A stretch of 50,832 nt of DNA from the NCBI GenBank assembly GCA_020848545.1, contig JADLHZ010000106.1:1-50832 (forward strand), written 5' to 3'. A program made the position numbers and the translations under genes. The stretch is from Deltaproteobacteria bacterium (GTDB lineage: Bacteria > Myxococcota > JADLHZ01). The notes below the pieces were generated by a model. That model did no database searches, was not told the DNA's origin, and saw nothing but the letters and a program-made list of their open reading frames with translations. Of this stretch, positions 1-50,832 are shown one piece after another; the first letter of the stretch is position 1; the number at the start of each line of letters is the position of its first letter.

Positions 1-1
1 A

Positions 2-145
2 GCCCTCAACGACGGCACGGGCGACCTGACGGCGATTCACGAGAGCTACATCCCGGTGGCGGCGAGCGATCGCGGCGAAGATGCGGTCGGGAACCGCTAC
101 TGCAAGCGCATCACCGGGCACTACGCGGTAAAAGACGCCGCTTAG
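2..145 (+). CDS. C-terminal end of an unknown protein (partial)
   Basis: An open frame enters from the left edge and ends in TAG, leaving the last 47 residues. The visible tail contains NRYCKRITGHYAVKD and I do not recognise it. It converges with the STAS gene on the other strand, and the two stop codons overlap within 142-145. Composition and codon use match the neighbouring genes, so it is probably real, but function cannot be judged from this piece. Confidence 0.5.
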   Translation, partial: ALNDGTGDLTAIHESYIPVAASDRGEDAVGNRYCKRITGHYAVKDAA

Positions 146-609
146 GTTTCTCCGGCGAAGCCCAAGTAGGTCTGCGCGATTTCGTCGAACTCGAGCAATC
201 CGCCGCACTTCGGGCAGTGCATGGCGGCGTCGAGCTCGGGCAGATCACCCGAGAGCTCGAGCAAGTGGCGGTGGTCGTGGTCGCACTTTCGACAGTAGTA
301 AGGCGCGAACACCGACGCGACGACGCCGCGGCCGCGGAAGCTGACGATGGTGTTGAGCTGCTGCACGATCGGCACCGAGCAGCGTTCGAAGACGACGTCG
401 ACGTTGCGCTCCGTCAAGGCGCTGACGAACGCGACCCACTCCCGGACGCCGACCGAGTTGATGCGCTTGACCTCGCTCAGATCGAGCACCAGCGCCTTCG
501 TGTCGAGCGCGAGGATCGCAGCGAAGCTCGCCGTCTCGTCGATGTCGCCCTTCAGTGCGATCCAGGCCTTGCCGGGCGCGCGCCCGCGGATGTCGATGTG
601 AAATGGCAA
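142..609 (-). CDS. STAS-domain protein with C-terminal zinc ribbon
   Basis: A 155-residue protein. Residues 1-105 look like a STAS domain of the anti-sigma-factor-antagonist type, with the core DLSEVKRINSVGV and Ser52 at the position usually phosphorylated in SpoIIAA-like proteins. Residues 106-135 add two CxxC pairs (C106/C109 and C132/C135) that should form a zinc ribbon, an unusual addition. The start appears to be TTG at 609, with AGAGAG a few bases upstream. It follows the cyclic-nucleotide-domain gene by 11 nt, so the two are probably co-transcribed and may act together in signalling. The partner switch kinase and target are not in the window. The fold assignment is moderately sure; the role is inferred. 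Confidence 0.75.
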   Translation of the reverse strand: MPFHIDIRGRAPGKAWIALKGDIDETASFAAILALDTKALVLDLSEVKRINSVGVREWVAFVSALTERNVDVVFERCSVPIVQQLNTIVSFRGRGVVASVFAPYYCRKCDHDHRHLLELSGDLPELDAAMHCPKCGGLLEFDEIAQTYLGFAGET

Positions 610-620
610 AGTTCTGCTCT

Positions 621-1118
621 CTACCGCGGCTGCGGGACCTCGAGGTTGCTCAGGATGCTCACCCAGTCGTGGTTGTTGCGCATCTTCAAGTTCGTCGTCC
701 GTAAGCGGCTCGCGACCGTGCGCGCGAGGTTGCGCATGACGACGTAGCCGACGCGCAGCTCCTTCTCGGCGAGCAAGCGAAAGTTCTCTTCGCGCAGCAT
801 CAAGAGGACCGAGTCGTCCTTCGCCCGCGCCTGCGCCGAACGTGGCGCGCCGTCGACCAGGGCGAGCTCACCGAAGAAGTGGCCCGGGCGCACTTCGTTG
901 ACGACCATGCGATTGTCGTCTTCGCGCAAACCGCGCATCACGATCTCGATGCGACCTTCGCAGACGAAGAAGAGCTCACGGCCGCGGCTCTCCTCTTCGA
1001 ACACCACCGTGCCGGCCCGGACGGTGCGCTGCTCGAAGAGCTGGTAGAGCGCATCGAGCTCGCTCGCCTTCAAGCCTTCGGCCAACTCCGTCTTCTCCAG
1101 CAAGGGTCGCCAGCTCAT
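621..1118 (-). CDS. Cyclic nucleotide-binding domain protein
   Basis: A 165-residue single-domain protein of the CAP/CRP effector-binding fold. Residues 20-130 carry the beta-roll, with the phosphate-binding cassette FGELALVDGAPRSAQARA at about 82-99. The Glu of FGELA and the Arg of RSA are those that contact the cyclic nucleotide in known members. There is no DNA-binding helix-turn-helix, so it is a stand-alone sensor module rather than a CRP-type regulator. I chose ATG at 1118 because the domain begins there; the frame stays open further upstream but that extension is not protein-like. It is the first gene of a probable two-gene operon with the STAS/zinc-ribbon gene. The ligand (cAMP, cGMP or none) is unknown. 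Confidence 0.8.
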   Translation of the reverse strand: MSWRPLLEKTELAEGLKASELDALYQLFEQRTVRAGTVVFEEESRGRELFFVCEGRIEIVMRGLREDDNRMVVNEVRPGHFFGELALVDGAPRSAQARAKDDSVLLMLREENFRLLAEKELRVGYVVMRNLARTVASRLRTTNLKMRNNHDWVSILSNLEVPQPR

Positions 1119-1169
1119 GAAGGAAGCATACCATTGCGATGCCCTGGATCCGAGTGCAACATCAGCTCG

Positions 1170-1865
1170 ATGCGTCGTGCGCTGAAGAACGTGGCAAAGG
1201 CAGCGCTCGGGCTCTTCGCCGGCTTGGCCGTCGCCGAGATCGCCTTCCTCGTCCGCGACGGCGGCGCGTTTGCGCACCTGAACTTCTATGAAGCGGATCC
1301 GCAGCTCGGCGCGCGCCTGGAAAAGAACGCGCACATGCGCCTGTCCTTCGGCGGCAACCCGGCGACGACTGTGCGGACGAACGATCGCGGCTTTCGCGGT
1401 GGGCGCTGGCCTGAGAAGAAAGACGGTGAGGTCCTGGTCGTCGGCGACTCGCAGGTGTTTGGGCTCGGCGTCGAGGACGAGCAGACCTTCAGCAAGCAGC
1501 TCGAGGCGGCGCTTGGCAAGGACGCGTTCGTGCTGAACGCCGGCGTGCCGACGTACGGTCCGGCCGAGTACACCGCCGTCGTCGAGCAGCTCGTCCCCGA
1601 ACGTAAGCCACGCGAACGACGAGGCCCGCCACGCGCTGATGTTCACGCTGCGCGCCGAGCAGCTCGATCCCGAGGTCGCCGCCGATCCGACGCAATACCT
1701 CGCCGACTTCGAGCACCTCTTCGAGTCGCTCGGCGAAGAGCGCTTCGTCGCCTTCGTGCACGTGGGCGAGGCGCGCGGCCGCCGCCAGCTGCACATCTAC
1801 CGCGACGAGCTCGCGCTGCGCGGCGACGACAAGAGCCGCGCGCTCTTCGACGCCGTCGTCGCTGA
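1170..1865 (+). CDS. SGNH/GDSL-type hydrolase, broken after about residue 148
   Basis: The N-terminal part is a membrane-anchored SGNH hydrolase: a hydrophobic segment at residues 7-27, a conserved region before the active site, and the nucleophile block GDSQVFGLG with GDS at 92-94. Homology stops near KPR at about base 1614. The rest of this frame is Arg-rich shadow reading of a different gene, so blocks III and V, with the catalytic Asp and His, are missing. The product as read cannot be an active hydrolase. In other bacteria such hydrolases sit with carbamoyltransferase and DUF5989 genes, as here, and presumably act on the same product. The break could be a real deletion or an assembly chimera; see the junction finding. 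Confidence 0.6.
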   Translation: MRRALKNVAKAALGLFAGLAVAEIAFLVRDGGAFAHLNFYEADPQLGARLEKNAHMRLSFGGNPATTVRTNDRGFRGGRWPEKKDGEVLVVGDSQVFGLGVEDEQTFSKQLEAALGKDAFVLNAGVPTYGPAEYTAVVEQLVPERKPRERRGPPRADVHAARRAARSRGRRRSDAIPRRLRAPLRVARRRALRRLRARGRGARPPPAAHLPRRARAARRRQEPRALRRRRR

Positions 1866-2079
1866 CGAAGCGCACCACGAGGCGTACACTGGAGCGATCT
1901 TGGCGACGCTGAGCACGAAGCCTCGCGCCGCGATCGCACGCGCGCGGCGTTGGGAGCTTTGGCGCGCTTGGCTGCGTGCGGGCCGGCTCGTCAGCGCCGC
2001 GGTGTTCACCTGGACGATGCGCCTCCTCTATCTCTGCCTCTTCCCGCTCGCGCTCTACGAGAAGCGGCGCGCCCGATGA
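1639..2079 (+). CDS. Ferritin-like diiron protein, N-terminus lost
   Basis: The C-terminal 146 residues of a ferritin-like helical-bundle protein. In-frame homology starts upstream of the ATG, at about base 1606 (SHANDEARHALMF). Two carboxylate/His motifs fit a diiron site: DEARHA just before the ATG and DEAHHEAY near residue 76. A hydrophobic tail (about 115-135) may touch the membrane. The first half of the bundle is missing, because the sequence runs directly into the SGNH hydrolase gene in another frame. Its TGA overlaps the ATG of the carbamoyltransferase (ATGA at 2076-2079), so the downstream end of the gene is intact and coupled. Substrate unknown; probably an inactive remnant if the sequence is correct. 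Confidence 0.55.
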   Translation: MFTLRAEQLDPEVAADPTQYLADFEHLFESLGEERFVAFVHVGEARGRRQLHIYRDELALRGDDKSRALFDAVVADEAHHEAYTGAILATLSTKPRAAIARARRWELWRAWLRAGRLVSAAVFTWTMRLLYLCLFPLALYEKRRAR

Positions 2080-3764
2080 GCGCCGTGCTCGGCGTGTCCG
2101 CGGGCTACCACGACGCGGCCGCGGCACTGGTCATTGACGGCTGCATCGTCGCCGCCATGCAAGAGGAGCGCTTCAGCCGCGTGAAGAACGATCCCTCGTT
2201 GCCCTTGTCTGCGATCGCCGCGTGTCTGCGCGCTGGCGGCATCGCAGCCGGCGCGCTCGACGCGGTCGTGTTCTATGAGAATCCCTACGCCAAGCTCGAA
2301 CGCGTGATGCTGAGCGCGCTGCGATCGTTTCCGCGATCGTTCTGGCAATTTCCTCGGGCGATGGCCTCGCAGCTCGCGGGCAAGGTCTGGGTGAAGGACG
2401 CGCTCGCCGATCGCCTCGATGTCGATCGGGCAAAGGTAACGCACCAAGAGCACCATCGTTCGCACGCCGCGAGCGCGTTCTACACGGGCCCCTTCGCGCG
2501 CGCGGCGGTGCTCACCGTCGACGCCGTGGGAGAGGAAGCGTCGACGGCGATCTGGAAAGGCGACGGCAAGAGCTTGGAGCGCGTCGACCAAATTGCGTTT
2601 CCACACTCGCTCGGCCTCCTCTACGCCGCGATCACCGCGTACCTCGGCTTCGAGGTGAACGAGGGCGAGTACAAGGTGATGGGCCTGGCGGCGTTCGGCG
2701 TGCCCGCGCTCGAAGACGAGCTGGCCAAGATCGTCACCTTGCACGACGACGGCACCTTCGCGCTCGCGCTCCCCTACTTCGCGTCGCACACGGACACCGA
2801 GCTCGGCTTCGGCAAGAAGGTCGAGGCGCTGCTCGGCCCGCGCCGTTCGCCGGGCGCGCCGTGGGATCTCGCGAGCGATCGCGATCGCCGTTACGCCAAC
2901 GTCGCAGCGACGCTGCAAGCGGTGACGGAGCGGGCGATGCTCGGCCTCGCGGCGCGCGCGCGAAGGCTCACCGGCGAAGACGCGTTGTGCCTCGCGGGCG
3001 GCGTTGCGCTGAACGCGGTGTGCAACGCGAAGATCCCCGGGCCGCTCTTCGTGCACCCGGCGGCCGGCGACGCGGGCGGCGCGCTCGGTGCCGCGATCCT
3101 GGGCGCGATCGATCGCGGTGATCCGCGCCCCGCAGCGCTCGCCACGGCCGCGCTCGGCGAAGCGATCGACGCCGGTGAAGCGCTGCAGCTCGCGCGGGCT
3201 CTCGGCTTGAACGCGCTTCGTACGAACGATCCCATCGCGGCCGCCGCCGAGCAGATCGCGCGAGGCGACGTCATCGCCTTCGCGCAGGGCCGCTTCGAGT
3301 GGGGACCGCGCGCGCTCGGCCAGCGATCGATCCTCGCGCGGCCGGCACCGGCGGAGATCAAAGAGCGCATCAACCGCGTGATCAAACGCCGCGAGCCGTT
3401 TCGACCCTTCGCGCCGGCGGTGCTCTCGCAGGACGCGCCGCGCTACTTCGGATCGTTCGCCGAGCACCTCGCGCCGTTCATGACGACGACGGCGCCGGTG
3501 AAGGATCCCGACGCCCTCGCCGCGGTGACGCACATCGACGGCAGCGCGCGTCTGCAGACCGTCGCCGAGAGCAGCGTCTTTGGCGATCTCATCGCCCGCG
3601 TCGGCCGCGCGACCGGCACACCGATCGTGTTGAACACCTCGCTGAACGGGAAGGGCGAGCCGATCGTCGCTGGCGCCGCCGATGCGTTATCCTTCTTCAT
3701 GGCCCACCCGGTCGATGCGCTCTTCGTCGAGGATGTGCTCATCACGCGAGGGAAGCCCGAATGA
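2076..3764 (+). CDS. Carbamoyltransferase, NodU/CmcH (TobZ) family
   Basis: A full-length 562-residue enzyme of the family that moves a carbamoyl group from carbamoyl phosphate, through carbamoyl-adenylate, onto a hydroxyl of a sugar, antibiotic or lipid. The N-terminal Kae1-like domain starts with GVSAGYHDAAAAL and has the metal/substrate His cluster THQEHHRSHAASAF at 122-135. The C-terminal YrdC-like part has GRFEWGPRALGQRS from residue 405 and LNTSLNGKGEPIV. The start is ATG 2076, overlapping the previous stop by 4 nt; its own TGA overlaps the DUF5989 start. Hydrolase, ferritin-like, carbamoyltransferase and DUF5989 thus form one coupled unit, pointing to modification of a surface or secondary metabolite. 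The acceptor is unknown. Confidence 0.92.
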   Translation: MSAVLGVSAGYHDAAAALVIDGCIVAAMQEERFSRVKNDPSLPLSAIAACLRAGGIAAGALDAVVFYENPYAKLERVMLSALRSFPRSFWQFPRAMASQLAGKVWVKDALADRLDVDRAKVTHQEHHRSHAASAFYTGPFARAAVLTVDAVGEEASTAIWKGDGKSLERVDQIAFPHSLGLLYAAITAYLGFEVNEGEYKVMGLAAFGVPALEDELAKIVTLHDDGTFALALPYFASHTDTELGFGKKVEALLGPRRSPGAPWDLASDRDRRYANVAATLQAVTERAMLGLAARARRLTGEDALCLAGGVALNAVCNAKIPGPLFVHPAAGDAGGALGAAILGAIDRGDPRPAALATAALGEAIDAGEALQLARALGLNALRTNDPIAAAAEQIARGDVIAFAQGRFEWGPRALGQRSILARPAPAEIKERINRVIKRREPFRPFAPAVLSQDAPRYFGSFAEHLAPFMTTTAPVKDPDALAAVTHIDGSARLQTVAESSVFGDLIARVGRATGTPIVLNTSLNGKGEPIVAGAADALSFFMAHPVDALFVEDVLITRGKPE

Positions 3765-3946
3765 GCAGCCTTCGCCGTCGCGTCGGGATGCGCCTCGTGT
3801 CGATCGGCGAGCTCTTTCGCCACTTCGCGGCGCGTCAAAAGCTGGTGCTGATCCCGCTGCTCATCGTGCTCTTGCTGGCGTCGATCCTATTATTTTTGAC
3901 CAGCGGCCTCTCTTACGTGGCGCCGTTTGTTTACGCCCTCTTCTGA
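3761..3946 (+). CDS. DUF5989 family small membrane protein
   Basis: A 61-residue protein with a basic N-terminus and one strong membrane segment (about residues 26-48, with the run LIPLLIVLLLASILLFL), ending in a short hydrophobic tail. The N-terminal SIGELFRHFAARQK region matches what I know of DUF5989, which is repeatedly found next to NodU-type carbamoyltransferases and SGNH hydrolases. It starts inside the carbamoyltransferase stop (ATGA overlap), so it is translationally coupled. The family has no established function; a scaffold or membrane anchor for the modification enzymes is a guess. Confidence 0.8.
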   Translation: MSSLRRRVGMRLVSIGELFRHFAARQKLVLIPLLIVLLLASILLFLTSGLSYVAPFVYALF

Positions 3947-3967
3947 GCCAAAGGGCCGGGCGCGGTG

Positions 3968-3973
3968 TATACT
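3968..3973 (+). promoter_or_regulatory. Possible -10 element (TATACT) upstream of the gene at 3986
   Basis: TATACT matches the sigma-70 -10 consensus at five of six positions and lies 12 nt before the ATG at 3986. A start point about 7 nt downstream would leave a leader of only a few bases. No good -35 is visible, and there is no clear ribosome-binding site before the ATG, so the mRNA may be nearly leaderless. Confidence 0.35.
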
Positions 3974-3985
3974 CGTGTAGTTCTG

Positions 3986-5401
3986 ATGAGCAAAATCGAC
4001 TCAGGCGACGTCCAGCGCAGCGTCATGCTCGACATGGAGCGGGCGAAGTCCGACGTGAAGAACGAGGGCGGCCGCCTCGTCCGCGCCTCGACTGAAGACA
4101 TCATCGCGCTCTTGCAGAAGATGATGGAGGATCAAAAGTCCTCGATCGCTCAGCTCGTCAAGCTCGACTTCGCGCAGACGAACGGCCAGCTCCGCCAGAT
4201 CCTCGCCGACGAGCTCGTCAAGATCATGCAGAACGTCCCCGGCTTCGTCGCGCCGAACCTGTCGCGGCCGCCCTCGCCCGACGAGATGAAGCAGCTGACG
4301 AAGCAGCTTCAGGGCATGGAGAATCAGGGCCTGCTCGAGAAATACGACGCCGTCGCCAAGGCGCGCCCCGAAGACGTCCGCGGCGGCATGATGACGCCGG
4401 ACAGCTCGCCGAACGCGAAGAACTGGAGCACCTTCGTCCAGGCCGCAACGTCGGCGCAGGGGCCGCAAGAATCGCTGCCGCTGTCGAAGGACGGCGTGCG
4501 CGAAGGTCAGTCGCCGATGGAGCTCCTCGGCAACGAGATCCCGCGCCGCGAGCAAGCCGAGCCGCTGATGGGCGCCGGGCTGCGCTCGCCGGCACGCGCC
4601 GGAGAGCCGTTCGCCGGGCTCAACAACAAGCAGAAGCTCGACATCATGACCGCCGGCTTCGGCCGCGAGCTGGCGATGGCGCTCAAGGATCTCGGCGTGC
4701 GCGATCCGGTCGCGCTATTGAAGCTCGCCGCGAATCCCGAGGCGCGCGAGACCTTGGCGCAACGCTTGGGCATGACGCGCGGTCAGCTGACGGTCACGCT
4801 CGCGCGGGCGGAGATGCTCGGCATCGGGCCCGGCCGCCAAGGCGAGCAAGCGCTGCGCCCCCAGCATCTGCCGGCGCTGCAGCAAGCGAACATCGTCACC
4901 ACGAAGCACTTGGCCGTCGTGCACAGCTTGGACAAGACGGACTTTTCCGAAGTGTTCACGAACGTGCGCCAGAACTTCAGCGGCTTCGCGAAGGCGATGA
5001 CCGGCGAGCGGCCGATCTTGAAGAAGGATCTGCAGCACTGGGCGAAGACGGCGTCGCGGCGAAAGAGCGACCTCCTCGACGCATCATGGGAAGAGATGCC
5101 GCGCCGCCAAGGCGACGCCGAAGAGATGATCATGGGCTGGTACCTGCAGCACTGGGCGGAGCTCGAAGATCAGCGCGAGCAAAAGGCCCGCGACGAGCTC
5201 AACAAAGAGAAGCTGAAGGAGGCCGAGAAGCACGGCCTGTCCTTGCCCGAGGCGAAGTACGATCCGACGCGCGACGACGGCCTCATTTGCTTTTGGATCG
5301 AGCGACCGAACCTCGCGGTCGATCGCCCGACGCTCACCGAGATGGTCTACGTGTGCTTGGATCCGAAGACCGGCCTCATCGATATGAAGCAGAAGGAATG
5401 A
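3986..5401 (+). CDS. Unknown protein with DUF4332-like helix-hairpin-helix region
   Basis: A 471-residue soluble protein that I do not firmly recognise. The first 100 residues are predicted helical and charged, with a Gln-rich stretch around TKQLQGMENQG. A segment at about 215-300 (LAANPEARETLAQRLGMTRG, then GIGPG) resembles the helical repeats of DUF4332 proteins, which pair helix-hairpin-helix motifs. The C-terminal 100 residues are rich in charged helices (DQREQKARDELNKEKLKEAE) and end in a short beta-like domain. I prefer ATG 3986 over GTG 3965 because a -10-like TATACT lies between them. It is transcribed with the two small genes that follow, or shortly before them. No enzyme motif or signal peptide is visible. 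Confidence 0.65.
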   Translation: MSKIDSGDVQRSVMLDMERAKSDVKNEGGRLVRASTEDIIALLQKMMEDQKSSIAQLVKLDFAQTNGQLRQILADELVKIMQNVPGFVAPNLSRPPSPDEMKQLTKQLQGMENQGLLEKYDAVAKARPEDVRGGMMTPDSSPNAKNWSTFVQAATSAQGPQESLPLSKDGVREGQSPMELLGNEIPRREQAEPLMGAGLRSPARAGEPFAGLNNKQKLDIMTAGFGRELAMALKDLGVRDPVALLKLAANPEARETLAQRLGMTRGQLTVTLARAEMLGIGPGRQGEQALRPQHLPALQQANIVTTKHLAVVHSLDKTDFSEVFTNVRQNFSGFAKAMTGERPILKKDLQHWAKTASRRKSDLLDASWEEMPRRQGDAEEMIMGWYLQHWAELEDQREQKARDELNKEKLKEAEKHGLSLPEAKYDPTRDDGLICFWIERPNLAVDRPTLTEMVYVCLDPKTGLIDMKQKE

Positions 5402-5455
5402 CGGTTTCCGAATAACGCGAAACGTCATGCGTGCACCTGCCGACAACGATGACGC

Positions 5456-5860
5456 ATGAGCCTGGCCCAACGCGTGTTGAAGGAGTCGCTGGCCGCCGTC
5501 CCGCCGGCGCCCCGCCAGCCGCACGGCACGGTGCACTTGCGCTTCATCGGCCTGCACGACGAGTCGTGGACGATCGCGATCAAAGGTCCGCGCTGCGCGG
5601 TGAGCGAAGGCGCGCCGAAGACCGCGGCGCTGCAGCTCTTCTGCTCGAAGGCGCAGCTCGAGGCCGTGATCCGCGGCGAGTGCGGGCTGCAGCCGCTGCG
5701 CTACGTCGGCTCGCGCGATCTCTTGGAGCACTTGGCGGTCCTGCTCGCCTCCGCGCGCAATCTCTTGGCCGTGCGCGCCAGCCATCAAGCCAAGCACTTC
5801 GCCGAGCACTATCGCGAGGAGCTCGACGGGCGAGAAGACGCCAGCGAGGAGCCGACATGA
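5456..5860 (+). CDS. SCP-2-like (sterol carrier) domain protein
   Basis: A 134-residue protein. The order of strands and helices (TVHLRFIGLHDESWTIAIKG, then ALQLFCSKAQLEAVIRGE, then a hydrophobic helix LLEHLAVLLAS) resembles the SCP-2 sterol/lipid-binding fold, where a beta-sheet forms a hydrophobic pocket closed by the last helix. The similarity is by eye and modest. There is no signal peptide, so it should be cytoplasmic. Its TGA overlaps the ATG of the next gene (ATGA at 5857-5860), making the pair translationally coupled. A lipid-binding role is inferred from the fold alone. Confidence 0.55.
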   Translation: MSLAQRVLKESLAAVPPAPRQPHGTVHLRFIGLHDESWTIAIKGPRCAVSEGAPKTAALQLFCSKAQLEAVIRGECGLQPLRYVGSRDLLEHLAVLLASARNLLAVRASHQAKHFAEHYREELDGREDASEEPT

Positions 5861-6291
5861 AGGTCACGAAGAACCCTGGCCACTTGCACCTCGTGCCGAA
5901 GGAAGCCGACGCGCCGATCGCAAAGCCGAGCGACGCGCCGATCGACGTTGCCGAACGCGCCGCGACGCCTCAGCCGCCGGCCCCGACGGGCATCGACGCC
6001 GGCGCCGCACGCACGCACCTCGCCGCGGCGATGCGCTCGGCGCAGCCTGTCGCGATCGATCCTGCCGCCGAGTCCGCGCTCGGCGACCTCGTTCGCGTGG
6101 CCGCGCTCGAGAAGAGCGACGCGGTCTTTGCCGCCGCCCTCGCGAAGTTCACAGCCGCCTTCGCCGGCAAGCTCACCGATCTCGAGCCGCTGCTCGCGCT
6201 CCGCTGCGAGGCGATCGTCGCCGATCTCGACGACGCCGCGCCGTTCCTTCGCCGCGCCGCTGCGATTGCCGCCGGCCTGCCGCGCTCCTGA
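5857..6291 (+). CDS. Unknown Ala-rich protein
   Basis: A 144-residue protein with no family that I recognise. Residues 1-55 are Pro/Ala-rich and probably disordered. Residues 60-140 form amphipathic Ala-rich helices. The composition is strongly biased (Ala above 25 per cent). It is coupled by a 4-nt overlap to the SCP-2-like gene, so a joint function is likely, but nothing in the sequence says what. A tandem palindromic repeat follows its stop codon directly. Confidence 0.55.
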   Translation: MKVTKNPGHLHLVPKEADAPIAKPSDAPIDVAERAATPQPPAPTGIDAGAARTHLAAAMRSAQPVAIDPAAESALGDLVRVAALEKSDAVFAAALAKFTAAFAGKLTDLEPLLALRCEAIVADLDDAAPFLRRAAAIAAGLPRS

Positions 6292-6319
6292 CGTTCCGGA
6301 ACGCCGACGTTCCGAAACG
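6290..6319. repeat. Two near-identical palindromic 14-mers after a stop codon
   Basis: GACGTTCCGGAACG (6290-6303) is followed 2 bp later by GACGTTCCGAAACG (6306-6319), one base different. The first copy contains the perfect 12-bp palindrome CGTTCCGGAACG. Together the copies can also form a hairpin (CGGAACG / CGTTCCG, loop CCGA, 6297-6314). No T-run follows directly, so it is not a standard terminator. It lies between the convergent ends of the gene at 5857 and argS. Confidence 0.5.
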
Positions 6320-6363
6320 GTACGCAAGAATGTCTCCCCGGTCCCTTTTCGGCGACGTTTTTT

Positions 6364-8118
6364 TTACATCGCCTCGATCGGCTGCAACCCGACGAGCATC
6401 ATCCCGTTCTCGAGCACTAGCCGTACGCAGTCGACGAGCACGAGGCGCGCGTCGGAGAGCGCTTTGTTCGCGTCGTCGAGCACCAGGCAGTCGTGGTGGA
6501 ACGCGTGAAACGCGCCGGCGAGGTCCAAGAGAAAACGACAGATCAACGACGGATCGTACTCGAGGCCCGCGCGCGCGACGGCTTCCTTGAAGCCCGCGAG
6601 CAGCACCGCGATCTCGCCTTCGCGCGCGTGCGACAAGAGCTTCACGTCGTACGTGCTCGGCACCGGCCGCGCGGCCTTCCGCAAGATGCTCTTCGTCCGC
6701 ACGAGCGCGTTGTGGATGTACGGGCCGGTCTCGCCCTCTAAAGACAGCGCGTCCTCGAACTTGAACTTGATGTCGTTCGTGCGCTTGTTCTTCAGATCGT
6801 TGAAGACGACGGCGCCGACGCCGATCGCGCGCGCGGTCGCTTCTTTGTCAGCGAGCTCTGGATTGCGCGCGTCGATGATCTTCACGACGCGCTTGGTCGC
6901 TTCGTTCAAGACGTCTTCCAGCAAGACGACGTTGCCGGCGCGCGTCTTTCCTTTGATCCAGCCCTGATCTTCGTCGCTCCACACGAGCATGACGCCGAAG
7001 GGCACGTGCTTCAGCCGGTCCGCCCAGGGATAGCCGAGCAGCTCCATCACCTTGAACACTTGCTTGAAGTGCAAGGACTGGCCCTGATCGACGACGTACA
7101 AACACTGCCACTCGCGCCGATCGCCGCCGAGCTTGTCGTGGCGAAACTTCGCCGACGCGATGTCGCGCGTGGCGTACAAGGTGGCGCCATCGCTCTTCTG
7201 CAAGAGCGCCGGCGTGTCGATGCCGTGCGCCGAGAGATCGACGATGATCGCGCCCTGATCTTCCTTGGCGACGCCCTTCTGCTTCGCTTCTTGGATGACG
7301 CCGTCGAGCATCGGCGAGAAAAACGACTCGCCGATGTACATGTCGTCCTGAAACTCGACGCCGAGCATGTCGTAGACCTGCTTGAACTTCGCGAGCGACG
7401 CGCTGCGCGCCTTCTCCCACACGCGCCGCGCCGACGCGTCGCCCTGCTCCAAGCGCAGGAATGCGTTGCGCGCCTTCTCTTCCACGCTCGGATCGGTCTC
7501 GGCGAGCTTGCGCTGTGACACGTAGGTCTTCACGAAGTCGTCGAGCGTGAGCTTCTCGAACTTCTCTGGCGCGTCGTGCTCGTGCACCGCGATCATGTAG
7601 CCGAACTGCGTGCCCCAATCGCCGACGTAGTTGATGCCGTAGACCGTGAAGCCGTTGGCCCGCAGGATGCGCGCGATGGCGTTGCCGATCATCGTCGAGC
7701 GCAAGTGATGCAGCGCGAGCGGCTTGGCGATGTTCGGCGACGAGTAGTCGATCGCCGCCGTCTTCTCCGGATCCGGCGCGGCGTGGCCGAAGCGGTCCTT
7801 CGCTTCACGCACGCGGCCGATCACGTCTTCGAGCAACGCCGCCCGATCGGCGCGCAGGTTCACGTACGGGCCTTCGGCGCTGATCGCATAGCCCGCGCCG
7901 CCCGCCTTCGGCGCGATCTCTTTGGCGATGACCGGCGGCGCCACCTTGCGCGCCTTCGCGTACTGAAACATCGGCACCGCGAGATCGCCCATCTCGGGCT
8001 TCGGCGGCGTCACGGCGAGGTCGAGGATGTCTTTGCGGGCGACGTCGAGCGCTTTGGCGATGTTGTCGGCCGCGGTCAGCACCCAGCTCGGCGCGGTCGC
8101 TTCGGTGAATCTTCCCAT
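6364..8118 (-). CDS. argS: Arginyl-tRNA synthetase
   Basis: A full-length (584-residue) class I synthetase that charges tRNA-Arg. After the N-terminal Add-1-like domain comes the ATP-binding signature in a modified form, SSPNIAKPLALHHLRSTMIG (the usual HVGH is ALHH here). It is followed by YVGDWGTQFG, a synthetase core with CLYVVDQGQSLHFKQ and GVMLVWSDEDQGWIKGKTRAG in the KMSKS region, and a C-terminal DALR anticodon-binding helical domain. It lies 18 nt downstream of a tRNA-Ser gene in the same direction and may share the tRNA promoter. Identification is secure; only the degenerate HIGH and KMSKS motifs are unusual, and both are tolerated in this family. Confidence 0.96.
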   Translation of the reverse strand: MGRFTEATAPSWVLTAADNIAKALDVARKDILDLAVTPPKPEMGDLAVPMFQYAKARKVAPPVIAKEIAPKAGGAGYAISAEGPYVNLRADRAALLEDVIGRVREAKDRFGHAAPDPEKTAAIDYSSPNIAKPLALHHLRSTMIGNAIARILRANGFTVYGINYVGDWGTQFGYMIAVHEHDAPEKFEKLTLDDFVKTYVSQRKLAETDPSVEEKARNAFLRLEQGDASARRVWEKARSASLAKFKQVYDMLGVEFQDDMYIGESFFSPMLDGVIQEAKQKGVAKEDQGAIIVDLSAHGIDTPALLQKSDGATLYATRDIASAKFRHDKLGGDRREWQCLYVVDQGQSLHFKQVFKVMELLGYPWADRLKHVPFGVMLVWSDEDQGWIKGKTRAGNVVLLEDVLNEATKRVVKIIDARNPELADKEATARAIGVGAVVFNDLKNKRTNDIKFKFEDALSLEGETGPYIHNALVRTKSILRKAARPVPSTYDVKLLSHAREGEIAVLLAGFKEAVARAGLEYDPSLICRFLLDLAGAFHAFHHDCLVLDDANKALSDARLVLVDCVRLVLENGMMLVGLQPIEAM

Positions 8119-8136
8119 GGAGTGTTCCTAGCGTAC

Positions 8137-8225
8137 GGAGAGCGAGGGATTCGAACCCTCGATACGGCTTTTGACCGTATACACGATTTCCAATCGCGCT
8201 CCTTCAACCACTCGGACAGCTCTCC
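8137..8225 (-). tRNA. tRNA-Ser(GGA)
   Basis: On the minus strand the sequence folds as a type II tRNA of 89 nt. The acceptor stem is GGAGAGC/GCTCTCC, the anticodon stem CGCGA/TCGTG surrounds the loop TTGGAAA (anticodon GGA, reading UCC/UCU), the long variable arm is ATACGG/CCGTAT, and the T arm is CGAGG-GTTCGAA-CCTCG. CCA is not encoded. It lies between the second tRNA-Ser gene and argS. Confidence 0.95.
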
Positions 8226-8242
8226 ATAAGGAATGAAATGGC

Positions 8243-8329
8243 GGAGAGCGAGGGATTCGAACCCCCGATACCCTTGCGGGTATGCCTGATTTCGAATCAG
8301 GTGCCTTCAACCAACTCGGCCAGCTCTCC
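8243..8329 (-). tRNA. tRNA-Ser(CGA)
   Basis: An 87-nt type II tRNA on the minus strand. The acceptor is GGAGAGC/GCTCTCC, the anticodon stem CCTGA/TCAGG surrounds the loop TTCGAAA (anticodon CGA, reading UCG), the variable arm is ATACCC-GCAA-GGGTAT, and it has a standard T arm. CCA is not encoded. It is the first of two serine tRNAs, 17 nt apart, with nearly identical acceptor and T arms, so they probably arose by duplication. Confidence 0.95.
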
Positions 8330-8341
8330 GGGCCGGGCGGC

Positions 8342-8368
8342 GTTATAACAATTCCCGAAGCATGGCAA
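8342..8368 (-). promoter_or_regulatory. Probable promoter of the tRNA-Ser pair and argS
   Basis: Reading the minus strand, TTGCCA (8368-8363) and TATAAC (8347-8342) are separated by 15 bp, and the tRNA-Ser(CGA) starts 13 nt further on. A GC-rich stretch follows the -10, as is common at stable-RNA promoters. The spacer is short, so this is a candidate only. Confidence 0.5.
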
Positions 8369-8444
8369 CCGACACGGCATGTGTCGCAACGCGCGCACTA
8401 ATTCGCTTCGTGCGATCGCGGCCACATGCTAGGCCGAGCGCCGC

Positions 8445-9857
8445 ATGCGCGTGCTCTTCGTCATGCTCCTCGGCTCCTTGATGGCGTGTGGCGACGGCCT
8501 CGACTCGCGCGGCCTTGGCGGTCACACGTCGCAGTCGCCGCAGGGCACGAACGGAACCGGCGGCGTCGTGAACCCGGGCGGGCCGAGCGGCGAAGAGGGC
8601 GAAGACGGCGCGACCGGCAGCACGAGCGCCACGGGCACGACCGGCACGCCTGGGACGAGCGGCACGACCGGCAACGACACCGGCGCCAAGCCCGTCGACT
8701 GCCCGCAAGGCACCGGCCTCGATCTCAACGCGCCGTGGCCCACGCGCGGCTTCTGCCCCGACGGCCAAGGCCGAAGCAGCCAAAACGGTCCGCTCACGAA
8801 GCCGCATGAGGTGTGGACCGCCGACCTCGACTGGCGCTGGATCAACGATCCCGTCGTTGCCGCCGACGGCACCGTCTACGTCTTCGCCGGAAATGCTCCG
8901 AGCGTGAACGCCGCGCACCTCTACGGTTACGACGCCGCCGGCGACGAAGTATTGAGCCTCGATCCCGGCGGCGAGATCCTCTCGCAGCCCGCCATCGGCG
9001 CCGACGGCTTCATCTCCGCGCTCGTCGCGAAGAGCGGTGGCGTACGCCAAGTGCTGCGCCTCGATCCAAAGGGCAAGCAGTTGACCTTCGCCAACGCGCC
9101 GAAGGCGACGAGCCTCACGCTGCTCCCGAACGGCGACCTCGCCCTGGTCAGCGCCTCGGCGACTGCAAGCGATCCGATGCGCGTCTGGAGCATGAAGGCG
9201 AACGGCACGGCCGGGGCGATCGACCAGACGCTGAGCGCGGCGGAGATCCTCGCCACGAAGCGCGGGCTATGGCTGCGCTCGAACGGCAACCTCGCGATCG
9301 CCGCCGAGAGCGCCGTCCGCTTGCTCACCGCGACCGGCGAGCTCGAGCGCGATCTCCCGACCAACACCTTCTTCTACTTCGTCGCGTTCGCGCCCGGCGC
9401 GATCCTCTATTCGAGCGGCGTCGCCGACACCTACTTCGCGCGCTGGGACGAAAATGGCGTGCGCAGCTACTACGACTTTGGCTACACGCGCGGCACGTCG
9501 ACGCCGATCGCGCGCGACTCCGACGGCAGCATCCGCGTGGGCTTCGCGCAGATGGCGGAAGCCGTCGGCGACAACTCGCTCATCGCCGGCAAGATCGTGC
9601 GCTACGACGCTGACGGGAAGAAGAAGTGGACGGTCTCGACCGGTCCGCTCACCGACACGCAGCCGACGCTCGGGGCCGACGGCACGGTCTACGTCGCGTC
9701 GCGCGCGGGGACGATCTACGCGATCGCGCCGAACGGCGGCACGCGCTGGACCTACGACGTCGGCGCGGTCATGAACAACACGCAGATCGCGATCGGCCTC
9801 GGCAACAAGCTCTACGTCGCGACGGAAGACGGCAGGCTGATCGCACTAGGACCCTGA
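8445..9857 (+). CDS. Lipoprotein with PQQ-type beta-propeller
   Basis: A 470-residue predicted lipoprotein. The signal peptide ends in the lipobox LMAC at residues 12-15. Residues 28-85 are a Gly/Thr/Ser-rich spacer (GTTGTPGTSGTTGN-like) that should hold the folded part away from the membrane. From about residue 120 on there are repeated blades of the type VVAADGTVYVFAG, PAIGADGFISALV, PTLGADGTVYVASRAGTIYA and IAIGLGNKLYVATEDGRLIA, typical of PQQ-like (outer membrane assembly BamB/quinoprotein) propellers. Ligand and partner are unknown. It stands alone after the tRNA genes and converges with yjbQ, whose 3' end overlaps it by 12 nt. Confidence 0.8.
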   Translation: MRVLFVMLLGSLMACGDGLDSRGLGGHTSQSPQGTNGTGGVVNPGGPSGEEGEDGATGSTSATGTTGTPGTSGTTGNDTGAKPVDCPQGTGLDLNAPWPTRGFCPDGQGRSSQNGPLTKPHEVWTADLDWRWINDPVVAADGTVYVFAGNAPSVNAAHLYGYDAAGDEVLSLDPGGEILSQPAIGADGFISALVAKSGGVRQVLRLDPKGKQLTFANAPKATSLTLLPNGDLALVSASATASDPMRVWSMKANGTAGAIDQTLSAAEILATKRGLWLRSNGNLAIAAESAVRLLTATGELERDLPTNTFFYFVAFAPGAILYSSGVADTYFARWDENGVRSYYDFGYTRGTSTPIARDSDGSIRVGFAQMAEAVGDNSLIAGKIVRYDADGKKKWTVSTGPLTDTQPTLGADGTVYVASRAGTIYAIAPNGGTRWTYDVGAVMNNTQIAIGLGNKLYVATEDGRLIALGP

Positions 9858-10256
9858 GACGGTCACCACGATCTTCCGCGTGTGCGGCGCGCTCCGATGC
9901 TCGACGAGATAGAGCGCTTGCCACGTTCCGAGCGCGAGACGTCCCCCGCTCACCGGCAGCGTCTCCGAGGTGCGCAGGAGCGCGTTCTTCACGTGCGCTG
10001 GCATGTCGTCCGGCCCTTCGTCGGTGTGAAGGAAGGGCTCGTGGTCGATGAGGCGCTCCAAGAAGCGCATGAGGTCCGAGCGCACGGTAGGATCGGCGTT
10101 CTCCTGCACGAGCAAGCTCGCCGACGTGTGCTGCACGAACACGTGACATAGGCCAAGCGCAACGCCGCTCGCCGCGACGATCTCCTGGATGCGCTGGGTG
10201 AGGTCGGTGAAGCCTTGCCCGCGCGTCTCGACGGCGAGCGAACGCTGGATGATCAT
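9846..10256 (-). CDS. yjbQ: YjbQ / UPF0047 family protein
   Basis: A 136-residue protein of the small, widely conserved UPF0047 family, some members of which have weak thiamine-phosphate synthase activity. Family features include FVQHTSASLLVQENADP around residues 44-60, the acidic/His segment IDHEPFLHTDEGPDDMPAHV, and the conserved core LALGTWQALYLVEHR near the end. The His and Asp/Glu residues fit the metal site known from structures. It starts within the stop of the receiver gene (ATGA overlap at 10253-10256). The real physiological reaction is not established for the family. Confidence 0.9.
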   Translation of the reverse strand: MIIQRSLAVETRGQGFTDLTQRIQEIVAASGVALGLCHVFVQHTSASLLVQENADPTVRSDLMRFLERLIDHEPFLHTDEGPDDMPAHVKNALLRTSETLPVSGGRLALGTWQALYLVEHRSAPHTRKIVVTVSGS

Positions 10257-10645
10257 GAGGGCTTTTCGGGCTTCTTCAGCACGTCGTTGACCTTCTTCGC
10301 CAGCGTCTTGATGCCGGCGGTCTTCGAGATCCAGCCCGTGGCGCCAACGTCGGCCGCGCGCTCGGCGAGATCGCGCTCGTCGAGCGACGACACCAAGAAC
10401 ACCGGCACGTCCACGTTGCGCACCGTGCGCAGCATCAGCGTGATCTCATCGCCGTTGAGCTCCGGCATCTGCACGTCGACGAGCACCAGATCCGGACGCT
10501 CGTCGAAGGCATGCAGGCGGCGATCGAGCTCGGCGAGGTTCTTCGCCGTGTTGACGCGATAACCTTCGGCGCTGAGCACAGCCTTGAACAGCTCGAGGAT
10601 GAGCACGTCATCGTCGATCAGCAGGATGCGCTTTGCCTCGGCCAT
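10253..10645 (-). CDS. Single-domain response regulator (CheY-like receiver)
   Basis: A 130-residue receiver with no output domain. It has the acidic pair at D11-D13, the phospho-acceptor Asp57 in LVLVDVQMPE, the Ser of LVSSLDE, and the conserved Lys in GWISKTAG near residue 110. Such stand-alone receivers act by binding a partner, as in chemotaxis or phosphorelays. No sensor kinase lies nearby. It follows tadA by 59 nt and overlaps yjbQ by 4 nt, so it is either the first gene of a two-gene operon or part of the pssA-tadA run. Confidence 0.92.
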   Translation of the reverse strand: MAEAKRILLIDDDVLILELFKAVLSAEGYRVNTAKNLAELDRRLHAFDERPDLVLVDVQMPELNGDEITLMLRTVRNVDVPVFLVSSLDERDLAERAADVGATGWISKTAGIKTLAKKVNDVLKKPEKPS

Positions 10646-10704
10646 ACCCCATTAGTTAACGACGAACCGGGCGTTCCGGCAACCCAGTCTTGCAACCGTG
10701 TGCG

Positions 10705-11184
10705 TCAAGGTGTGTTTTTCTTCTGCCGCTTCTCGGCGAAGAAACTTTTGAGGATGGCCGCGGCGCGCTCGCCGAGCACGCCTTCTTTCACGACGCACGC
10801 GTGGTTCAGCGGCGGGCCTTTGCCGATCCCGTAGTGCGTGTCGACGGCGCCGGCGCGCGGATCGCGGGTGCCGTACACCAACGTCTCGACGCGCGCGTTG
10901 ACGATCGCGCCTGCGCACATCGGACACGGCTCGAGCGTCACGTAGAGCGTGCAGCCGATGAGACGCCAGCGATCGAGGGTCTTCGCCGCCTGCGCAATCG
11001 CCACGAGCTCGGCGTGGGCGAGCGGATCGCGATCGATCTCGCGCCGGTTGTAGCCTTCGCCGACGATCACGCCGGCATGCACGACGACGGCGCCGACCGG
11101 CACTTCGCCGAGGGCCTCGGCCACCTTGGCGAGGGCGAGCGCACGTTCCATGAAGCGGATGTCGGGATCGTCAGGCGCGGACAC
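10705..11184 (-). CDS. tadA: tRNA-specific adenosine deaminase TadA
   Basis: A 159-residue enzyme that converts A34 to inosine in tRNA-Arg(ACG). The zinc/catalytic residues are all present: HAE at 57-59 (His57 ligand, Glu59 proton shuttle) and PCPMC with Cys87 and Cys90. EVPVGAVVV precedes them, as in characterised TadA. I prefer GTG 11184 over ATG 11151 because the residues DDPDIRFMERALALAK align with the usual N-terminal helix. With this start it begins 2 nt after the pssA stop. The frame extends further upstream but only as an antisense-like shadow over pssA. Confidence 0.92.
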   Translation of the reverse strand: MSAPDDPDIRFMERALALAKVAEALGEVPVGAVVVHAGVIVGEGYNRREIDRDPLAHAELVAIAQAAKTLDRWRLIGCTLYVTLEPCPMCAGAIVNARVETLVYGTRDPRAGAVDTHYGIGKGPPLNHACVVKEGVLGERAAAILKSFFAEKRQKKNTP

Positions 11185-11186
11185 GA

Positions 11187-12083
11187 CTAGGCGAGGGTCT
11201 CTTGATCCTCTTCTTCTTCCTCCGCCTCGAACGCCGCCTTCTCTTCGAGCTCGGGCTCGGGATCGGCGTCGACGAGCGGCGCGGCGCCGAGCAAGAGCGC
11301 TTCGGCGCGCCGGCGCGAACGGAAAAAGACGACCTCTTCGATGAGGCCCATGCTCACGTAGACGCCGAACACCATCGCGAGCGCGAGCCCAGGCTGAAAC
11401 ACGCGCGAGAGCAGCACGAACAAAGAGCCGATCGAGGCGAAGAGCAGCACGGCGCGACGCTTCGACTTCATCTTCTTGAACGTCCGATAGCGCACGTTCG
11501 AGACCATCAAATACGAGACGACGAGCATGAGCACGGCCCAGCTGGTGGCGCCGGCCGGCGTGACGAGGTTGCCGCCGTTCGCCAGCATCACGCTGATGAG
11601 CACGCCGGCGGCGAGCGGGATGGGCAGGCCGAGGAAGAACGCCGACGACGCTGCCGGATTTCTGTGCGCGAGCACGTTGAAGCGCGCGAGGCGGATGGCG
11701 CCGCACGCCGCGAAGACGAACGCGAGGAAGACGCCGAGGCTCCCGAGGTGCTGGAGGCCGTATTTATAGGACAAGATCGCCGGCGCCAGGCCGAACGAGA
11801 CGACATCGGCGAGCGAATCGAGCTCCATGCCGAAGTCCGACTGCGTCTTCGTCAAGCGCGCGACGCGGCCGTCCATGAGATCGAAGAACAGCGCAAAAGC
11901 GATGAGCGTGGCGGCTTGCTTGATGATGCCCGCGCTCGGCTCGCCGCCGCTCATCAAGACGATCGCGTAGAAGCCGCAGAAGATGCTCGAGAGCGTGAAG
12001 AGGTTCGGCAGCACGAACATCGTCTTCTTCAGATCGAAGCGCACACGCCGTTTTTTCAGTGGAGCATCGGAGGGCTGCGTCAT
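11187..12083 (-). CDS. pssA: CDP-diacylglycerol--serine O-phosphatidyltransferase
   Basis: A 298-residue membrane enzyme that makes phosphatidylserine, the precursor of phosphatidylethanolamine. The complete CDP-alcohol phosphotransferase motif is visible: D71-G72-x2-A75-R76-x8-G85-x3-D89-x3-D93. Several membrane helices follow (FGLAPAILSYKYGL, VFLAFVFAACGAIRLARF and others). The last 30 residues are an acidic Glu/Asp-rich cytoplasmic tail. The motif with FDLM before DG and the overall helix order fit the PssA subgroup rather than PgsA. It is directly followed by tadA (2 nt gap). Confidence 0.93.
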   Translation of the reverse strand: MTQPSDAPLKKRRVRFDLKKTMFVLPNLFTLSSIFCGFYAIVLMSGGEPSAGIIKQAATLIAFALFFDLMDGRVARLTKTQSDFGMELDSLADVVSFGLAPAILSYKYGLQHLGSLGVFLAFVFAACGAIRLARFNVLAHRNPAASSAFFLGLPIPLAAGVLISVMLANGGNLVTPAGATSWAVLMLVVSYLMVSNVRYRTFKKMKSKRRAVLLFASIGSLFVLLSRVFQPGLALAMVFGVYVSMGLIEEVVFFRSRRRAEALLLGAAPLVDADPEPELEEKAAFEAEEEEEDQETLA

Positions 12084-12153
12084 TGCGGGTGTGTCTCCAG
12101 AAAGGCGGTTGTATCACAATCGGCCGGAATCGCCAGTTTGAAAGGCCGTCCGG

Positions 12154-13479
12154 TCACCGTCGCATCAACCACTTCTGCGCGAGGATGAGCCCGAGCGGCG
12201 AGCTGAGACCGACAAAAGCGTAGATCAACCACAAGGTGCTCGTGTCCTGCGCCCCCGCCGGCGGACAGAACTTCTCGAGCATGAAGCCCGAATAGAAGCC
12301 GGTCGTGAACTTGGCGAGGAACCACGGGATGTTGGCGACGCCCATGTACAGGCCGACGCGGTTCGCCGGCGCGATCTGGCCGACGTACTCCAAGAAGCGC
12401 GACGACCACATCGCCTCGCCGAGCGAGAAGATGACGATGTAGCCGATGAGCGCGCTGAGGTTCGGCCCCGGCACGAGCAAGAACGTGGCGCAGGCGCTGA
12501 CGAGCGTGCCGATGATCATCATCCGCACGACGTGCACGCGCCCGGTCAGCGCGGCGACGAGCGGTGTGCAGAAGAAGATGATCGCCGGATTGATGAGGCC
12601 GTTGATCCACTCCATGCGCGCGCCAACTTCGGCCGGATAGGCGCGCATGATGTACGCCGGCATCGTCAACCACTGGTGCGCGAAGAGCGTGCGCACTCCG
12701 AGCAGCACGAAGATGAAGAACATGAAGCGCGGCTGCGCCAGCGGATGATCGCGCCACGCCGTCTTCGCGGCCGCCGGCTCGACGATCGTCGGCGCGTCGG
12801 TCTTCGCCGCCGGCTCGGCCTCGCGCGGATACAAGACGAAGTGGACGAGCAGGTAGACGGCCGTCAGCGCCGTGCACATGACGAACACGCCGCGCATGCC
12901 GAAGGCTTCGCGCACGAGCGGGCTGACGAACGACTCGACGACGCTGCCGCCGTTCATGAACGCGTAGAGCAAGCTGAAGCCGATGGCGCTCGTCCGTGCG
13001 TCCGTCGCTTGCTTCACGCCGGCATACGCCGAGGACATGACGATGCCCGCCGAGAACGCCATCATCGTCAACGCGGCGAAGGCCAGCGGCGCCGCCCACA
13101 GAAAGCCCGGGGCGGCCAGGAGCAACGAGCGGCCCGCGAGCCCGACGCTGATCGCGATGAGCATCGTCTTTCTGACGCCGATGCGATCGACGATGCCGCC
13201 GAAGAGCGCCATGCACAGCGTGAGGGCGCCGGACATGTACGACACGCCAAAGCCGCTCCAGCGATCGCTCATCTTCACGTCGCCGCCGAGGTAGAGCGTC
13301 AGCAGGTTCAAGATGCCGAAGTAGGCGGCGCCGTCGAGCGTGTAGATGAAGGCGAGCACCCAGAAGCGGCGGTTCAAGTACTTCACCGACCCCAAGTTCT
13401 GACCGAGCTCGGCGAGCGGCGAGGGTTTGCTGCTCGTCACGGGAGCGGGCGCGGCGGCGACGTCGGCTTCGGTGCTCAT
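12154..13479 (-). CDS. MFS transporter
   Basis: A 441-residue integral membrane protein with about 12 hydrophobic segments and a long charged loop in the middle (around residues 215-245, with AKTDAPTIVEPAAAK), the usual 6+6 arrangement of the major facilitator superfamily. The loop after helix 2 contains GGIVDRIGVRKTML, a recognisable version of the MFS G-x3-D-R-x-G-R motif. The N-terminal 30 residues are cytoplasmic. YLNRRFWVLAFIYTLDGAAYFGI at the first helix recalls peptide-type (POT) transporters, but that is weak and the substrate is unknown. It is upstream of pssA with a 70-nt gap. Confidence 0.88.
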   Translation of the reverse strand: MSTEADVAAAPAPVTSSKPSPLAELGQNLGSVKYLNRRFWVLAFIYTLDGAAYFGILNLLTLYLGGDVKMSDRWSGFGVSYMSGALTLCMALFGGIVDRIGVRKTMLIAISVGLAGRSLLLAAPGFLWAAPLAFAALTMMAFSAGIVMSSAYAGVKQATDARTSAIGFSLLYAFMNGGSVVESFVSPLVREAFGMRGVFVMCTALTAVYLLVHFVLYPREAEPAAKTDAPTIVEPAAAKTAWRDHPLAQPRFMFFIFVLLGVRTLFAHQWLTMPAYIMRAYPAEVGARMEWINGLINPAIIFFCTPLVAALTGRVHVVRMMIIGTLVSACATFLLVPGPNLSALIGYIVIFSLGEAMWSSRFLEYVGQIAPANRVGLYMGVANIPWFLAKFTTGFYSGFMLEKFCPPAGAQDTSTLWLIYAFVGLSSPLGLILAQKWLMRR

Positions 13480-13529
13480 AAGGGCGGCGTCGCTAGCGTT
13501 TCGAGGCGAATGTGTCTACAAAAACCGCC

Positions 13530-14303
13530 ATGCAAAGACCCTTGGCCGTCGTCACCGGCGCCTCGAGCGGCATCGGCGAAGCGCTCGCTCTGCGCCTCGG
13601 CAGCGCGGGCTACGATCTCCTGCTCGTCGCGCGCAGAGAAGCGCTGCTCACCGAGCTCTCCGCCCGCATCGTTCGCGAGCATCCCGAGGTTCGCGCCGAC
13701 GTCTTCGCGCTCGATCTCTGCACCGATGACGCCGCTCAGAAGCTGCTCGACCGCGCTCCGACGGCGAGCGTGCTCGTCAACAACGCGGGCTTCGGCAAGG
13801 TGGGCGAGGCGCTGTCGATCGAGAACGGCGTCTACGAGCAGATGATCGCGCTGAACGTCGCAGCGCTGACCCAGCTCACGCTCACCTTCGCGCGGCGCAT
13901 GGTCGAGCGCGGCGGCGGCACGATCTTGAACGTGGGCTCGACCTCGGGCTTCCAGCCGATCCCGTTTCAAGCGGTCTACGCCGCCACCAAGGCCTACGTG
14001 ATGTCGTTCTCGGAGGCGCTCTCGTACGAGCTGCGCGGCAAAGGCGTGAGCGTGCTCGGGCTCTATCCGGGGCCAACGAAGACGGGGTTCTCCGAGATCG
14101 CCGGCGCGCAGGAGCACGCCAAGAAACACGCGCGGGTGTTCATGAGCGCGGACGCTGTCGCCGCGCTAGCGATGGATCAGATCAAGACGGGGAAGGAATC
14201 GGTCGTCGCGGGCAAGCTGAACGCGGTCGCGGCGACGCTTTCGCAGCTTGGACCGCGCAAAGCCGCGCGCCGGGTCGCGGCCGCGATCTTCAAGCCACGT
14301 TAG
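13530..14303 (+). CDS. Short-chain dehydrogenase/reductase (SDR)
   Basis: A 257-residue classical SDR. The NAD(P)-binding TGASSGIG is at 9-16, NNAGFG near 90, catalytic Ser in VGSTSGF near 137, and Y150-x3-K154 in VYAATKAYV. The Arg-rich segment after strand 2 (VARREALL) suggests NADP preference. The C-terminal part (YPGPTKTGFSEIAG) matches the DltE/YqjQ-like group that acts on fatty-acyl or other lipophilic substrates, but the substrate cannot be read from sequence. I use ATG 13530; a GTG at 13512 would add six residues. It converges with the lipoprotein at 14300 (4-nt overlap). Confidence 0.93.
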   Translation: MQRPLAVVTGASSGIGEALALRLGSAGYDLLLVARREALLTELSARIVREHPEVRADVFALDLCTDDAAQKLLDRAPTASVLVNNAGFGKVGEALSIENGVYEQMIALNVAALTQLTLTFARRMVERGGGTILNVGSTSGFQPIPFQAVYAATKAYVMSFSEALSYELRGKGVSVLGLYPGPTKTGFSEIAGAQEHAKKHARVFMSADAVAALAMDQIKTGKESVVAGKLNAVAATLSQLGPRKAARRVAAAIFKPR

Positions 14304-15409
14304 CGCACCATGTAGATCGGCGGCGACGCCCACTTGTTCGGAAACGGATCGGCTTGGTGCCGGCGCTCGATCTCGCGGTACGAGTAGTAGCCGCGCTCGG
14401 CGAACGCCGCGCAGCCGATGACGCCCACGTTGCGGCCGCCGCCGGTGCGCGCCGCGTACGAGTCGCGCACCGAGCCGAAGCGAAACGCGGCGACGTGATC
14501 GTCGCTCTGGCGGAAGCCCTCGACGTCGATGCTCGCGTAGCCGTCGAGCAAGTAGCCGCGCTTGCCGGTCGACGCCGAGCGGCCGTCGAGCACGTCGAGG
14601 CCGTCGACCGACAGCACGACCTCGAAGCGATCCGGCGTGTTGTTCTGCAAGCTGATGACGTAGCGCTGGCCGGCCTCGCCGATCGCGTGGGTGCGACCAT
14701 TGCTGTAGACCGCGGCCAGCGGCGAGCCGTATTCGTTGCGCAAGGTCATGGTCACGGCGCGGCCGAGCGCGAGGGCCGCGGCCCGGTTGTAGCCGACGTA
14801 GCCCGGGTCGTTTTGCGCCATGGCGTTCGCGCCCTGGCGATCGTTGTACCAAAGCGTGGCGCTGAACGTCGGCGCGCTCGACGCCCGCACGAACGGCACC
14901 TCGTCGACGTGCGAGTAGCGCGTCTCACCCCACGTGGTGCCGAGGCCGGGGCGCTCTTCTTGGACGGGCGGCGACGGGCGAACGGTCGAGGTGCTCGGCG
15001 GCGCTTGCTTGGCCAGCGCGCCGTAACCGCTGCGGTCGTCACCGGCGCCGGAGCCGCGGTTCGCTTCCGCTTTGTCGGCCTTCATCGCCGGCTCGGAGTC
15101 GCGCGCTTCCATCGCCCGCGGCGCCGGCGGATCATATTGAGGGGCGCTGTTCTGCGTGGATTTCTTGCCCTTGGTCTCCGCCCACTGCTGCCGCTCCGGC
15201 AGATCCGATGCCGTTCCCGGAGGCGGCGCCGCGTAGCGCGAACGGTCGTTCGGAATGCCGACCGGCGGCGGCGCGATGTCGTTCTCGACTTGCTCGTTCG
15301 AGTCGGTGGCGGGGACGGGCGGCGGCGGGTTCTTCGTGGCGGGGCTGCAGCAAAACGACAGGGCGAGCAGGAAGCTGAGACTCGCGGTCTTCGAGAAGGG
15401 GCGGATCAT
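14300..15409 (-). CDS. Lipoprotein with conserved uncharacterised C-terminal domain
   Basis: A 369-residue predicted lipoprotein or secreted protein: an N-terminal signal (residues 1-20, ending LALSFCCS), then about 150 residues of Pro/Ala/Ser-rich, probably disordered spacer. A folded domain at about 175-345 contains SVDGLDVLDGRSASTGKRGY, VAAFRFGSVRDSYAAR and NVGVIGCAAF. I have seen this signature in uncharacterised proteobacterial proteins, but no function is known to me. It is divergently oriented to the lipoprotein at 15553, with 143 bp between them for promoters. Confidence 0.75.
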   Translation of the reverse strand: MIRPFSKTASLSFLLALSFCCSPATKNPPPPVPATDSNEQVENDIAPPPVGIPNDRSRYAAPPPGTASDLPERQQWAETKGKKSTQNSAPQYDPPAPRAMEARDSEPAMKADKAEANRGSGAGDDRSGYGALAKQAPPSTSTVRPSPPVQEERPGLGTTWGETRYSHVDEVPFVRASSAPTFSATLWYNDRQGANAMAQNDPGYVGYNRAAALALGRAVTMTLRNEYGSPLAAVYSNGRTHAIGEAGQRYVISLQNNTPDRFEVVLSVDGLDVLDGRSASTGKRGYLLDGYASIDVEGFRQSDDHVAAFRFGSVRDSYAARTGGGRNVGVIGCAAFAERGYYSYREIERRHQADPFPNKWASPPIYMVR

Positions 15410-15552
15410 GGGTGCTCCTTTTTCCTAGGCTTTGCGGTGTTCGTCGGCCCACCCCGAAAAAATGGGAACGCTGTTGCTTTGCATGTGTGGAAATGCCAGA
15501 CACCCGCGCCCCGAGGCCGAAAAGGCGCGGGAAAACGCTGGGAAAGAACGTC

Positions 15553-16152
15553 ATGAAGAAGCTCGCCGTCCTCTCTATTTTGTTGTCTGCCTGCGGCCCC
15601 GCCGTCCCCACCCTCGACACCAAGGGCATCACGAACCCCAACGAAGCCGCCAAAGCCACCGCCCGAATCAACGACGCCATCGACGTCGTCGCCTTGTCGT
15701 CGCCGGCGCGGGAGTCGACCGCGACCTCCACCTTCACCCGCGACTGCAAGAAGGGCGGCACCAAGACGGGCACCGTCACTGGCAAGCTCGTCGGCTCGAC
15801 GACCGGCAGAAACGGCACCACCGTCCCGACCTACGACCTCGAGTTTCGCAACTGCCAGACCGACAGCGTCGAGCTCTACGGCACCGCGACCTGGAGCTAC
15901 GGCTATTCGAGCCTCGGTATCGGATCGGCGCGCCACGAGATCAAGCTGAGCGGCACCCTCGGCGTGAAGCTCGACAACGGCGCGTTGCAAACGAACGCGA
16001 CCTTCAAGGACCTGTCGATCGACGCGCAGCTCAGCCGCTCGGGAACGACCACGAACCGCGAGATCGAGATCAAGGGCTCGGTCGAGTTCGGCGGCAAGGT
16101 TTACACGCTCAAGCAGGAAGACTTCTCCGGTGCGTTCGCCGATCCAGAGTGA
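15553..16152 (+). CDS. Small lipoprotein (family A, copy 1)
   Basis: A 199-residue predicted lipoprotein: MKK start, short signal, lipobox LLSAC. The mature part begins with a helix (EAAKATARINDAID). A beta-rich region follows with two Cys (DCKKGG and FRNCQT), which could form a disulfide, and strands like KLSGTLGVKL. It shares this plan with the lipoprotein at 17557, so the two look like paralogues. I chose ATG 15553, which has GGAAAG upstream and the signal peptide in place; the frame is open further upstream, but that part is not protein-like. Function unknown. Confidence 0.75.
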   Translation: MKKLAVLSILLSACGPAVPTLDTKGITNPNEAAKATARINDAIDVVALSSPARESTATSTFTRDCKKGGTKTGTVTGKLVGSTTGRNGTTVPTYDLEFRNCQTDSVELYGTATWSYGYSSLGIGSARHEIKLSGTLGVKLDNGALQTNATFKDLSIDAQLSRSGTTTNREIEIKGSVEFGGKVYTLKQEDFSGAFADPE

Positions 16153-16227
16153 TCGGGCTCACACGCGAGAAAATACGACAGAAATCCATCGCCACGCGGG
16201 TCGCTTTTCGCTAGACCGCTGTGCACG

Positions 16228-17319
16228 ATGACCTTCGTGCTCCTTGCCGCTCTCGGCCTTCTGCTCGCGTTGCTCCTCCGCTCCTTCGCCGGGCGGCGCT
16301 TTCGCCTGGAGACAAACGCCGACGCGATCTTCTTCGCGACCACGAGCGACGGCGCCCGGCTCGCCGTGCACCGCTACCTTCCGAGCGCGCCGCGAGCGGG
16401 CGAGCTGCCGGTGGTGCTCTGTCACGGCCTCGGCGCCAACCGCTTCAACCTCGACTTCGACGAGCGCTATTCGTTCGCGCGTTACTTGCGCGGCCGCGGC
16501 TACGACGTGTTCGTGATGGAGCTGCGCGGCGCCGGCCTCAGCCACGGCGGCGGCCCGCGCTCGCACACCTTCGACGATCACGTCGAGCGCGACATGCCGG
16601 CGGTGCTCGATCTCGTGCGCTCGCTGACGGGCGCCGAGAAGGTGAACTGGGTGGGCCACTCGCTCGGCGGCATCATCGCCTACGCTGCGCTCGCGACGGC
16701 GCTGAAGGATCGCCTGCACGCGATCGCGACGCTCGGCTCGCCGGCCACCTTCGCGCACCAACGCTTCTTGCGCGTCATGGCGTTCTTTCATCCTTTGGTG
16801 CGCCCCTTCGTCGGCGTGGCGACCGCGCTGCCGGCGCGCCTCTTCGCGCCGTTCTTCGTGCGGCCGCTGGCACCCGTGTTTAGTCTGCTCGCCAACGGTC
16901 GAAACCTCGACGCCAGCGTGGCGCGGCGGGCGCTCTGGAACCTCGTCAGCGATGTCTCGCCCGGCGTCATCGCGCAGTTCGTCGGGTGGATCAAAAAGCG
17001 CAGCGCGCCGCACATCAGCGCGCAGCGGGAGCCCGATTCGCACTGGGCACACGTCGATCAGCCGATGCTGTTCATCGCCGGCCAAGCCGACTGGGCGTTG
17101 GCACCGCCGGCGGCCGTGCGGCATGCGTTCTACAAGTCGGCGAGCGCGCAAAAGGAGATCATCGTCCTCGCGAAGAAGAACGGCTTCTCCGCCGACTACG
17201 GCCACGGCGATCTCGTGCTCGGCGAGAACGCGCCGCAGGAAGTGTTCCCGCTGATCGAGCGCTTCTTATGGCAGCACCGGCGCTTGGAAGTCGCGAGCGA
17301 AACGCGCCGCGTCGCCTGA
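16228..17319 (+). CDS. Alpha/beta hydrolase, membrane-anchored
   Basis: A 363-residue alpha/beta-hydrolase-fold protein. An N-terminal hydrophobic segment (residues 2-20) suggests a membrane anchor. The oxyanion strand is VVLCHGLGANR, the nucleophile elbow is GHSLGG (Ser near 147), the acid is probably the Asp of GQADWAL, and the His lies in YGHGDLVLG. The large lid between the elbow and the acid is typical of lipases and esterases, with FHPLVRPFVG and similar hydrophobic helices. A lipase-like or polyester-hydrolase role is plausible but not shown. It lies between two paralogous small lipoprotein genes, in the same direction. Confidence 0.88.
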   Translation: MTFVLLAALGLLLALLLRSFAGRRFRLETNADAIFFATTSDGARLAVHRYLPSAPRAGELPVVLCHGLGANRFNLDFDERYSFARYLRGRGYDVFVMELRGAGLSHGGGPRSHTFDDHVERDMPAVLDLVRSLTGAEKVNWVGHSLGGIIAYAALATALKDRLHAIATLGSPATFAHQRFLRVMAFFHPLVRPFVGVATALPARLFAPFFVRPLAPVFSLLANGRNLDASVARRALWNLVSDVSPGVIAQFVGWIKKRSAPHISAQREPDSHWAHVDQPMLFIAGQADWALAPPAAVRHAFYKSASAQKEIIVLAKKNGFSADYGHGDLVLGENAPQEVFPLIERFLWQHRRLEVASETRRVA

Positions 17320-17415
17320 CTACCAGCCCATCCGCGCTTGATCTCGGCGGTGACCGCGGTCGCCGCGCGCGCGTAAAACGCCACGTTCGTGTGTTGGTCG
17401 CAGCAAAGGAAGTCG

Positions 17416-17445
17416 TTGCATCCAGCCTCCAGTATTGCGTATACT
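17416..17445 (+). promoter_or_regulatory. Sigma-70-type promoter of the lipoprotein at 17557
   Basis: TTGCAT (17416-17421) and TATACT (17440-17445) are 18 bp apart, close to consensus. The lipoprotein ATG is about 105 nt downstream of the expected start point, leaving an AT-rich leader (around 17450-17490). The surrounding DNA is markedly lower in GC than the genes. Confidence 0.65.
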
Positions 17446-17450
17446 ACGCA
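17436..17450. promoter_or_regulatory. Inverted repeat overlapping the -10: candidate operator
   Basis: TGCGTA-TAC-TACGCA is a perfect 6-bp inverted repeat that includes the -10 hexamer TATACT (17440-17445). A dimeric repressor bound here would block RNA polymerase. No regulator gene lies next to it, so the binding protein is unknown. Confidence 0.45.
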
Positions 17451-17556
17451 TTACAATCATAACACAGAATTTTCGAGTCGTTTCTTAGTTTTTGCGCCTG
17501 AGCTCGATTGCGGCTATCCATGGTGCGCTCAAATCGGGCTCACCAGAGGAGACAGC

Positions 17557-18216
17557 ATGAAGATTCGACTCATTTTCGGATTGTTTTTGGGCCTCATGAT
17601 CGCGTGCGGCCCGACCAAGGAGCAGCAGGCGCAGAAGCTCGCGCGCATCAACACGACGATGCAGCAGATGAACAGCGCGCTCGCGAGCGGAGCCCAAGGC
17701 GCATCGCGTGACGCGGGCGCCGGGACGTTGGCCGGCACCTGTCCGCAAGGCGGCACCTTCTCGGGCAGTTGGGCGGCGGCTGGCGCGCAGACCGCTCCAG
17801 GCACCGCCTCAGCGGCGATCACCTTCACCACGACCTTCACGAACTGCAAGGCCAATGGCAACACGCTCGACAACAGCAGCAACGGCATGAAGCCGCTCAC
17901 GTACACCGGCGCGGCCAGCGTCTCCGGCCTCACCGGGAGCACCGGAGGCACCGGAGGCCTCGGCAACTTGAACCTCTCGGGCAGCGTTGGCTGGGCGGCG
18001 ACCTACGACGGCGATCTGCAGGTGACGGGCAAGGAGTCGTTCAAGATGAAGGCGAGCGCCCTCAACATCACGACCGCGGTGTCGTTCTCGCTCGCCGGAG
18101 GCGCCGGGAGCGCCAAGTTGGAGACCGTGGTCGACGGCACCGCCGAGCTCGACGGATTGAGGACGACCTTCACGAAAGAGTCATTCAAGCTCGACGCCAG
18201 CATCGCCACTCCGTAA
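17557..18216 (+). CDS. Small lipoprotein (family A, copy 2)
   Basis: A 219-residue predicted lipoprotein with the signal peptide MKIRLIFGLFLGLMIAC (lipobox ending at Cys17). The start is fixed by AGAGGAG 5 nt upstream. The mature part has a helix with KLARINTTMQQMNSAL, then Gly/Ser/Thr-rich strands, a Cys pair (GTCPQGG and FTNCKA), and a Gly-rich loop (GLTGSTGGTGGLGN). The same helix, two-Cys, beta-strand order occurs in the lipoprotein at 15553. It has its own promoter with an inverted repeat over the -10. Function unknown; probably a beta-barrel-like or adhesive surface protein. Confidence 0.75.
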   Translation: MKIRLIFGLFLGLMIACGPTKEQQAQKLARINTTMQQMNSALASGAQGASRDAGAGTLAGTCPQGGTFSGSWAAAGAQTAPGTASAAITFTTTFTNCKANGNTLDNSSNGMKPLTYTGAASVSGLTGSTGGTGGLGNLNLSGSVGWAATYDGDLQVTGKESFKMKASALNITTAVSFSLAGGAGSAKLETVVDGTAELDGLRTTFTKESFKLDASIATP

Positions 18217-18221
18217 GCGGC

Positions 18222-18518
18222 TTACTTCGCGATCTCCCGATCACTCACGAAGCCGCACGCCGCGCGATCGCCCCGCCGCAACGCCCTGCACTGCGGATCG
18301 CAGGTCTTCAGAAACTGCGTGCAGCGATCGTTGTCACCCTTGTCGAACTTGATACGGCCGACGTCCGTCGTCACCTGCGTGCGGCACGACTGGCGCTGCA
18401 CCGGATCCTCTTCGCAGTCGCAGATGAGGTTCGCGAGGTTCTCGCACGGACCAGCGCACGATTGTGACAAAGCGCCGAGGCCGAGGGCGAGGCAGGAGAT
18501 GAGCACGAAGCGCGACAT
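18222..18518 (-). CDS. Small secreted Cys-rich protein
   Basis: A 98-residue protein with a signal peptide (MSRFVLISCLALGLGALSQS) followed by CAGPC, so it is a lipoprotein or periplasmic. The mature 75 residues hold nine cysteines (for example NLICDCEED, QSCRT, DRCTQFLKTCDPQC, AACGF), which suggests several disulfides. Length, charge and Cys spacing recall the small Cys-rich lipoproteins common in myxobacteria, but no function is known. It converges with the lipoprotein at 17557 and is divergent from the coiled-coil gene. Confidence 0.65.
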   Translation of the reverse strand: MSRFVLISCLALGLGALSQSCAGPCENLANLICDCEEDPVQRQSCRTQVTTDVGRIKFDKGDNDRCTQFLKTCDPQCRALRRGDRAACGFVSDREIAK

Positions 18519-18545
18519 GCGGCGGGGGCTAACAAATGTGGTAAC

Positions 18546-19715
18546 GTGGCCGCAAGTGTGAACACCGCTCCGCCTCAAGAAGCGCCGCCGGAGGGCTACG
18601 TCCTCACCGTCCTCGCGGAGCTCGCCGACCGCACCGAGCGCTACGCGACGAAGCTCCAAGATCGCTTGGACGCCGCGGCCGGCGTGCGCCAGAGCATCAC
18701 CGAGACGATGGACCGCTTGGTCGCCGCGCGCACCCGCCTGAAGCAAACGCGCGCCGACGTCTCGCAGCAGCTCTTGATTCGCGACAACGCCCACGGCCGC
18801 GCGTCGGAGGCGAACGCCATCATCGATCGCGCCACCCGCCGCATCGCCGAGCTGAACGCGATGATGGAGTACGGCATCGAAGACGAGCAGGTGTTCGCCG
18901 AGCTCGGCCGCGCCGGCAAAGCAAAAGAGGAGAAGACGGCCGAGCGCGACAAGTGGCGCCTGAAGGCCGACGAAGCGCAGAAGAAGGCCGACCAAGGCGA
19001 AGATCTGATGAAGGAGATCGCCGTCGAGGTCGAGTCGCGCGCGATCGAGATCAAGGCGCTCCAAAAAGATCTGCCAGACCCACACCTGTTCTCGTGGCTC
19101 GCGCTCGCGCACTTCGGCCGCGCCAACGCGAACTACTTGCTCTCACCAGATCCCAACAAGTTCGCGCGCATGGTCCGCAGCGGCGTCGCGTCGATCCGCA
19201 CGATGCATCAAGAATTGCGCGAAGGCCGCTATCGCTTGGATCGCTATGGCGATCTGCTCGCCGGCCGCCACGAAGCGACGGTGCAAGCGATCTTCGGCGC
19301 GGTCGCGATCGGCGACATGAAGCTGGCGCAAGAGGTCTTCTCGCTCGCCGCCGATCCCGGGATGTTCTTCCACCAGATCTTCAACGTGTTTCGCGTGTGG
19401 TCGCTCGGCGCGTTCCTGCTCGGCGACACGCCGGTCATCCAGCGCCTGATCCGCGACCACCGCTTCGAGAAGAAGCTGTGGGGCGGCTACGTGCGCTGCT
19501 TTCGCGCGATCGCCATGACTGGCAACGAGCGCGAGTTCAACGTGGGGCTGCAGCAGATCCTGAAGTTCGAGACGCGGCCGGACGATCTCGACCGCATCCC
19601 GGGCGTCTCGTTGATTCACTTGCCGGCGGTGGCGCTCTGCCGCCTGGCGCAACGGCGTCGCATCGCCATACATCTGAAGGACAGGCGCCTGCCGCCTGCG
19701 TTGATCAAATGGTGA
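18546..19715 (+). CDS. Coiled-coil protein with helical C-terminal domain
   Basis: A 389-residue cytoplasmic protein. Residues 25-185 are an almost uninterrupted coiled coil (ELADRTERYATKLQDRLDAA and later DKWRLKADEAQKKADQGEDL). Residues 190-389 are an all-helical domain (NKFARMVRSGVASIRTMHQE, FHQIFNVFRVWSLGAFLLGD, WGGYVRCFRAIAMTGN) that weakly recalls Imm49-type immunity proteins; I would not name it on that. Start is GTG 18546 or GTG 18558. Its stop overlaps the ATG of the GH1 lipoprotein gene (19709-19715), so the two are translationally coupled, which is odd for a cytoplasmic protein and a surface enzyme. Confidence 0.7.
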   Translation: MAASVNTAPPQEAPPEGYVLTVLAELADRTERYATKLQDRLDAAAGVRQSITETMDRLVAARTRLKQTRADVSQQLLIRDNAHGRASEANAIIDRATRRIAELNAMMEYGIEDEQVFAELGRAGKAKEEKTAERDKWRLKADEAQKKADQGEDLMKEIAVEVESRAIEIKALQKDLPDPHLFSWLALAHFGRANANYLLSPDPNKFARMVRSGVASIRTMHQELREGRYRLDRYGDLLAGRHEATVQAIFGAVAIGDMKLAQEVFSLAADPGMFFHQIFNVFRVWSLGAFLLGDTPVIQRLIRDHRFEKKLWGGYVRCFRAIAMTGNEREFNVGLQQILKFETRPDDLDRIPGVSLIHLPAVALCRLAQRRRIAIHLKDRRLPPALIKW

Positions 19716-21265
19716 GACTGCTCCTCTGCCTCGTGTTGCTCCTGAGCGGCTGCTTCGCCACCGTCGTTCGCGGCAAGAAAGACGTCTGCCGCGGCCACAC
19801 GCCGAACGACAACCCGCTCGTCACGCAGATGACGGCCGAGCTCATGGACGAGATCCGCGCCGAGCCCGACCGGCTGTTTCCGCCGCGCTTCGCGTTCGGC
19901 ACGGCGACCGCGCCGTATCAGATCGAGTCAGGCAACGCGGCGACGGATTGGGCCGCGTGGGAGAAGCTCGGCGCCATTCAGAACGGCGACCGCGCCGACG
20001 ACGGCCCGCAGCACGAGCGCCACTTCTCCGAAGACATCGCGCTGATGCGCGGCTTGCACCACGACACCTATCGCCTCGGCATCGAGTGGGGCCGCTTGTT
20101 CCCGACGAAGGAGCAGTTCCTGGCCGAGCCTCCGCAGCCGGACCCGGTGGCGTATCAATATTATAGAGATCTACTCACCGAGCTGCGCCAGAGCGGTATC
20201 GAGCCGATGGTGACCCTGCACCACTTCACGCTGCCGAGCTGGCTGGCGTCGCCACCGATCGCGTCGCCGGCCGGCGTGCTCGAAGAAGAGTACCCCGCGC
20301 TGCTCGCGCGCTTCGCCGCGTGGTCCGCCGACGCGTACGGCGACCTCGTCGACCTCTGGATCACGATCAACGAGCCCGGCGCCGTGGCGATCGGCGGTTA
20401 CATCGGCGGCGTCTTTCCGCCCGGCCACTTCCTCGCCTTCGACGAGTTCACGCTCTCGCACGAGCGCTTCGCCGACGCGCACGCGCAAGCCTACGACGAG
20501 CTGCGCGGCCATGATCGCACGGACGCGAGCGGCGACGGCGTAGCGGCGTTAATCTCGTTCGCGACGCACAACCGCTTGTGGCTGCCGATCGACGCGGGCT
20601 CCGCGAAGGACGTCCGCGGCGCCAAGCGCGTGCGCTACATCTCGAACCTCTTGCTGCTCGACGCCGCCGTGTGCGGGAACTTCGATCGCAACTTCGACGA
20701 GAAGCTCGACGAGCAAGATCGCGTCAACGATCCGCGGCTCAAGGCACGGCTCGATTTCATCGCGCTCAATTTCTACGGCACCGGCTGGGTGAGCGGCGCC
20801 GATCTCGAGCCCTTCCGCGGCATCCCGAACATCATCAACCCCGCGAGCGGCCGCGTGCATTCGGACTTCGGCTGGGACGTCGCACCGGAGACCTTGCTCC
20901 CTGTGCTCGACGAGCTGAAGCAGTATGAGCTGCCGATCTACATCACGGAGAACGGCATCGCCGACGCGATGGACACCCGCCGCCCGCGCTTCATCGTCGA
21001 TTCCTTGCTCGCGGTGTCGAGCGCCATCGCCCGCGGTCACGACGTGCGCGGCTATTACCACTGGTCGCTCATCGACAACTTCGAGTGGGCGTCCGGTTTC
21101 TGCCCGCGCTTCGGCCTCTTCGGCGTCGACCTCACGGATCCCAACCGCGCGCGTATCGAACGCGAAGGCGCGCGCGTGTTCCGCGAGATCGCCGCAGTGC
21201 GCAGCGTCCCTGATGCACTGCGTGATCGCTACGTGTATGGCGCTGAAGGTTTGCGCTGTAAGTGA
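19709..21265 (+). CDS. Glycoside hydrolase family 1 lipoprotein (beta-glucosidase-like)
   Basis: A 518-residue GH1 (TIM barrel) enzyme with an N-terminal signal peptide and lipobox LLLSGC (Cys near 15), so it should be lipid-anchored and act outside the cytoplasm; most bacterial GH1 enzymes are cytoplasmic. The barrel starts with FAFGTATAPYQIESG; the acid/base Glu is in TINEP and the nucleophile Glu in YITENG. NFYGTGWV and GYYHWSLIDNFEWASGF are the usual GH1 substrate-pocket segments. The motif set is complete, so it is probably active on beta-glucosides or similar sugars. Its start overlaps the stop of the coiled-coil gene. Confidence 0.92.
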   Translation: MVRLLLCLVLLLSGCFATVVRGKKDVCRGHTPNDNPLVTQMTAELMDEIRAEPDRLFPPRFAFGTATAPYQIESGNAATDWAAWEKLGAIQNGDRADDGPQHERHFSEDIALMRGLHHDTYRLGIEWGRLFPTKEQFLAEPPQPDPVAYQYYRDLLTELRQSGIEPMVTLHHFTLPSWLASPPIASPAGVLEEEYPALLARFAAWSADAYGDLVDLWITINEPGAVAIGGYIGGVFPPGHFLAFDEFTLSHERFADAHAQAYDELRGHDRTDASGDGVAALISFATHNRLWLPIDAGSAKDVRGAKRVRYISNLLLLDAAVCGNFDRNFDEKLDEQDRVNDPRLKARLDFIALNFYGTGWVSGADLEPFRGIPNIINPASGRVHSDFGWDVAPETLLPVLDELKQYELPIYITENGIADAMDTRRPRFIVDSLLAVSSAIARGHDVRGYYHWSLIDNFEWASGFCPRFGLFGVDLTDPNRARIEREGARVFREIAAVRSVPDALRDRYVYGAEGLRCK

Positions 21266-21331
21266 GCCCAAAAAGCGCGCCGAAAAGCGCGACTGAGAAG
21301 TAGTTTCTGGCATGTGGCGCCCAATGTGGGC

Positions 21332-22957
<1,626 letters not shown>

Positions 22958-23039
22958 TCTGCGCGTTTCCGCACATACAATTGTCCGGCTCGTTCCTTTG
23001 TCGTCACGCCGCGTGCGCGATCGATGCTAAGACGCGCGC

Positions 23040-24500
23040 GTGCGGCGTTCGCTCCCTCTGCTCTTCTCGCTCGCAGCGTGCGGTGCGCCGCTCGCGGAGC
23101 CACCGGCCGCGGCGCCGGAGATCTTCGCGCCGGCTGCGGTGGAGGTCGCGACACCGGATCCGCGGCCCGTTCCCGAAGCGCGCGTCGATCCCGTGGTGCC
23201 GCGAGCGCCGAGCGTGCCGCCCGCGAATCCTCCCCCGCTGGCCGGGACGCCGCCACCGCGCATGCCTTCGCCGCCGACCGCCGACGTCGCGCTCGGCGAT
23301 CGCGGCGAGGACGTCGGCCGCCTGCAGCTCTGGCTGAAGATCGCGACGGGCCGCCGCCTCGACGAAGACGGAAAGTTCGGCGGCAAAACGACCGAGCTTC
23401 TGAACGCGTATCAAACGAGCGCCGGCTTGCCGCTGAAGTCGGCGACTGATCCCACGCTGCGCACCTCGCTCGGCCAGGCCGTGGCGACGGCCGCCGAAGC
23501 GTTGCAACAGACGCATCCGCAAGCGCGCCTCGGGGTGCCGCCGCTCGAAGAGCTCGCCGCGAACCTCGCGAGCGTCGCGGTCGTGCCGGGCGAAGGCGAC
23601 AAGACCTGCTACTACGCCGCCGGCGATCGCACCGGCTTCTGCTTCGGTGACGGCGCCGAGAGCAGCGGTCTCACGCAAGGCTCACCAGCGCACATGGAGT
23701 GGATCGCGGGCGACGTGCTGAGCGCGTCCGAGATCCGCGTCATCGGCACGATCAGCCACAACGAAGGCCCGTTCGATGCCGTCAACTCGTACGACTCCGG
23801 CTACTACACGTGGGGAGCGTATCAATTGATCGGCGCGTATCGGACGTACCCGTATCAAGCGACGAGCGACGAGCTGGCGCAGGGCCTCGCGGTGCAGAAG
23901 GAGCTCGACGCGTTCTCGTTCAGCGAGCGCTTCCAACGTTACGGCGTCGACGTCGACTACGCGCTGACGGCTAACGGTGAGCTCGATCAGGCCTCGGTGC
24001 GCATCTCAATCGTGCGTGCGACGGGCGAGCGGCTCACCGGCGAGGACGTTTGGATCGCCGTCGGCACCGAAACGACGCTGAACCAAATCTTCATCAACGC
24101 CGGCCGCGACCTGCGCATTCAGCGCACGCACTTGCTCGGCGCCAAGGCGATCCACTTCGACGCGTTGGAGCTGCCGCTGCAGACGGGGCTGCCGAACGCG
24201 AGCGCGTTCTTCACGAGCGAGCGGCTCGTCGCGGGCTTTCTCGACATGGAGCTCAACCGCGGCCGCACCGGCGCGCGGACGACGTTTTGGGCGGCGGTGC
24301 AGGCGGCGGCGACGGCGTTCAACGTCTCAGCATCGGCGCCGGCGACGTGGCCGTCCGCGCAGCGCCGGGCGATCGAGCTGCGGATCTTCGACGAGGCGTT
24401 GGCGCGCGCGCCGACGCAGCGGTACCACGATCGCCTGGAGCGCGTGGGGAACAGTGTGTTCGTGTCCGATCTCGCCGGCAGCTTCGTTCCCGCGCCCTAA
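23040..24500 (+). CDS. Lipoprotein with peptidoglycan-binding domain
   Basis: A 486-residue predicted lipoprotein: signal peptide, lipobox LAAC near residue 14, then a Pro-rich spacer (20-75). Residues 82-140 form a PG_binding_1-like three-helix domain (LGDRGEDVGRLQLWLKIATG, then GKFGGKTTELLNAYQ). The rest (about 220-470) is a catalytic-looking domain with TISHNEGPFDAVNSYDSGYY and TWGAYQ, which recalls lysozyme-like folds where a Glu in a His-Asn-Glu-Gly setting is catalytic. I infer a peptidoglycan- or polysaccharide-cleaving enzyme, but do not know the family name. It starts at GTG 23040, 82 nt after the kinase gene, so co-transcription is possible. Confidence 0.75.
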   Translation: MRRSLPLLFSLAACGAPLAEPPAAAPEIFAPAAVEVATPDPRPVPEARVDPVVPRAPSVPPANPPPLAGTPPPRMPSPPTADVALGDRGEDVGRLQLWLKIATGRRLDEDGKFGGKTTELLNAYQTSAGLPLKSATDPTLRTSLGQAVATAAEALQQTHPQARLGVPPLEELAANLASVAVVPGEGDKTCYYAAGDRTGFCFGDGAESSGLTQGSPAHMEWIAGDVLSASEIRVIGTISHNEGPFDAVNSYDSGYYTWGAYQLIGAYRTYPYQATSDELAQGLAVQKELDAFSFSERFQRYGVDVDYALTANGELDQASVRISIVRATGERLTGEDVWIAVGTETTLNQIFINAGRDLRIQRTHLLGAKAIHFDALELPLQTGLPNASAFFTSERLVAGFLDMELNRGRTGARTTFWAAVQAAATAFNVSASAPATWPSAQRRAIELRIFDEALARAPTQRYHDRLERVGNSVFVSDLAGSFVPAP

Positions 24501-24501
24501 T

Positions 24502-26484
24502 CTATAGTTCGAGCTGCAGCTCCTTGAGTTTCTTGAGACGGTCGCGGATCTCTGCGGCCTTCTCGAACTCGAGGTTCTCCGCCGCCGCCATCATCTGCTT
24601 CCTGAGGCCCTCGATGAGCTTCGGCAGATTTCCCTCGTGCGCCGCTTCGAGATCCTCGGCGAGCACCTTGGCGATCGCTTCTTCCTCTTTGCGATGCGTG
24701 CGGATCTCCATGATCTTCTTTTGGATCGTCTTCGGCGTGATGCCGTGAGCCGTGTTGTGCTCGACCTGCTTCTCGCGCCGCCGGTCGGTCTCGCTCATCG
24801 CTGCTTTGATCGAGTCGGTGACGGTGTCGGCGTAAAGGATGACGCGCCCCGAGGCGTTTCGCGCGGCCCGGCCGATCGTTTGCACGAGCGAGCTCGCGGA
24901 GCGCAGGAAGCCCTCTTTGTCGGCGTCCATGATCGTGACGAGCGACACCTCCGGGATGTCGAGGCCTTCGCGCAGGAGGTTGATGCCGACGAGCACGTCG
25001 TACTCGCCGAGGCGAAGCGATCGAATCAGCTCGATGCGCTCGAGCGTGTCGATGTCCGAGTGCATGTAGCGCACGCGAATGCCGGCTTCGGCGTAGTACT
25101 CGGTGAGGTCTTCAGCCATGCGCTTCGTCAGCGTCGTGACGAGCACCCGCTCCTTCTTGGCGACGACGGTGCGGATTTCCGCCATGCAGTCATCGACTTG
25201 GTTCTTCGCCGGTCGAATCTCGACGCCGGGATCGATGAGCCCGGTCGGCCGCACGATCTGCTCCACGATGACTCCCTTGCTGCGCTCGAGCTCGACCTTG
25301 CCGGGGGTGGCGCTCACGTAGATCACTTGCTTCGTGAGCGCGTCGAACTCCTCGGCCTTCAGCGGACGGTTGTCGAGCGCGCTCGGCAAGCGAAAACCGA
25401 AGTCGACGAGCGTCTCCTTGCGCGAGCGATCGCCTTTGTACATGGATCCTATCTGGTGGACGGTCTGGTGGCTCTCGTCGATCACCACGAGATAGTTCTT
25501 CGGGAAGTAGTCGATCAGCGTCGGCGGCGCGAGGCCGGGAGCGCGACCGGTGAGGTGGCGCGAGTAGTTCTCGATCCCGGCGCAGCGGCCGGTCGTCTCC
25601 ATCATCTCGAGATCGAAGAGCGTGCGCTGTTCCAAGCGCTGCGCTTCGACCAGGCGGTTGGCGCGCTTGAGCTCTTGCAGCCGCAGCGCGAGCTCATCAC
25701 GGATGCCGGTGAGCGAGGCGCGCCGGCGCTCGGGCGTCACCAGGTAGTGCGTCGACGGGTAGATCGCGACCTTCTCCATCTTGCCGATCGCTTTTCCACG
25801 CAAGGGATCGATCTCGGTCAGCTTCTCGATCTCATCGCCGAACATCTCGATGCGGACGGCCTTCGCTTCTTCGTATGCCGGGAACACCTCGACGGTGTCG
25901 CCGCGGACGCGGAAGGTGCCGCGGTGAAAGTCGTGGTCGTTGCGCTCGTATTGGATGTCGACGAGGCGGCGCAAAAGATCGTCGCGTGGGATCGACTGGC
26001 CGACTTCGAGCTGCAGCAGCATGTCGTAGTACGCTTCGGCGCTGCCGAGGCCGTAGATGCACGAGACGCTGGCGACGATGATGACGTCGTTCCGTTCGAG
26101 CAAGGAGCGCGTCGCCGAGTGGCGCATGCGATCGATCTCGTCGTTGATGAGCGCATCCTTCTCTATGTACGTGTCGCTCGACGGCACGTACGCCTCGGGC
26201 TGGTAGTAGTCGTAGTACGAGACGAAGTACTCGACGGCGTTGTCGGGGAACAATTCTTTGAACTCGCCATACAATTGCGCGGCGAGCGTCTTGTTGTGCG
26301 CGATGATCAGCGCCGGCCGCTGCACGCGCGCGATCACGTTGGCGATGGTAAATGTTTTTCCGCTGCCGGTGACGCCGAGCAGCGTCTGAAATTTGTCGCC
26401 GCGCACGACGCCTTTGCTCAGCTCTTCGATCGCGAGCGGCTGATCTCCGCTCGGCGTCATCGTGTTCGTGATGCGAAAGTTCAT
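24502..26484 (-). CDS. uvrB: UvrABC system protein B (excision repair helicase)
   Basis: A 660-residue UvrB with Walker A GVTGSGKT, the damage-probing beta-hairpin [24 protein letters not shown]-type box VIDESHQ, motif VI region QTIGRAARN and a C-terminal UVR motif that binds UvrC/UvrA. Homology begins at [16 protein letters not shown], so I place the start at ATG 26484 (AGG upstream) rather than 36 nt further up. It is monocistronic, and its stop is 2 nt from the end of the gene at 23040. It is divergent to the strong promoter at 26514. Confidence 0.96.
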
Positions 26485-26513
26485 ACCTAAAGAAAATCCC
26501 ATATTAAGATTTG

Positions 26514-26541
26514 TTGACATCGAAGCTGACGTTTCTATACT
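26514..26541 (+). promoter_or_regulatory. Strong sigma-70 promoter for the lysine-rich mini-gene
   Basis: TTGACA (26514-26519) is a perfect -35, and TATACT (26536-26541) a near-perfect -10, 16 bp apart. It is the best promoter in the window. The start point should be near 26548, giving a leader of about 33 nt before the ATG at 26581. Confidence 0.8.
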
Positions 26542-26567
26542 TACCCTTAGGCCGTTTCACTCACCAT

Positions 26568-26573
26568 GGAGGA
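26568..26573 (+). promoter_or_regulatory. Ribosome-binding site of the mini-gene
   Basis: GGAGGA lies 7 nt before ATG 26581, ideal spacing. An in-frame-unrelated ATG at 26574 directly abuts it and is therefore not the start. This site is what makes the 19-codon frame credible as a gene. Confidence 0.8.
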
Positions 26574-26580
26574 ATGAACG

Positions 26581-26640
26581 ATGGCAACGAAGAAGAAAGC
26601 TGCGAAGAAGAAGAAAAAAGCCGCCAAGAAGAAGAAGTAG
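26581..26640 (+). CDS. 19-residue lysine-rich peptide
   Basis: The frame encodes a peptide made of only Met, Ala, Thr and Lys: MATKKKAAKKKKKAAKKKK (12 Lys, 5 Ala). It resembles the basic tails of histone H1-like or HU-like nucleoid proteins, without any globular part. It has its own strong promoter, an ideal ribosome-binding site and a perfect intrinsic terminator within 190 bp, so it is expressed as a complete unit. The charge (+12) predicts binding to nucleic acid or acidic polymers; that is inference. It lies between uvrB and the SRP RNA gene. Most gene callers would skip it because of its length. Confidence 0.7.
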   Translation: MATKKKAAKKKKKAAKKKK

Positions 26641-26675
26641 TTCGATCGATCGGCGTGAGCCGAAACAGAAAAAAA

Positions 26676-26702
26676 GGCAGCAGTCGTGCTGCCTTTTTTT
26701 TT
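26676..26702 (+). terminator. Intrinsic terminator of the mini-gene
   Basis: GGCAGCA (26676-26682), loop GTCG, TGCTGCC (26687-26693), then nine T (26694-26702). Seven A residues precede the stem (26669-26675), so it could also stop transcription in the other direction. Confidence 0.92.
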
Positions 26703-26770
26703 GCCCGCTGTCCGCTGCGCGCCTCGACGCGCGCCTCGCTTGACATCGACCTCCGAAGATCCGAAGAGCG

Positions 26771-26864
26771 CATCGCTCAGTTGCGCGACGGATTCGCGCG
26801 AACCCCGCCAGGCCCGAGAGGGAGCAACGGTAGTGATTGTTTTCGTGTGCGCAACTGAGCACTG
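26771..26864 (+). ncRNA. ffs: Signal recognition particle RNA (4.5S type)
   Basis: The apex CCAGGCCCGAGAGGGAGCA (around 26808-26825) is the universal domain IV hairpin that binds Ffh, with a GAGA tetraloop in place of the common GGAA. A perfect 12-bp closing stem is formed by GCTCAGTTGCGC (26775-26786) and GCGCAACTGAGC (26849-26860). TTGACA at 26740-26745 is a possible -35, with a poor -10. The position just upstream of dnaX is the same as for the SRP RNA genes of several other bacteria. The ends are approximate; at about 90 nt it is on the short side for a 4.5S RNA. Confidence 0.88.
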
Positions 26865-26891
26865 CTGTTTCCTCTCTGCCGTGAGCGCTCC

Positions 26892-28622
26892 ATGTACGTC
26901 GTCCTCGCGCGCAAATATCGCCCGCAGAACCTGAGCGAGGTCATCGGCCAAGATGCGGTCGTGCAGACGCTCAGGAACGCGATCAACCTGCGCCGTATCC
27001 ACCACTCGTATTTGTTCACAGGCGCCCGCGGCGTCGGCAAGACGAGCATCGCCCGCATCCTGGCGAAGTCGCTGAACTGCGAGAAGGGCCCGACCGACTC
27101 GCCGTGCGGCGTCTGCGCGGCGTGCGTGGAGATCACGAAGTCGAGCTCGCCGGACGTGCTCGAGATCGACGGCGCGTCGAACACCTCGGTCGACGACGTG
27201 CGCGATCTGCGAGAGACCGTGAAGTACCTGCCGAGCAAGGGCAAGTACAAGATCTACATCATCGACGAAGTGCACATGCTGTCGACGAACGCCTTCAACG
27301 CGCTCTTGAAGACGCTCGAAGAGCCGCCGGAGCACGTGGTCTTCGTCTTCGCCACCACCGAGCCGCACAAGATCCCGATCACCATCTTGTCGCGTTGCCA
27401 GCGCTTCGACTTTCGCCGCGTCCCGCAAGCCGTCCTCGGCGAGCGCCTGCGCTTCGTCGCCGAGCAAGAGCAAGTGGCCATCGAGCCTGCGGCGCTGCTC
27501 GCCATCGCCAAGGCGGCCGACGGCAGCGTGCGCGACTCGATGTCGCTCTTCGATCAAGCGATCGCGTTTTGCGGCAACAAGATCACTCTGGCACAGACGC
27601 AGCAAGCGTTGGGGCTCCTCGATCGCGAGAAGGTGCGCGCCATGCTCACCGCGATCGTCACGAAGGATCGCAGCAAAGTCAGCGCGCTCGTACAAGAAGC
27701 GCACGGCGCCGGCGCCGATCTGTCGGAGATCGCCGAGCGCTTGGTGGAAGCCGTCCGCGACTTGACGCTCGCCAAGCTGACGAACGGGCAAGCCGAGACG
27801 CTCAGCTCTTTGATGCCCGAGGAGCTGCAAGCATTGCAGGACTCGGCGGGCGCCTTTTCGCCGGCGGACCTGCACCGCTTGTTCAACGCGGTGGTGAAGA
27901 CGGCGGAAGACACCGCGAAGAGCGCGTTCGCGCATTTGACCTTCGAAATGGGGCTGCTCAGAGCTTGCGACTTGGAGCCGGTGGCGGCGCTCGCGGATCT
28001 CGTCAACGCGTTGCGGACCGGGGAGGCGCCGAGCGGTCCGCCGGGCGGCGGTGGTGGATCGGGACCGGCGCCGCGTGGGCCCGTGCAAAAGACGATCGTG
28101 TCGGTGCCGGCGGCGGGGTTCGTCGCGAGCGCGCCGGTCGCAGCGGTCGCACCAGCGCCAGTTTCGGCGACGGCGACGTCAACGCGCGGGAAGAAACCCG
28201 AGACATACAAAGAGCTCGCGGCCGCGGTGCTCGCCGTGAAGCCGATCTTGGGCGCGGCGCTCGAGAACGTGGCGTGCGAGAAGCTCACGGAGCACGAGCT
28301 CAGCGTCCGCGTGCCGCCAGGGAACGAAGTGTTCGGCGAGATGCTGCGCGACAAAGCGAACGTGACGACCTTGCTCGACATCCTCGAGCAGATCATCGGC
28401 CGCCGCATCGCGTTCGAGGTCGTCGCCGGAGCACCCGCCACAGAGGCGCCGAAGACCATCGCCGACGAACGCCGCCAAGAACGGCAGTCCGAGGTCAGCG
28501 AGCTGAAGAGCGCTGGCGCCGCGCATCCGGCGGTGAAGAAAGTATTGGAAGTGTTCGGCGGCGAGATCCGCTCGGTGCAAGTGAAGGCCGCGCTCTCCCA
28601 CCCCGCCGACGACTACGATTAG
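26892..28622 (+). CDS. dnaX: DNA polymerase III subunit gamma/tau
   Basis: A 576-residue clamp-loader ATPase. Walker A GARGVGKT is at about 44-51, the zinc module has Cys residues in NCEKGPTDSPCGVCAAC, Walker B/sensor is YIIDEVHML, and the SRC motif is TILSRCQRF. Domain III and a Gly/Pro/Ala linker (about 375-430) follow, and then a tau-type C-terminal domain with KPETYKELAAAVLAVKPILG. I see no A-rich slippery site of the E. coli kind, so only the long form is expected. It starts at ATG 26892 and begins the usual dnaX-ybaB-recR operon. Confidence 0.96.
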   Translation: MYVVLARKYRPQNLSEVIGQDAVVQTLRNAINLRRIHHSYLFTGARGVGKTSIARILAKSLNCEKGPTDSPCGVCAACVEITKSSSPDVLEIDGASNTSVDDVRDLRETVKYLPSKGKYKIYIIDEVHMLSTNAFNALLKTLEEPPEHVVFVFATTEPHKIPITILSRCQRFDFRRVPQAVLGERLRFVAEQEQVAIEPAALLAIAKAADGSVRDSMSLFDQAIAFCGNKITLAQTQQALGLLDREKVRAMLTAIVTKDRSKVSALVQEAHGAGADLSEIAERLVEAVRDLTLAKLTNGQAETLSSLMPEELQALQDSAGAFSPADLHRLFNAVVKTAEDTAKSAFAHLTFEMGLLRACDLEPVAALADLVNALRTGEAPSGPPGGGGGSGPAPRGPVQKTIVSVPAAGFVASAPVAAVAPAPVSATATSTRGKKPETYKELAAAVLAVKPILGAALENVACEKLTEHELSVRVPPGNEVFGEMLRDKANVTTLLDILEQIIGRRIAFEVVAGAPATEAPKTIADERRQERQSEVSELKSAGAAHPAVKKVLEVFGGEIRSVQVKAALSHPADDYD

Positions 28623-28631
28623 GAGATCACC

Positions 28632-28976
28632 ATGCCAGACCCGATGAACCCCATCGGCGACATGCTCGCAAAGTTCGGCGGCATGAAGCAAAAGCTCGAC
28701 GAAGCCGCGAAGGCAGCTGCCCAACGCACGGCCACGGTCAACGTCGGAGGCGGGATGGTCAGCGCCATCGCCAACGGCAAACAGGAGATCGTGCGCATCA
28801 ACATCGATCCCCAGGCGATGGGCGACAAAGCGATGCTCGAAGACCTGATCGCGGCCGCGTGCAACCAAGCGCTCGCGCAGACCAAGGGCTTCGTGCAGGA
28901 AGAGATGCAGAAGGTCGTCGCGCAGCTCGGACTGCCGCTGCCTCCTGGCTTCGACATCAGCAAATTGTTCGGTTAG
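28632..28976 (+). CDS. ybaB: YbaB/EbfC family nucleoid-associated protein
   Basis: A 114-residue protein with the YbaB plan: an N-terminal helix (MLAKFGGMKQKLDEAAKAAA), a central sheet with TVNVGGGMVSAIANGKQEIV and INIDPQAMGD, and a C-terminal helix (LIAAACNQALAQTKGFVQEE). The dimer binds DNA loosely like tweezers. It sits 9 nt after dnaX with AGGAG before the ATG, and 9 nt before recR, the classic arrangement for this gene. Confidence 0.95.
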   Translation: MPDPMNPIGDMLAKFGGMKQKLDEAAKAAAQRTATVNVGGGMVSAIANGKQEIVRINIDPQAMGDKAMLEDLIAAACNQALAQTKGFVQEEMQKVVAQLGLPLPPGFDISKLFG

Positions 28977-28985
28977 TCTCGGCGT

Positions 28986-29585
28986 GTGCTCGACGCGAAG
29001 GATCCCATCGGCCGCTTGATCGGTGAGCTCTCGCGTCTGCCCGGCGTAGGCGAGAAGACCGCCGCGCGGCTCGCGTATCACATCCTCCGGCAACCGAAGG
29101 CGCTCGCGCGCAACCTCGCGAACGCCTTGAACGACGTCTGCGACAAGGTGCGCCTGTGCTCGATCTGCCAAAACCTCACGGCGGACGACCCGTGCTTCTA
29201 CTGCAGCGACGCGAAGCGTGATCCGGCCGTCGTATGCGTCGTCGAAAGCGTGCAGGCGCTGCGCGCGATCGATCGCACGAACGAGTTCCGCGGCCGCTTT
29301 CACGTCCTGCACGGCGCGCTGTCGCCGCTCGACGGCATCGGCCCTGACGATCTGCACATCGGCGAGCTGATGACGCGCCTGAAGAGCGGCGAGGTGCGCG
29401 AGGTGATCTGCGCGCTGAACCCCACGATCGAGGGCGACGCGACCACACTGTATCTGCAACGCCTCGTCGCACCGCTCGGGATCCGTTTGACGCGCCTCGC
29501 CCACGGCGTTGCAGTCGGTTCCGATTTGGAATACACCGACCAGGCAACTTTGGTGCGCGCCCTCAGCGGACGGCGAGAAGTTTGA
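28986..29585 (+). CDS. recR: Recombination mediator protein RecR
   Basis: A 199-residue protein of the RecFOR pathway, which loads RecA on gapped DNA. Order of domains: helix-hairpin-helix SRLPGVGEKTAARLAYHIL, zinc finger with LCSICQNLTADDPCFYC, Toprim domain beginning CVVESVQALRAIDRT and containing CALNPTIEGDATTLYL, and a C-terminal ATP-type motif around LTRLAHGVAVGSDLEYTD. Start is GTG 28986. It is the third gene of the dnaX operon, and the OmpA-like gene follows at 33 nt. Confidence 0.97.
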   Translation: MLDAKDPIGRLIGELSRLPGVGEKTAARLAYHILRQPKALARNLANALNDVCDKVRLCSICQNLTADDPCFYCSDAKRDPAVVCVVESVQALRAIDRTNEFRGRFHVLHGALSPLDGIGPDDLHIGELMTRLKSGEVREVICALNPTIEGDATTLYLQRLVAPLGIRLTRLAHGVAVGSDLEYTDQATLVRALSGRREV

Positions 29586-29617
29586 GCACCAACCATATTA
29601 AGGAGAAGGCTCTGCTC

Positions 29618-30421
29618 ATGAAGAAGATCGCGCTCGTTGGATCGCTGTCGTTGCTCGTGTGCTGTGGGATCCCGAAGGAAGAACATCAGAAGACGCTGGA
29701 CCAGCTCGCGAAGACCCAAGAGGAGCTGGCGGCGGCGTCAGCAGCGCGCGACAAGGCAGAGAAAGAGCTCGGCGGTCGCGTCACCTCGCTCGAGACCGAG
29801 AACAAGAAGCTCGGCGGCGAGCTGACCAACGTGTCGAACAAGGCCGTGTCGCTCGAGCAAGAAAGCTCGGCCGCCAAGGGTGAGCTCGCCGCGACCCGCG
29901 CGGAGCTCGAAGCGCTGCGCAAGCAACGGGAGCTCGCCGAGAAGCGCATGAAGGCGTTCAAGGATCTCGCCGCGAAGCTGAAGGCGATGGTCGACGGCGG
30001 CAAGATCCAAGTGCAGATTCGTAAGGGCCGCATGCTCGTGAAGCTGCCGGACAACGTGCTCTTCCCGTCGGGCAGCGCCACCTTGAAGAAGGAAGGCAAG
30101 ACCGCGCTCGAGCAAGTGGCGCTCGCCTTGAAGGACATCAAGGATCGCGACTTCGTCGTCGCCGGTCACACCGACAACGTAAAGATCAAGACGGCGAAGT
30201 TCCCGTCGAACTGGGAGCTGTCGACGCAGCGCGCGGTCGAGGTCGTGAAGTTCCTCGGCGAGAACGGCATGGACGAGACGAAGCTCTCGGCGGCGGGCTA
30301 CGGCGACACGGATCCCATCGCGCCGAACGACACGCCCGAGAACAAGCAGATGAACCGCCGCCTCGAGATCATCGTGATGCCGAACATCGAAGAGCTCCCG
30401 AAGATCGACGATGCGGGGTAA
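29618..30421 (+). CDS. OmpA-family lipoprotein with coiled coil
   Basis: A 267-residue predicted lipoprotein: signal MKKIALVGSLSLLVCCG, then a coiled coil at about 22-130 (KTLDQLAKTQEELAAASAAR and similar heptads). A C-terminal OmpA/MotB-type peptidoglycan-binding domain (about 150-258) has VVAGHTDNVKI, STQRAVEVVKFL, GYGDTDPIAPNDT and NRRLEIIV. Such proteins tie the outer membrane to the cell wall. ATG 29618 is preceded by AGGAG. The last codons read GCG GGG TAA, and the conserved start of the DUF4846 region continues in the -1 frame from exactly this point (see findings), so a fused product is possible. Confidence 0.92.
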   Translation: MKKIALVGSLSLLVCCGIPKEEHQKTLDQLAKTQEELAAASAARDKAEKELGGRVTSLETENKKLGGELTNVSNKAVSLEQESSAAKGELAATRAELEALRKQRELAEKRMKAFKDLAAKLKAMVDGGKIQVQIRKGRMLVKLPDNVLFPSGSATLKKEGKTALEQVALALKDIKDRDFVVAGHTDNVKIKTAKFPSNWELSTQRAVEVVKFLGENGMDETKLSAAGYGDTDPIAPNDTPENKQMNRRLEIIVMPNIEELPKIDDAG

Positions 30422-30507
30422 CGCTGAGCTTTCCTTGGCCTCATAAGAGCGCGGCTCTGAGCGACTCGCTCGCCGCGCGGATTCCGCCGCCCAAAGATTT
30501 CACGCGC

Positions 30508-31212
30508 ATGCCGGTCCAGCCGGGCAGCTTCGGCGCGTGGCTGCGGACCCTCCCATTGAAGCCGGGCCGACCGGACGTGCTCCTGCACGACGGCACGCCC
30601 AAAGGGAACCAACGCGCGCAACACGCGGTCGTCGACATCGATGTCGGCAAGCAGAACCTGCAGCAGTGCGCCGACGCCGTCATGCGCCTCCACGCCGAGT
30701 ACCTCTTCGCCACGAAGTTGTACGCCGCGATCCACTTTCGCTTCACGAGCGGCGACGACGCACGCTGGCTCGCCTACGCCGAGGGCCAGCGGCCGATCAT
30801 CACGAAGAACCGCGTGCGCTTCACGAAGAACGCCGCGGCGACGGCGAAGGACGACTACAAAAGCTTTCGCGCGTATTTGGATCTCGTCTTCACCTACGCT
30901 GGCTCGGCGTCGCTGGAGAAAGAGCTCACGCCGGTGCCGGCGCTGAAAGAGATCGAGCCTGGCGACGTGCTCATTCAACCAGGATTTCCCGGCCACGCGG
31001 TGCTCGTGGTCGACGTCTGCACGAGCCAAGAGACGAGCGATCGCGCGTTCTTGATCGCGCAGAGCTACATGCCGGCGCAGGACGTCCATGTGCTCGTCAA
31101 CCCCAATGACGAGCCGTTCTCGCCTTGGTACTCGACGAACGTCTCGGCAAAGATCGAGACGCCCGAGTGGACCTTCGATCCGAAGCACCTGAAACGCTTT
31201 GTAAACACCTAA
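30508..31212 (+). CDS. DUF4846 family protein, start unclear
   Basis: From ATG 30508 the product is 234 residues with DUF4846 features: GSFGAWLRTLPLKPGRPDV, AVVDIDVGKQNLQQCADAVM, IEPGDVLIQPGFPGHAVLVV and AQSYMPAQ. However, family-like sequence continues upstream in the same frame (FPWP..., then SDSLAARIPPPKDFTR), from about 30430. There is no ATG, GTG or TTG in this frame between about 30300 and 30508, and no signal peptide. Either translation starts at a rare codon (CTG 30424), or the frame is joined to the OmpA gene by a -1 shift, or a base is missing. Function of the family is unknown. Confidence 0.8.
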   Translation: MPVQPGSFGAWLRTLPLKPGRPDVLLHDGTPKGNQRAQHAVVDIDVGKQNLQQCADAVMRLHAEYLFATKLYAAIHFRFTSGDDARWLAYAEGQRPIITKNRVRFTKNAAATAKDDYKSFRAYLDLVFTYAGSASLEKELTPVPALKEIEPGDVLIQPGFPGHAVLVVDVCTSQETSDRAFLIAQSYMPAQDVHVLVNPNDEPFSPWYSTNVSAKIETPEWTFDPKHLKRFVNT

Positions 31213-31229
31213 GCGTTCATAACGTTTTA

Positions 31230-31249
31230 TGTTAGTTATCCAGATAACA
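31230..31249. promoter_or_regulatory. AT-rich nested inverted repeats upstream of the esterase
   Basis: GTTAT-CCAG-ATAAC (31235-31248) lies inside an outer pair TGTTA (31230-31234) / TAACA (31245-31249). The site is 20-40 nt before ATG 31269, in an AT-rich stretch between two GC-rich genes, so it is likely part of the promoter and may be bound by a dimeric regulator. I cannot place a convincing -35/-10 pair. Confidence 0.35.
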
Positions 31250-31268
31250 TTGTGGTACGCTTCGGGGT

Positions 31269-33083
31269 ATGAAACGCACCTTCTGGGTCCTCGCGCTGCT
31301 GACCGCGTGTCGCCTCGGAGAGACGGTCCCGACGCCCGCGCCACAAGACAAAGCGGCCGCACCGGCGACGGCGGCGTCTAGCGCATCGGGATCGACCCCA
31401 ACGCCCGCCGATCCGGCACCCGCGATCGAGGCTCCGACGACGCACGAAGCGCAACCAGATCCGCCCGTCGTGCAACCGGATCCGCCGGCGCCGACCCCGC
31501 CCGAGATCCAGAGCTTCACCGCCGATCACGACGCGCTGACCGCCGGCGGATCGACGACGCTGCGCTGGCTCGCGACCGGCGCCGTCTCGCTCGACGGGCA
31601 GAGCATGAGCGGCACGAGCCTCGCGGTGACGCCAGCGACGACGACGACCTACATGCTCGACGCCGAGACCGCCGCAGGGGTCACGAGCCGCACGCTCACC
31701 GTCACGGTTGTCCCGCGCGCAGTGATCGCGAGCTTCACTGCGACGCCCGCGAGCATCGTGCAAGGGGCCTCGACCACGCTCAGCTGGAACGCGACCGGCA
31801 CCGTGAAGCTGAACGGCGCCGCGGTCGCTGGCACGAGCGCGGTCCGTTCGCCGAGTGCGACCACGATGTATACGCTGAGCGCCGCCAATGCGCTTGGCGA
31901 TGTCGTCACCGCGTCGCGCACCGTCACTGTCACGACGCCGCCACCGCCGGCCGGGCGCGATCTCTTCGTCGACGCGTACGTGAACGGCTGGAAGAAGGAC
32001 AACGCGTGGTTCTCGACCTACGAGATCACCAGCGGCCAAATTCACCTCGTCGGCACAGCGGCGTGGCAGGGACTCATGCTGTCGACGACGCAATCGTTCG
32101 CGGCCGCGACCTACGAGCGTATCAACATCACAGCGCACGGCAGCGGAACGTTTCGCCTCGAAGTCGGAGGCAACGCCGCCGAAATCGCGCTGACGGCGAC
32201 GCCGAAGGTGTTCTCGATCCCGGTCGCGTCGTTGTGGAGCGGAAGCGTCACCGCGGTCGACATCAAGAACGTCAGCGCGAGCGCGGACGGTTACTTCGAT
32301 CTCCTCACCTTCGGCGCGCCACCGCCAGCGCCGAGCTGCGCAACTCCGCAACCGGCGAACCCGCTGTCGACGACGCCGCTCTCGGTGACGACCTTCGCGG
32401 CGAACGGCAAGACGCACTGGGTGAGCGTGCCCGAAGACTACGACAGCGACTGCCACACGCGCCCGAAGAAGCTCTTCGTGTGGCTGCACGGCTGCCAAGG
32501 CTATGCCGCGAACGACATCAACGAGGTGAAGCCCAAGGCGTCCGATGAGGATTGGATCGCGCTCGCGGTCGGCGGGGCAGAGGGCGCGTGCTGGTCGGCG
32601 TCGACGGCGAGCAACATCGTCCTCGGCGCTCTTGCCGAGCTGAAGACGCGCCTCGCGATCAATGACAAGGAAGTGATCCTCGGCGGCTACTCGTCGGGCG
32701 GCGACGTCGGCTATCCGATCATCTTCAAGAACTCGAAGCTGTTCGCCCTCGCGCTCTTCGAGAACACGGCGCCCGGCAATGCGCAGGCAGCCGCCGCGCT
32801 CGCCGACAACGCCGCACCGCCGGCTGGTTGGCGCTTTCCGATCCGTCACCTCTGCCACATCGACGACGAGATCGCGTCGTTCAAGTGCTCGGCGCTGCGC
32901 CCGATCTTGGGGCCGTCGACGTCGGACGCCACACCCGGCATCGTCAAGAACAAAGGACACGACTCGTTCCTGCACGAGATGGACGGAACGCACTATCAGG
33001 CCGACGTGAACGGCCGCGGCACCTGGGCCGACTTTCACGCAAAGCTGCGACCGTACTTGAAGCAGACGTGGACTTCGCCGTAG
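31269..33083 (+). CDS. Secreted multidomain esterase lipoprotein
   Basis: A 604-residue predicted lipoprotein: lipobox LLTAC (Cys14), then a Pro/Ala-rich spacer (20-80). Two Ig-like beta domains follow (about 82-150 and 152-220, each with STTLRW or STTLSW and an ending like TYMLDAETAAG), then a beta-sandwich that could be a carbohydrate-binding module (225-350). The C-terminal alpha/beta hydrolase (about 370-600) has LFVWLHGCQGY, nucleophile GYSSGG, and late His in NKGHDSFLHEMDG. This pattern resembles PHB depolymerase/feruloyl-esterase-like (LpqC) enzymes. Substrate is probably a polymer or plant-type ester; inference only. Confidence 0.82.
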   Translation: MKRTFWVLALLTACRLGETVPTPAPQDKAAAPATAASSASGSTPTPADPAPAIEAPTTHEAQPDPPVVQPDPPAPTPPEIQSFTADHDALTAGGSTTLRWLATGAVSLDGQSMSGTSLAVTPATTTTYMLDAETAAGVTSRTLTVTVVPRAVIASFTATPASIVQGASTTLSWNATGTVKLNGAAVAGTSAVRSPSATTMYTLSAANALGDVVTASRTVTVTTPPPPAGRDLFVDAYVNGWKKDNAWFSTYEITSGQIHLVGTAAWQGLMLSTTQSFAAATYERINITAHGSGTFRLEVGGNAAEIALTATPKVFSIPVASLWSGSVTAVDIKNVSASADGYFDLLTFGAPPPAPSCATPQPANPLSTTPLSVTTFAANGKTHWVSVPEDYDSDCHTRPKKLFVWLHGCQGYAANDINEVKPKASDEDWIALAVGGAEGACWSASTASNIVLGALAELKTRLAINDKEVILGGYSSGGDVGYPIIFKNSKLFALALFENTAPGNAQAAAALADNAAPPAGWRFPIRHLCHIDDEIASFKCSALRPILGPSTSDATPGIVKNKGHDSFLHEMDGTHYQADVNGRGTWADFHAKLRPYLKQTWTSP

Positions 33084-33092
33084 ACCGGCGAG

Positions 33093-33587
33093 GTGAACGC
33101 TGCATACGCCCACCTCCTCGTTAATCATCTCCCCTTGATGGCCTTCCTCATCGCGCTGCCGCTGCTCGTCTACGCGTTCTTCGCGCGTGAGGCGGTGCAG
33201 GCGTTTCGCGCAGCGGCGATCGTGCTCGTGCTCGGCGGGATCGGCGGCGTGATGTCGCTAAAGACCGGCGAAGAAGCCGAGGACATCGTCGAGGCGATGG
33301 CCGGCGTCGAGACGACGATGCTCCACGAGCACGAAGAGCAAGGCGAGTGGGCGGCGCGGCTCGCCCTCGCTGCGATGATCGTCGCTCTTGGCTCAGTGGT
33401 CCTCGAGGCGCGCAAGCCGCATCGCCGCGGTGCGATCATCGCCGTCAACTTGCTCTTGTGCGCGATAGCGTTCGCCGCGAGCGCGCGGGCGTCCAAGAGC
33501 GGCGGCGAGATTCGGCACGAAGAGGCGCGGCCGGGCTACGATGCGACGAAGCCGCCGGCGGTGCCTGGAAGCCCTGTCGAGCTCTGA
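33093..33587 (+). CDS. DUF2231-like small membrane protein
   Basis: A 164-residue protein with four hydrophobic segments (about 14-30, 38-52, 87-103 and 112-128). It begins NAAYAHLLVNHLPLMAF, and the conserved His in VNHLPL plus HEHEEQGEWA between helices 2 and 3 recall DUF2231-type proteins, some of which are suspected to bind haem. The C-terminal tail is Pro-rich and soluble. GTG 33093 is the start, only 9 nt after the esterase stop, so co-transcription is likely. No function is established. Confidence 0.7.
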   Translation: MNAAYAHLLVNHLPLMAFLIALPLLVYAFFAREAVQAFRAAAIVLVLGGIGGVMSLKTGEEAEDIVEAMAGVETTMLHEHEEQGEWAARLALAAMIVALGSVVLEARKPHRRGAIIAVNLLLCAIAFAASARASKSGGEIRHEEARPGYDATKPPAVPGSPVEL

Positions 33588-33603
33588 GCTCTGACAGCGC
33601 GCT

Positions 33604-34551
33604 TTAGGGCCGAAACGCATCGGTCGCCGCGACCAGCGCCTTCGTGATCCCCGGCTCGAACGCCGAGTGTCCCGAGTCCGGAACGACGATGAGCTCCGCC
33701 TCGGGCCACGCCTTGTGCAGCGCCCACGCGCTCGTCATCGGACAGACGACGTCGTAGCGGCCCTGGATGATCTTCGCCGGGATCTTCCGAATCTTAGCGA
33801 CGTTCGCGAGCAACTCGTCGTCGCGCTCGAAGAAGCCCTTGTTCACGAAGTAGTGGCACTCGATGCGCGCGAAGGCGAGCGCGAACGCGTCCTCGCCGTA
33901 CTTCTTCACGAAGTCGGCGTCGAAGAGCAGCTTCGACGTGCTGCCTTCCCAGATGCTCCACGCGCGCGCGGCCTCGGCTTGCACTTTCGGATCGTTGCTC
34001 GTCAGCCGGCGGTAGTACGCGTGCAAGAGATCGCCGCGCTCATTCTCGGGGATCGGCGCGAGATAGTGCTCCCACGCGTCCGGGAAGAGCTCGCTCGTGC
34101 CCTGCTGGTAGAACCAGTCGATCTCCTGCTTGCGCAGAAGAAAGACGCCCCGGAGCACGAGCTCGGTGACGCGCTCCGGATGCTTCTCGGCGTACGCGAG
34201 CGCGAGCGTGCTGCCCCAACTGCCGCCGAACACCTGCCAGCGATCGATCGCCAGGTGCTCACGCAGCCGCTCGATGTCGGCCACGAGATCCCACGTCGTG
34301 TTCGCCTCCAGGCTCGCGTGCGGCGTGCTCTTGCCGCAACCGCGCTGATCGAAGAGCACGATGCGGTACTGCTTGGGATCGAAGAAGCGCCGTTGCTTTC
34401 CTTCGGTGCCGCTGCCCGGGCCCCCGTGCAAGAACACGGCGGGCTTGCCCTGCGGGTTGCCGGATTCTTCGAAGTAGAGATCGTGCACATCGGAGACGCG
34501 CAGGCGGCCGGTCCGATACGGCTCGATCGGCGGGTACAAAGGATCGCTCAC
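33604..34551 (-). CDS. pip: Proline iminopeptidase
   Basis: A 315-residue alpha/beta-hydrolase peptidase of family S33, which removes N-terminal proline. HGGPGSG forms the oxyanion region, FDQRGCGKSTPHAS follows, the nucleophile elbow is GGSWGS, and the late Asp and His lie in GRYDVVCP and DSGHSAFEPG. Length and motif spacing match characterised Pip enzymes, so the name is fairly safe, though other aminopeptidases share these motifs. It overlaps the upstream B3/B4-domain gene by 4 nt (ATGA at 34548-34551). Confidence 0.93.
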   Translation of the reverse strand: MSDPLYPPIEPYRTGRLRVSDVHDLYFEESGNPQGKPAVFLHGGPGSGTEGKQRRFFDPKQYRIVLFDQRGCGKSTPHASLEANTTWDLVADIERLREHLAIDRWQVFGGSWGSTLALAYAEKHPERVTELVLRGVFLLRKQEIDWFYQQGTSELFPDAWEHYLAPIPENERGDLLHAYYRRLTSNDPKVQAEAARAWSIWEGSTSKLLFDADFVKKYGEDAFALAFARIECHYFVNKGFFERDDELLANVAKIRKIPAKIIQGRYDVVCPMTSAWALHKAWPEAELIVVPDSGHSAFEPGITKALVAATDAFRP

Positions 34552-35198
34552 GCGAGCACCGCTGACGCGACTTCGCCGTGGCAGCGCGCTCGGTAGAGCT
34601 CGGCGAGGCGCTCGGTCGCTTGCCGCGCCGCTGCGAGCCGTGACGCCGGCGCGTAGATCACCGCGAGAACGTCGCGCGCGTCAGGCCCGAGCTTCGTCGC
34701 GAGGGAGTCCTTCACCGCGTTCGCGCAGGGTTCGTCGCCGCGCGCAGTCAGCAAGAGATCCTCGAGCTCGATCGATTGGCCGCCGGCGTTGAAGACGTAG
34801 CTCTCGCCGGTCTTTCCACGGCGCACGTTGAAAGCAGTGACGCCGGCGCGCTCGAGATCGATCAACGAGATCGGCACTTGGGTCTCGAGTGACACAATGT
34901 TGCAGAGATCCACCAAGGCGTTCACCCGCGGAAACTGATTCTCGAGCGCTGCTTGCAGGAGATACTCGCTCGCAGGCTTGCCGCGGCCTGTCGGCTTGTA
35001 CTTGCCGAAGCGCAGCATATCGCGCGCGGCCTTCTTCGCGGCTTCGTCCGCGGCGAGCGCCGGGGCCTTCGCGACCGCAGCGGCGACGAGATCGTCGGTG
35101 GTGCCGGGATCCTGACAGCCACGGGCGAGGACGAGGCCGATCGCGAGGCCGGAAAGATCGCAAGAGACGGAAACGCCGGAGAGGTTCTGTGTGCTCAC
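34548..35198 (-). CDS. B3/B4-domain protein (PheRS beta-like, COG3382 type)
   Basis: A 216-residue protein resembling the B3/B4 editing module of the phenylalanyl-tRNA synthetase beta subunit. Visible features are RFGKYKPTGRGKPASEYLLQ, FPRVNALVDLCNIVSLETQ and VFNAGGQSIELEDLLLTARG, all typical of stand-alone B3/B4 proteins, which are thought to clear mischarged tRNA or act as small ligases. Start is GTG 35198. It is followed by the overlapping pip gene, and lies 105 nt after puuD. Its relation to the purine genes is probably only positional. Confidence 0.85.
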   Translation of the reverse strand: MSTQNLSGVSVSCDLSGLAIGLVLARGCQDPGTTDDLVAAAVAKAPALAADEAAKKAARDMLRFGKYKPTGRGKPASEYLLQAALENQFPRVNALVDLCNIVSLETQVPISLIDLERAGVTAFNVRRGKTGESYVFNAGGQSIELEDLLLTARGDEPCANAVKDSLATKLGPDARDVLAVIYAPASRLAAARQATERLAELYRARCHGEVASAVLA

Positions 35199-35303
35199 GC
35201 GCCGTCCGCTAGCTCGCTGCCGCGCGCTGAAGCAAGGTTCGCAGCATGTGCGAGAGCCACAAGCGGAGCGCCGGGGGCTTCAGCTGCTTGCGAACGCACG
35301 CCT

Positions 35304-36503
35304 TCACTCGATGGCAGCGCCCTGGTCGATCCAACGCTCGAGCGTCTTCCGCTCTTCGTCGGTCATCGCCGTCAAGTTCCCGAGAGGCATCGTCTTCGTC
35401 GTCACGGCGCGCAGCTTGATGAGCTCGCGCTTGTCGCGGATGACCGCGGGCGATTCGAGCACGAGGCCGTTCGGCGGCGCCGCGATGCCCGAGATCGTCG
35501 GCTTCGTGGCGTGGCAACCGGTGCAGCGGAGCTCCATGATTTGCTTCACCGCCGCGAAAGGCACCTTCGGCCCGCCGGGATCGACCGCCGCCGGCGCGCG
35601 CGCGGGCGCCGTCATCACCAGCACGGTGACAGCGCTGACGATCGCCGCGCCGATGACCATGGGGTGCGACTGCCGCTTCGTGATCATCAGCCGCTTCATG
35701 CTGACGCCGAGCACGAACACACACCCGAGCACGAGCCAGCTCAACGCGTGGCCGTACACCGATGGAAAGTGGTTGCTCAGCATCGTAAAGAGCACGGGCA
35801 GCGTGAGATAGTGGTTGTGCGTCGAGCGCATCTTGGCGCGCAGGCCGAGCGTGACGTCGGGCGTCGTCCCCGCCTTCGTCGCGGCGAGCAGCGCCTTCTG
35901 CGAGGGGATGATCCGAAAGAACACGTTGCACGCCATGATCGTGCCGAGCAACGCGCCCGTGTGCAGATACGCAGCCCGCGCGGTGAAGATGCGCGTGAAG
36001 CCGAACGCCACCGCCGTCACCGCGACGAGCCCGAACACGCCGAGCACGCGCAGGTTCTTGGCGAGCGGCGTAAAGCAAAGGGCGTCGTACGCGAGCCACG
36101 CGCAGCCAATGGCAAGGACGGCAGCGACGATCGCCAAACGATGCGAGAGCGGTCCGTCCGCCTCGACCATGAAGCCCGAGCCGCTCATATAATAAACGAC
36201 GACGAGCAAGAGCGCGCCGCTCAGCCAGGTGGAGTAGGACTCCCACTTGAACCAGTAGAGATCCTGCGGCATCTCGCCGGGCTTCAGGTACTTGCGCTTG
36301 TAGACTTCGTAGAAGCCGCCCGAGTGCACCATCCACAGCTCGCCGACGACCGCGTCTTGGCCAGGCTGCTTGCTGCGCTCGCTCGGCGTCAGATGACTGT
36401 CGAGCCACATGAACAAGAACGAGTCGCCGATCCACATGATCGCAGCGACGACGTGCGCCCAACGGACCAATAAATTCGCCCATTCGTAGAAGTGCGCTTC
36501 CAT
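35304..36503 (-). CDS. puuD: Urate hydroxylase PuuD with cytochrome c domain
   Basis: A 399-residue membrane-bound enzyme that oxidises urate to 5-hydroxyisourate and passes electrons to the respiratory chain. It has about eight membrane helices (EWANLLVRWAHVVAAIMWIG at the start, SGALLLVVVYYMSGSGFMV, later LSWLVLGCVFVLGVSM). It ends in a soluble cytochrome c domain with the haem site CTGCH and Met in KTMPLGNLT, which is the hallmark of PuuD. Its ATG at 36503 overlaps the allA stop by 1 nt (TGATG). It is the last purine gene of the minus-strand run. Confidence 0.94.
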   Translation of the reverse strand: MEAHFYEWANLLVRWAHVVAAIMWIGDSFLFMWLDSHLTPSERSKQPGQDAVVGELWMVHSGGFYEVYKRKYLKPGEMPQDLYWFKWESYSTWLSGALLLVVVYYMSGSGFMVEADGPLSHRLAIVAAVLAIGCAWLAYDALCFTPLAKNLRVLGVFGLVAVTAVAFGFTRIFTARAAYLHTGALLGTIMACNVFFRIIPSQKALLAATKAGTTPDVTLGLRAKMRSTHNHYLTLPVLFTMLSNHFPSVYGHALSWLVLGCVFVLGVSMKRLMITKRQSHPMVIGAAIVSAVTVLVMTAPARAPAAVDPGGPKVPFAAVKQIMELRCTGCHATKPTISGIAAPPNGLVLESPAVIRDKRELIKLRAVTTKTMPLGNLTAMTDEERKTLERWIDQGAAIE

Positions 36504-37021
36504 CAGCCTCCTCGCACGATCGTCACGGGCTCGGGGAGCGCCCACTCTTCGCAGTCCTTCGCGCCACCGTCTTCCCACGCGAGCATCACGAGCTCCGCGG
36601 CGGAATCGAGCGCAATGATCGGATGGTGCCAGATACCCGCGTCGTAGTTGAAGCCTTGGCCCGCGGCGCAGAGAAACGCGCGCAGCTCAGAGAGCACCGG
36701 CATGCCGTCAGGGCCGCTCTTACATACGACGACGAGGTAGCGCGCGCATTGCATCGGCACGAACATCTGCGACGAGCACGGATGGCGCTCGAGCAGCTTC
36801 AGCGGAAACGGCAGCGCCTTCGCCTCGGAGCGAAACACAGAGAGGTTCGGCTGCGCGCCGTCTCGCGTGTTGACGAAGCGGCAGGTCCAATCGAAGCGCA
36901 CGGCCGTGCCTTGGTTCGCGCTCTTGCCCGCAGAGACGCCCGCAGAGACGCCCGCCGACACGACTTGGCCGAAGGGCGCGAACGCTTCGGGCGACAGCGC
37001 CTCTGGCACGAGCTCGATCAT
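36503..37021 (-). CDS. allA: Ureidoglycolate lyase
   Basis: A 172-residue cupin-like enzyme that splits ureidoglycolate into glyoxylate and urea, the last step of the pathway here. Family features include RHPCSSQMFVPM, YLVVVCKSG, LRAFLCAAGQGFNYDAGIWHHP and LDSAAELVMLAWED. Residues about 25-35 hold a short SAGV repeat coded by three tandem 12-bp units, an insertion not expected in the family, located before the first core strand. It starts at ATG 37021, overlapping the uraH stop by 1 nt, and ends in the same way on puuD. Confidence 0.93.
   Translation of the reverse strand: MIELVPEALSPEAFAPFGQVVSAGVSAGVSAGKSANQGTAVRFDWTCRFVNTRDGAQPNLSVFRSEAKALPFPLKLLERHPCSSQMFVPMQCARYLVVVCKSGPDGMPVLSELRAFLCAAGQGFNYDAGIWHHPIIALDSAAELVMLAWEDGGAKDCEEWALPEPVTIVRGG
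36926..36961. repeat. Three tandem 12-bp units inside allA
   Basis: GCCCGCAGAGAC occurs twice exactly (36926-36937 and 36938-36949) and once with changes (GCCCGCCGACAC, 36950-36961). On the coding strand it gives a repeated Ser-Ala-Gly-Val. The unit length is a multiple of three, so copy-number change would keep the frame. Confidence 0.7.
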
Positions 37022-37362
37022 CACGAGCCTCGATAGGTGCTGTAACCGAAGGGGCTCAAGAGCAGCGGCACGTGATAGTGCTGCGCCGCATCGGCGACTT
37101 CGAAGACGATGTTCACTTCGGGATAGAAGCCGCCGCCGTGCGCCGCCGACAAGTACGGCGCGACGGCGAAGCTCAGGCGGTAGACGCCGGGCAGCATCGG
37201 GAGCGCGTCTGGGTAGAGCGTCTTGCAACGACCGTCGGTGTCGGTCTCGCCGCTGCCGACGCGCCAATAGCTGCCGTCGGCGCCGTATCTTTCGAGGAGG
37301 ACGATGACGCTCGCTGCGGGCTTGCCGCGGGTGACGTCGAGGATGTGCGTGCTGATGCCCAT
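37021..37362 (-). CDS. uraH: 5-Hydroxyisourate hydrolase (transthyretin-like)
   Basis: A 113-residue enzyme that opens 5-hydroxyisourate to OHCU. It has the HIUase marks: N-terminal STHILDVTRGKPA with the active His, RYG and GRC around residues 25-45, the central FYPEVNIVFEV, HYHVPLLLSPFGYSTYRGS at the end with the diagnostic C-terminal YRGS. Length is typical. It is the first of three genes joined by single-nucleotide TGATG overlaps (uraH-allA-puuD), and follows the unknown gene at 37391 by 28 nt. Confidence 0.96.
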   Translation of the reverse strand: MGISTHILDVTRGKPAASVIVLLERYGADGSYWRVGSGETDTDGRCKTLYPDALPMLPGVYRLSFAVAPYLSAAHGGGFYPEVNIVFEVADAAQHYHVPLLLSPFGYSTYRGS

Positions 37363-37390
37363 TGTCCTCGGGCTATCAGCGACACGCCGC

Positions 37391-38266
37391 TCAAGGCAAC
37401 TTGACGACTTCGCTCATGTGGTTCTGGAAGCCGGCGATGCCGCCGTTCAAGAACGCGTAGAGCTTCTTCGACTCGGCGTCCATGTACCAAGACGTCGACA
37501 TCGCGTCCGGGAAGTTGCCGCCGCCGCTCGTGCCGATGAGCTCGAGCGCCTTGCCCGACTTCGCGTTGACGAGCTTGCCGCCGACTTCTTTGACCGCCGC
37601 GCGATCCGCCGCCGTCGCGCTCTTGATCGCGGCGCTCGCGCGGAAGCCGTGGAACGAGTTGATCCACGGCGGGATGAAGCCGCCCATCGCGCCGATGAAC
37701 GCCTTGCCCTTCTTGCGATCGAGCACGAAGATCTGCGCCGGCGCGTCCATGATCAACGGGCGATTGTACGAGAGGCGTTGCAGCTTGGTGCCGCTCGCGT
37801 CGACGAACTCTTTGCCGTTAAACGCCGGCTCGCCCTTCGAGAGGTTCGAGAGGCCCGAGAGCTCGGCGTAGGTGCCGCCCTTGGTCTCGACGCCGCCCCA
37901 CTTCCTGGCGTTCAAGCGACCGTTCAACACGACGTTCAGGCCCTTCTTGAACGTGTCGGTGAGGTGCACTTCGGTCACCTTCTTGCCGTTCAGGGTGATC
38001 GGCTTGTCCAGCATCAAGAACGAGCCGGCCGGCGGAACTTCGCCGCCAATGCCGCGCACGGCTTCGCGGTTCATGATCGTGCCCGAGAGCTTGGTCCAGT
38101 CGTTGTCTTTGAACTTGGTCTTCGCCTTGGCTTTGACGGCATGAACAGACGCGCCGGTGAAGGTGTCAACCTGCTCGGCCGGGGCTTGGGCCGTGCTGCC
38201 GGATTGAGCTTCGACGGGGGCAGAGGCGAGGCGGGTGAGGCGGAGCGAAAGTGGCGTGGTGAGCAT
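37391..38266 (-). CDS. Unknown protein inside the purine cluster
   Basis: A 291-residue protein that I do not recognise. Residues 1-45 are a low-complexity leader (SAPVEAQSGSTAQAPAEQV) with no clear signal peptide. The remainder is a mixed, beta-rich domain with GGEVPPAGSFLMLDKPITLN, TGGxY-like turns (WGGVETKGGTYAELSGLSNL), FVLDRKKGKAFIG and GGNFPDAMSTSWYMDAESKK. AAGGAA before ATG 38266 is a good ribosome-binding site. GATAAT at 38308-38313 (minus strand) could be a -10 of its own promoter. Its place between the fusion gene and uraH suggests, but does not show, a role in purine use. Confidence 0.65.
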   Translation of the reverse strand: MLTTPLSLRLTRLASAPVEAQSGSTAQAPAEQVDTFTGASVHAVKAKAKTKFKDNDWTKLSGTIMNREAVRGIGGEVPPAGSFLMLDKPITLNGKKVTEVHLTDTFKKGLNVVLNGRLNARKWGGVETKGGTYAELSGLSNLSKGEPAFNGKEFVDASGTKLQRLSYNRPLIMDAPAQIFVLDRKKGKAFIGAMGGFIPPWINSFHGFRASAAIKSATAADRAAVKEVGGKLVNAKSGKALELIGTSGGGNFPDAMSTSWYMDAESKKLYAFLNGGIAGFQNHMSEVVKLP

Positions 38267-38367
38267 GACTGGGTTCCTTTGATGGTGTCGTTTCTTGAAC
38301 GGCGCGCATTATCGGAACCCGGCGCTTACGCGTTGCGTCGATGTGGTGTCGCTTTACGGCGTGTGTC

Positions 38368-39864
38368 TCATTCGCCGAGCCACTTCTCCAAGCGCAGACG
38401 CGCAATCTTTGCTTGTTCTAGCGCGGCGTTCTCGATCTCCTGCGCGCGCGTGTTGCCAACGCGAGCTTCCATCGCTTCGAGGACTTCGACCGCGCTGCGC
38501 CCGCTCGCGCACAGGATGAAGATGAAGCCGTGCTTGTCGACGTATTGCTGATTCAAGGTCGCGAGCTTCTCGGTCGCCTCGCCTTGCAGCCGCGCCTGCT
38601 CGCCCGTCGACCACGCCGCCGACTGCGCGTTCTGCGCCGGCGCCGGCTTCTTCTCGCCGAGCTTCGGGTGCGCGGCGAACGCCTCGAGGAAGTCGGCATC
38701 GCTCAGGCGCCACCACGCAGCGTCCGCGGTCGCGAACAACGCGCGCGCGTTCGAGAACGGGCGCGCCGCGCTCATCTCCGCCACCCACGCTTTGCTTCCG
38801 TTGACCGCGAGGAGCTGCTTCTCCGCGTCCTCTGGGCTGGCCGCGTTGAACGCCATCAGCTTCGCGAGCACGTGCTGCGAGTCGACGGGCTCGCCGAACA
38901 TCCGCAGGCGATTCACGCCGCCGTGCGGGTGGATGTGCACGCGCGCGTGGGTCACGATCATCTGGCGATCCGGATACAAGACGTGGCGGCGGTGCGGCTC
39001 GAGCGGCGTCTTCGCGAGCAGCGTCTTCCACTTCGCCGCAGCGGCGAACGGATCCTTCAGCTCGCGCGCATCCACGGCCTCGATCGTCACGGCCTGCGGC
39101 GCGTTGCCCTTGAAGAAGTGCGTGTCGAGCTCGATGCGCTCGATCATCCCTGGTCGCCCGAGCTGCAAGACAGCCCAATCGGTGCCTGGCGTGCGCCGCC
39201 GCGCCGTCTCCCAGCCGTCGCCCATGTTGACGCCGCGGCCAGGCAGCAAGAGGTTCGACGGCGGCCCGAAGAAGCGATCGCTCACCTTCGCCACTTCGCC
39301 GCCGTTCTCGACCGCCACGAGATCGATCGCGCCGGGCCGCAAGAACGCGCGCTCGCTCGGCTTCACGCGGCCGTAGACGCGCAGGCGGGCCACGCCGCCG
39401 TCGGGATAGATGCGCAATTTCAAATGCGTGAAGCGGCGCGCATCGTCGAGGATGAACTGGTTCGGCGTATGCGGCTTCACCGGCGTCTTCGCGATGATCA
39501 CTTGGTAGCCGTCGTCGAGGGGCGGGGCGCCGTCACCGGCATCGATCCCTTCGAGCTGGATCTCCGCCGGCGCGTTACCGCGAAAGTGCGTGGTGTCGAC
39601 GATGACGCCTTTGATGGCACCCGGGAGCCCGAGGCGAATGACGGCCCAGTCGTGCCCGGGCGTGCGCCGCCGCTGCGACTCCCAGCCGTCCATCCACTTG
39701 CCCTTGTCGGTGTACTTGTCGTCGATGAACACCGGCGCCGAGGCCTTCAGCAGGTTCTCCTTCTCGGCGAAGAAGTCGTCGGTCGCGTAGAGGACGAAGC
39801 CGCCGAGCGAGTCGAGCGCGAGATCGACGCAGCCGTCGAACGCTTCTGGAATCTGCGGGTTCAT
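38368..39864 (-). CDS. Allantoicase fused to OHCU decarboxylase
   Basis: A 498-residue bifunctional protein. Residues 1-335 hold the two repeated allantoicase beta-sandwiches (paired motifs WMDGWESQRRRTPGHDW and GDGWETARRRTPGTDW; HFRGNAPAEIQLEGID and HFFKGNAPQAVTIEAVD), which convert allantoate to ureidoglycolate and urea. Residues 340-498 are OHCU decarboxylase, with the catalytic His in AAHPKLGEK, then EQARLQGEATEKLATLNQQY, KHGFIFILCASG and RVGN/RAQE, which makes S-allantoin from OHCU. The two activities are not consecutive steps: AllB acts between them. Its ATG overlaps the allB stop (ATGA at 39861-39864). Upstream in-frame reading through allB is a shadow. Confidence 0.93.
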   Translation of the reverse strand: MNPQIPEAFDGCVDLALDSLGGFVLYATDDFFAEKENLLKASAPVFIDDKYTDKGKWMDGWESQRRRTPGHDWAVIRLGLPGAIKGVIVDTTHFRGNAPAEIQLEGIDAGDGAPPLDDGYQVIIAKTPVKPHTPNQFILDDARRFTHLKLRIYPDGGVARLRVYGRVKPSERAFLRPGAIDLVAVENGGEVAKVSDRFFGPPSNLLLPGRGVNMGDGWETARRRTPGTDWAVLQLGRPGMIERIELDTHFFKGNAPQAVTIEAVDARELKDPFAAAAKWKTLLAKTPLEPHRRHVLYPDRQMIVTHARVHIHPHGGVNRLRMFGEPVDSQHVLAKLMAFNAASPEDAEKQLLAVNGSKAWVAEMSAARPFSNARALFATADAAWWRLSDADFLEAFAAHPKLGEKKPAPAQNAQSAAWSTGEQARLQGEATEKLATLNQQYVDKHGFIFILCASGRSAVEVLEAMEARVGNTRAQEIENAALEQAKIARLRLEKWLGE

Positions 39865-41213
39865 GACGCGCTCCTTCGGATGAGTTGGCCAGCGTTCCTC
39901 TGCACGATCTTGTCGCCATCGTAGACCACGGTGCCGTTGACGATCGTCGTCTTCACGACGCCTTCGAGCGTACGGCCGATCCACGGCGACACTTTGTGCT
40001 TGTGGCGCAGGGTTTCCGCGCCGACGGTGAACTGCGCCGCGTCGTCCCAGATCACGAGATCGGCGTCTTTGCCGGGCTCGATGCTGCCCTTCCGTTTGCC
40101 GAGGCCGACGAGCTCGGCCGTGTTCTGCGCCGACCATTGTATGACTTTTGATACATCGATGCCACGCGCCTTCGCCATGGTCCACAGCGCCGAGAGGCCG
40201 AGCTGCAACGACGCGATGCCGCCCCACGCGCGCAAGAAGTCGCCGGCCTTCAGCTGCGGCGTGCAGGGAGAATGATCCGAGACGACCATCGACACGATTC
40301 CGCGCTGCAACGCCGCCCAGAGCTGCTCTCTGTTCTCGCGCTCGCGGATCGGCGGCGCGCACTTCCACGCCGTGGCGCCGTCGGCGATCTCTTCGGCGCA
40401 GAAGCCCAAGTAGTGGAGGCACGTCTCGGCGCTGATGCGAACGCCTTCTTTCTGCGCGCGTTCGATCATCGGCACCGCGCTCGCCGACGACAGATGCACC
40501 ACGTGTACGCGCGCTTGGTGCTTGCGGGCCAGATCGATCAAAACCGCGATCGCTTCGTCTTCGGCGGCCTTCGGGCGCGAGCGCAGGTACGTCTCGTAGC
40601 GCTGCGGATCGGCGCCTCGTAGAGCTTGCTCCGCGGCGTCGATCGGCCCCGGCAGCTCCGCGTGCGCGATCAACGGCAGCCCGAGATCGCGGAGCACCGG
40701 CAACGCTTGGTCGATGTCTTTGGCCGTCACGAAGGGAAACTCGTCGACGCCGCTCGGCACCATGAAGCACTTGCAGCCGGCGACGCCGAACTTCGCGAGG
40801 CCAGCGAGCTCGTGCAGATTGTCCGAAATGACGCCGCCCCACAGCGCCACGTTCACGGTTTGGTGGCCTTCGAGCGCGCGCGCTTTCTCCTCGGCCGCGC
40901 GGGCGTTCACCGTGGCCGGGATGCTGTTGAGCGGCATGTCGACGACCGTGGTGATGCCGCCGGCCGCCGCCGCCTCGGTCGCTGTCGCGAAGCCTTCCCA
41001 CTCGCTACGCCCGGGATCGTTGATGTGCACGTGCGAGTCGACGAGGCCAGGCGTCACGAGCCAGCGCCTGGCGTGAATGACCTCGCCGCCTGGCAGCGTC
41101 GCGTCGAGCGGGACGATGTCTTGAATCTTGCCGTCCTTGACGACGATGGTGCCTTCGTCGACGCCGCTCGGCAGGAGGATGCGCTCGGCGCGGATATACA
41201 GACGTGTGCCCAT
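39861..41213 (-). CDS. allB: Allantoinase
   Basis: A 450-residue metal-dependent hydrolase of the amidohydrolase superfamily that opens allantoin to allantoate. DSHVHINDPGR carries the first metal His pair, CKCFMVPSGVDEFP the carboxylated Lys, then HAELPGP, HVVHLSSASA, and SDHSPC with the catalytic Asp. All match AllB. I place the start at ATG 41213, with CAGGGG just before it; an ATG at 41246 is less likely because it lies in a TTGACA stretch that could be a -35. It is the first gene of the minus-strand purine run. Confidence 0.95.
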   Translation of the reverse strand: MGTRLYIRAERILLPSGVDEGTIVVKDGKIQDIVPLDATLPGGEVIHARRWLVTPGLVDSHVHINDPGRSEWEGFATATEAAAAGGITTVVDMPLNSIPATVNARAAEEKARALEGHQTVNVALWGGVISDNLHELAGLAKFGVAGCKCFMVPSGVDEFPFVTAKDIDQALPVLRDLGLPLIAHAELPGPIDAAEQALRGADPQRYETYLRSRPKAAEDEAIAVLIDLARKHQARVHVVHLSSASAVPMIERAQKEGVRISAETCLHYLGFCAEEIADGATAWKCAPPIRERENREQLWAALQRGIVSMVVSDHSPCTPQLKAGDFLRAWGGIASLQLGLSALWTMAKARGIDVSKVIQWSAQNTAELVGLGKRKGSIEPGKDADLVIWDDAAQFTVGAETLRHKHKVSPWIGRTLEGVVKTTIVNGTVVYDGDKIVQRNAGQLIRRSAS

Positions 41214-41321
41214 GCGGCCCCTGCGATTCGACGAAGTCGTGTGCATGTCAACGGTCGGCCAGCCTTGAGCCGCGCACGGATGCCAGGTACGAGAGTCGTC
41301 CCTCACCACCAGGAGACCACC

Positions 41322-41759
41322 ATGGGATTGCTCTCTAAGCTCACGAATTCCGTCACGCCGCAAAAGAAGGCCACCGACGACGCGCTGCTCATGCACGCCA
41401 TGTTCTGCATGGCCGGCACCGACGGGCAGATCGGCAACGACGAGATGGCGCAAGTCGAAGGCTACTTCATGTCGCTGCCGGAGTTCGAAGGGAAGAACTT
41501 CGGCCAGGTGTACGAAGAGGCCGTGAAGATCCTGCGCCGCTATCCGAACATCAAGGAGTCGGTGAAGTCGCTCGGCGAGCTGTCGTCGCGCATGCTGAAG
41601 GACAAGTGCTACATGCTCTGCGCCGACATCGCGATGTCGAGCGGCGACGTCGACGAAGCCGAAGACCAGATGCTCGAGGCGATCCAACGCGTGTGCGAAG
41701 TGCAAGACGCGCTCGCGCAGAAGATCTTGGAAGTGCTCACGCTGAAGTACGCGAAGTAA
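41322..41759 (+). CDS. TerB-like protein
   Basis: A 145-residue helical protein. The opening MGLLSKLTNSVTPQKKA and the core MHAMFCMAGTDGQIGNDEMAQVEGYF resemble TerB/tellurite-resistance-type domains, where acidic residues in ADGxxxxxE bind a metal. The last part CADIAMSSGDVDEAEDQMLE has the same form, so there is an internal two-fold symmetry. ATG 41322 has AGGAGA 5 nt upstream. It converges with the next gene without a gap (stop codons at 41757 and 41760). Function not established; it stands alone, without other ter genes. Confidence 0.78.
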   Translation: MGLLSKLTNSVTPQKKATDDALLMHAMFCMAGTDGQIGNDEMAQVEGYFMSLPEFEGKNFGQVYEEAVKILRRYPNIKESVKSLGELSSRMLKDKCYMLCADIAMSSGDVDEAEDQMLEAIQRVCEVQDALAQKILEVLTLKYAK

Positions 41760-43400
41760 TCACTTCGTTCTGACGCAACGCGGACCGTACGCGGTGTAAT
41801 TGGCCCCCGACTGCCCCTCGAAATACGGGCCCGTGCCGTAACCGCCGTGCCAATAGATATTCCACCCGCTCGGGTGGACGCCGTAAATCGTCGATGTCCA
41901 CTTCTGCGAGTGCAGGTACGTCGTCCAACACGTCGACAGCTCGCGCATCTCCGCGATCGTCGGCAGGCGCCAGTCCGTGAAACCACCGAGGGACAGGTTC
42001 TCACAGTACGTATTCGACGCGTTCCAATCTGGGTTCGGCGCCAGCGTTGGCGACGTCTCCTGCCAATACACCGTGCCGTAATTGTCCGTGACGATCCCGC
42101 CAGCGGCGCTGAAGCGGCTCGGCTTGCAAACGCAGCCACTCGTCGAGCACGTCTGCGTATTGTTGTTGCACGCCGCGCCATTCACGATGGCGCCGCTGCC
42201 GTTGCACGATCGCGGCGTCAGGCCGTTGCACGCGAGCGGCACGCCGGGCGTACACTCGACGCAGCCGCCGTTGTAGCAGAGCGGCGTGCCGCCGCCGCAG
42301 GTCGCGTCGTCTGTCCAGGCGCCTGCGGCGCTGCAGGTCTGCGGTGTGTTCGGGGTGATCGGATGGCAGCGGTGCGTCGTCGGCGTGCACTCGACGCAGT
42401 CGCCGTTGAGGCAAATCGGGGTGCCGCCGCCACACGCGCTTTGGTTTTCCCACGCGCCTTGATCGTTGCACACGCGCGGCGTCTCCCCGGCGGTGCAGCC
42501 TTCTTCGGCCGGCGTGCACGCGACGCAGTTGCCGGCGAGGCACAGCGGCGTACCGGCCGTGCAAGCGGCGCCGTTCACCCACAGGTTCGAGGCGTTGCAC
42601 GTGCGCGGAACGTTGACGTTGCAGCTCTTCGTGCCTTCGAGGCAGTCGACGCACGCGCCTTGGAAGCACACGTCGCCGGCCGTACACGCGGGTTGATCGA
42701 CCCAGCTGCCGTCGGCGATGCAGATCGCGGGGATGCCGTTGTGGCAACCGATCGCGTCGGGCGTGCACGCGACACATTGGCCGCCGAGGCACACGGGCAG
42801 ATCGCCGGCGCATGCCGACGTATTCACGAAAACGCCGTCGCCGTTACACACGCGCGGCGTCTGCCCGACGCACAGCGCGTCGCCAGGCTCGCAGGAGACG
42901 CACCCGCCGAACAAGCACGCGGGCGTCGGCGCCATGCACGCGGCTTGCGACTGCCACGCGCCTTGATCGTCGCAGGTCTCGGGCAGCTCGGTGCTCGCCG
43001 CGCAGCGCACTTGGCCCGCGTGGCAACCGCAGTGCACGGCGATGTCGCCGACGTCCGCGCTGCCAATGGTCCCGGTCCCGTTCGCGACGGTGCACGTTTG
43101 CGGCGGCGCGCTCGGGAGCGTGAGGATCGTGATCGCGTAGGCCGTGCCGCTCGTGCGCTTCGTGGCGAACTGAAAGGCACCGTCTGCAGACAGCGTCAGG
43201 TGCTCACCTTGGTTTTGCAGCGTGATCGCGCTGCCGGCGCCGGTGAGCGTGCCGCCGACCGCGTAGCGTGCGGGCTCGGGTTCTTGGGCGATCTGCTCCG
43301 CGACCTTCTCGGGGTTCGCTTCTTCTTCGACCTGGGATGACTTGCCGGCGATGAAGCACGCCGAAAGCAGTAAGGCGAACGTGGCTGCACGAACCCCCAT
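41760..43400 (-). CDS. Lipoprotein with seven Cys-rich repeats and DUF1566-type end
   Basis: A 546-residue predicted lipoprotein (lipobox LLSAC, Cys15). Residues 45-123 are a beta domain with GGTLTGAGSAITLQNQG and a late TCTVANGTGT. Residues 124-432 are seven repeats of about 42 residues, each with six Cys and the pattern C-x-G-x-TPRVC...W...AC..GTPLCLxGxCVxC. The C-terminal 110 residues (YCENLSLGGFTDWRLPTIAE ... RCVR) are a DUF1566/Lcl-like domain often found on surface proteins of this group of bacteria. It is probably an outer, disulfide-rich stalk with a binding tip. Ligand unknown. Confidence 0.85.
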   Translation of the reverse strand: MGVRAATFALLLSACFIAGKSSQVEEEANPEKVAEQIAQEPEPARYAVGGTLTGAGSAITLQNQGEHLTLSADGAFQFATKRTSGTAYAITILTLPSAPPQTCTVANGTGTIGSADVGDIAVHCGCHAGQVRCAASTELPETCDDQGAWQSQAACMAPTPACLFGGCVSCEPGDALCVGQTPRVCNGDGVFVNTSACAGDLPVCLGGQCVACTPDAIGCHNGIPAICIADGSWVDQPACTAGDVCFQGACVDCLEGTKSCNVNVPRTCNASNLWVNGAACTAGTPLCLAGNCVACTPAEEGCTAGETPRVCNDQGAWENQSACGGGTPICLNGDCVECTPTTHRCHPITPNTPQTCSAAGAWTDDATCGGGTPLCYNGGCVECTPGVPLACNGLTPRSCNGSGAIVNGAACNNNTQTCSTSGCVCKPSRFSAAGGIVTDNYGTVYWQETSPTLAPNPDWNASNTYCENLSLGGFTDWRLPTIAEMRELSTCWTTYLHSQKWTSTIYGVHPSGWNIYWHGGYGTGPYFEGQSGANYTAYGPRCVRTK

Positions 43401-43412
43401 CTGTTCAGGCTA

Positions 43413-44201
43413 TCACACGAGCGCGGCGATCGCCTCTCGCGCCCCTAACGCGAGGCCTATGGCACCCTTCGGCACCTCGGGCTCCCGGACGTTGATCCGA
43501 ATCAGGGTCGTGCCGACGGCGTGTAAGCGCTCACTGAACCCGCGCACGGTCGGAACGCCGGTGCCGGCGCCGCATTCGATGACCACGCGGCGCTTGCTGC
43601 TCGTTTGCTGCAGCCATTGTTGCAGCTGCTCGAGCTGCCCGTCGCTGCGCGCGCCGTCCCAGCCGTTGTCACCGAACATCAAGACGTTCGGCCGGGCGAG
43701 CGCGCTGCAGCGTTGGCACTTCGGCAGCGGAGCCTGCGCGCGCATCGTGTCTTGGTCGATCGTGATCCGCGTTTCGTTGGCGCTCCAGATGCCGTGATCG
43801 CTTTGCGTACACTGCAAGTGGTGGATGCTGCCGTGCACCTCGGCGACGTCCTTGAAGCCGGCCTTCTGGAACTGGCCGTCGATGTTCGAGGTGAAGACAA
43901 AGCAGGGTTTCTTCAGCGCGAGCAGCTTCGCGAAGCCTTCGTGCGGAATCGTGTCGCGGTAGAGCCGCAAGCGGTGGCCGTAGAATCCCCAAGCGATCGG
44001 CGGATCTTTGTCGAACCAGCGCGGGTTCGCCAGGCTCATGAAGTCGAGGCCGAGCTTTTGGTACGGAGGATACGCGCGCCAGAAACCTTCGGGGCCGCGA
44101 AAGTCCGGGAGGCCCGAGTCGACGCCCATGCCGGCGCCGGCGGCGATGATGACGGCGTCGGCGGAAGCAAGGAGATCGCGGGCCCGCCCAAGCTCCGTCA
44201 T
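43413..44201 (-). CDS. Sir2-family NAD-dependent deacylase with altered zinc site
   Basis: A 262-residue sirtuin-like protein. NAD-binding GAGMGVDSGLPDFRGPEGFW at 22-41, TSNIDGQF (104-111), and catalytic His123 in EVHGSI are present, so the active site looks intact. The zinc module is unusual: Cys131 is followed by S134 where the second Cys of the first CxxC pair should be, while C162 and C165 form the normal second pair; His136 might replace the missing ligand. The start, ATG 44201, overlaps the stop of the large Ig-like lipoprotein gene (ATGA). Substrate unknown; the link to a surface protein gene is unexplained. Confidence 0.85.
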   Translation of the reverse strand: MTELGRARDLLASADAVIIAAGAGMGVDSGLPDFRGPEGFWRAYPPYQKLGLDFMSLANPRWFDKDPPIAWGFYGHRLRLYRDTIPHEGFAKLLALKKPCFVFTSNIDGQFQKAGFKDVAEVHGSIHHLQCTQSDHGIWSANETRITIDQDTMRAQAPLPKCQRCSALARPNVLMFGDNGWDGARSDGQLEQLQQWLQQTSSKRRVVIECGAGTGVPTVRGFSERLHAVGTTLIRINVREPEVPKGAIGLALGAREAIAALV

Positions 44202-46933
44202 TGCGCCGGTGCGCTGACGAGCGTCGTGGGCCACGTGACCGTGTGCTTCACGCCGTCATCCTGGGTGGTCAACACCACCTTGAGAAAACCCGTCAGAACG
44301 CTCGTCTGACCCTGCGCCGTGCCAGTCGGCGGCGGGCGTGCGGTGCCCGCGCTTTCGCCGACGACCACCGTGCCGTAGCAGCCCGTCTCCGAATAAGTAA
44401 CGAACGCGCCACCAATCCCGAGGAGCCCGGTCTCCTCTTCGTCAATGACATACCGCCCAGGACCGCGGGTGTCGCAGTTGTAGAACTGATCGCTCACGCG
44501 CAACGTAAAGAGCCGCGTAGTGATCAAGCCCCCCGCGCCCAAATCGACGGGCGTCTGCAGGTTGTTCCAATCATTCGCGTTGATGTTCGCCGCGGGCGGT
44601 GTGCCGGTGAGCAACGTTGCGCTAATGTCGTCGACCGTGGCGGGGTACAAGTCGACGCTCAAGCGATCGTGCCAAGTGATGTCGATGTGCTTCCAGATCG
44701 CGGTGTAGTTATCCCAGTGCCCGTTGCCGGCATTCCACTGGCCGTCGCCGTCGAGATCGATGAAGTCCTCATAGCAATCGTAAAAGTCGCTGTCGTTCGC
44801 GGTGAACGGAACCAGCATTCCCGTCACATCCCACAAACACGAATCCTGAACGCCGTTGCCGTTCTTGTCCATGAACGGCTCAGGCATGTCGACGAACTGC
44901 TCGCCGGCGTCGTAGATCTTGTTGCCGTTCGCGTCGATGAAGCTCTCTTCCCCCTGCGTGATGCCGATGAGCCGCACGCGTCCGGCGTTTCTGATCGTCG
45001 GCATCGCGTAGTTGACGCCGGTGACCAACGCTTGCGGCGTCCCATTTGGTGGCGGCGCCGGAGCAGGCGGCAGCGGCGTCCTCGGGCGCGCCGGATACTG
45101 GCCGAAGTACTCGGCGACGCCCGGCAACACGTCGATATCGTTCATCGCGACGTGCCGGGTGATCTCGGTATAAGGCACGTCGTAGCGAATGCCGTAAAAC
45201 TTCGGCCGCGGATCACCCGAGTCGACGATCGCGTCAACAGTGCCGCCGGTCGGCCCGGTCGCTGTGCTGACGGTGGCTGTCGGATTCACGCGGCCAGCTT
45301 CGACGCGGAAGCTGACCTGAGTGCCAATGTCCACGGCGTTCGAGAAGCGATCAGCGAGGCGCATCGTGCAGTGCGTGAGTGCGCCGTCATAGTAGAGACC
45401 GTTCGTCTCGAGCTCGTCGCTCAAACACGACCAGGACAAGTGCGAATATTCCGGAATTCCGCCGATGATCGCGATCGACGTCGAGGTGCCGCTCACCGTC
45501 AGGCCGGCTTGCGAAGCGGTCGCCTTCACCGTGACGTTCTCTGCCTGCCCGCCCGAAGCGAGGATCGTCGAAGCAACGCCGTTCGAATCCGTCACTGTGT
45601 TCGACGGTGAGATGAACACCTCGTTCGACGCGCTCTCGTTGAGCTCGAACACGACCGGCAAACCGCCGGGCATGGGATTACCGATGGCGTCGACGAACTT
45701 GAACGTCACCGTCGATACGTTCGGATCGATGCTGCCCTTCACGCGGATGACCGCAGGACTCGTCGACACGAAGAGCACCGCCCCGAGCGCACCCGGACCG
45801 CTGACTTCGATCGAGATCGACGCCGTCACGGTGGTGCCGTAGCTGAAGGTGACGACCGCCGAGCCCGACGCCGCGCCGGCCGAAAGATCGACCACGACTT
45901 GCGCGCCGGACACCGACGTCTTCGCGTTGTCGATCGATCTTCCGTCTGCGCTCAACGTCCCCATGCTCTTCGAGATCAACGTGCCGATGCCGGTCGGGCC
46001 TGCAATCTGCACGTCGATGTCTCGAGGCCCGCCCGTGTCTGCTGCCGCACCATGATACAGCGTCGCCGTAATCGTCGAGATCGTGCCCGGCGTGTCGAGC
46101 TTCAGCTTCGTCGCGCTCAGGATCAATGTGTCTTCATTCGGACCCACGACCCGCAGCGTCCGCGTCGCGCTCCGCGGAATCCCCGCCGAATCCGTGAAGC
46201 TCGCGGTGATCGTCGCGCTCCCGCTGTTCCCCGGCGCCGTAAACGTCGCCGACGCCCCACCGCCAGCGCTCGCCACGTTCACCGCCGCGGCGCCGGTCGT
46301 GCTGCCGCTCGATAAACCGCCGAGCGAGGTCGTGAACAGGATCTGCTTGCCGTCGGCGACGTTGTTCCCGTCCGCGTCCTTCGCCACGACCGTCAGCGAC
46401 GTCGTGCCCGAGGTCACCGCCACGACCGGCGCGCCGAGCGTCAGCGTGATGGACGAAAGCGACGTGGGCCCTGGAACGCCGGTCGTGCCGGTCATGCCGC
46501 TCATGCCCGTCGTTCCAGTCATGCCGGTCGTTCCCGTGCCGGTGCCCGTGCCGATGCCGGTACCGCAGACGACCGTCACCTTCGTCGCCACCAAGGTATC
46601 CGTGCTCGCGCCGATCGACGCGGTCGCGTCGGCGTCGCAGCGGAATTCTATTGTCGCCACGTTGTTGGCGACGTCGACCGTCGTCTTCTGCTCGGTGCCG
46701 GTGCCGAAGTGTCCGGTGTTCGTCGTAAAGTTCACCTTGAACGAGCCGGTGAATGCCTTGCCTGCGGCGTTCGACAGCGTCGCGGTGATCGTCGCCACCT
46801 CGGCGCCGTTGATCGCGAGCTTGGCGGCCGACGTCTCGAGCGTCAGCGTGTCTGGCACGCTAGGGGTGTTCGTAGCGCAAGCGATGAGGAGGATGGAGGC
46901 GAGCGAAGAGACGAGCTTCGGACTCAGGCGCAT
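44198..46933 (-). CDS. Large Ig-like (Big-type) surface lipoprotein
   Basis: A 911-residue predicted lipoprotein: lipobox LLIAC (Cys19), then Ig-like beta domains of the invasin/intimin (Big) type at roughly 25-125, 155-265, 270-385 and 390-495 (strands such as TITATLSNAAGKAFTG and the SITLTLGAPVVAVTSGTTSL pair). Between the first two lies a Gly/Thr/Met low-complexity stretch (about 125-150). Around 660-735 there are three EF-hand-like, calcium-type loops (DANGNKIYDAGE, DKNGNGVQD, DLDGDGQWNAG). It is probably an extended surface adhesin or stalk. It shares an ATGA overlap with the downstream Sir2 gene. Confidence 0.85.
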   Translation of the reverse strand: MRLSPKLVSSLASILLIACATNTPSVPDTLTLETSAAKLAINGAEVATITATLSNAAGKAFTGSFKVNFTTNTGHFGTGTEQKTTVDVANNVATIEFRCDADATASIGASTDTLVATKVTVVCGTGIGTGTGTGTTGMTGTTGMSGMTGTTGVPGPTSLSSITLTLGAPVVAVTSGTTSLTVVAKDADGNNVADGKQILFTTSLGGLSSGSTTGAAAVNVASAGGGASATFTAPGNSGSATITASFTDSAGIPRSATRTLRVVGPNEDTLILSATKLKLDTPGTISTITATLYHGAAADTGGPRDIDVQIAGPTGIGTLISKSMGTLSADGRSIDNAKTSVSGAQVVVDLSAGAASGSAVVTFSYGTTVTASISIEVSGPGALGAVLFVSTSPAVIRVKGSIDPNVSTVTFKFVDAIGNPMPGGLPVVFELNESASNEVFISPSNTVTDSNGVASTILASGGQAENVTVKATASQAGLTVSGTSTSIAIIGGIPEYSHLSWSCLSDELETNGLYYDGALTHCTMRLADRFSNAVDIGTQVSFRVEAGRVNPTATVSTATGPTGGTVDAIVDSGDPRPKFYGIRYDVPYTEITRHVAMNDIDVLPGVAEYFGQYPARPRTPLPPAPAPPPNGTPQALVTGVNYAMPTIRNAGRVRLIGITQGEESFIDANGNKIYDAGEQFVDMPEPFMDKNGNGVQDSCLWDVTGMLVPFTANDSDFYDCYEDFIDLDGDGQWNAGNGHWDNYTAIWKHIDITWHDRLSVDLYPATVDDISATLLTGTPPAANINANDWNNLQTPVDLGAGGLITTRLFTLRVSDQFYNCDTRGPGRYVIDEEETGLLGIGGAFVTYSETGCYGTVVVGESAGTARPPPTGTAQGQTSVLTGFLKVVLTTQDDGVKHTVTWPTTLVSAPAQ

Positions 46934-47006
46934 GTAGGCTCCCGGGCTAATCCCCTATGCTGAAATGCCGGGCGCTTTGGCGCAAATATTTGGCCTGGCG
47001 ATGTGG

Positions 47007-48791
47007 TCAGAGGTAGCCGCGCGCCTGCAAGCGAAAGAGCTCCGCATAGCGGCCGCCGCGCGCGACCAACGCCTCGTGCGAGCCGCTTTCCACGATCGCG
47101 CCCTTCTCGATGACGATGATCCGATCCGCCATGCGCACCGTCGGAAAACGATGCGAGATCAAGATGCTCGTCCGCCCCTTCGTCAACGCGCGAAAGCGCT
47201 CGAACACCGTCTGCTCCGCTTCGGCGTCGAGCGCGGCCGTCGGCTCGTCGAGGATCAAGATGTCGGACTCTTCGCGCATGAACGCCCGCGCGATGGCGAT
47301 CTTCTGCCACTGCCCGCCCGAGAGCTCGACGCCGTCCTTGAACCAACGGCCGAGCTGCGCCGACAGCCCTTGCGGCAACGCACGCACGATCTCTTCGGCG
47401 CCCCCGCGCTCGATCGCTCGGTTCAAGCGCGCCGCTTCCTCCATGTGCGCGACGTCGCCGAGCCCAACGTTCTCTTGGAGCTTCAGCTGGTACTGGTTGA
47501 AGTCTTGAAACACGACGCTCATCCGCGCGCGCAACGCTTCGCGATCCCACGCTTGCACGTCGAGGCCGTCGATCGTCACCCGGCCTTCGCTCGGCGCGTA
47601 GAGGCCGGTGAGCAGCTTGATCAAGGTCGTCTTGCCGGAGCCGTTCTGCCCGACGAGCGCGAGGCTCTCGCCAGCCGACACGTCTAGGTTCACGTGGCGC
47701 AGCGCGAAGCCTTCTTGGCCAGGGTAACGAAAGCCCACGTCCTCGAAGCGAATGCCGAGGCCCTGGGACCTCGAAAAAGGTCCCAGGGACCTTTTCCCGC
47801 GCTCGATGGCCAGGAAGTCGAAGAGGTTCGACATATACAGGTTGTCTTCGTACATGCCGCCGAGCGCCGAGAGGATCGATTGAAACGCCTGCTGCCCTTG
47901 GCGAAACGCGATCACGTAAAGCGTCATCGTGCCGAGCGTGATGAGCCCTGCCGCCGCCGAGAGCGCCATCGACGCGTAGGCGCCGTAGAACGCGAGCGTC
48001 CCGAGCAGCGAGAGCAGGAGCGCCCAGGCTGCGCGCCGCCGGGCGAGCTTGCCGTCCTCTTTGTAGAAGGTCTCGGCGAGCGCGCGATAGCGATCGAGAA
48101 AGAGCGGACCGAGGCCGAAGAGCTTCACCTCTTTGACGTGCTCGTCGTTGGCGATCACGTACTCCAAGTAGTTCAACTGGCGGGACTCGGGCGAACGCCA
48201 GTTGCGCAAACGAAACGCGAGCTTCGAGAAGCGCATCTCGACGATCGCCGCCGGTACGGCCGCGACGACGAGGCCGAGCGTCGCGAGCCACGAGAACTGC
48301 ACGAGCAACACCACGTAGCCCGCGAGCGTGAGCACGTTCTGCACGAGCTGGAACGACTCATTGACGACGGACAGCGGCCGCGACGACGCCTCGCGCCGCG
48401 CCCGCGTCAGCCGATCATAGGTCTCGGAGCTCTCGAAGTCGGTGAGCTCGAGCGTCAGCGCCTTGTTCAGGATCTTCACGTTGATGTCGATCGAGAGGCG
48501 GGCACCCATCAGCGACCGCGCGAGGCCGAGCGCGCGCAGCGTCGCCGCTTGGCCGATGACGATGGCGAGCTCGACGAGCACCCAATGCAGCGTGCGATCA
48601 CGATCGGAGGCGACGACCGCGTCGACGATCTGCTTTCCGACCCAGGCGATCGCGATCGGCAGCACCGCCGACACCAGGGTCAGAAGGAGCAGCGCCACCA
48701 TCGTCTTTGGCGCCGATTCGAACACCAGGCGCAGCGTGCGCGGCGTGTGCGTGAAGCTCGATCGCAGGCGCTGCCACGTCACGTCCAACAT
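47007..48791 (-). CDS. ABC transporter, fused permease and ATP-binding domain
   Basis: A 594-residue half-transporter of the exporter type. Six membrane helices (about 25-320) precede the nucleotide-binding domain (from about 345), with Walker A GQNGSGKTT, Q-loop VVFQDFNQYQ, signature LSGGQWQK, Walker B ILILDEPTAALD and switch His in ISHRFPTV. It must dimerise to work; substrate may be a lipid, peptide or drug. The linker between the domains (RGKRSLGPFSRSQGLG) is encoded by a perfect 10-bp palindrome at 47761-47788, an insertion-like feature. No partner gene is adjacent, so it probably acts as a homodimer. Confidence 0.93.
   Translation of the reverse strand: MLDVTWQRLRSSFTHTPRTLRLVFESAPKTMVALLLLTLVSAVLPIAIAWVGKQIVDAVVASDRDRTLHWVLVELAIVIGQAATLRALGLARSLMGARLSIDINVKILNKALTLELTDFESSETYDRLTRARREASSRPLSVVNESFQLVQNVLTLAGYVVLLVQFSWLATLGLVVAAVPAAIVEMRFSKLAFRLRNWRSPESRQLNYLEYVIANDEHVKEVKLFGLGPLFLDRYRALAETFYKEDGKLARRRAAWALLLSLLGTLAFYGAYASMALSAAAGLITLGTMTLYVIAFRQGQQAFQSILSALGGMYEDNLYMSNLFDFLAIERGKRSLGPFSRSQGLGIRFEDVGFRYPGQEGFALRHVNLDVSAGESLALVGQNGSGKTTLIKLLTGLYAPSEGRVTIDGLDVQAWDREALRARMSVVFQDFNQYQLKLQENVGLGDVAHMEEAARLNRAIERGGAEEIVRALPQGLSAQLGRWFKDGVELSGGQWQKIAIARAFMREESDILILDEPTAALDAEAEQTVFERFRALTKGRTSILISHRFPTVRMADRIIVIEKGAIVESGSHEALVARGGRYAELFRLQARGYL
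47761..47788. repeat. Perfect 10-bp inverted repeat inside the ABC transporter gene
   Basis: CCCTGGGACC (47761-47770), spacer TCGAAAAA (8 nt), GGTCCCAGGG (47779-47788). It lies at the domain boundary of the ABC transporter and is followed by another GGGACCTTTT-like piece. In RNA it would form a stable hairpin. It looks like a small mobile palindrome that landed in frame in a tolerant linker. Confidence 0.6.
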
Positions 48792-48856
48792 CGCTTGCGA
48801 CCTTTGTCACACCGCGTGCGCAGCCGCAAAGCGCTCCGCGCGCCGATAAGATCTCC

Positions 48857-49576
48857 ATGACCACACCAGTGAAAAACGCTCAGACGACGCACGCATCCCC
48901 TGTCACGTCCGCTTCGCAACGCCCCGCCGATCCGCCGTCGCTCACGCGCGACACGGCGCGCTTCAACGATGCCACGGTGAAGGAGCTCCGCATTCCGGCC
49001 TCGCTCGACGCCGCGCAACGGAAGGCCGGCTTGCACTTGAACCGCATCACCGTGTCGCTCACCGGCAACAGCCACTTTCCGAACTGGTGGAAGGAAGTGC
49101 CGAAGGACACCGAGTTCATCATCGTCCAAGGCAGCGCCTTCAAAGGGAAGACGGTGCAAGCGGGCTACGACACCTTTCGCGACGCCGCGATCGTCTACGC
49201 GAAGAAGGCGCCCGGCATCGCGCACGAAACGCACCTCGACATCCCGGGCGTGGCCGGCGAGCAAGTGCGCGTCCTCTATATGCGCGCCGGGGAAGGCTCG
49301 CGGCTCAGCGACGACGCGCGCGGCAGGCAGACGATTCACTCGACTGGCGGCGCGGCGATCAGCGGCGACCCGCACTTTCGCGACGTGAAGCTCGAGATCA
49401 TCGCGGCGCCGACGACCGAGCCGATCGCGTCACCGAAGCAGTTCGTGCACTACCAAAAGGACGTCTACGGCTGGGGCAACGCCGGCGACCAAAGCCTGCA
49501 GCTCGGCGCCGGCGCGTCGGAAGAGCTGGCGAAAGCGCAGACCGTGACACCCATGATGGCCAACGGCAAATACTGA
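48857..49576 (+). CDS. Unknown protein
   Basis: A 239-residue protein that I do not recognise. Residues 1-40 are low complexity and probably disordered. The remainder is a mixed alpha/beta domain with NRITVSLTGNSHFPNWWKEV, FIIVQGSAFKGKTVQAGYDT, VYAKKAPGIAHETHLDIPGV, and a region RGRQTIHSTGGAAISGDPHF. No signal peptide or membrane segment is visible. It is divergent from the ABC transporter gene, with 65 bp between them, and converges with the small gene at 49587. Confidence 0.6.
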   Translation: MTTPVKNAQTTHASPVTSASQRPADPPSLTRDTARFNDATVKELRIPASLDAAQRKAGLHLNRITVSLTGNSHFPNWWKEVPKDTEFIIVQGSAFKGKTVQAGYDTFRDAAIVYAKKAPGIAHETHLDIPGVAGEQVRVLYMRAGEGSRLSDDARGRQTIHSTGGAAISGDPHFRDVKLEIIAAPTTEPIASPKQFVHYQKDVYGWGNAGDQSLQLGAGASEELAKAQTVTPMMANGKY

Positions 49577-49586
49577 AGCGGACCGG

Positions 49587-49952
49587 TTAGCCGAGGGTGT
49601 CTTTGGCTTCGTTGACGCCGTGGATGAAGCCGGCGGCGGCGCCGAGCGCGCTGCCCTTCAGCTGCGCGACGGTCTGCGACGCGGCGCCTTGCTCGATCGT
49701 CTGCAGCACGCCGACCGCGGCGCCGCTCAGGCCGCCAACGATCGTCTGGTAGATCGGCGCGTAGGCGGCGTACTTCAAGCGATCGCTCGTCGAGCCTTTC
49801 TTGTTCGCTTCGAGCGCGACGTTGAGCTTATCCAGCTTCAAGAGCGTGCCGACATAGGCGCCGACAGCGACGTCGACCACCTTTCCAACGAGCGATCTGG
49901 GGGCATCTTCTTCAAAGCGGCGTGGCGCGAAATCCCGGGCGATCTTCGTCAT
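49587..49952 (-). CDS. Unknown small Gly/Ala-rich protein
   Basis: A 121-residue protein of unknown function. The first 25 residues are charged (ARDFAPRRFEEDAPRSL), followed by a hydrophobic part with two Gly-rich segments (VGKVVDVAVGAYVGTLL, VGGLSGAAVGVLQTI and SALGAAAGFIHGV). Such small-residue helices pack closely and could sit in or on a membrane. The spacing from its neighbours (10 nt to the convergent gene, 44 nt to the HD gene) suggests that it may be read with the HD gene upstream. Confidence 0.5.
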   Translation of the reverse strand: MTKIARDFAPRRFEEDAPRSLVGKVVDVAVGAYVGTLLKLDKLNVALEANKKGSTSDRLKYAAYAPIYQTIVGGLSGAAVGVLQTIEQGAASQTVAQLKGSALGAAAGFIHGVNEAKDTLG

Positions 49953-49996
49953 ACGAGCGCGTTATCGGGCCGGCGCCGTACGGTGTTGCGCAAGCG

Positions 49997-50641
49997 CTAT
50001 GTGAGCGTTCCTTCGATCTCGCGGCCGACCTGGCTCAGAAAAGAGCGCATGAACTCGGTGCGCCGCTCGGCCTCTATTCGAGCGATCTCCGTGTTCATCC
50101 CCTCGGCGAGCTTCAACAGCTTCACGTAGAAGTGGTCGAGCGTGTTCTTCTTGTCGTCGAGCGCGCGCGTCTTCGCAAACGGCTCGGCGTCGTCGTAGTA
50201 GCGCGAGCCCATCTTGCAGCCGCAGCTCACCGTGCGCATGACGCCGATGGCGCCGACGGCGTCCAAGCGATCGGCGTCCTGCAGCACTGCCGACTCGATC
50301 GCGCTCGGCTTCTTTCCGAGCGAATAACTGTGCTCGGTGATCGTCACCGCGATGCGCGCGATGTCTGGCTCGCTGTAGCCCACGCTGCGCAAGATGCCGC
50401 GCGCTTCCTCCGCCGCCTTCGCGCTCGCTGCCGCCCGGTCCGGGTGGTTCTTCGGCACGTTGATGACGTCGTGCAGGTACGCGGCCGGCAGCACGATCGA
50501 AAGATCAGCGCCGACGCTCTCCGCGATGCGCTTGCAGCTCATGACCACGCGCTCGACGTGGGCGAAGTCGTGGCCAGGATCGCCGTTGTTCTCGTAGCGC
50601 GGGCGAACGATCTCGCGGAGCTTCTCGATGCGTGGGTCCAT
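49997..50641 (-). CDS. HD-domain phosphohydrolase
   Basis: A 214-residue protein of the HD superfamily. The metal-binding residues are present: His in DPGHDFAHVERV, HD in AAYLHDVINVP, and Asp in LQDADRLDAVGAIG. The arrangement matches the YedJ/YpgQ-like group, which hydrolyses nucleotides or nucleotide sugars; the exact substrate cannot be told. The start is ATG 50641; an upstream open frame exists but crosses the rRNA terminator. It is the first gene after the rRNA operon on the same strand, separated from it by a strong terminator, so it is probably transcribed on its own. Confidence 0.88.
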   Translation of the reverse strand: MDPRIEKLREIVRPRYENNGDPGHDFAHVERVVMSCKRIAESVGADLSIVLPAAYLHDVINVPKNHPDRAAASAKAAEEARGILRSVGYSEPDIARIAVTITEHSYSLGKKPSAIESAVLQDADRLDAVGAIGVMRTVSCGCKMGSRYYDDAEPFAKTRALDDKKNTLDHFYVKLLKLAEGMNTEIARIEAERRTEFMRSFLSQVGREIEGTLT

Positions 50642-50710
50642 CCCGCGCTGGTCGTCCGAACAAAGCCCGAAAGTCAACGCGTAGGTTGCCTTCGCTCGTC
50701 GACGGAACGC

Positions 50711-50744
50711 AAAAAGCCCGCTGACTCTGTTCGAATCAGCGGGC
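50711..50744 (-). terminator. Terminator of the rRNA operon
   Basis: Reading the minus strand, TCAGCGGGC and its partner form a 9-bp stem (GCCCGCTGA at 50716-50724 and TCAGCGGGC at 50736-50744 on the plus strand), and the TTTTT follows (AAAAA at 50711-50715 on the plus strand). It is placed about 12 nt after the 5S rRNA end, as usual for rRNA operons. Confidence 0.9.
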
Positions 50745-50755
50745 CCTTTGTGAAA

Positions 50756-50832
50756 ATCCGGCAACGTCCTACTCTCCCACACGGCTACCCGTGCAGTACC
50801 ATCGGCGCAGAAGAGCTTAACGGCCGAGTTCG
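50756..50832 (-). rRNA. rrf: 5S rRNA, 3' part (5' end outside the window)
   Basis: On the minus strand the last 77 bases read CGAACTCGGCCGTTAAGC..., GCGCCGATGGTACTGCAC and GAGAGTAGGACGTTGCC, which are conserved 5S rRNA segments (loops B, E and D region). The 5' part lies beyond the right edge, so an rRNA operon continues there on the minus strand. The 3' end is approximate (50756-50758). Confidence 0.9.

Follow-up and report, generated by a model that had tools for sequence, protein, structure and literature searches.

Is a short stretch of DNA in which a promoter, a ribosome-binding site, a lysine-rich reading frame and a terminator directly follow each other a gene for a microprotein, and what could such a product do? 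We analysed this locus in its window (the whole stretch of DNA under study, 50,832 nucleotides; coordinates refer to it) and in genomes of the same phylum, the Myxococcota.

A mini-gene between uvrB and the SRP RNA gene

The following features were assigned to the locus and its surroundings:

24502..26484, minus strand: uvrB, divergent, the conserved neighbour (codon 1 at 26484 placed by homology)
26514..26541, plus strand: sigma-70-like promoter of the mini-gene, TTGACA-16-TATACT (from the sequence; same place and order in seven relatives)
26568..26573, plus strand: Shine-Dalgarno sequence GGAGGA, 7 nt before the ATG at 26581 (GGAGG in 8 of 8 uvrB-type members)
26581..26640, plus strand: ORF for a 19-aa Lys-rich microprotein, MATKKKAAKKKKKAAKKKK (family comparison, chance test)
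26669..26702, plus strand: intrinsic terminator, A7-GGCAGCA-GTCG-TGCTGCC-T9 (sequence, folding, eight-member comparison)
26772..26866, plus strand: SRP RNA (ffs), the next gene downstream, outside the conserved unit (Rfam RF00169, 62.8 bits)
26892..28622, plus strand: dnaX, downstream, outside the conserved unit (ORF; tblastn matches to relatives)

Direct reading bore out, base for base, the layout of promoter, Shine-Dalgarno sequence, frame and hairpin-T9 given in a preliminary description of this DNA. The -35 box TTGACA (26514-26519) and the -10 box TATACT (26536-26541) are separated by a 16-nt spacer and match the consensus at 11 of 12 positions; a promoter scan counted 2 promoter-like sites in 2.5 kb versus 0.3 expected. 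The ORF ends with the stop codon TAG at 26638-26640. Since an in-frame TGA at 26575 precedes the ATG, the frame is not the tail of a longer one. MATKKKAAKKKKKAAKKKK consists of 12 Lys, 5 Ala, 1 Thr and 1 Met and has a charge of +12, so that the peptide has the 19 residues described earlier, while the term "all-basic" is loose, with basic residues at 12 of 19 positions. The terminator hairpin GGCAGCA-GTCG-TGCTGCC (26676-26693) is followed by T9 (26694-26702). Pairing of the A7 and T7 tracts extends its stem to 14 perfect bp, and because of this symmetry the terminator is possibly bidirectional. The number of terminator-like sites in the scan (4 versus 2.6 expected) is by itself within chance; the mini-gene transcript folds more stably than its shuffles (z = -3.0).

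The judgement that the arrangement is too orderly to be chance was upheld for the frame: no other ATG-to-stop frame in the whole window reaches both 15 aa and 50% Lys, and none arose when the window was shuffled 200 times with dinucleotides preserved. Profiles of Pfam and NCBIfam matched the 19-aa peptide to 0 families. When searched against its own genome it returned the self-match alone (E = 0.6), low complexity making protein searches uninformative for a peptide of this size. Another Lys-rich start in the same genome belongs to an unrelated 217-aa protein.

As described before, the SRP RNA gene, confirmed by Rfam, follows the mini-gene at ~70 nt. On the other side the ATG lies 97 nt from codon 1 of uvrB, for which an alternative upstream ATG exists at 26520. 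Elsewhere the window contains a tandem pair of tRNA-Ser genes (GGA, CGA; 8135-8329, minus strand) and a 5S rRNA at 50756-50832 that extends past the window end. A small soluble protein of the same genome, DUF1801-like by eye (L037, about 1160-1579, G000:C79), carries a Lys-rich N-terminal tail, MAKKKVAAKKKVAKKKAPARP, and its start is preceded by a GGAGG site.

Lysine-rich mini-genes divergent from uvrB

All comparison genomes belong to the same phylum as the window's genome and none to the same class, so that no same-class relative was among them for a base-by-base comparison of the 19-aa frame. Of the 195 genomes of the phylum, 185 had a recognizable UvrB; about 100 of these were inspected upstream of the gene. 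Divergent Lys-rich mini-genes were present beside uvrB in seven other genomes from five families (f15, f11, f20, f19, f17):

G017: 24 aa, MVAKKKKATKKKATKKKTTKKKKK
G040: 30 aa, MPTKKKAVKKTATKKAVKKPAAKKKVAKKK
G033: 29 aa, MAAKKKAKKKVTKKAAKKVAKKKVAKKKK
G010: 51 aa
G037: 29 aa
G024: 81 aa
G029: 127 aa

Here the ATG is located 104-294 nt from codon 1 of uvrB. A TTGAC[A/T] promoter with a TAAGAT-type -10 box lies 66-75 nt upstream of the ATG in all seven relatives, a range that includes the window's distance of 70 nt. In 8 of 8 uvrB-type members a G+C hairpin is found 20-31 nt past the stop codon (28 nt in the window). The seven relatives also share a leader end, GGAGGTTGGCAATG, i.e. GGAGGTT(G/C)GCAATG. 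Among the 195 genomes the strict leader pattern GGAGGTTNGCAATG...AARAAR matched these seven loci only, and its reversed control gave zero matches. The window does not carry the shared leader end and has GGAGGAATGAACGATG instead; GGAGGTTGGCAATG is dispensable in the NFACT-linked mini-genes described below. A covariance-type model of the seven leaders gave 26513-26572 as its top match in the window, correctly in register, at a non-significant 5.2 bits (E = 1). The window leader thus resembles the uvrB-type leader weakly, and the mini-gene is placed with the group by position and anatomy: it fits in position, promoter-ATG distance, Shine-Dalgarno sequence, composition and terminator distance. Judged on these features, we regard it as the positional equivalent of the uvrB-type members, sequence homology being unproven.

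A DNA search of relatives with the mini-gene region returned SRP RNA and Lys-rich repeats only, and no Lys-rich unit lay beside uvrB among the 80 loci listed from the UvrB scan, which included few Myxococcota. The proposed tie to ffs-dnaX did not hold up, the neighbour retained in relatives being uvrB. It had been argued that loss of the frame in relatives, with promoter and terminator kept, would point to a small RNA. No such case was encountered: the seven Myxococcota-type genomes keep promoter, GGAGG, Lys-rich frame (24-127 aa) and hairpin.

A wider family in the neighbourhood of NFACT

The phylum was scanned for GGAGG-ATG-Lys3 starts and 15 places were inspected. Most of the families inspected contain short stand-alone Lys-rich genes:

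f13: 25-28 aa
f8: 66-75 aa
f23: 25-36 aa
f14: 49 aa
f4: 47-93 aa

One locus of f4 (L277 1387-1656, G041) encodes an 89-aa protein of nearly perfect AKKKV repeats and is followed by a DsbA-like gene.

In f8, f13 and f23 a gene for NFACT (RqcH type; Pfam) is located downstream of the Lys-rich gene on the same strand. When NFACT was searched for in 30 genomes, a Lys-rich mini-gene was seen upstream of it also in f3, f10, f26, f28, f29 and f31, in the last at ~600 nt from NFACT. NFACT-linked mini-genes therefore occur in at least nine Myxococcota families and encode 21 to about 110 aa (loci L267, L271, L268, L272, L273, L274, L312, L314, L321, L323, L324, L339, L341). They include 21-25-aa versions with a design nearly that of the window's mini-gene. 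Together with the uvrB-linked units, these examples, down to 21 aa, support the earlier view of the locus as a complete mini-gene whose product, a basic peptide, is too small for gene finders.

No NFACT gene above the family cut-off was found in seven uvrB-type genomes. As these keep the mini-gene without it, the mini-gene is independent of NFACT, and which of the two genomic homes it occupies, uvrB or NFACT, probably reflects descent. A shortened NFACT-like gene (G000:C44, L329, about 1463-2350) of ~300 aa with the middle and R domains is present in the window's genome, and no Lys-rich gene is found beside it; this NFACT-like gene directly precedes a gene reading like mutS2. No Lys-rich neighbour of NFACT was found in ten genomes outside the family, mostly of other phyla. 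A strict micro-gene pattern had no match in 42 other genomes, mainly non-Myxococcota, which is a weak negative because the pattern also misses the known G017 member. In the open-access literature we found no publications on this family.

Evidence for translation

The 17 mini-genes of f13 (the family with Anaeromyxobacter-like genomes) contain 21-42 codons and differ in length by whole codons only. Their Lys codons are AAG in 227 of 227 cases. Residues between the Lys blocks swap freely among Ala, Thr, Val, Pro and Gly, and Lys pairs and triplets are retained. The frames are bounded by a retained Shine-Dalgarno sequence (GGAGGGAACA-type) and a hairpin (GCGGCCGCC-TCCG-GGCGGCCGC type), and the +1 frame is interrupted by stop codons in several of them. 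Since DNA rich in Lys codons is open in further frames as well, openness alone proves little. Two 21-aa products, MAAKKKAVKKVAKKKTAKKKK and MAAKKKATKKKATKKKGAKKK, differ little from the window peptide. Pairs of equal length show few substitutions, some of which change amino acids, so that the design is conserved and not the exact sequence. This pattern fits selection for a Lys-block peptide, not an RNA. From this comparison, which strongly supports translation, we consider the window mini-gene to be very probably a translated gene. In several Anaeromyxobacter-like genomes (L342-L346, L357-L359) an inverted repeat, GTCCATTC ... GAATGGAC, is located just 5' of the Shine-Dalgarno sequence; in these f13 leaders it is a possible operator or 5'-UTR hairpin.

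Comparison with known basic proteins

Charge-driven binding goes along with low-complexity Lys/Ala composition, as in histone H1 tails. The window product resembles such tails in this respect; it is bacterial, has 19 aa and no globular domain, and we claim no homology to histone-type tails. Several basic DNA-binding elements and nucleoid proteins are known from Myxococcus in the same phylum (the HMGA-like domain of CarD, CdbA, HU). CarD has a folded RNA-polymerase-binding domain and CdbA is a ribbon-helix-helix protein, neither being a Lys-repeat microprotein.

We further compared the family with Hc2/HctB (Pfam PF07382), the histone H1-like nucleoprotein of Chlamydiales, alongside BpH1 of Bordetella. 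Like Hc2, the family is rich in Lys, Ala, Thr, Val and Pro, has no globular body and varies in length by repeat units. Unlike the window peptide, Hc2 has pentamers, a C-terminal part that is conserved and a length of 165-237 aa. It binds DNA and RNA, and its length varies by repeats with the frame kept (PMC2848022). Membership in HC2 (PF07382 / NF038052, NF038053) was rejected, no profile matching above its curated cut-off: a 75-aa relative from f8 matched PF07382 weakly (E = 1.7e-5, 25.4 bits, cut-off 40 bits), the best relative reached 20.8 bits against NF038053 (cut-off 80), and short family peptides were not recognized by any Pfam or NCBIfam profile.

The C-terminal KPAA domain of AlgP and PhaF of Pseudomonas, which binds DNA and sets the position of polyP or PHA granules, is likewise disordered and Lys/Ala-rich. 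In AlgP this H1-tail-like tail binds DNA and is needed for the spacing of polyP granules (PMC9239181). The tail of AlgP/PhaF is attached to a folded N-terminal domain, whereas the window product has no other domain, and instead of KPAA the family repeats K2-5 blocks with A/T/V pairs between them. The window product is also not an AlgP/PhaF member, having 19 aa, an in-frame stop directly upstream and no Pro. Other assignments were rejected too: a histone fold (bacterial HBb type, a ~60-aa domain) by the size of 19 aa and the lack of a Pfam match, ribosomal protein bTHX/bL36 by the lack of a Pfam sequence match, and a cationic toxin by the absence of toxin-antitoxin anatomy and the retention of a single gene across families.

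Proposed function and alternative explanations

We consider it reasonably probable that the locus is an independently transcribed gene for a disordered, polyanion-binding Lys/Ala microprotein of 19 residues, the shortest observed of a stand-alone Lys-rich family of Myxococcota. The consensus-like promoter would drive steady, probably strong transcription, and the strong ribosome-binding site would lead to translation of a peptide without a folded domain. With a charge of +12 on 19 residues the peptide should be unable to fold, and its Lys blocks could bind DNA, RNA and/or polyphosphate by charge alone, in the manner of the tails of histone H1, Hc2 and AlgP. The terminator would insulate the unit from ffs-dnaX. 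Repeat length is free to vary in steps of whole codons, from 19 to 127 aa, as it should be if charge density is all that counts. Polyanion binding on the nucleoid, on RNA or on polyP is the somewhat favoured main job in our assessment. The earlier image of a histone tail without a body that binds nucleoid or RNA is fair as a description, while nucleic-acid binding itself is what we infer. Layout and frame conservation are observed; the role of an H1-tail-like element would be their functional interpretation.

One alternative is a small RNA defined by promoter and terminator, with the Lys-rich frame incidental. The compact unit of ~160 nt between promoter and terminator has a typical bacterial small-RNA size, and its stable fold would agree with this. 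In relatives, however, the transcribed part ranges from ~150 to 500 nt while start, Shine-Dalgarno sequence, Lys-rich frame and stop stay together, the leader beyond the Shine-Dalgarno sequence is poorly kept, and an RNA needs neither whole-codon length changes nor lysines encoded exclusively by AAG; we consider it very unlikely. Translation of the peptide or of polylysine could also serve as a regulatory device for the neighbour, as a leader peptide or stalling sensor. Lys-codon runs slow ribosomes, and the promoters of uvrB and the mini-gene are adjacent, overlapping within about 100 bp. But a tuned leader peptide would not be expected to range from 19 to 127 codons, and since the mini-gene is divergent from uvrB in the window and the seven relatives and has its own terminator, it cannot be a uvrB leader, which leaves this explanation scarcely credible.

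The microprotein might instead act on the ribosome or translation and not on DNA, for example as a basic peptide bound to ribosomes or RNA, and be linked, now or formerly, to quality control by NFACT/RqcH. Two neighbourhoods speak for such a role: in nine families NFACT follows the mini-gene on the same strand, and in the window the mini-gene is next to SRP RNA and dnaX. Against it stand the seven uvrB-type genomes without NFACT above cut-off, the shortened NFACT-like gene of the window's genome and the ten outside NFACT genomes, all lacking such a neighbour pair, as well as the hairpins often found between mini-gene and NFACT; this appears improbable. A further reading takes the window copy for what erosion has left of a longer H1-like protein, heading for loss; this would be in line with its being the shortest member found and with a leader drifted from the uvrB-type consensus. 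Yet its promoter, Shine-Dalgarno sequence, frame and terminator are all intact, and members of 21-25 aa and nearly the same design are kept in several f13 genera, making erosion quite unlikely.

Going beyond the preferred reading of a polyanion-binding microprotein, body-less Lys microproteins reduced to as little as 19-21 residues might form an unnamed, phylum-wide standing component of myxobacteria, beside NFACT/RqcH in most families and beside uvrB where NFACT is absent. They might act as a protamine-like or ribosome-bound charge buffer selected for dose and charge, not for sequence. We put this forward tentatively and hold it to be rather doubtful.

Implications

Notable are the reduction of an H1-tail-like kind to a tail of 19-30 residues and its reach across the phylum. 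The mini-gene looks like part of a genuine family of histone-tail-like microproteins that has been overlooked (its other members, in Myxococcota, have 21-127 residues) and that probably coats nucleic acids or other polyanions. Because the window's microprotein is below the usual gene-finder size and is cut up by trypsin, it would escape both annotation and standard proteomics. If it is translated, it would rank with the smallest conserved proteins of bacteria and might be the smallest that resembles a histone tail; it would consist of the charged tail alone, yet its gene has every signal expected for good expression. The family can be tested directly, since cultivable Myxococcaceae and Anaeromyxobacter-like species have members, and its freely varying length supplies a ready-made graded set for determining how much charge suffices for binding to nucleoid, RNA or polyphosphate.
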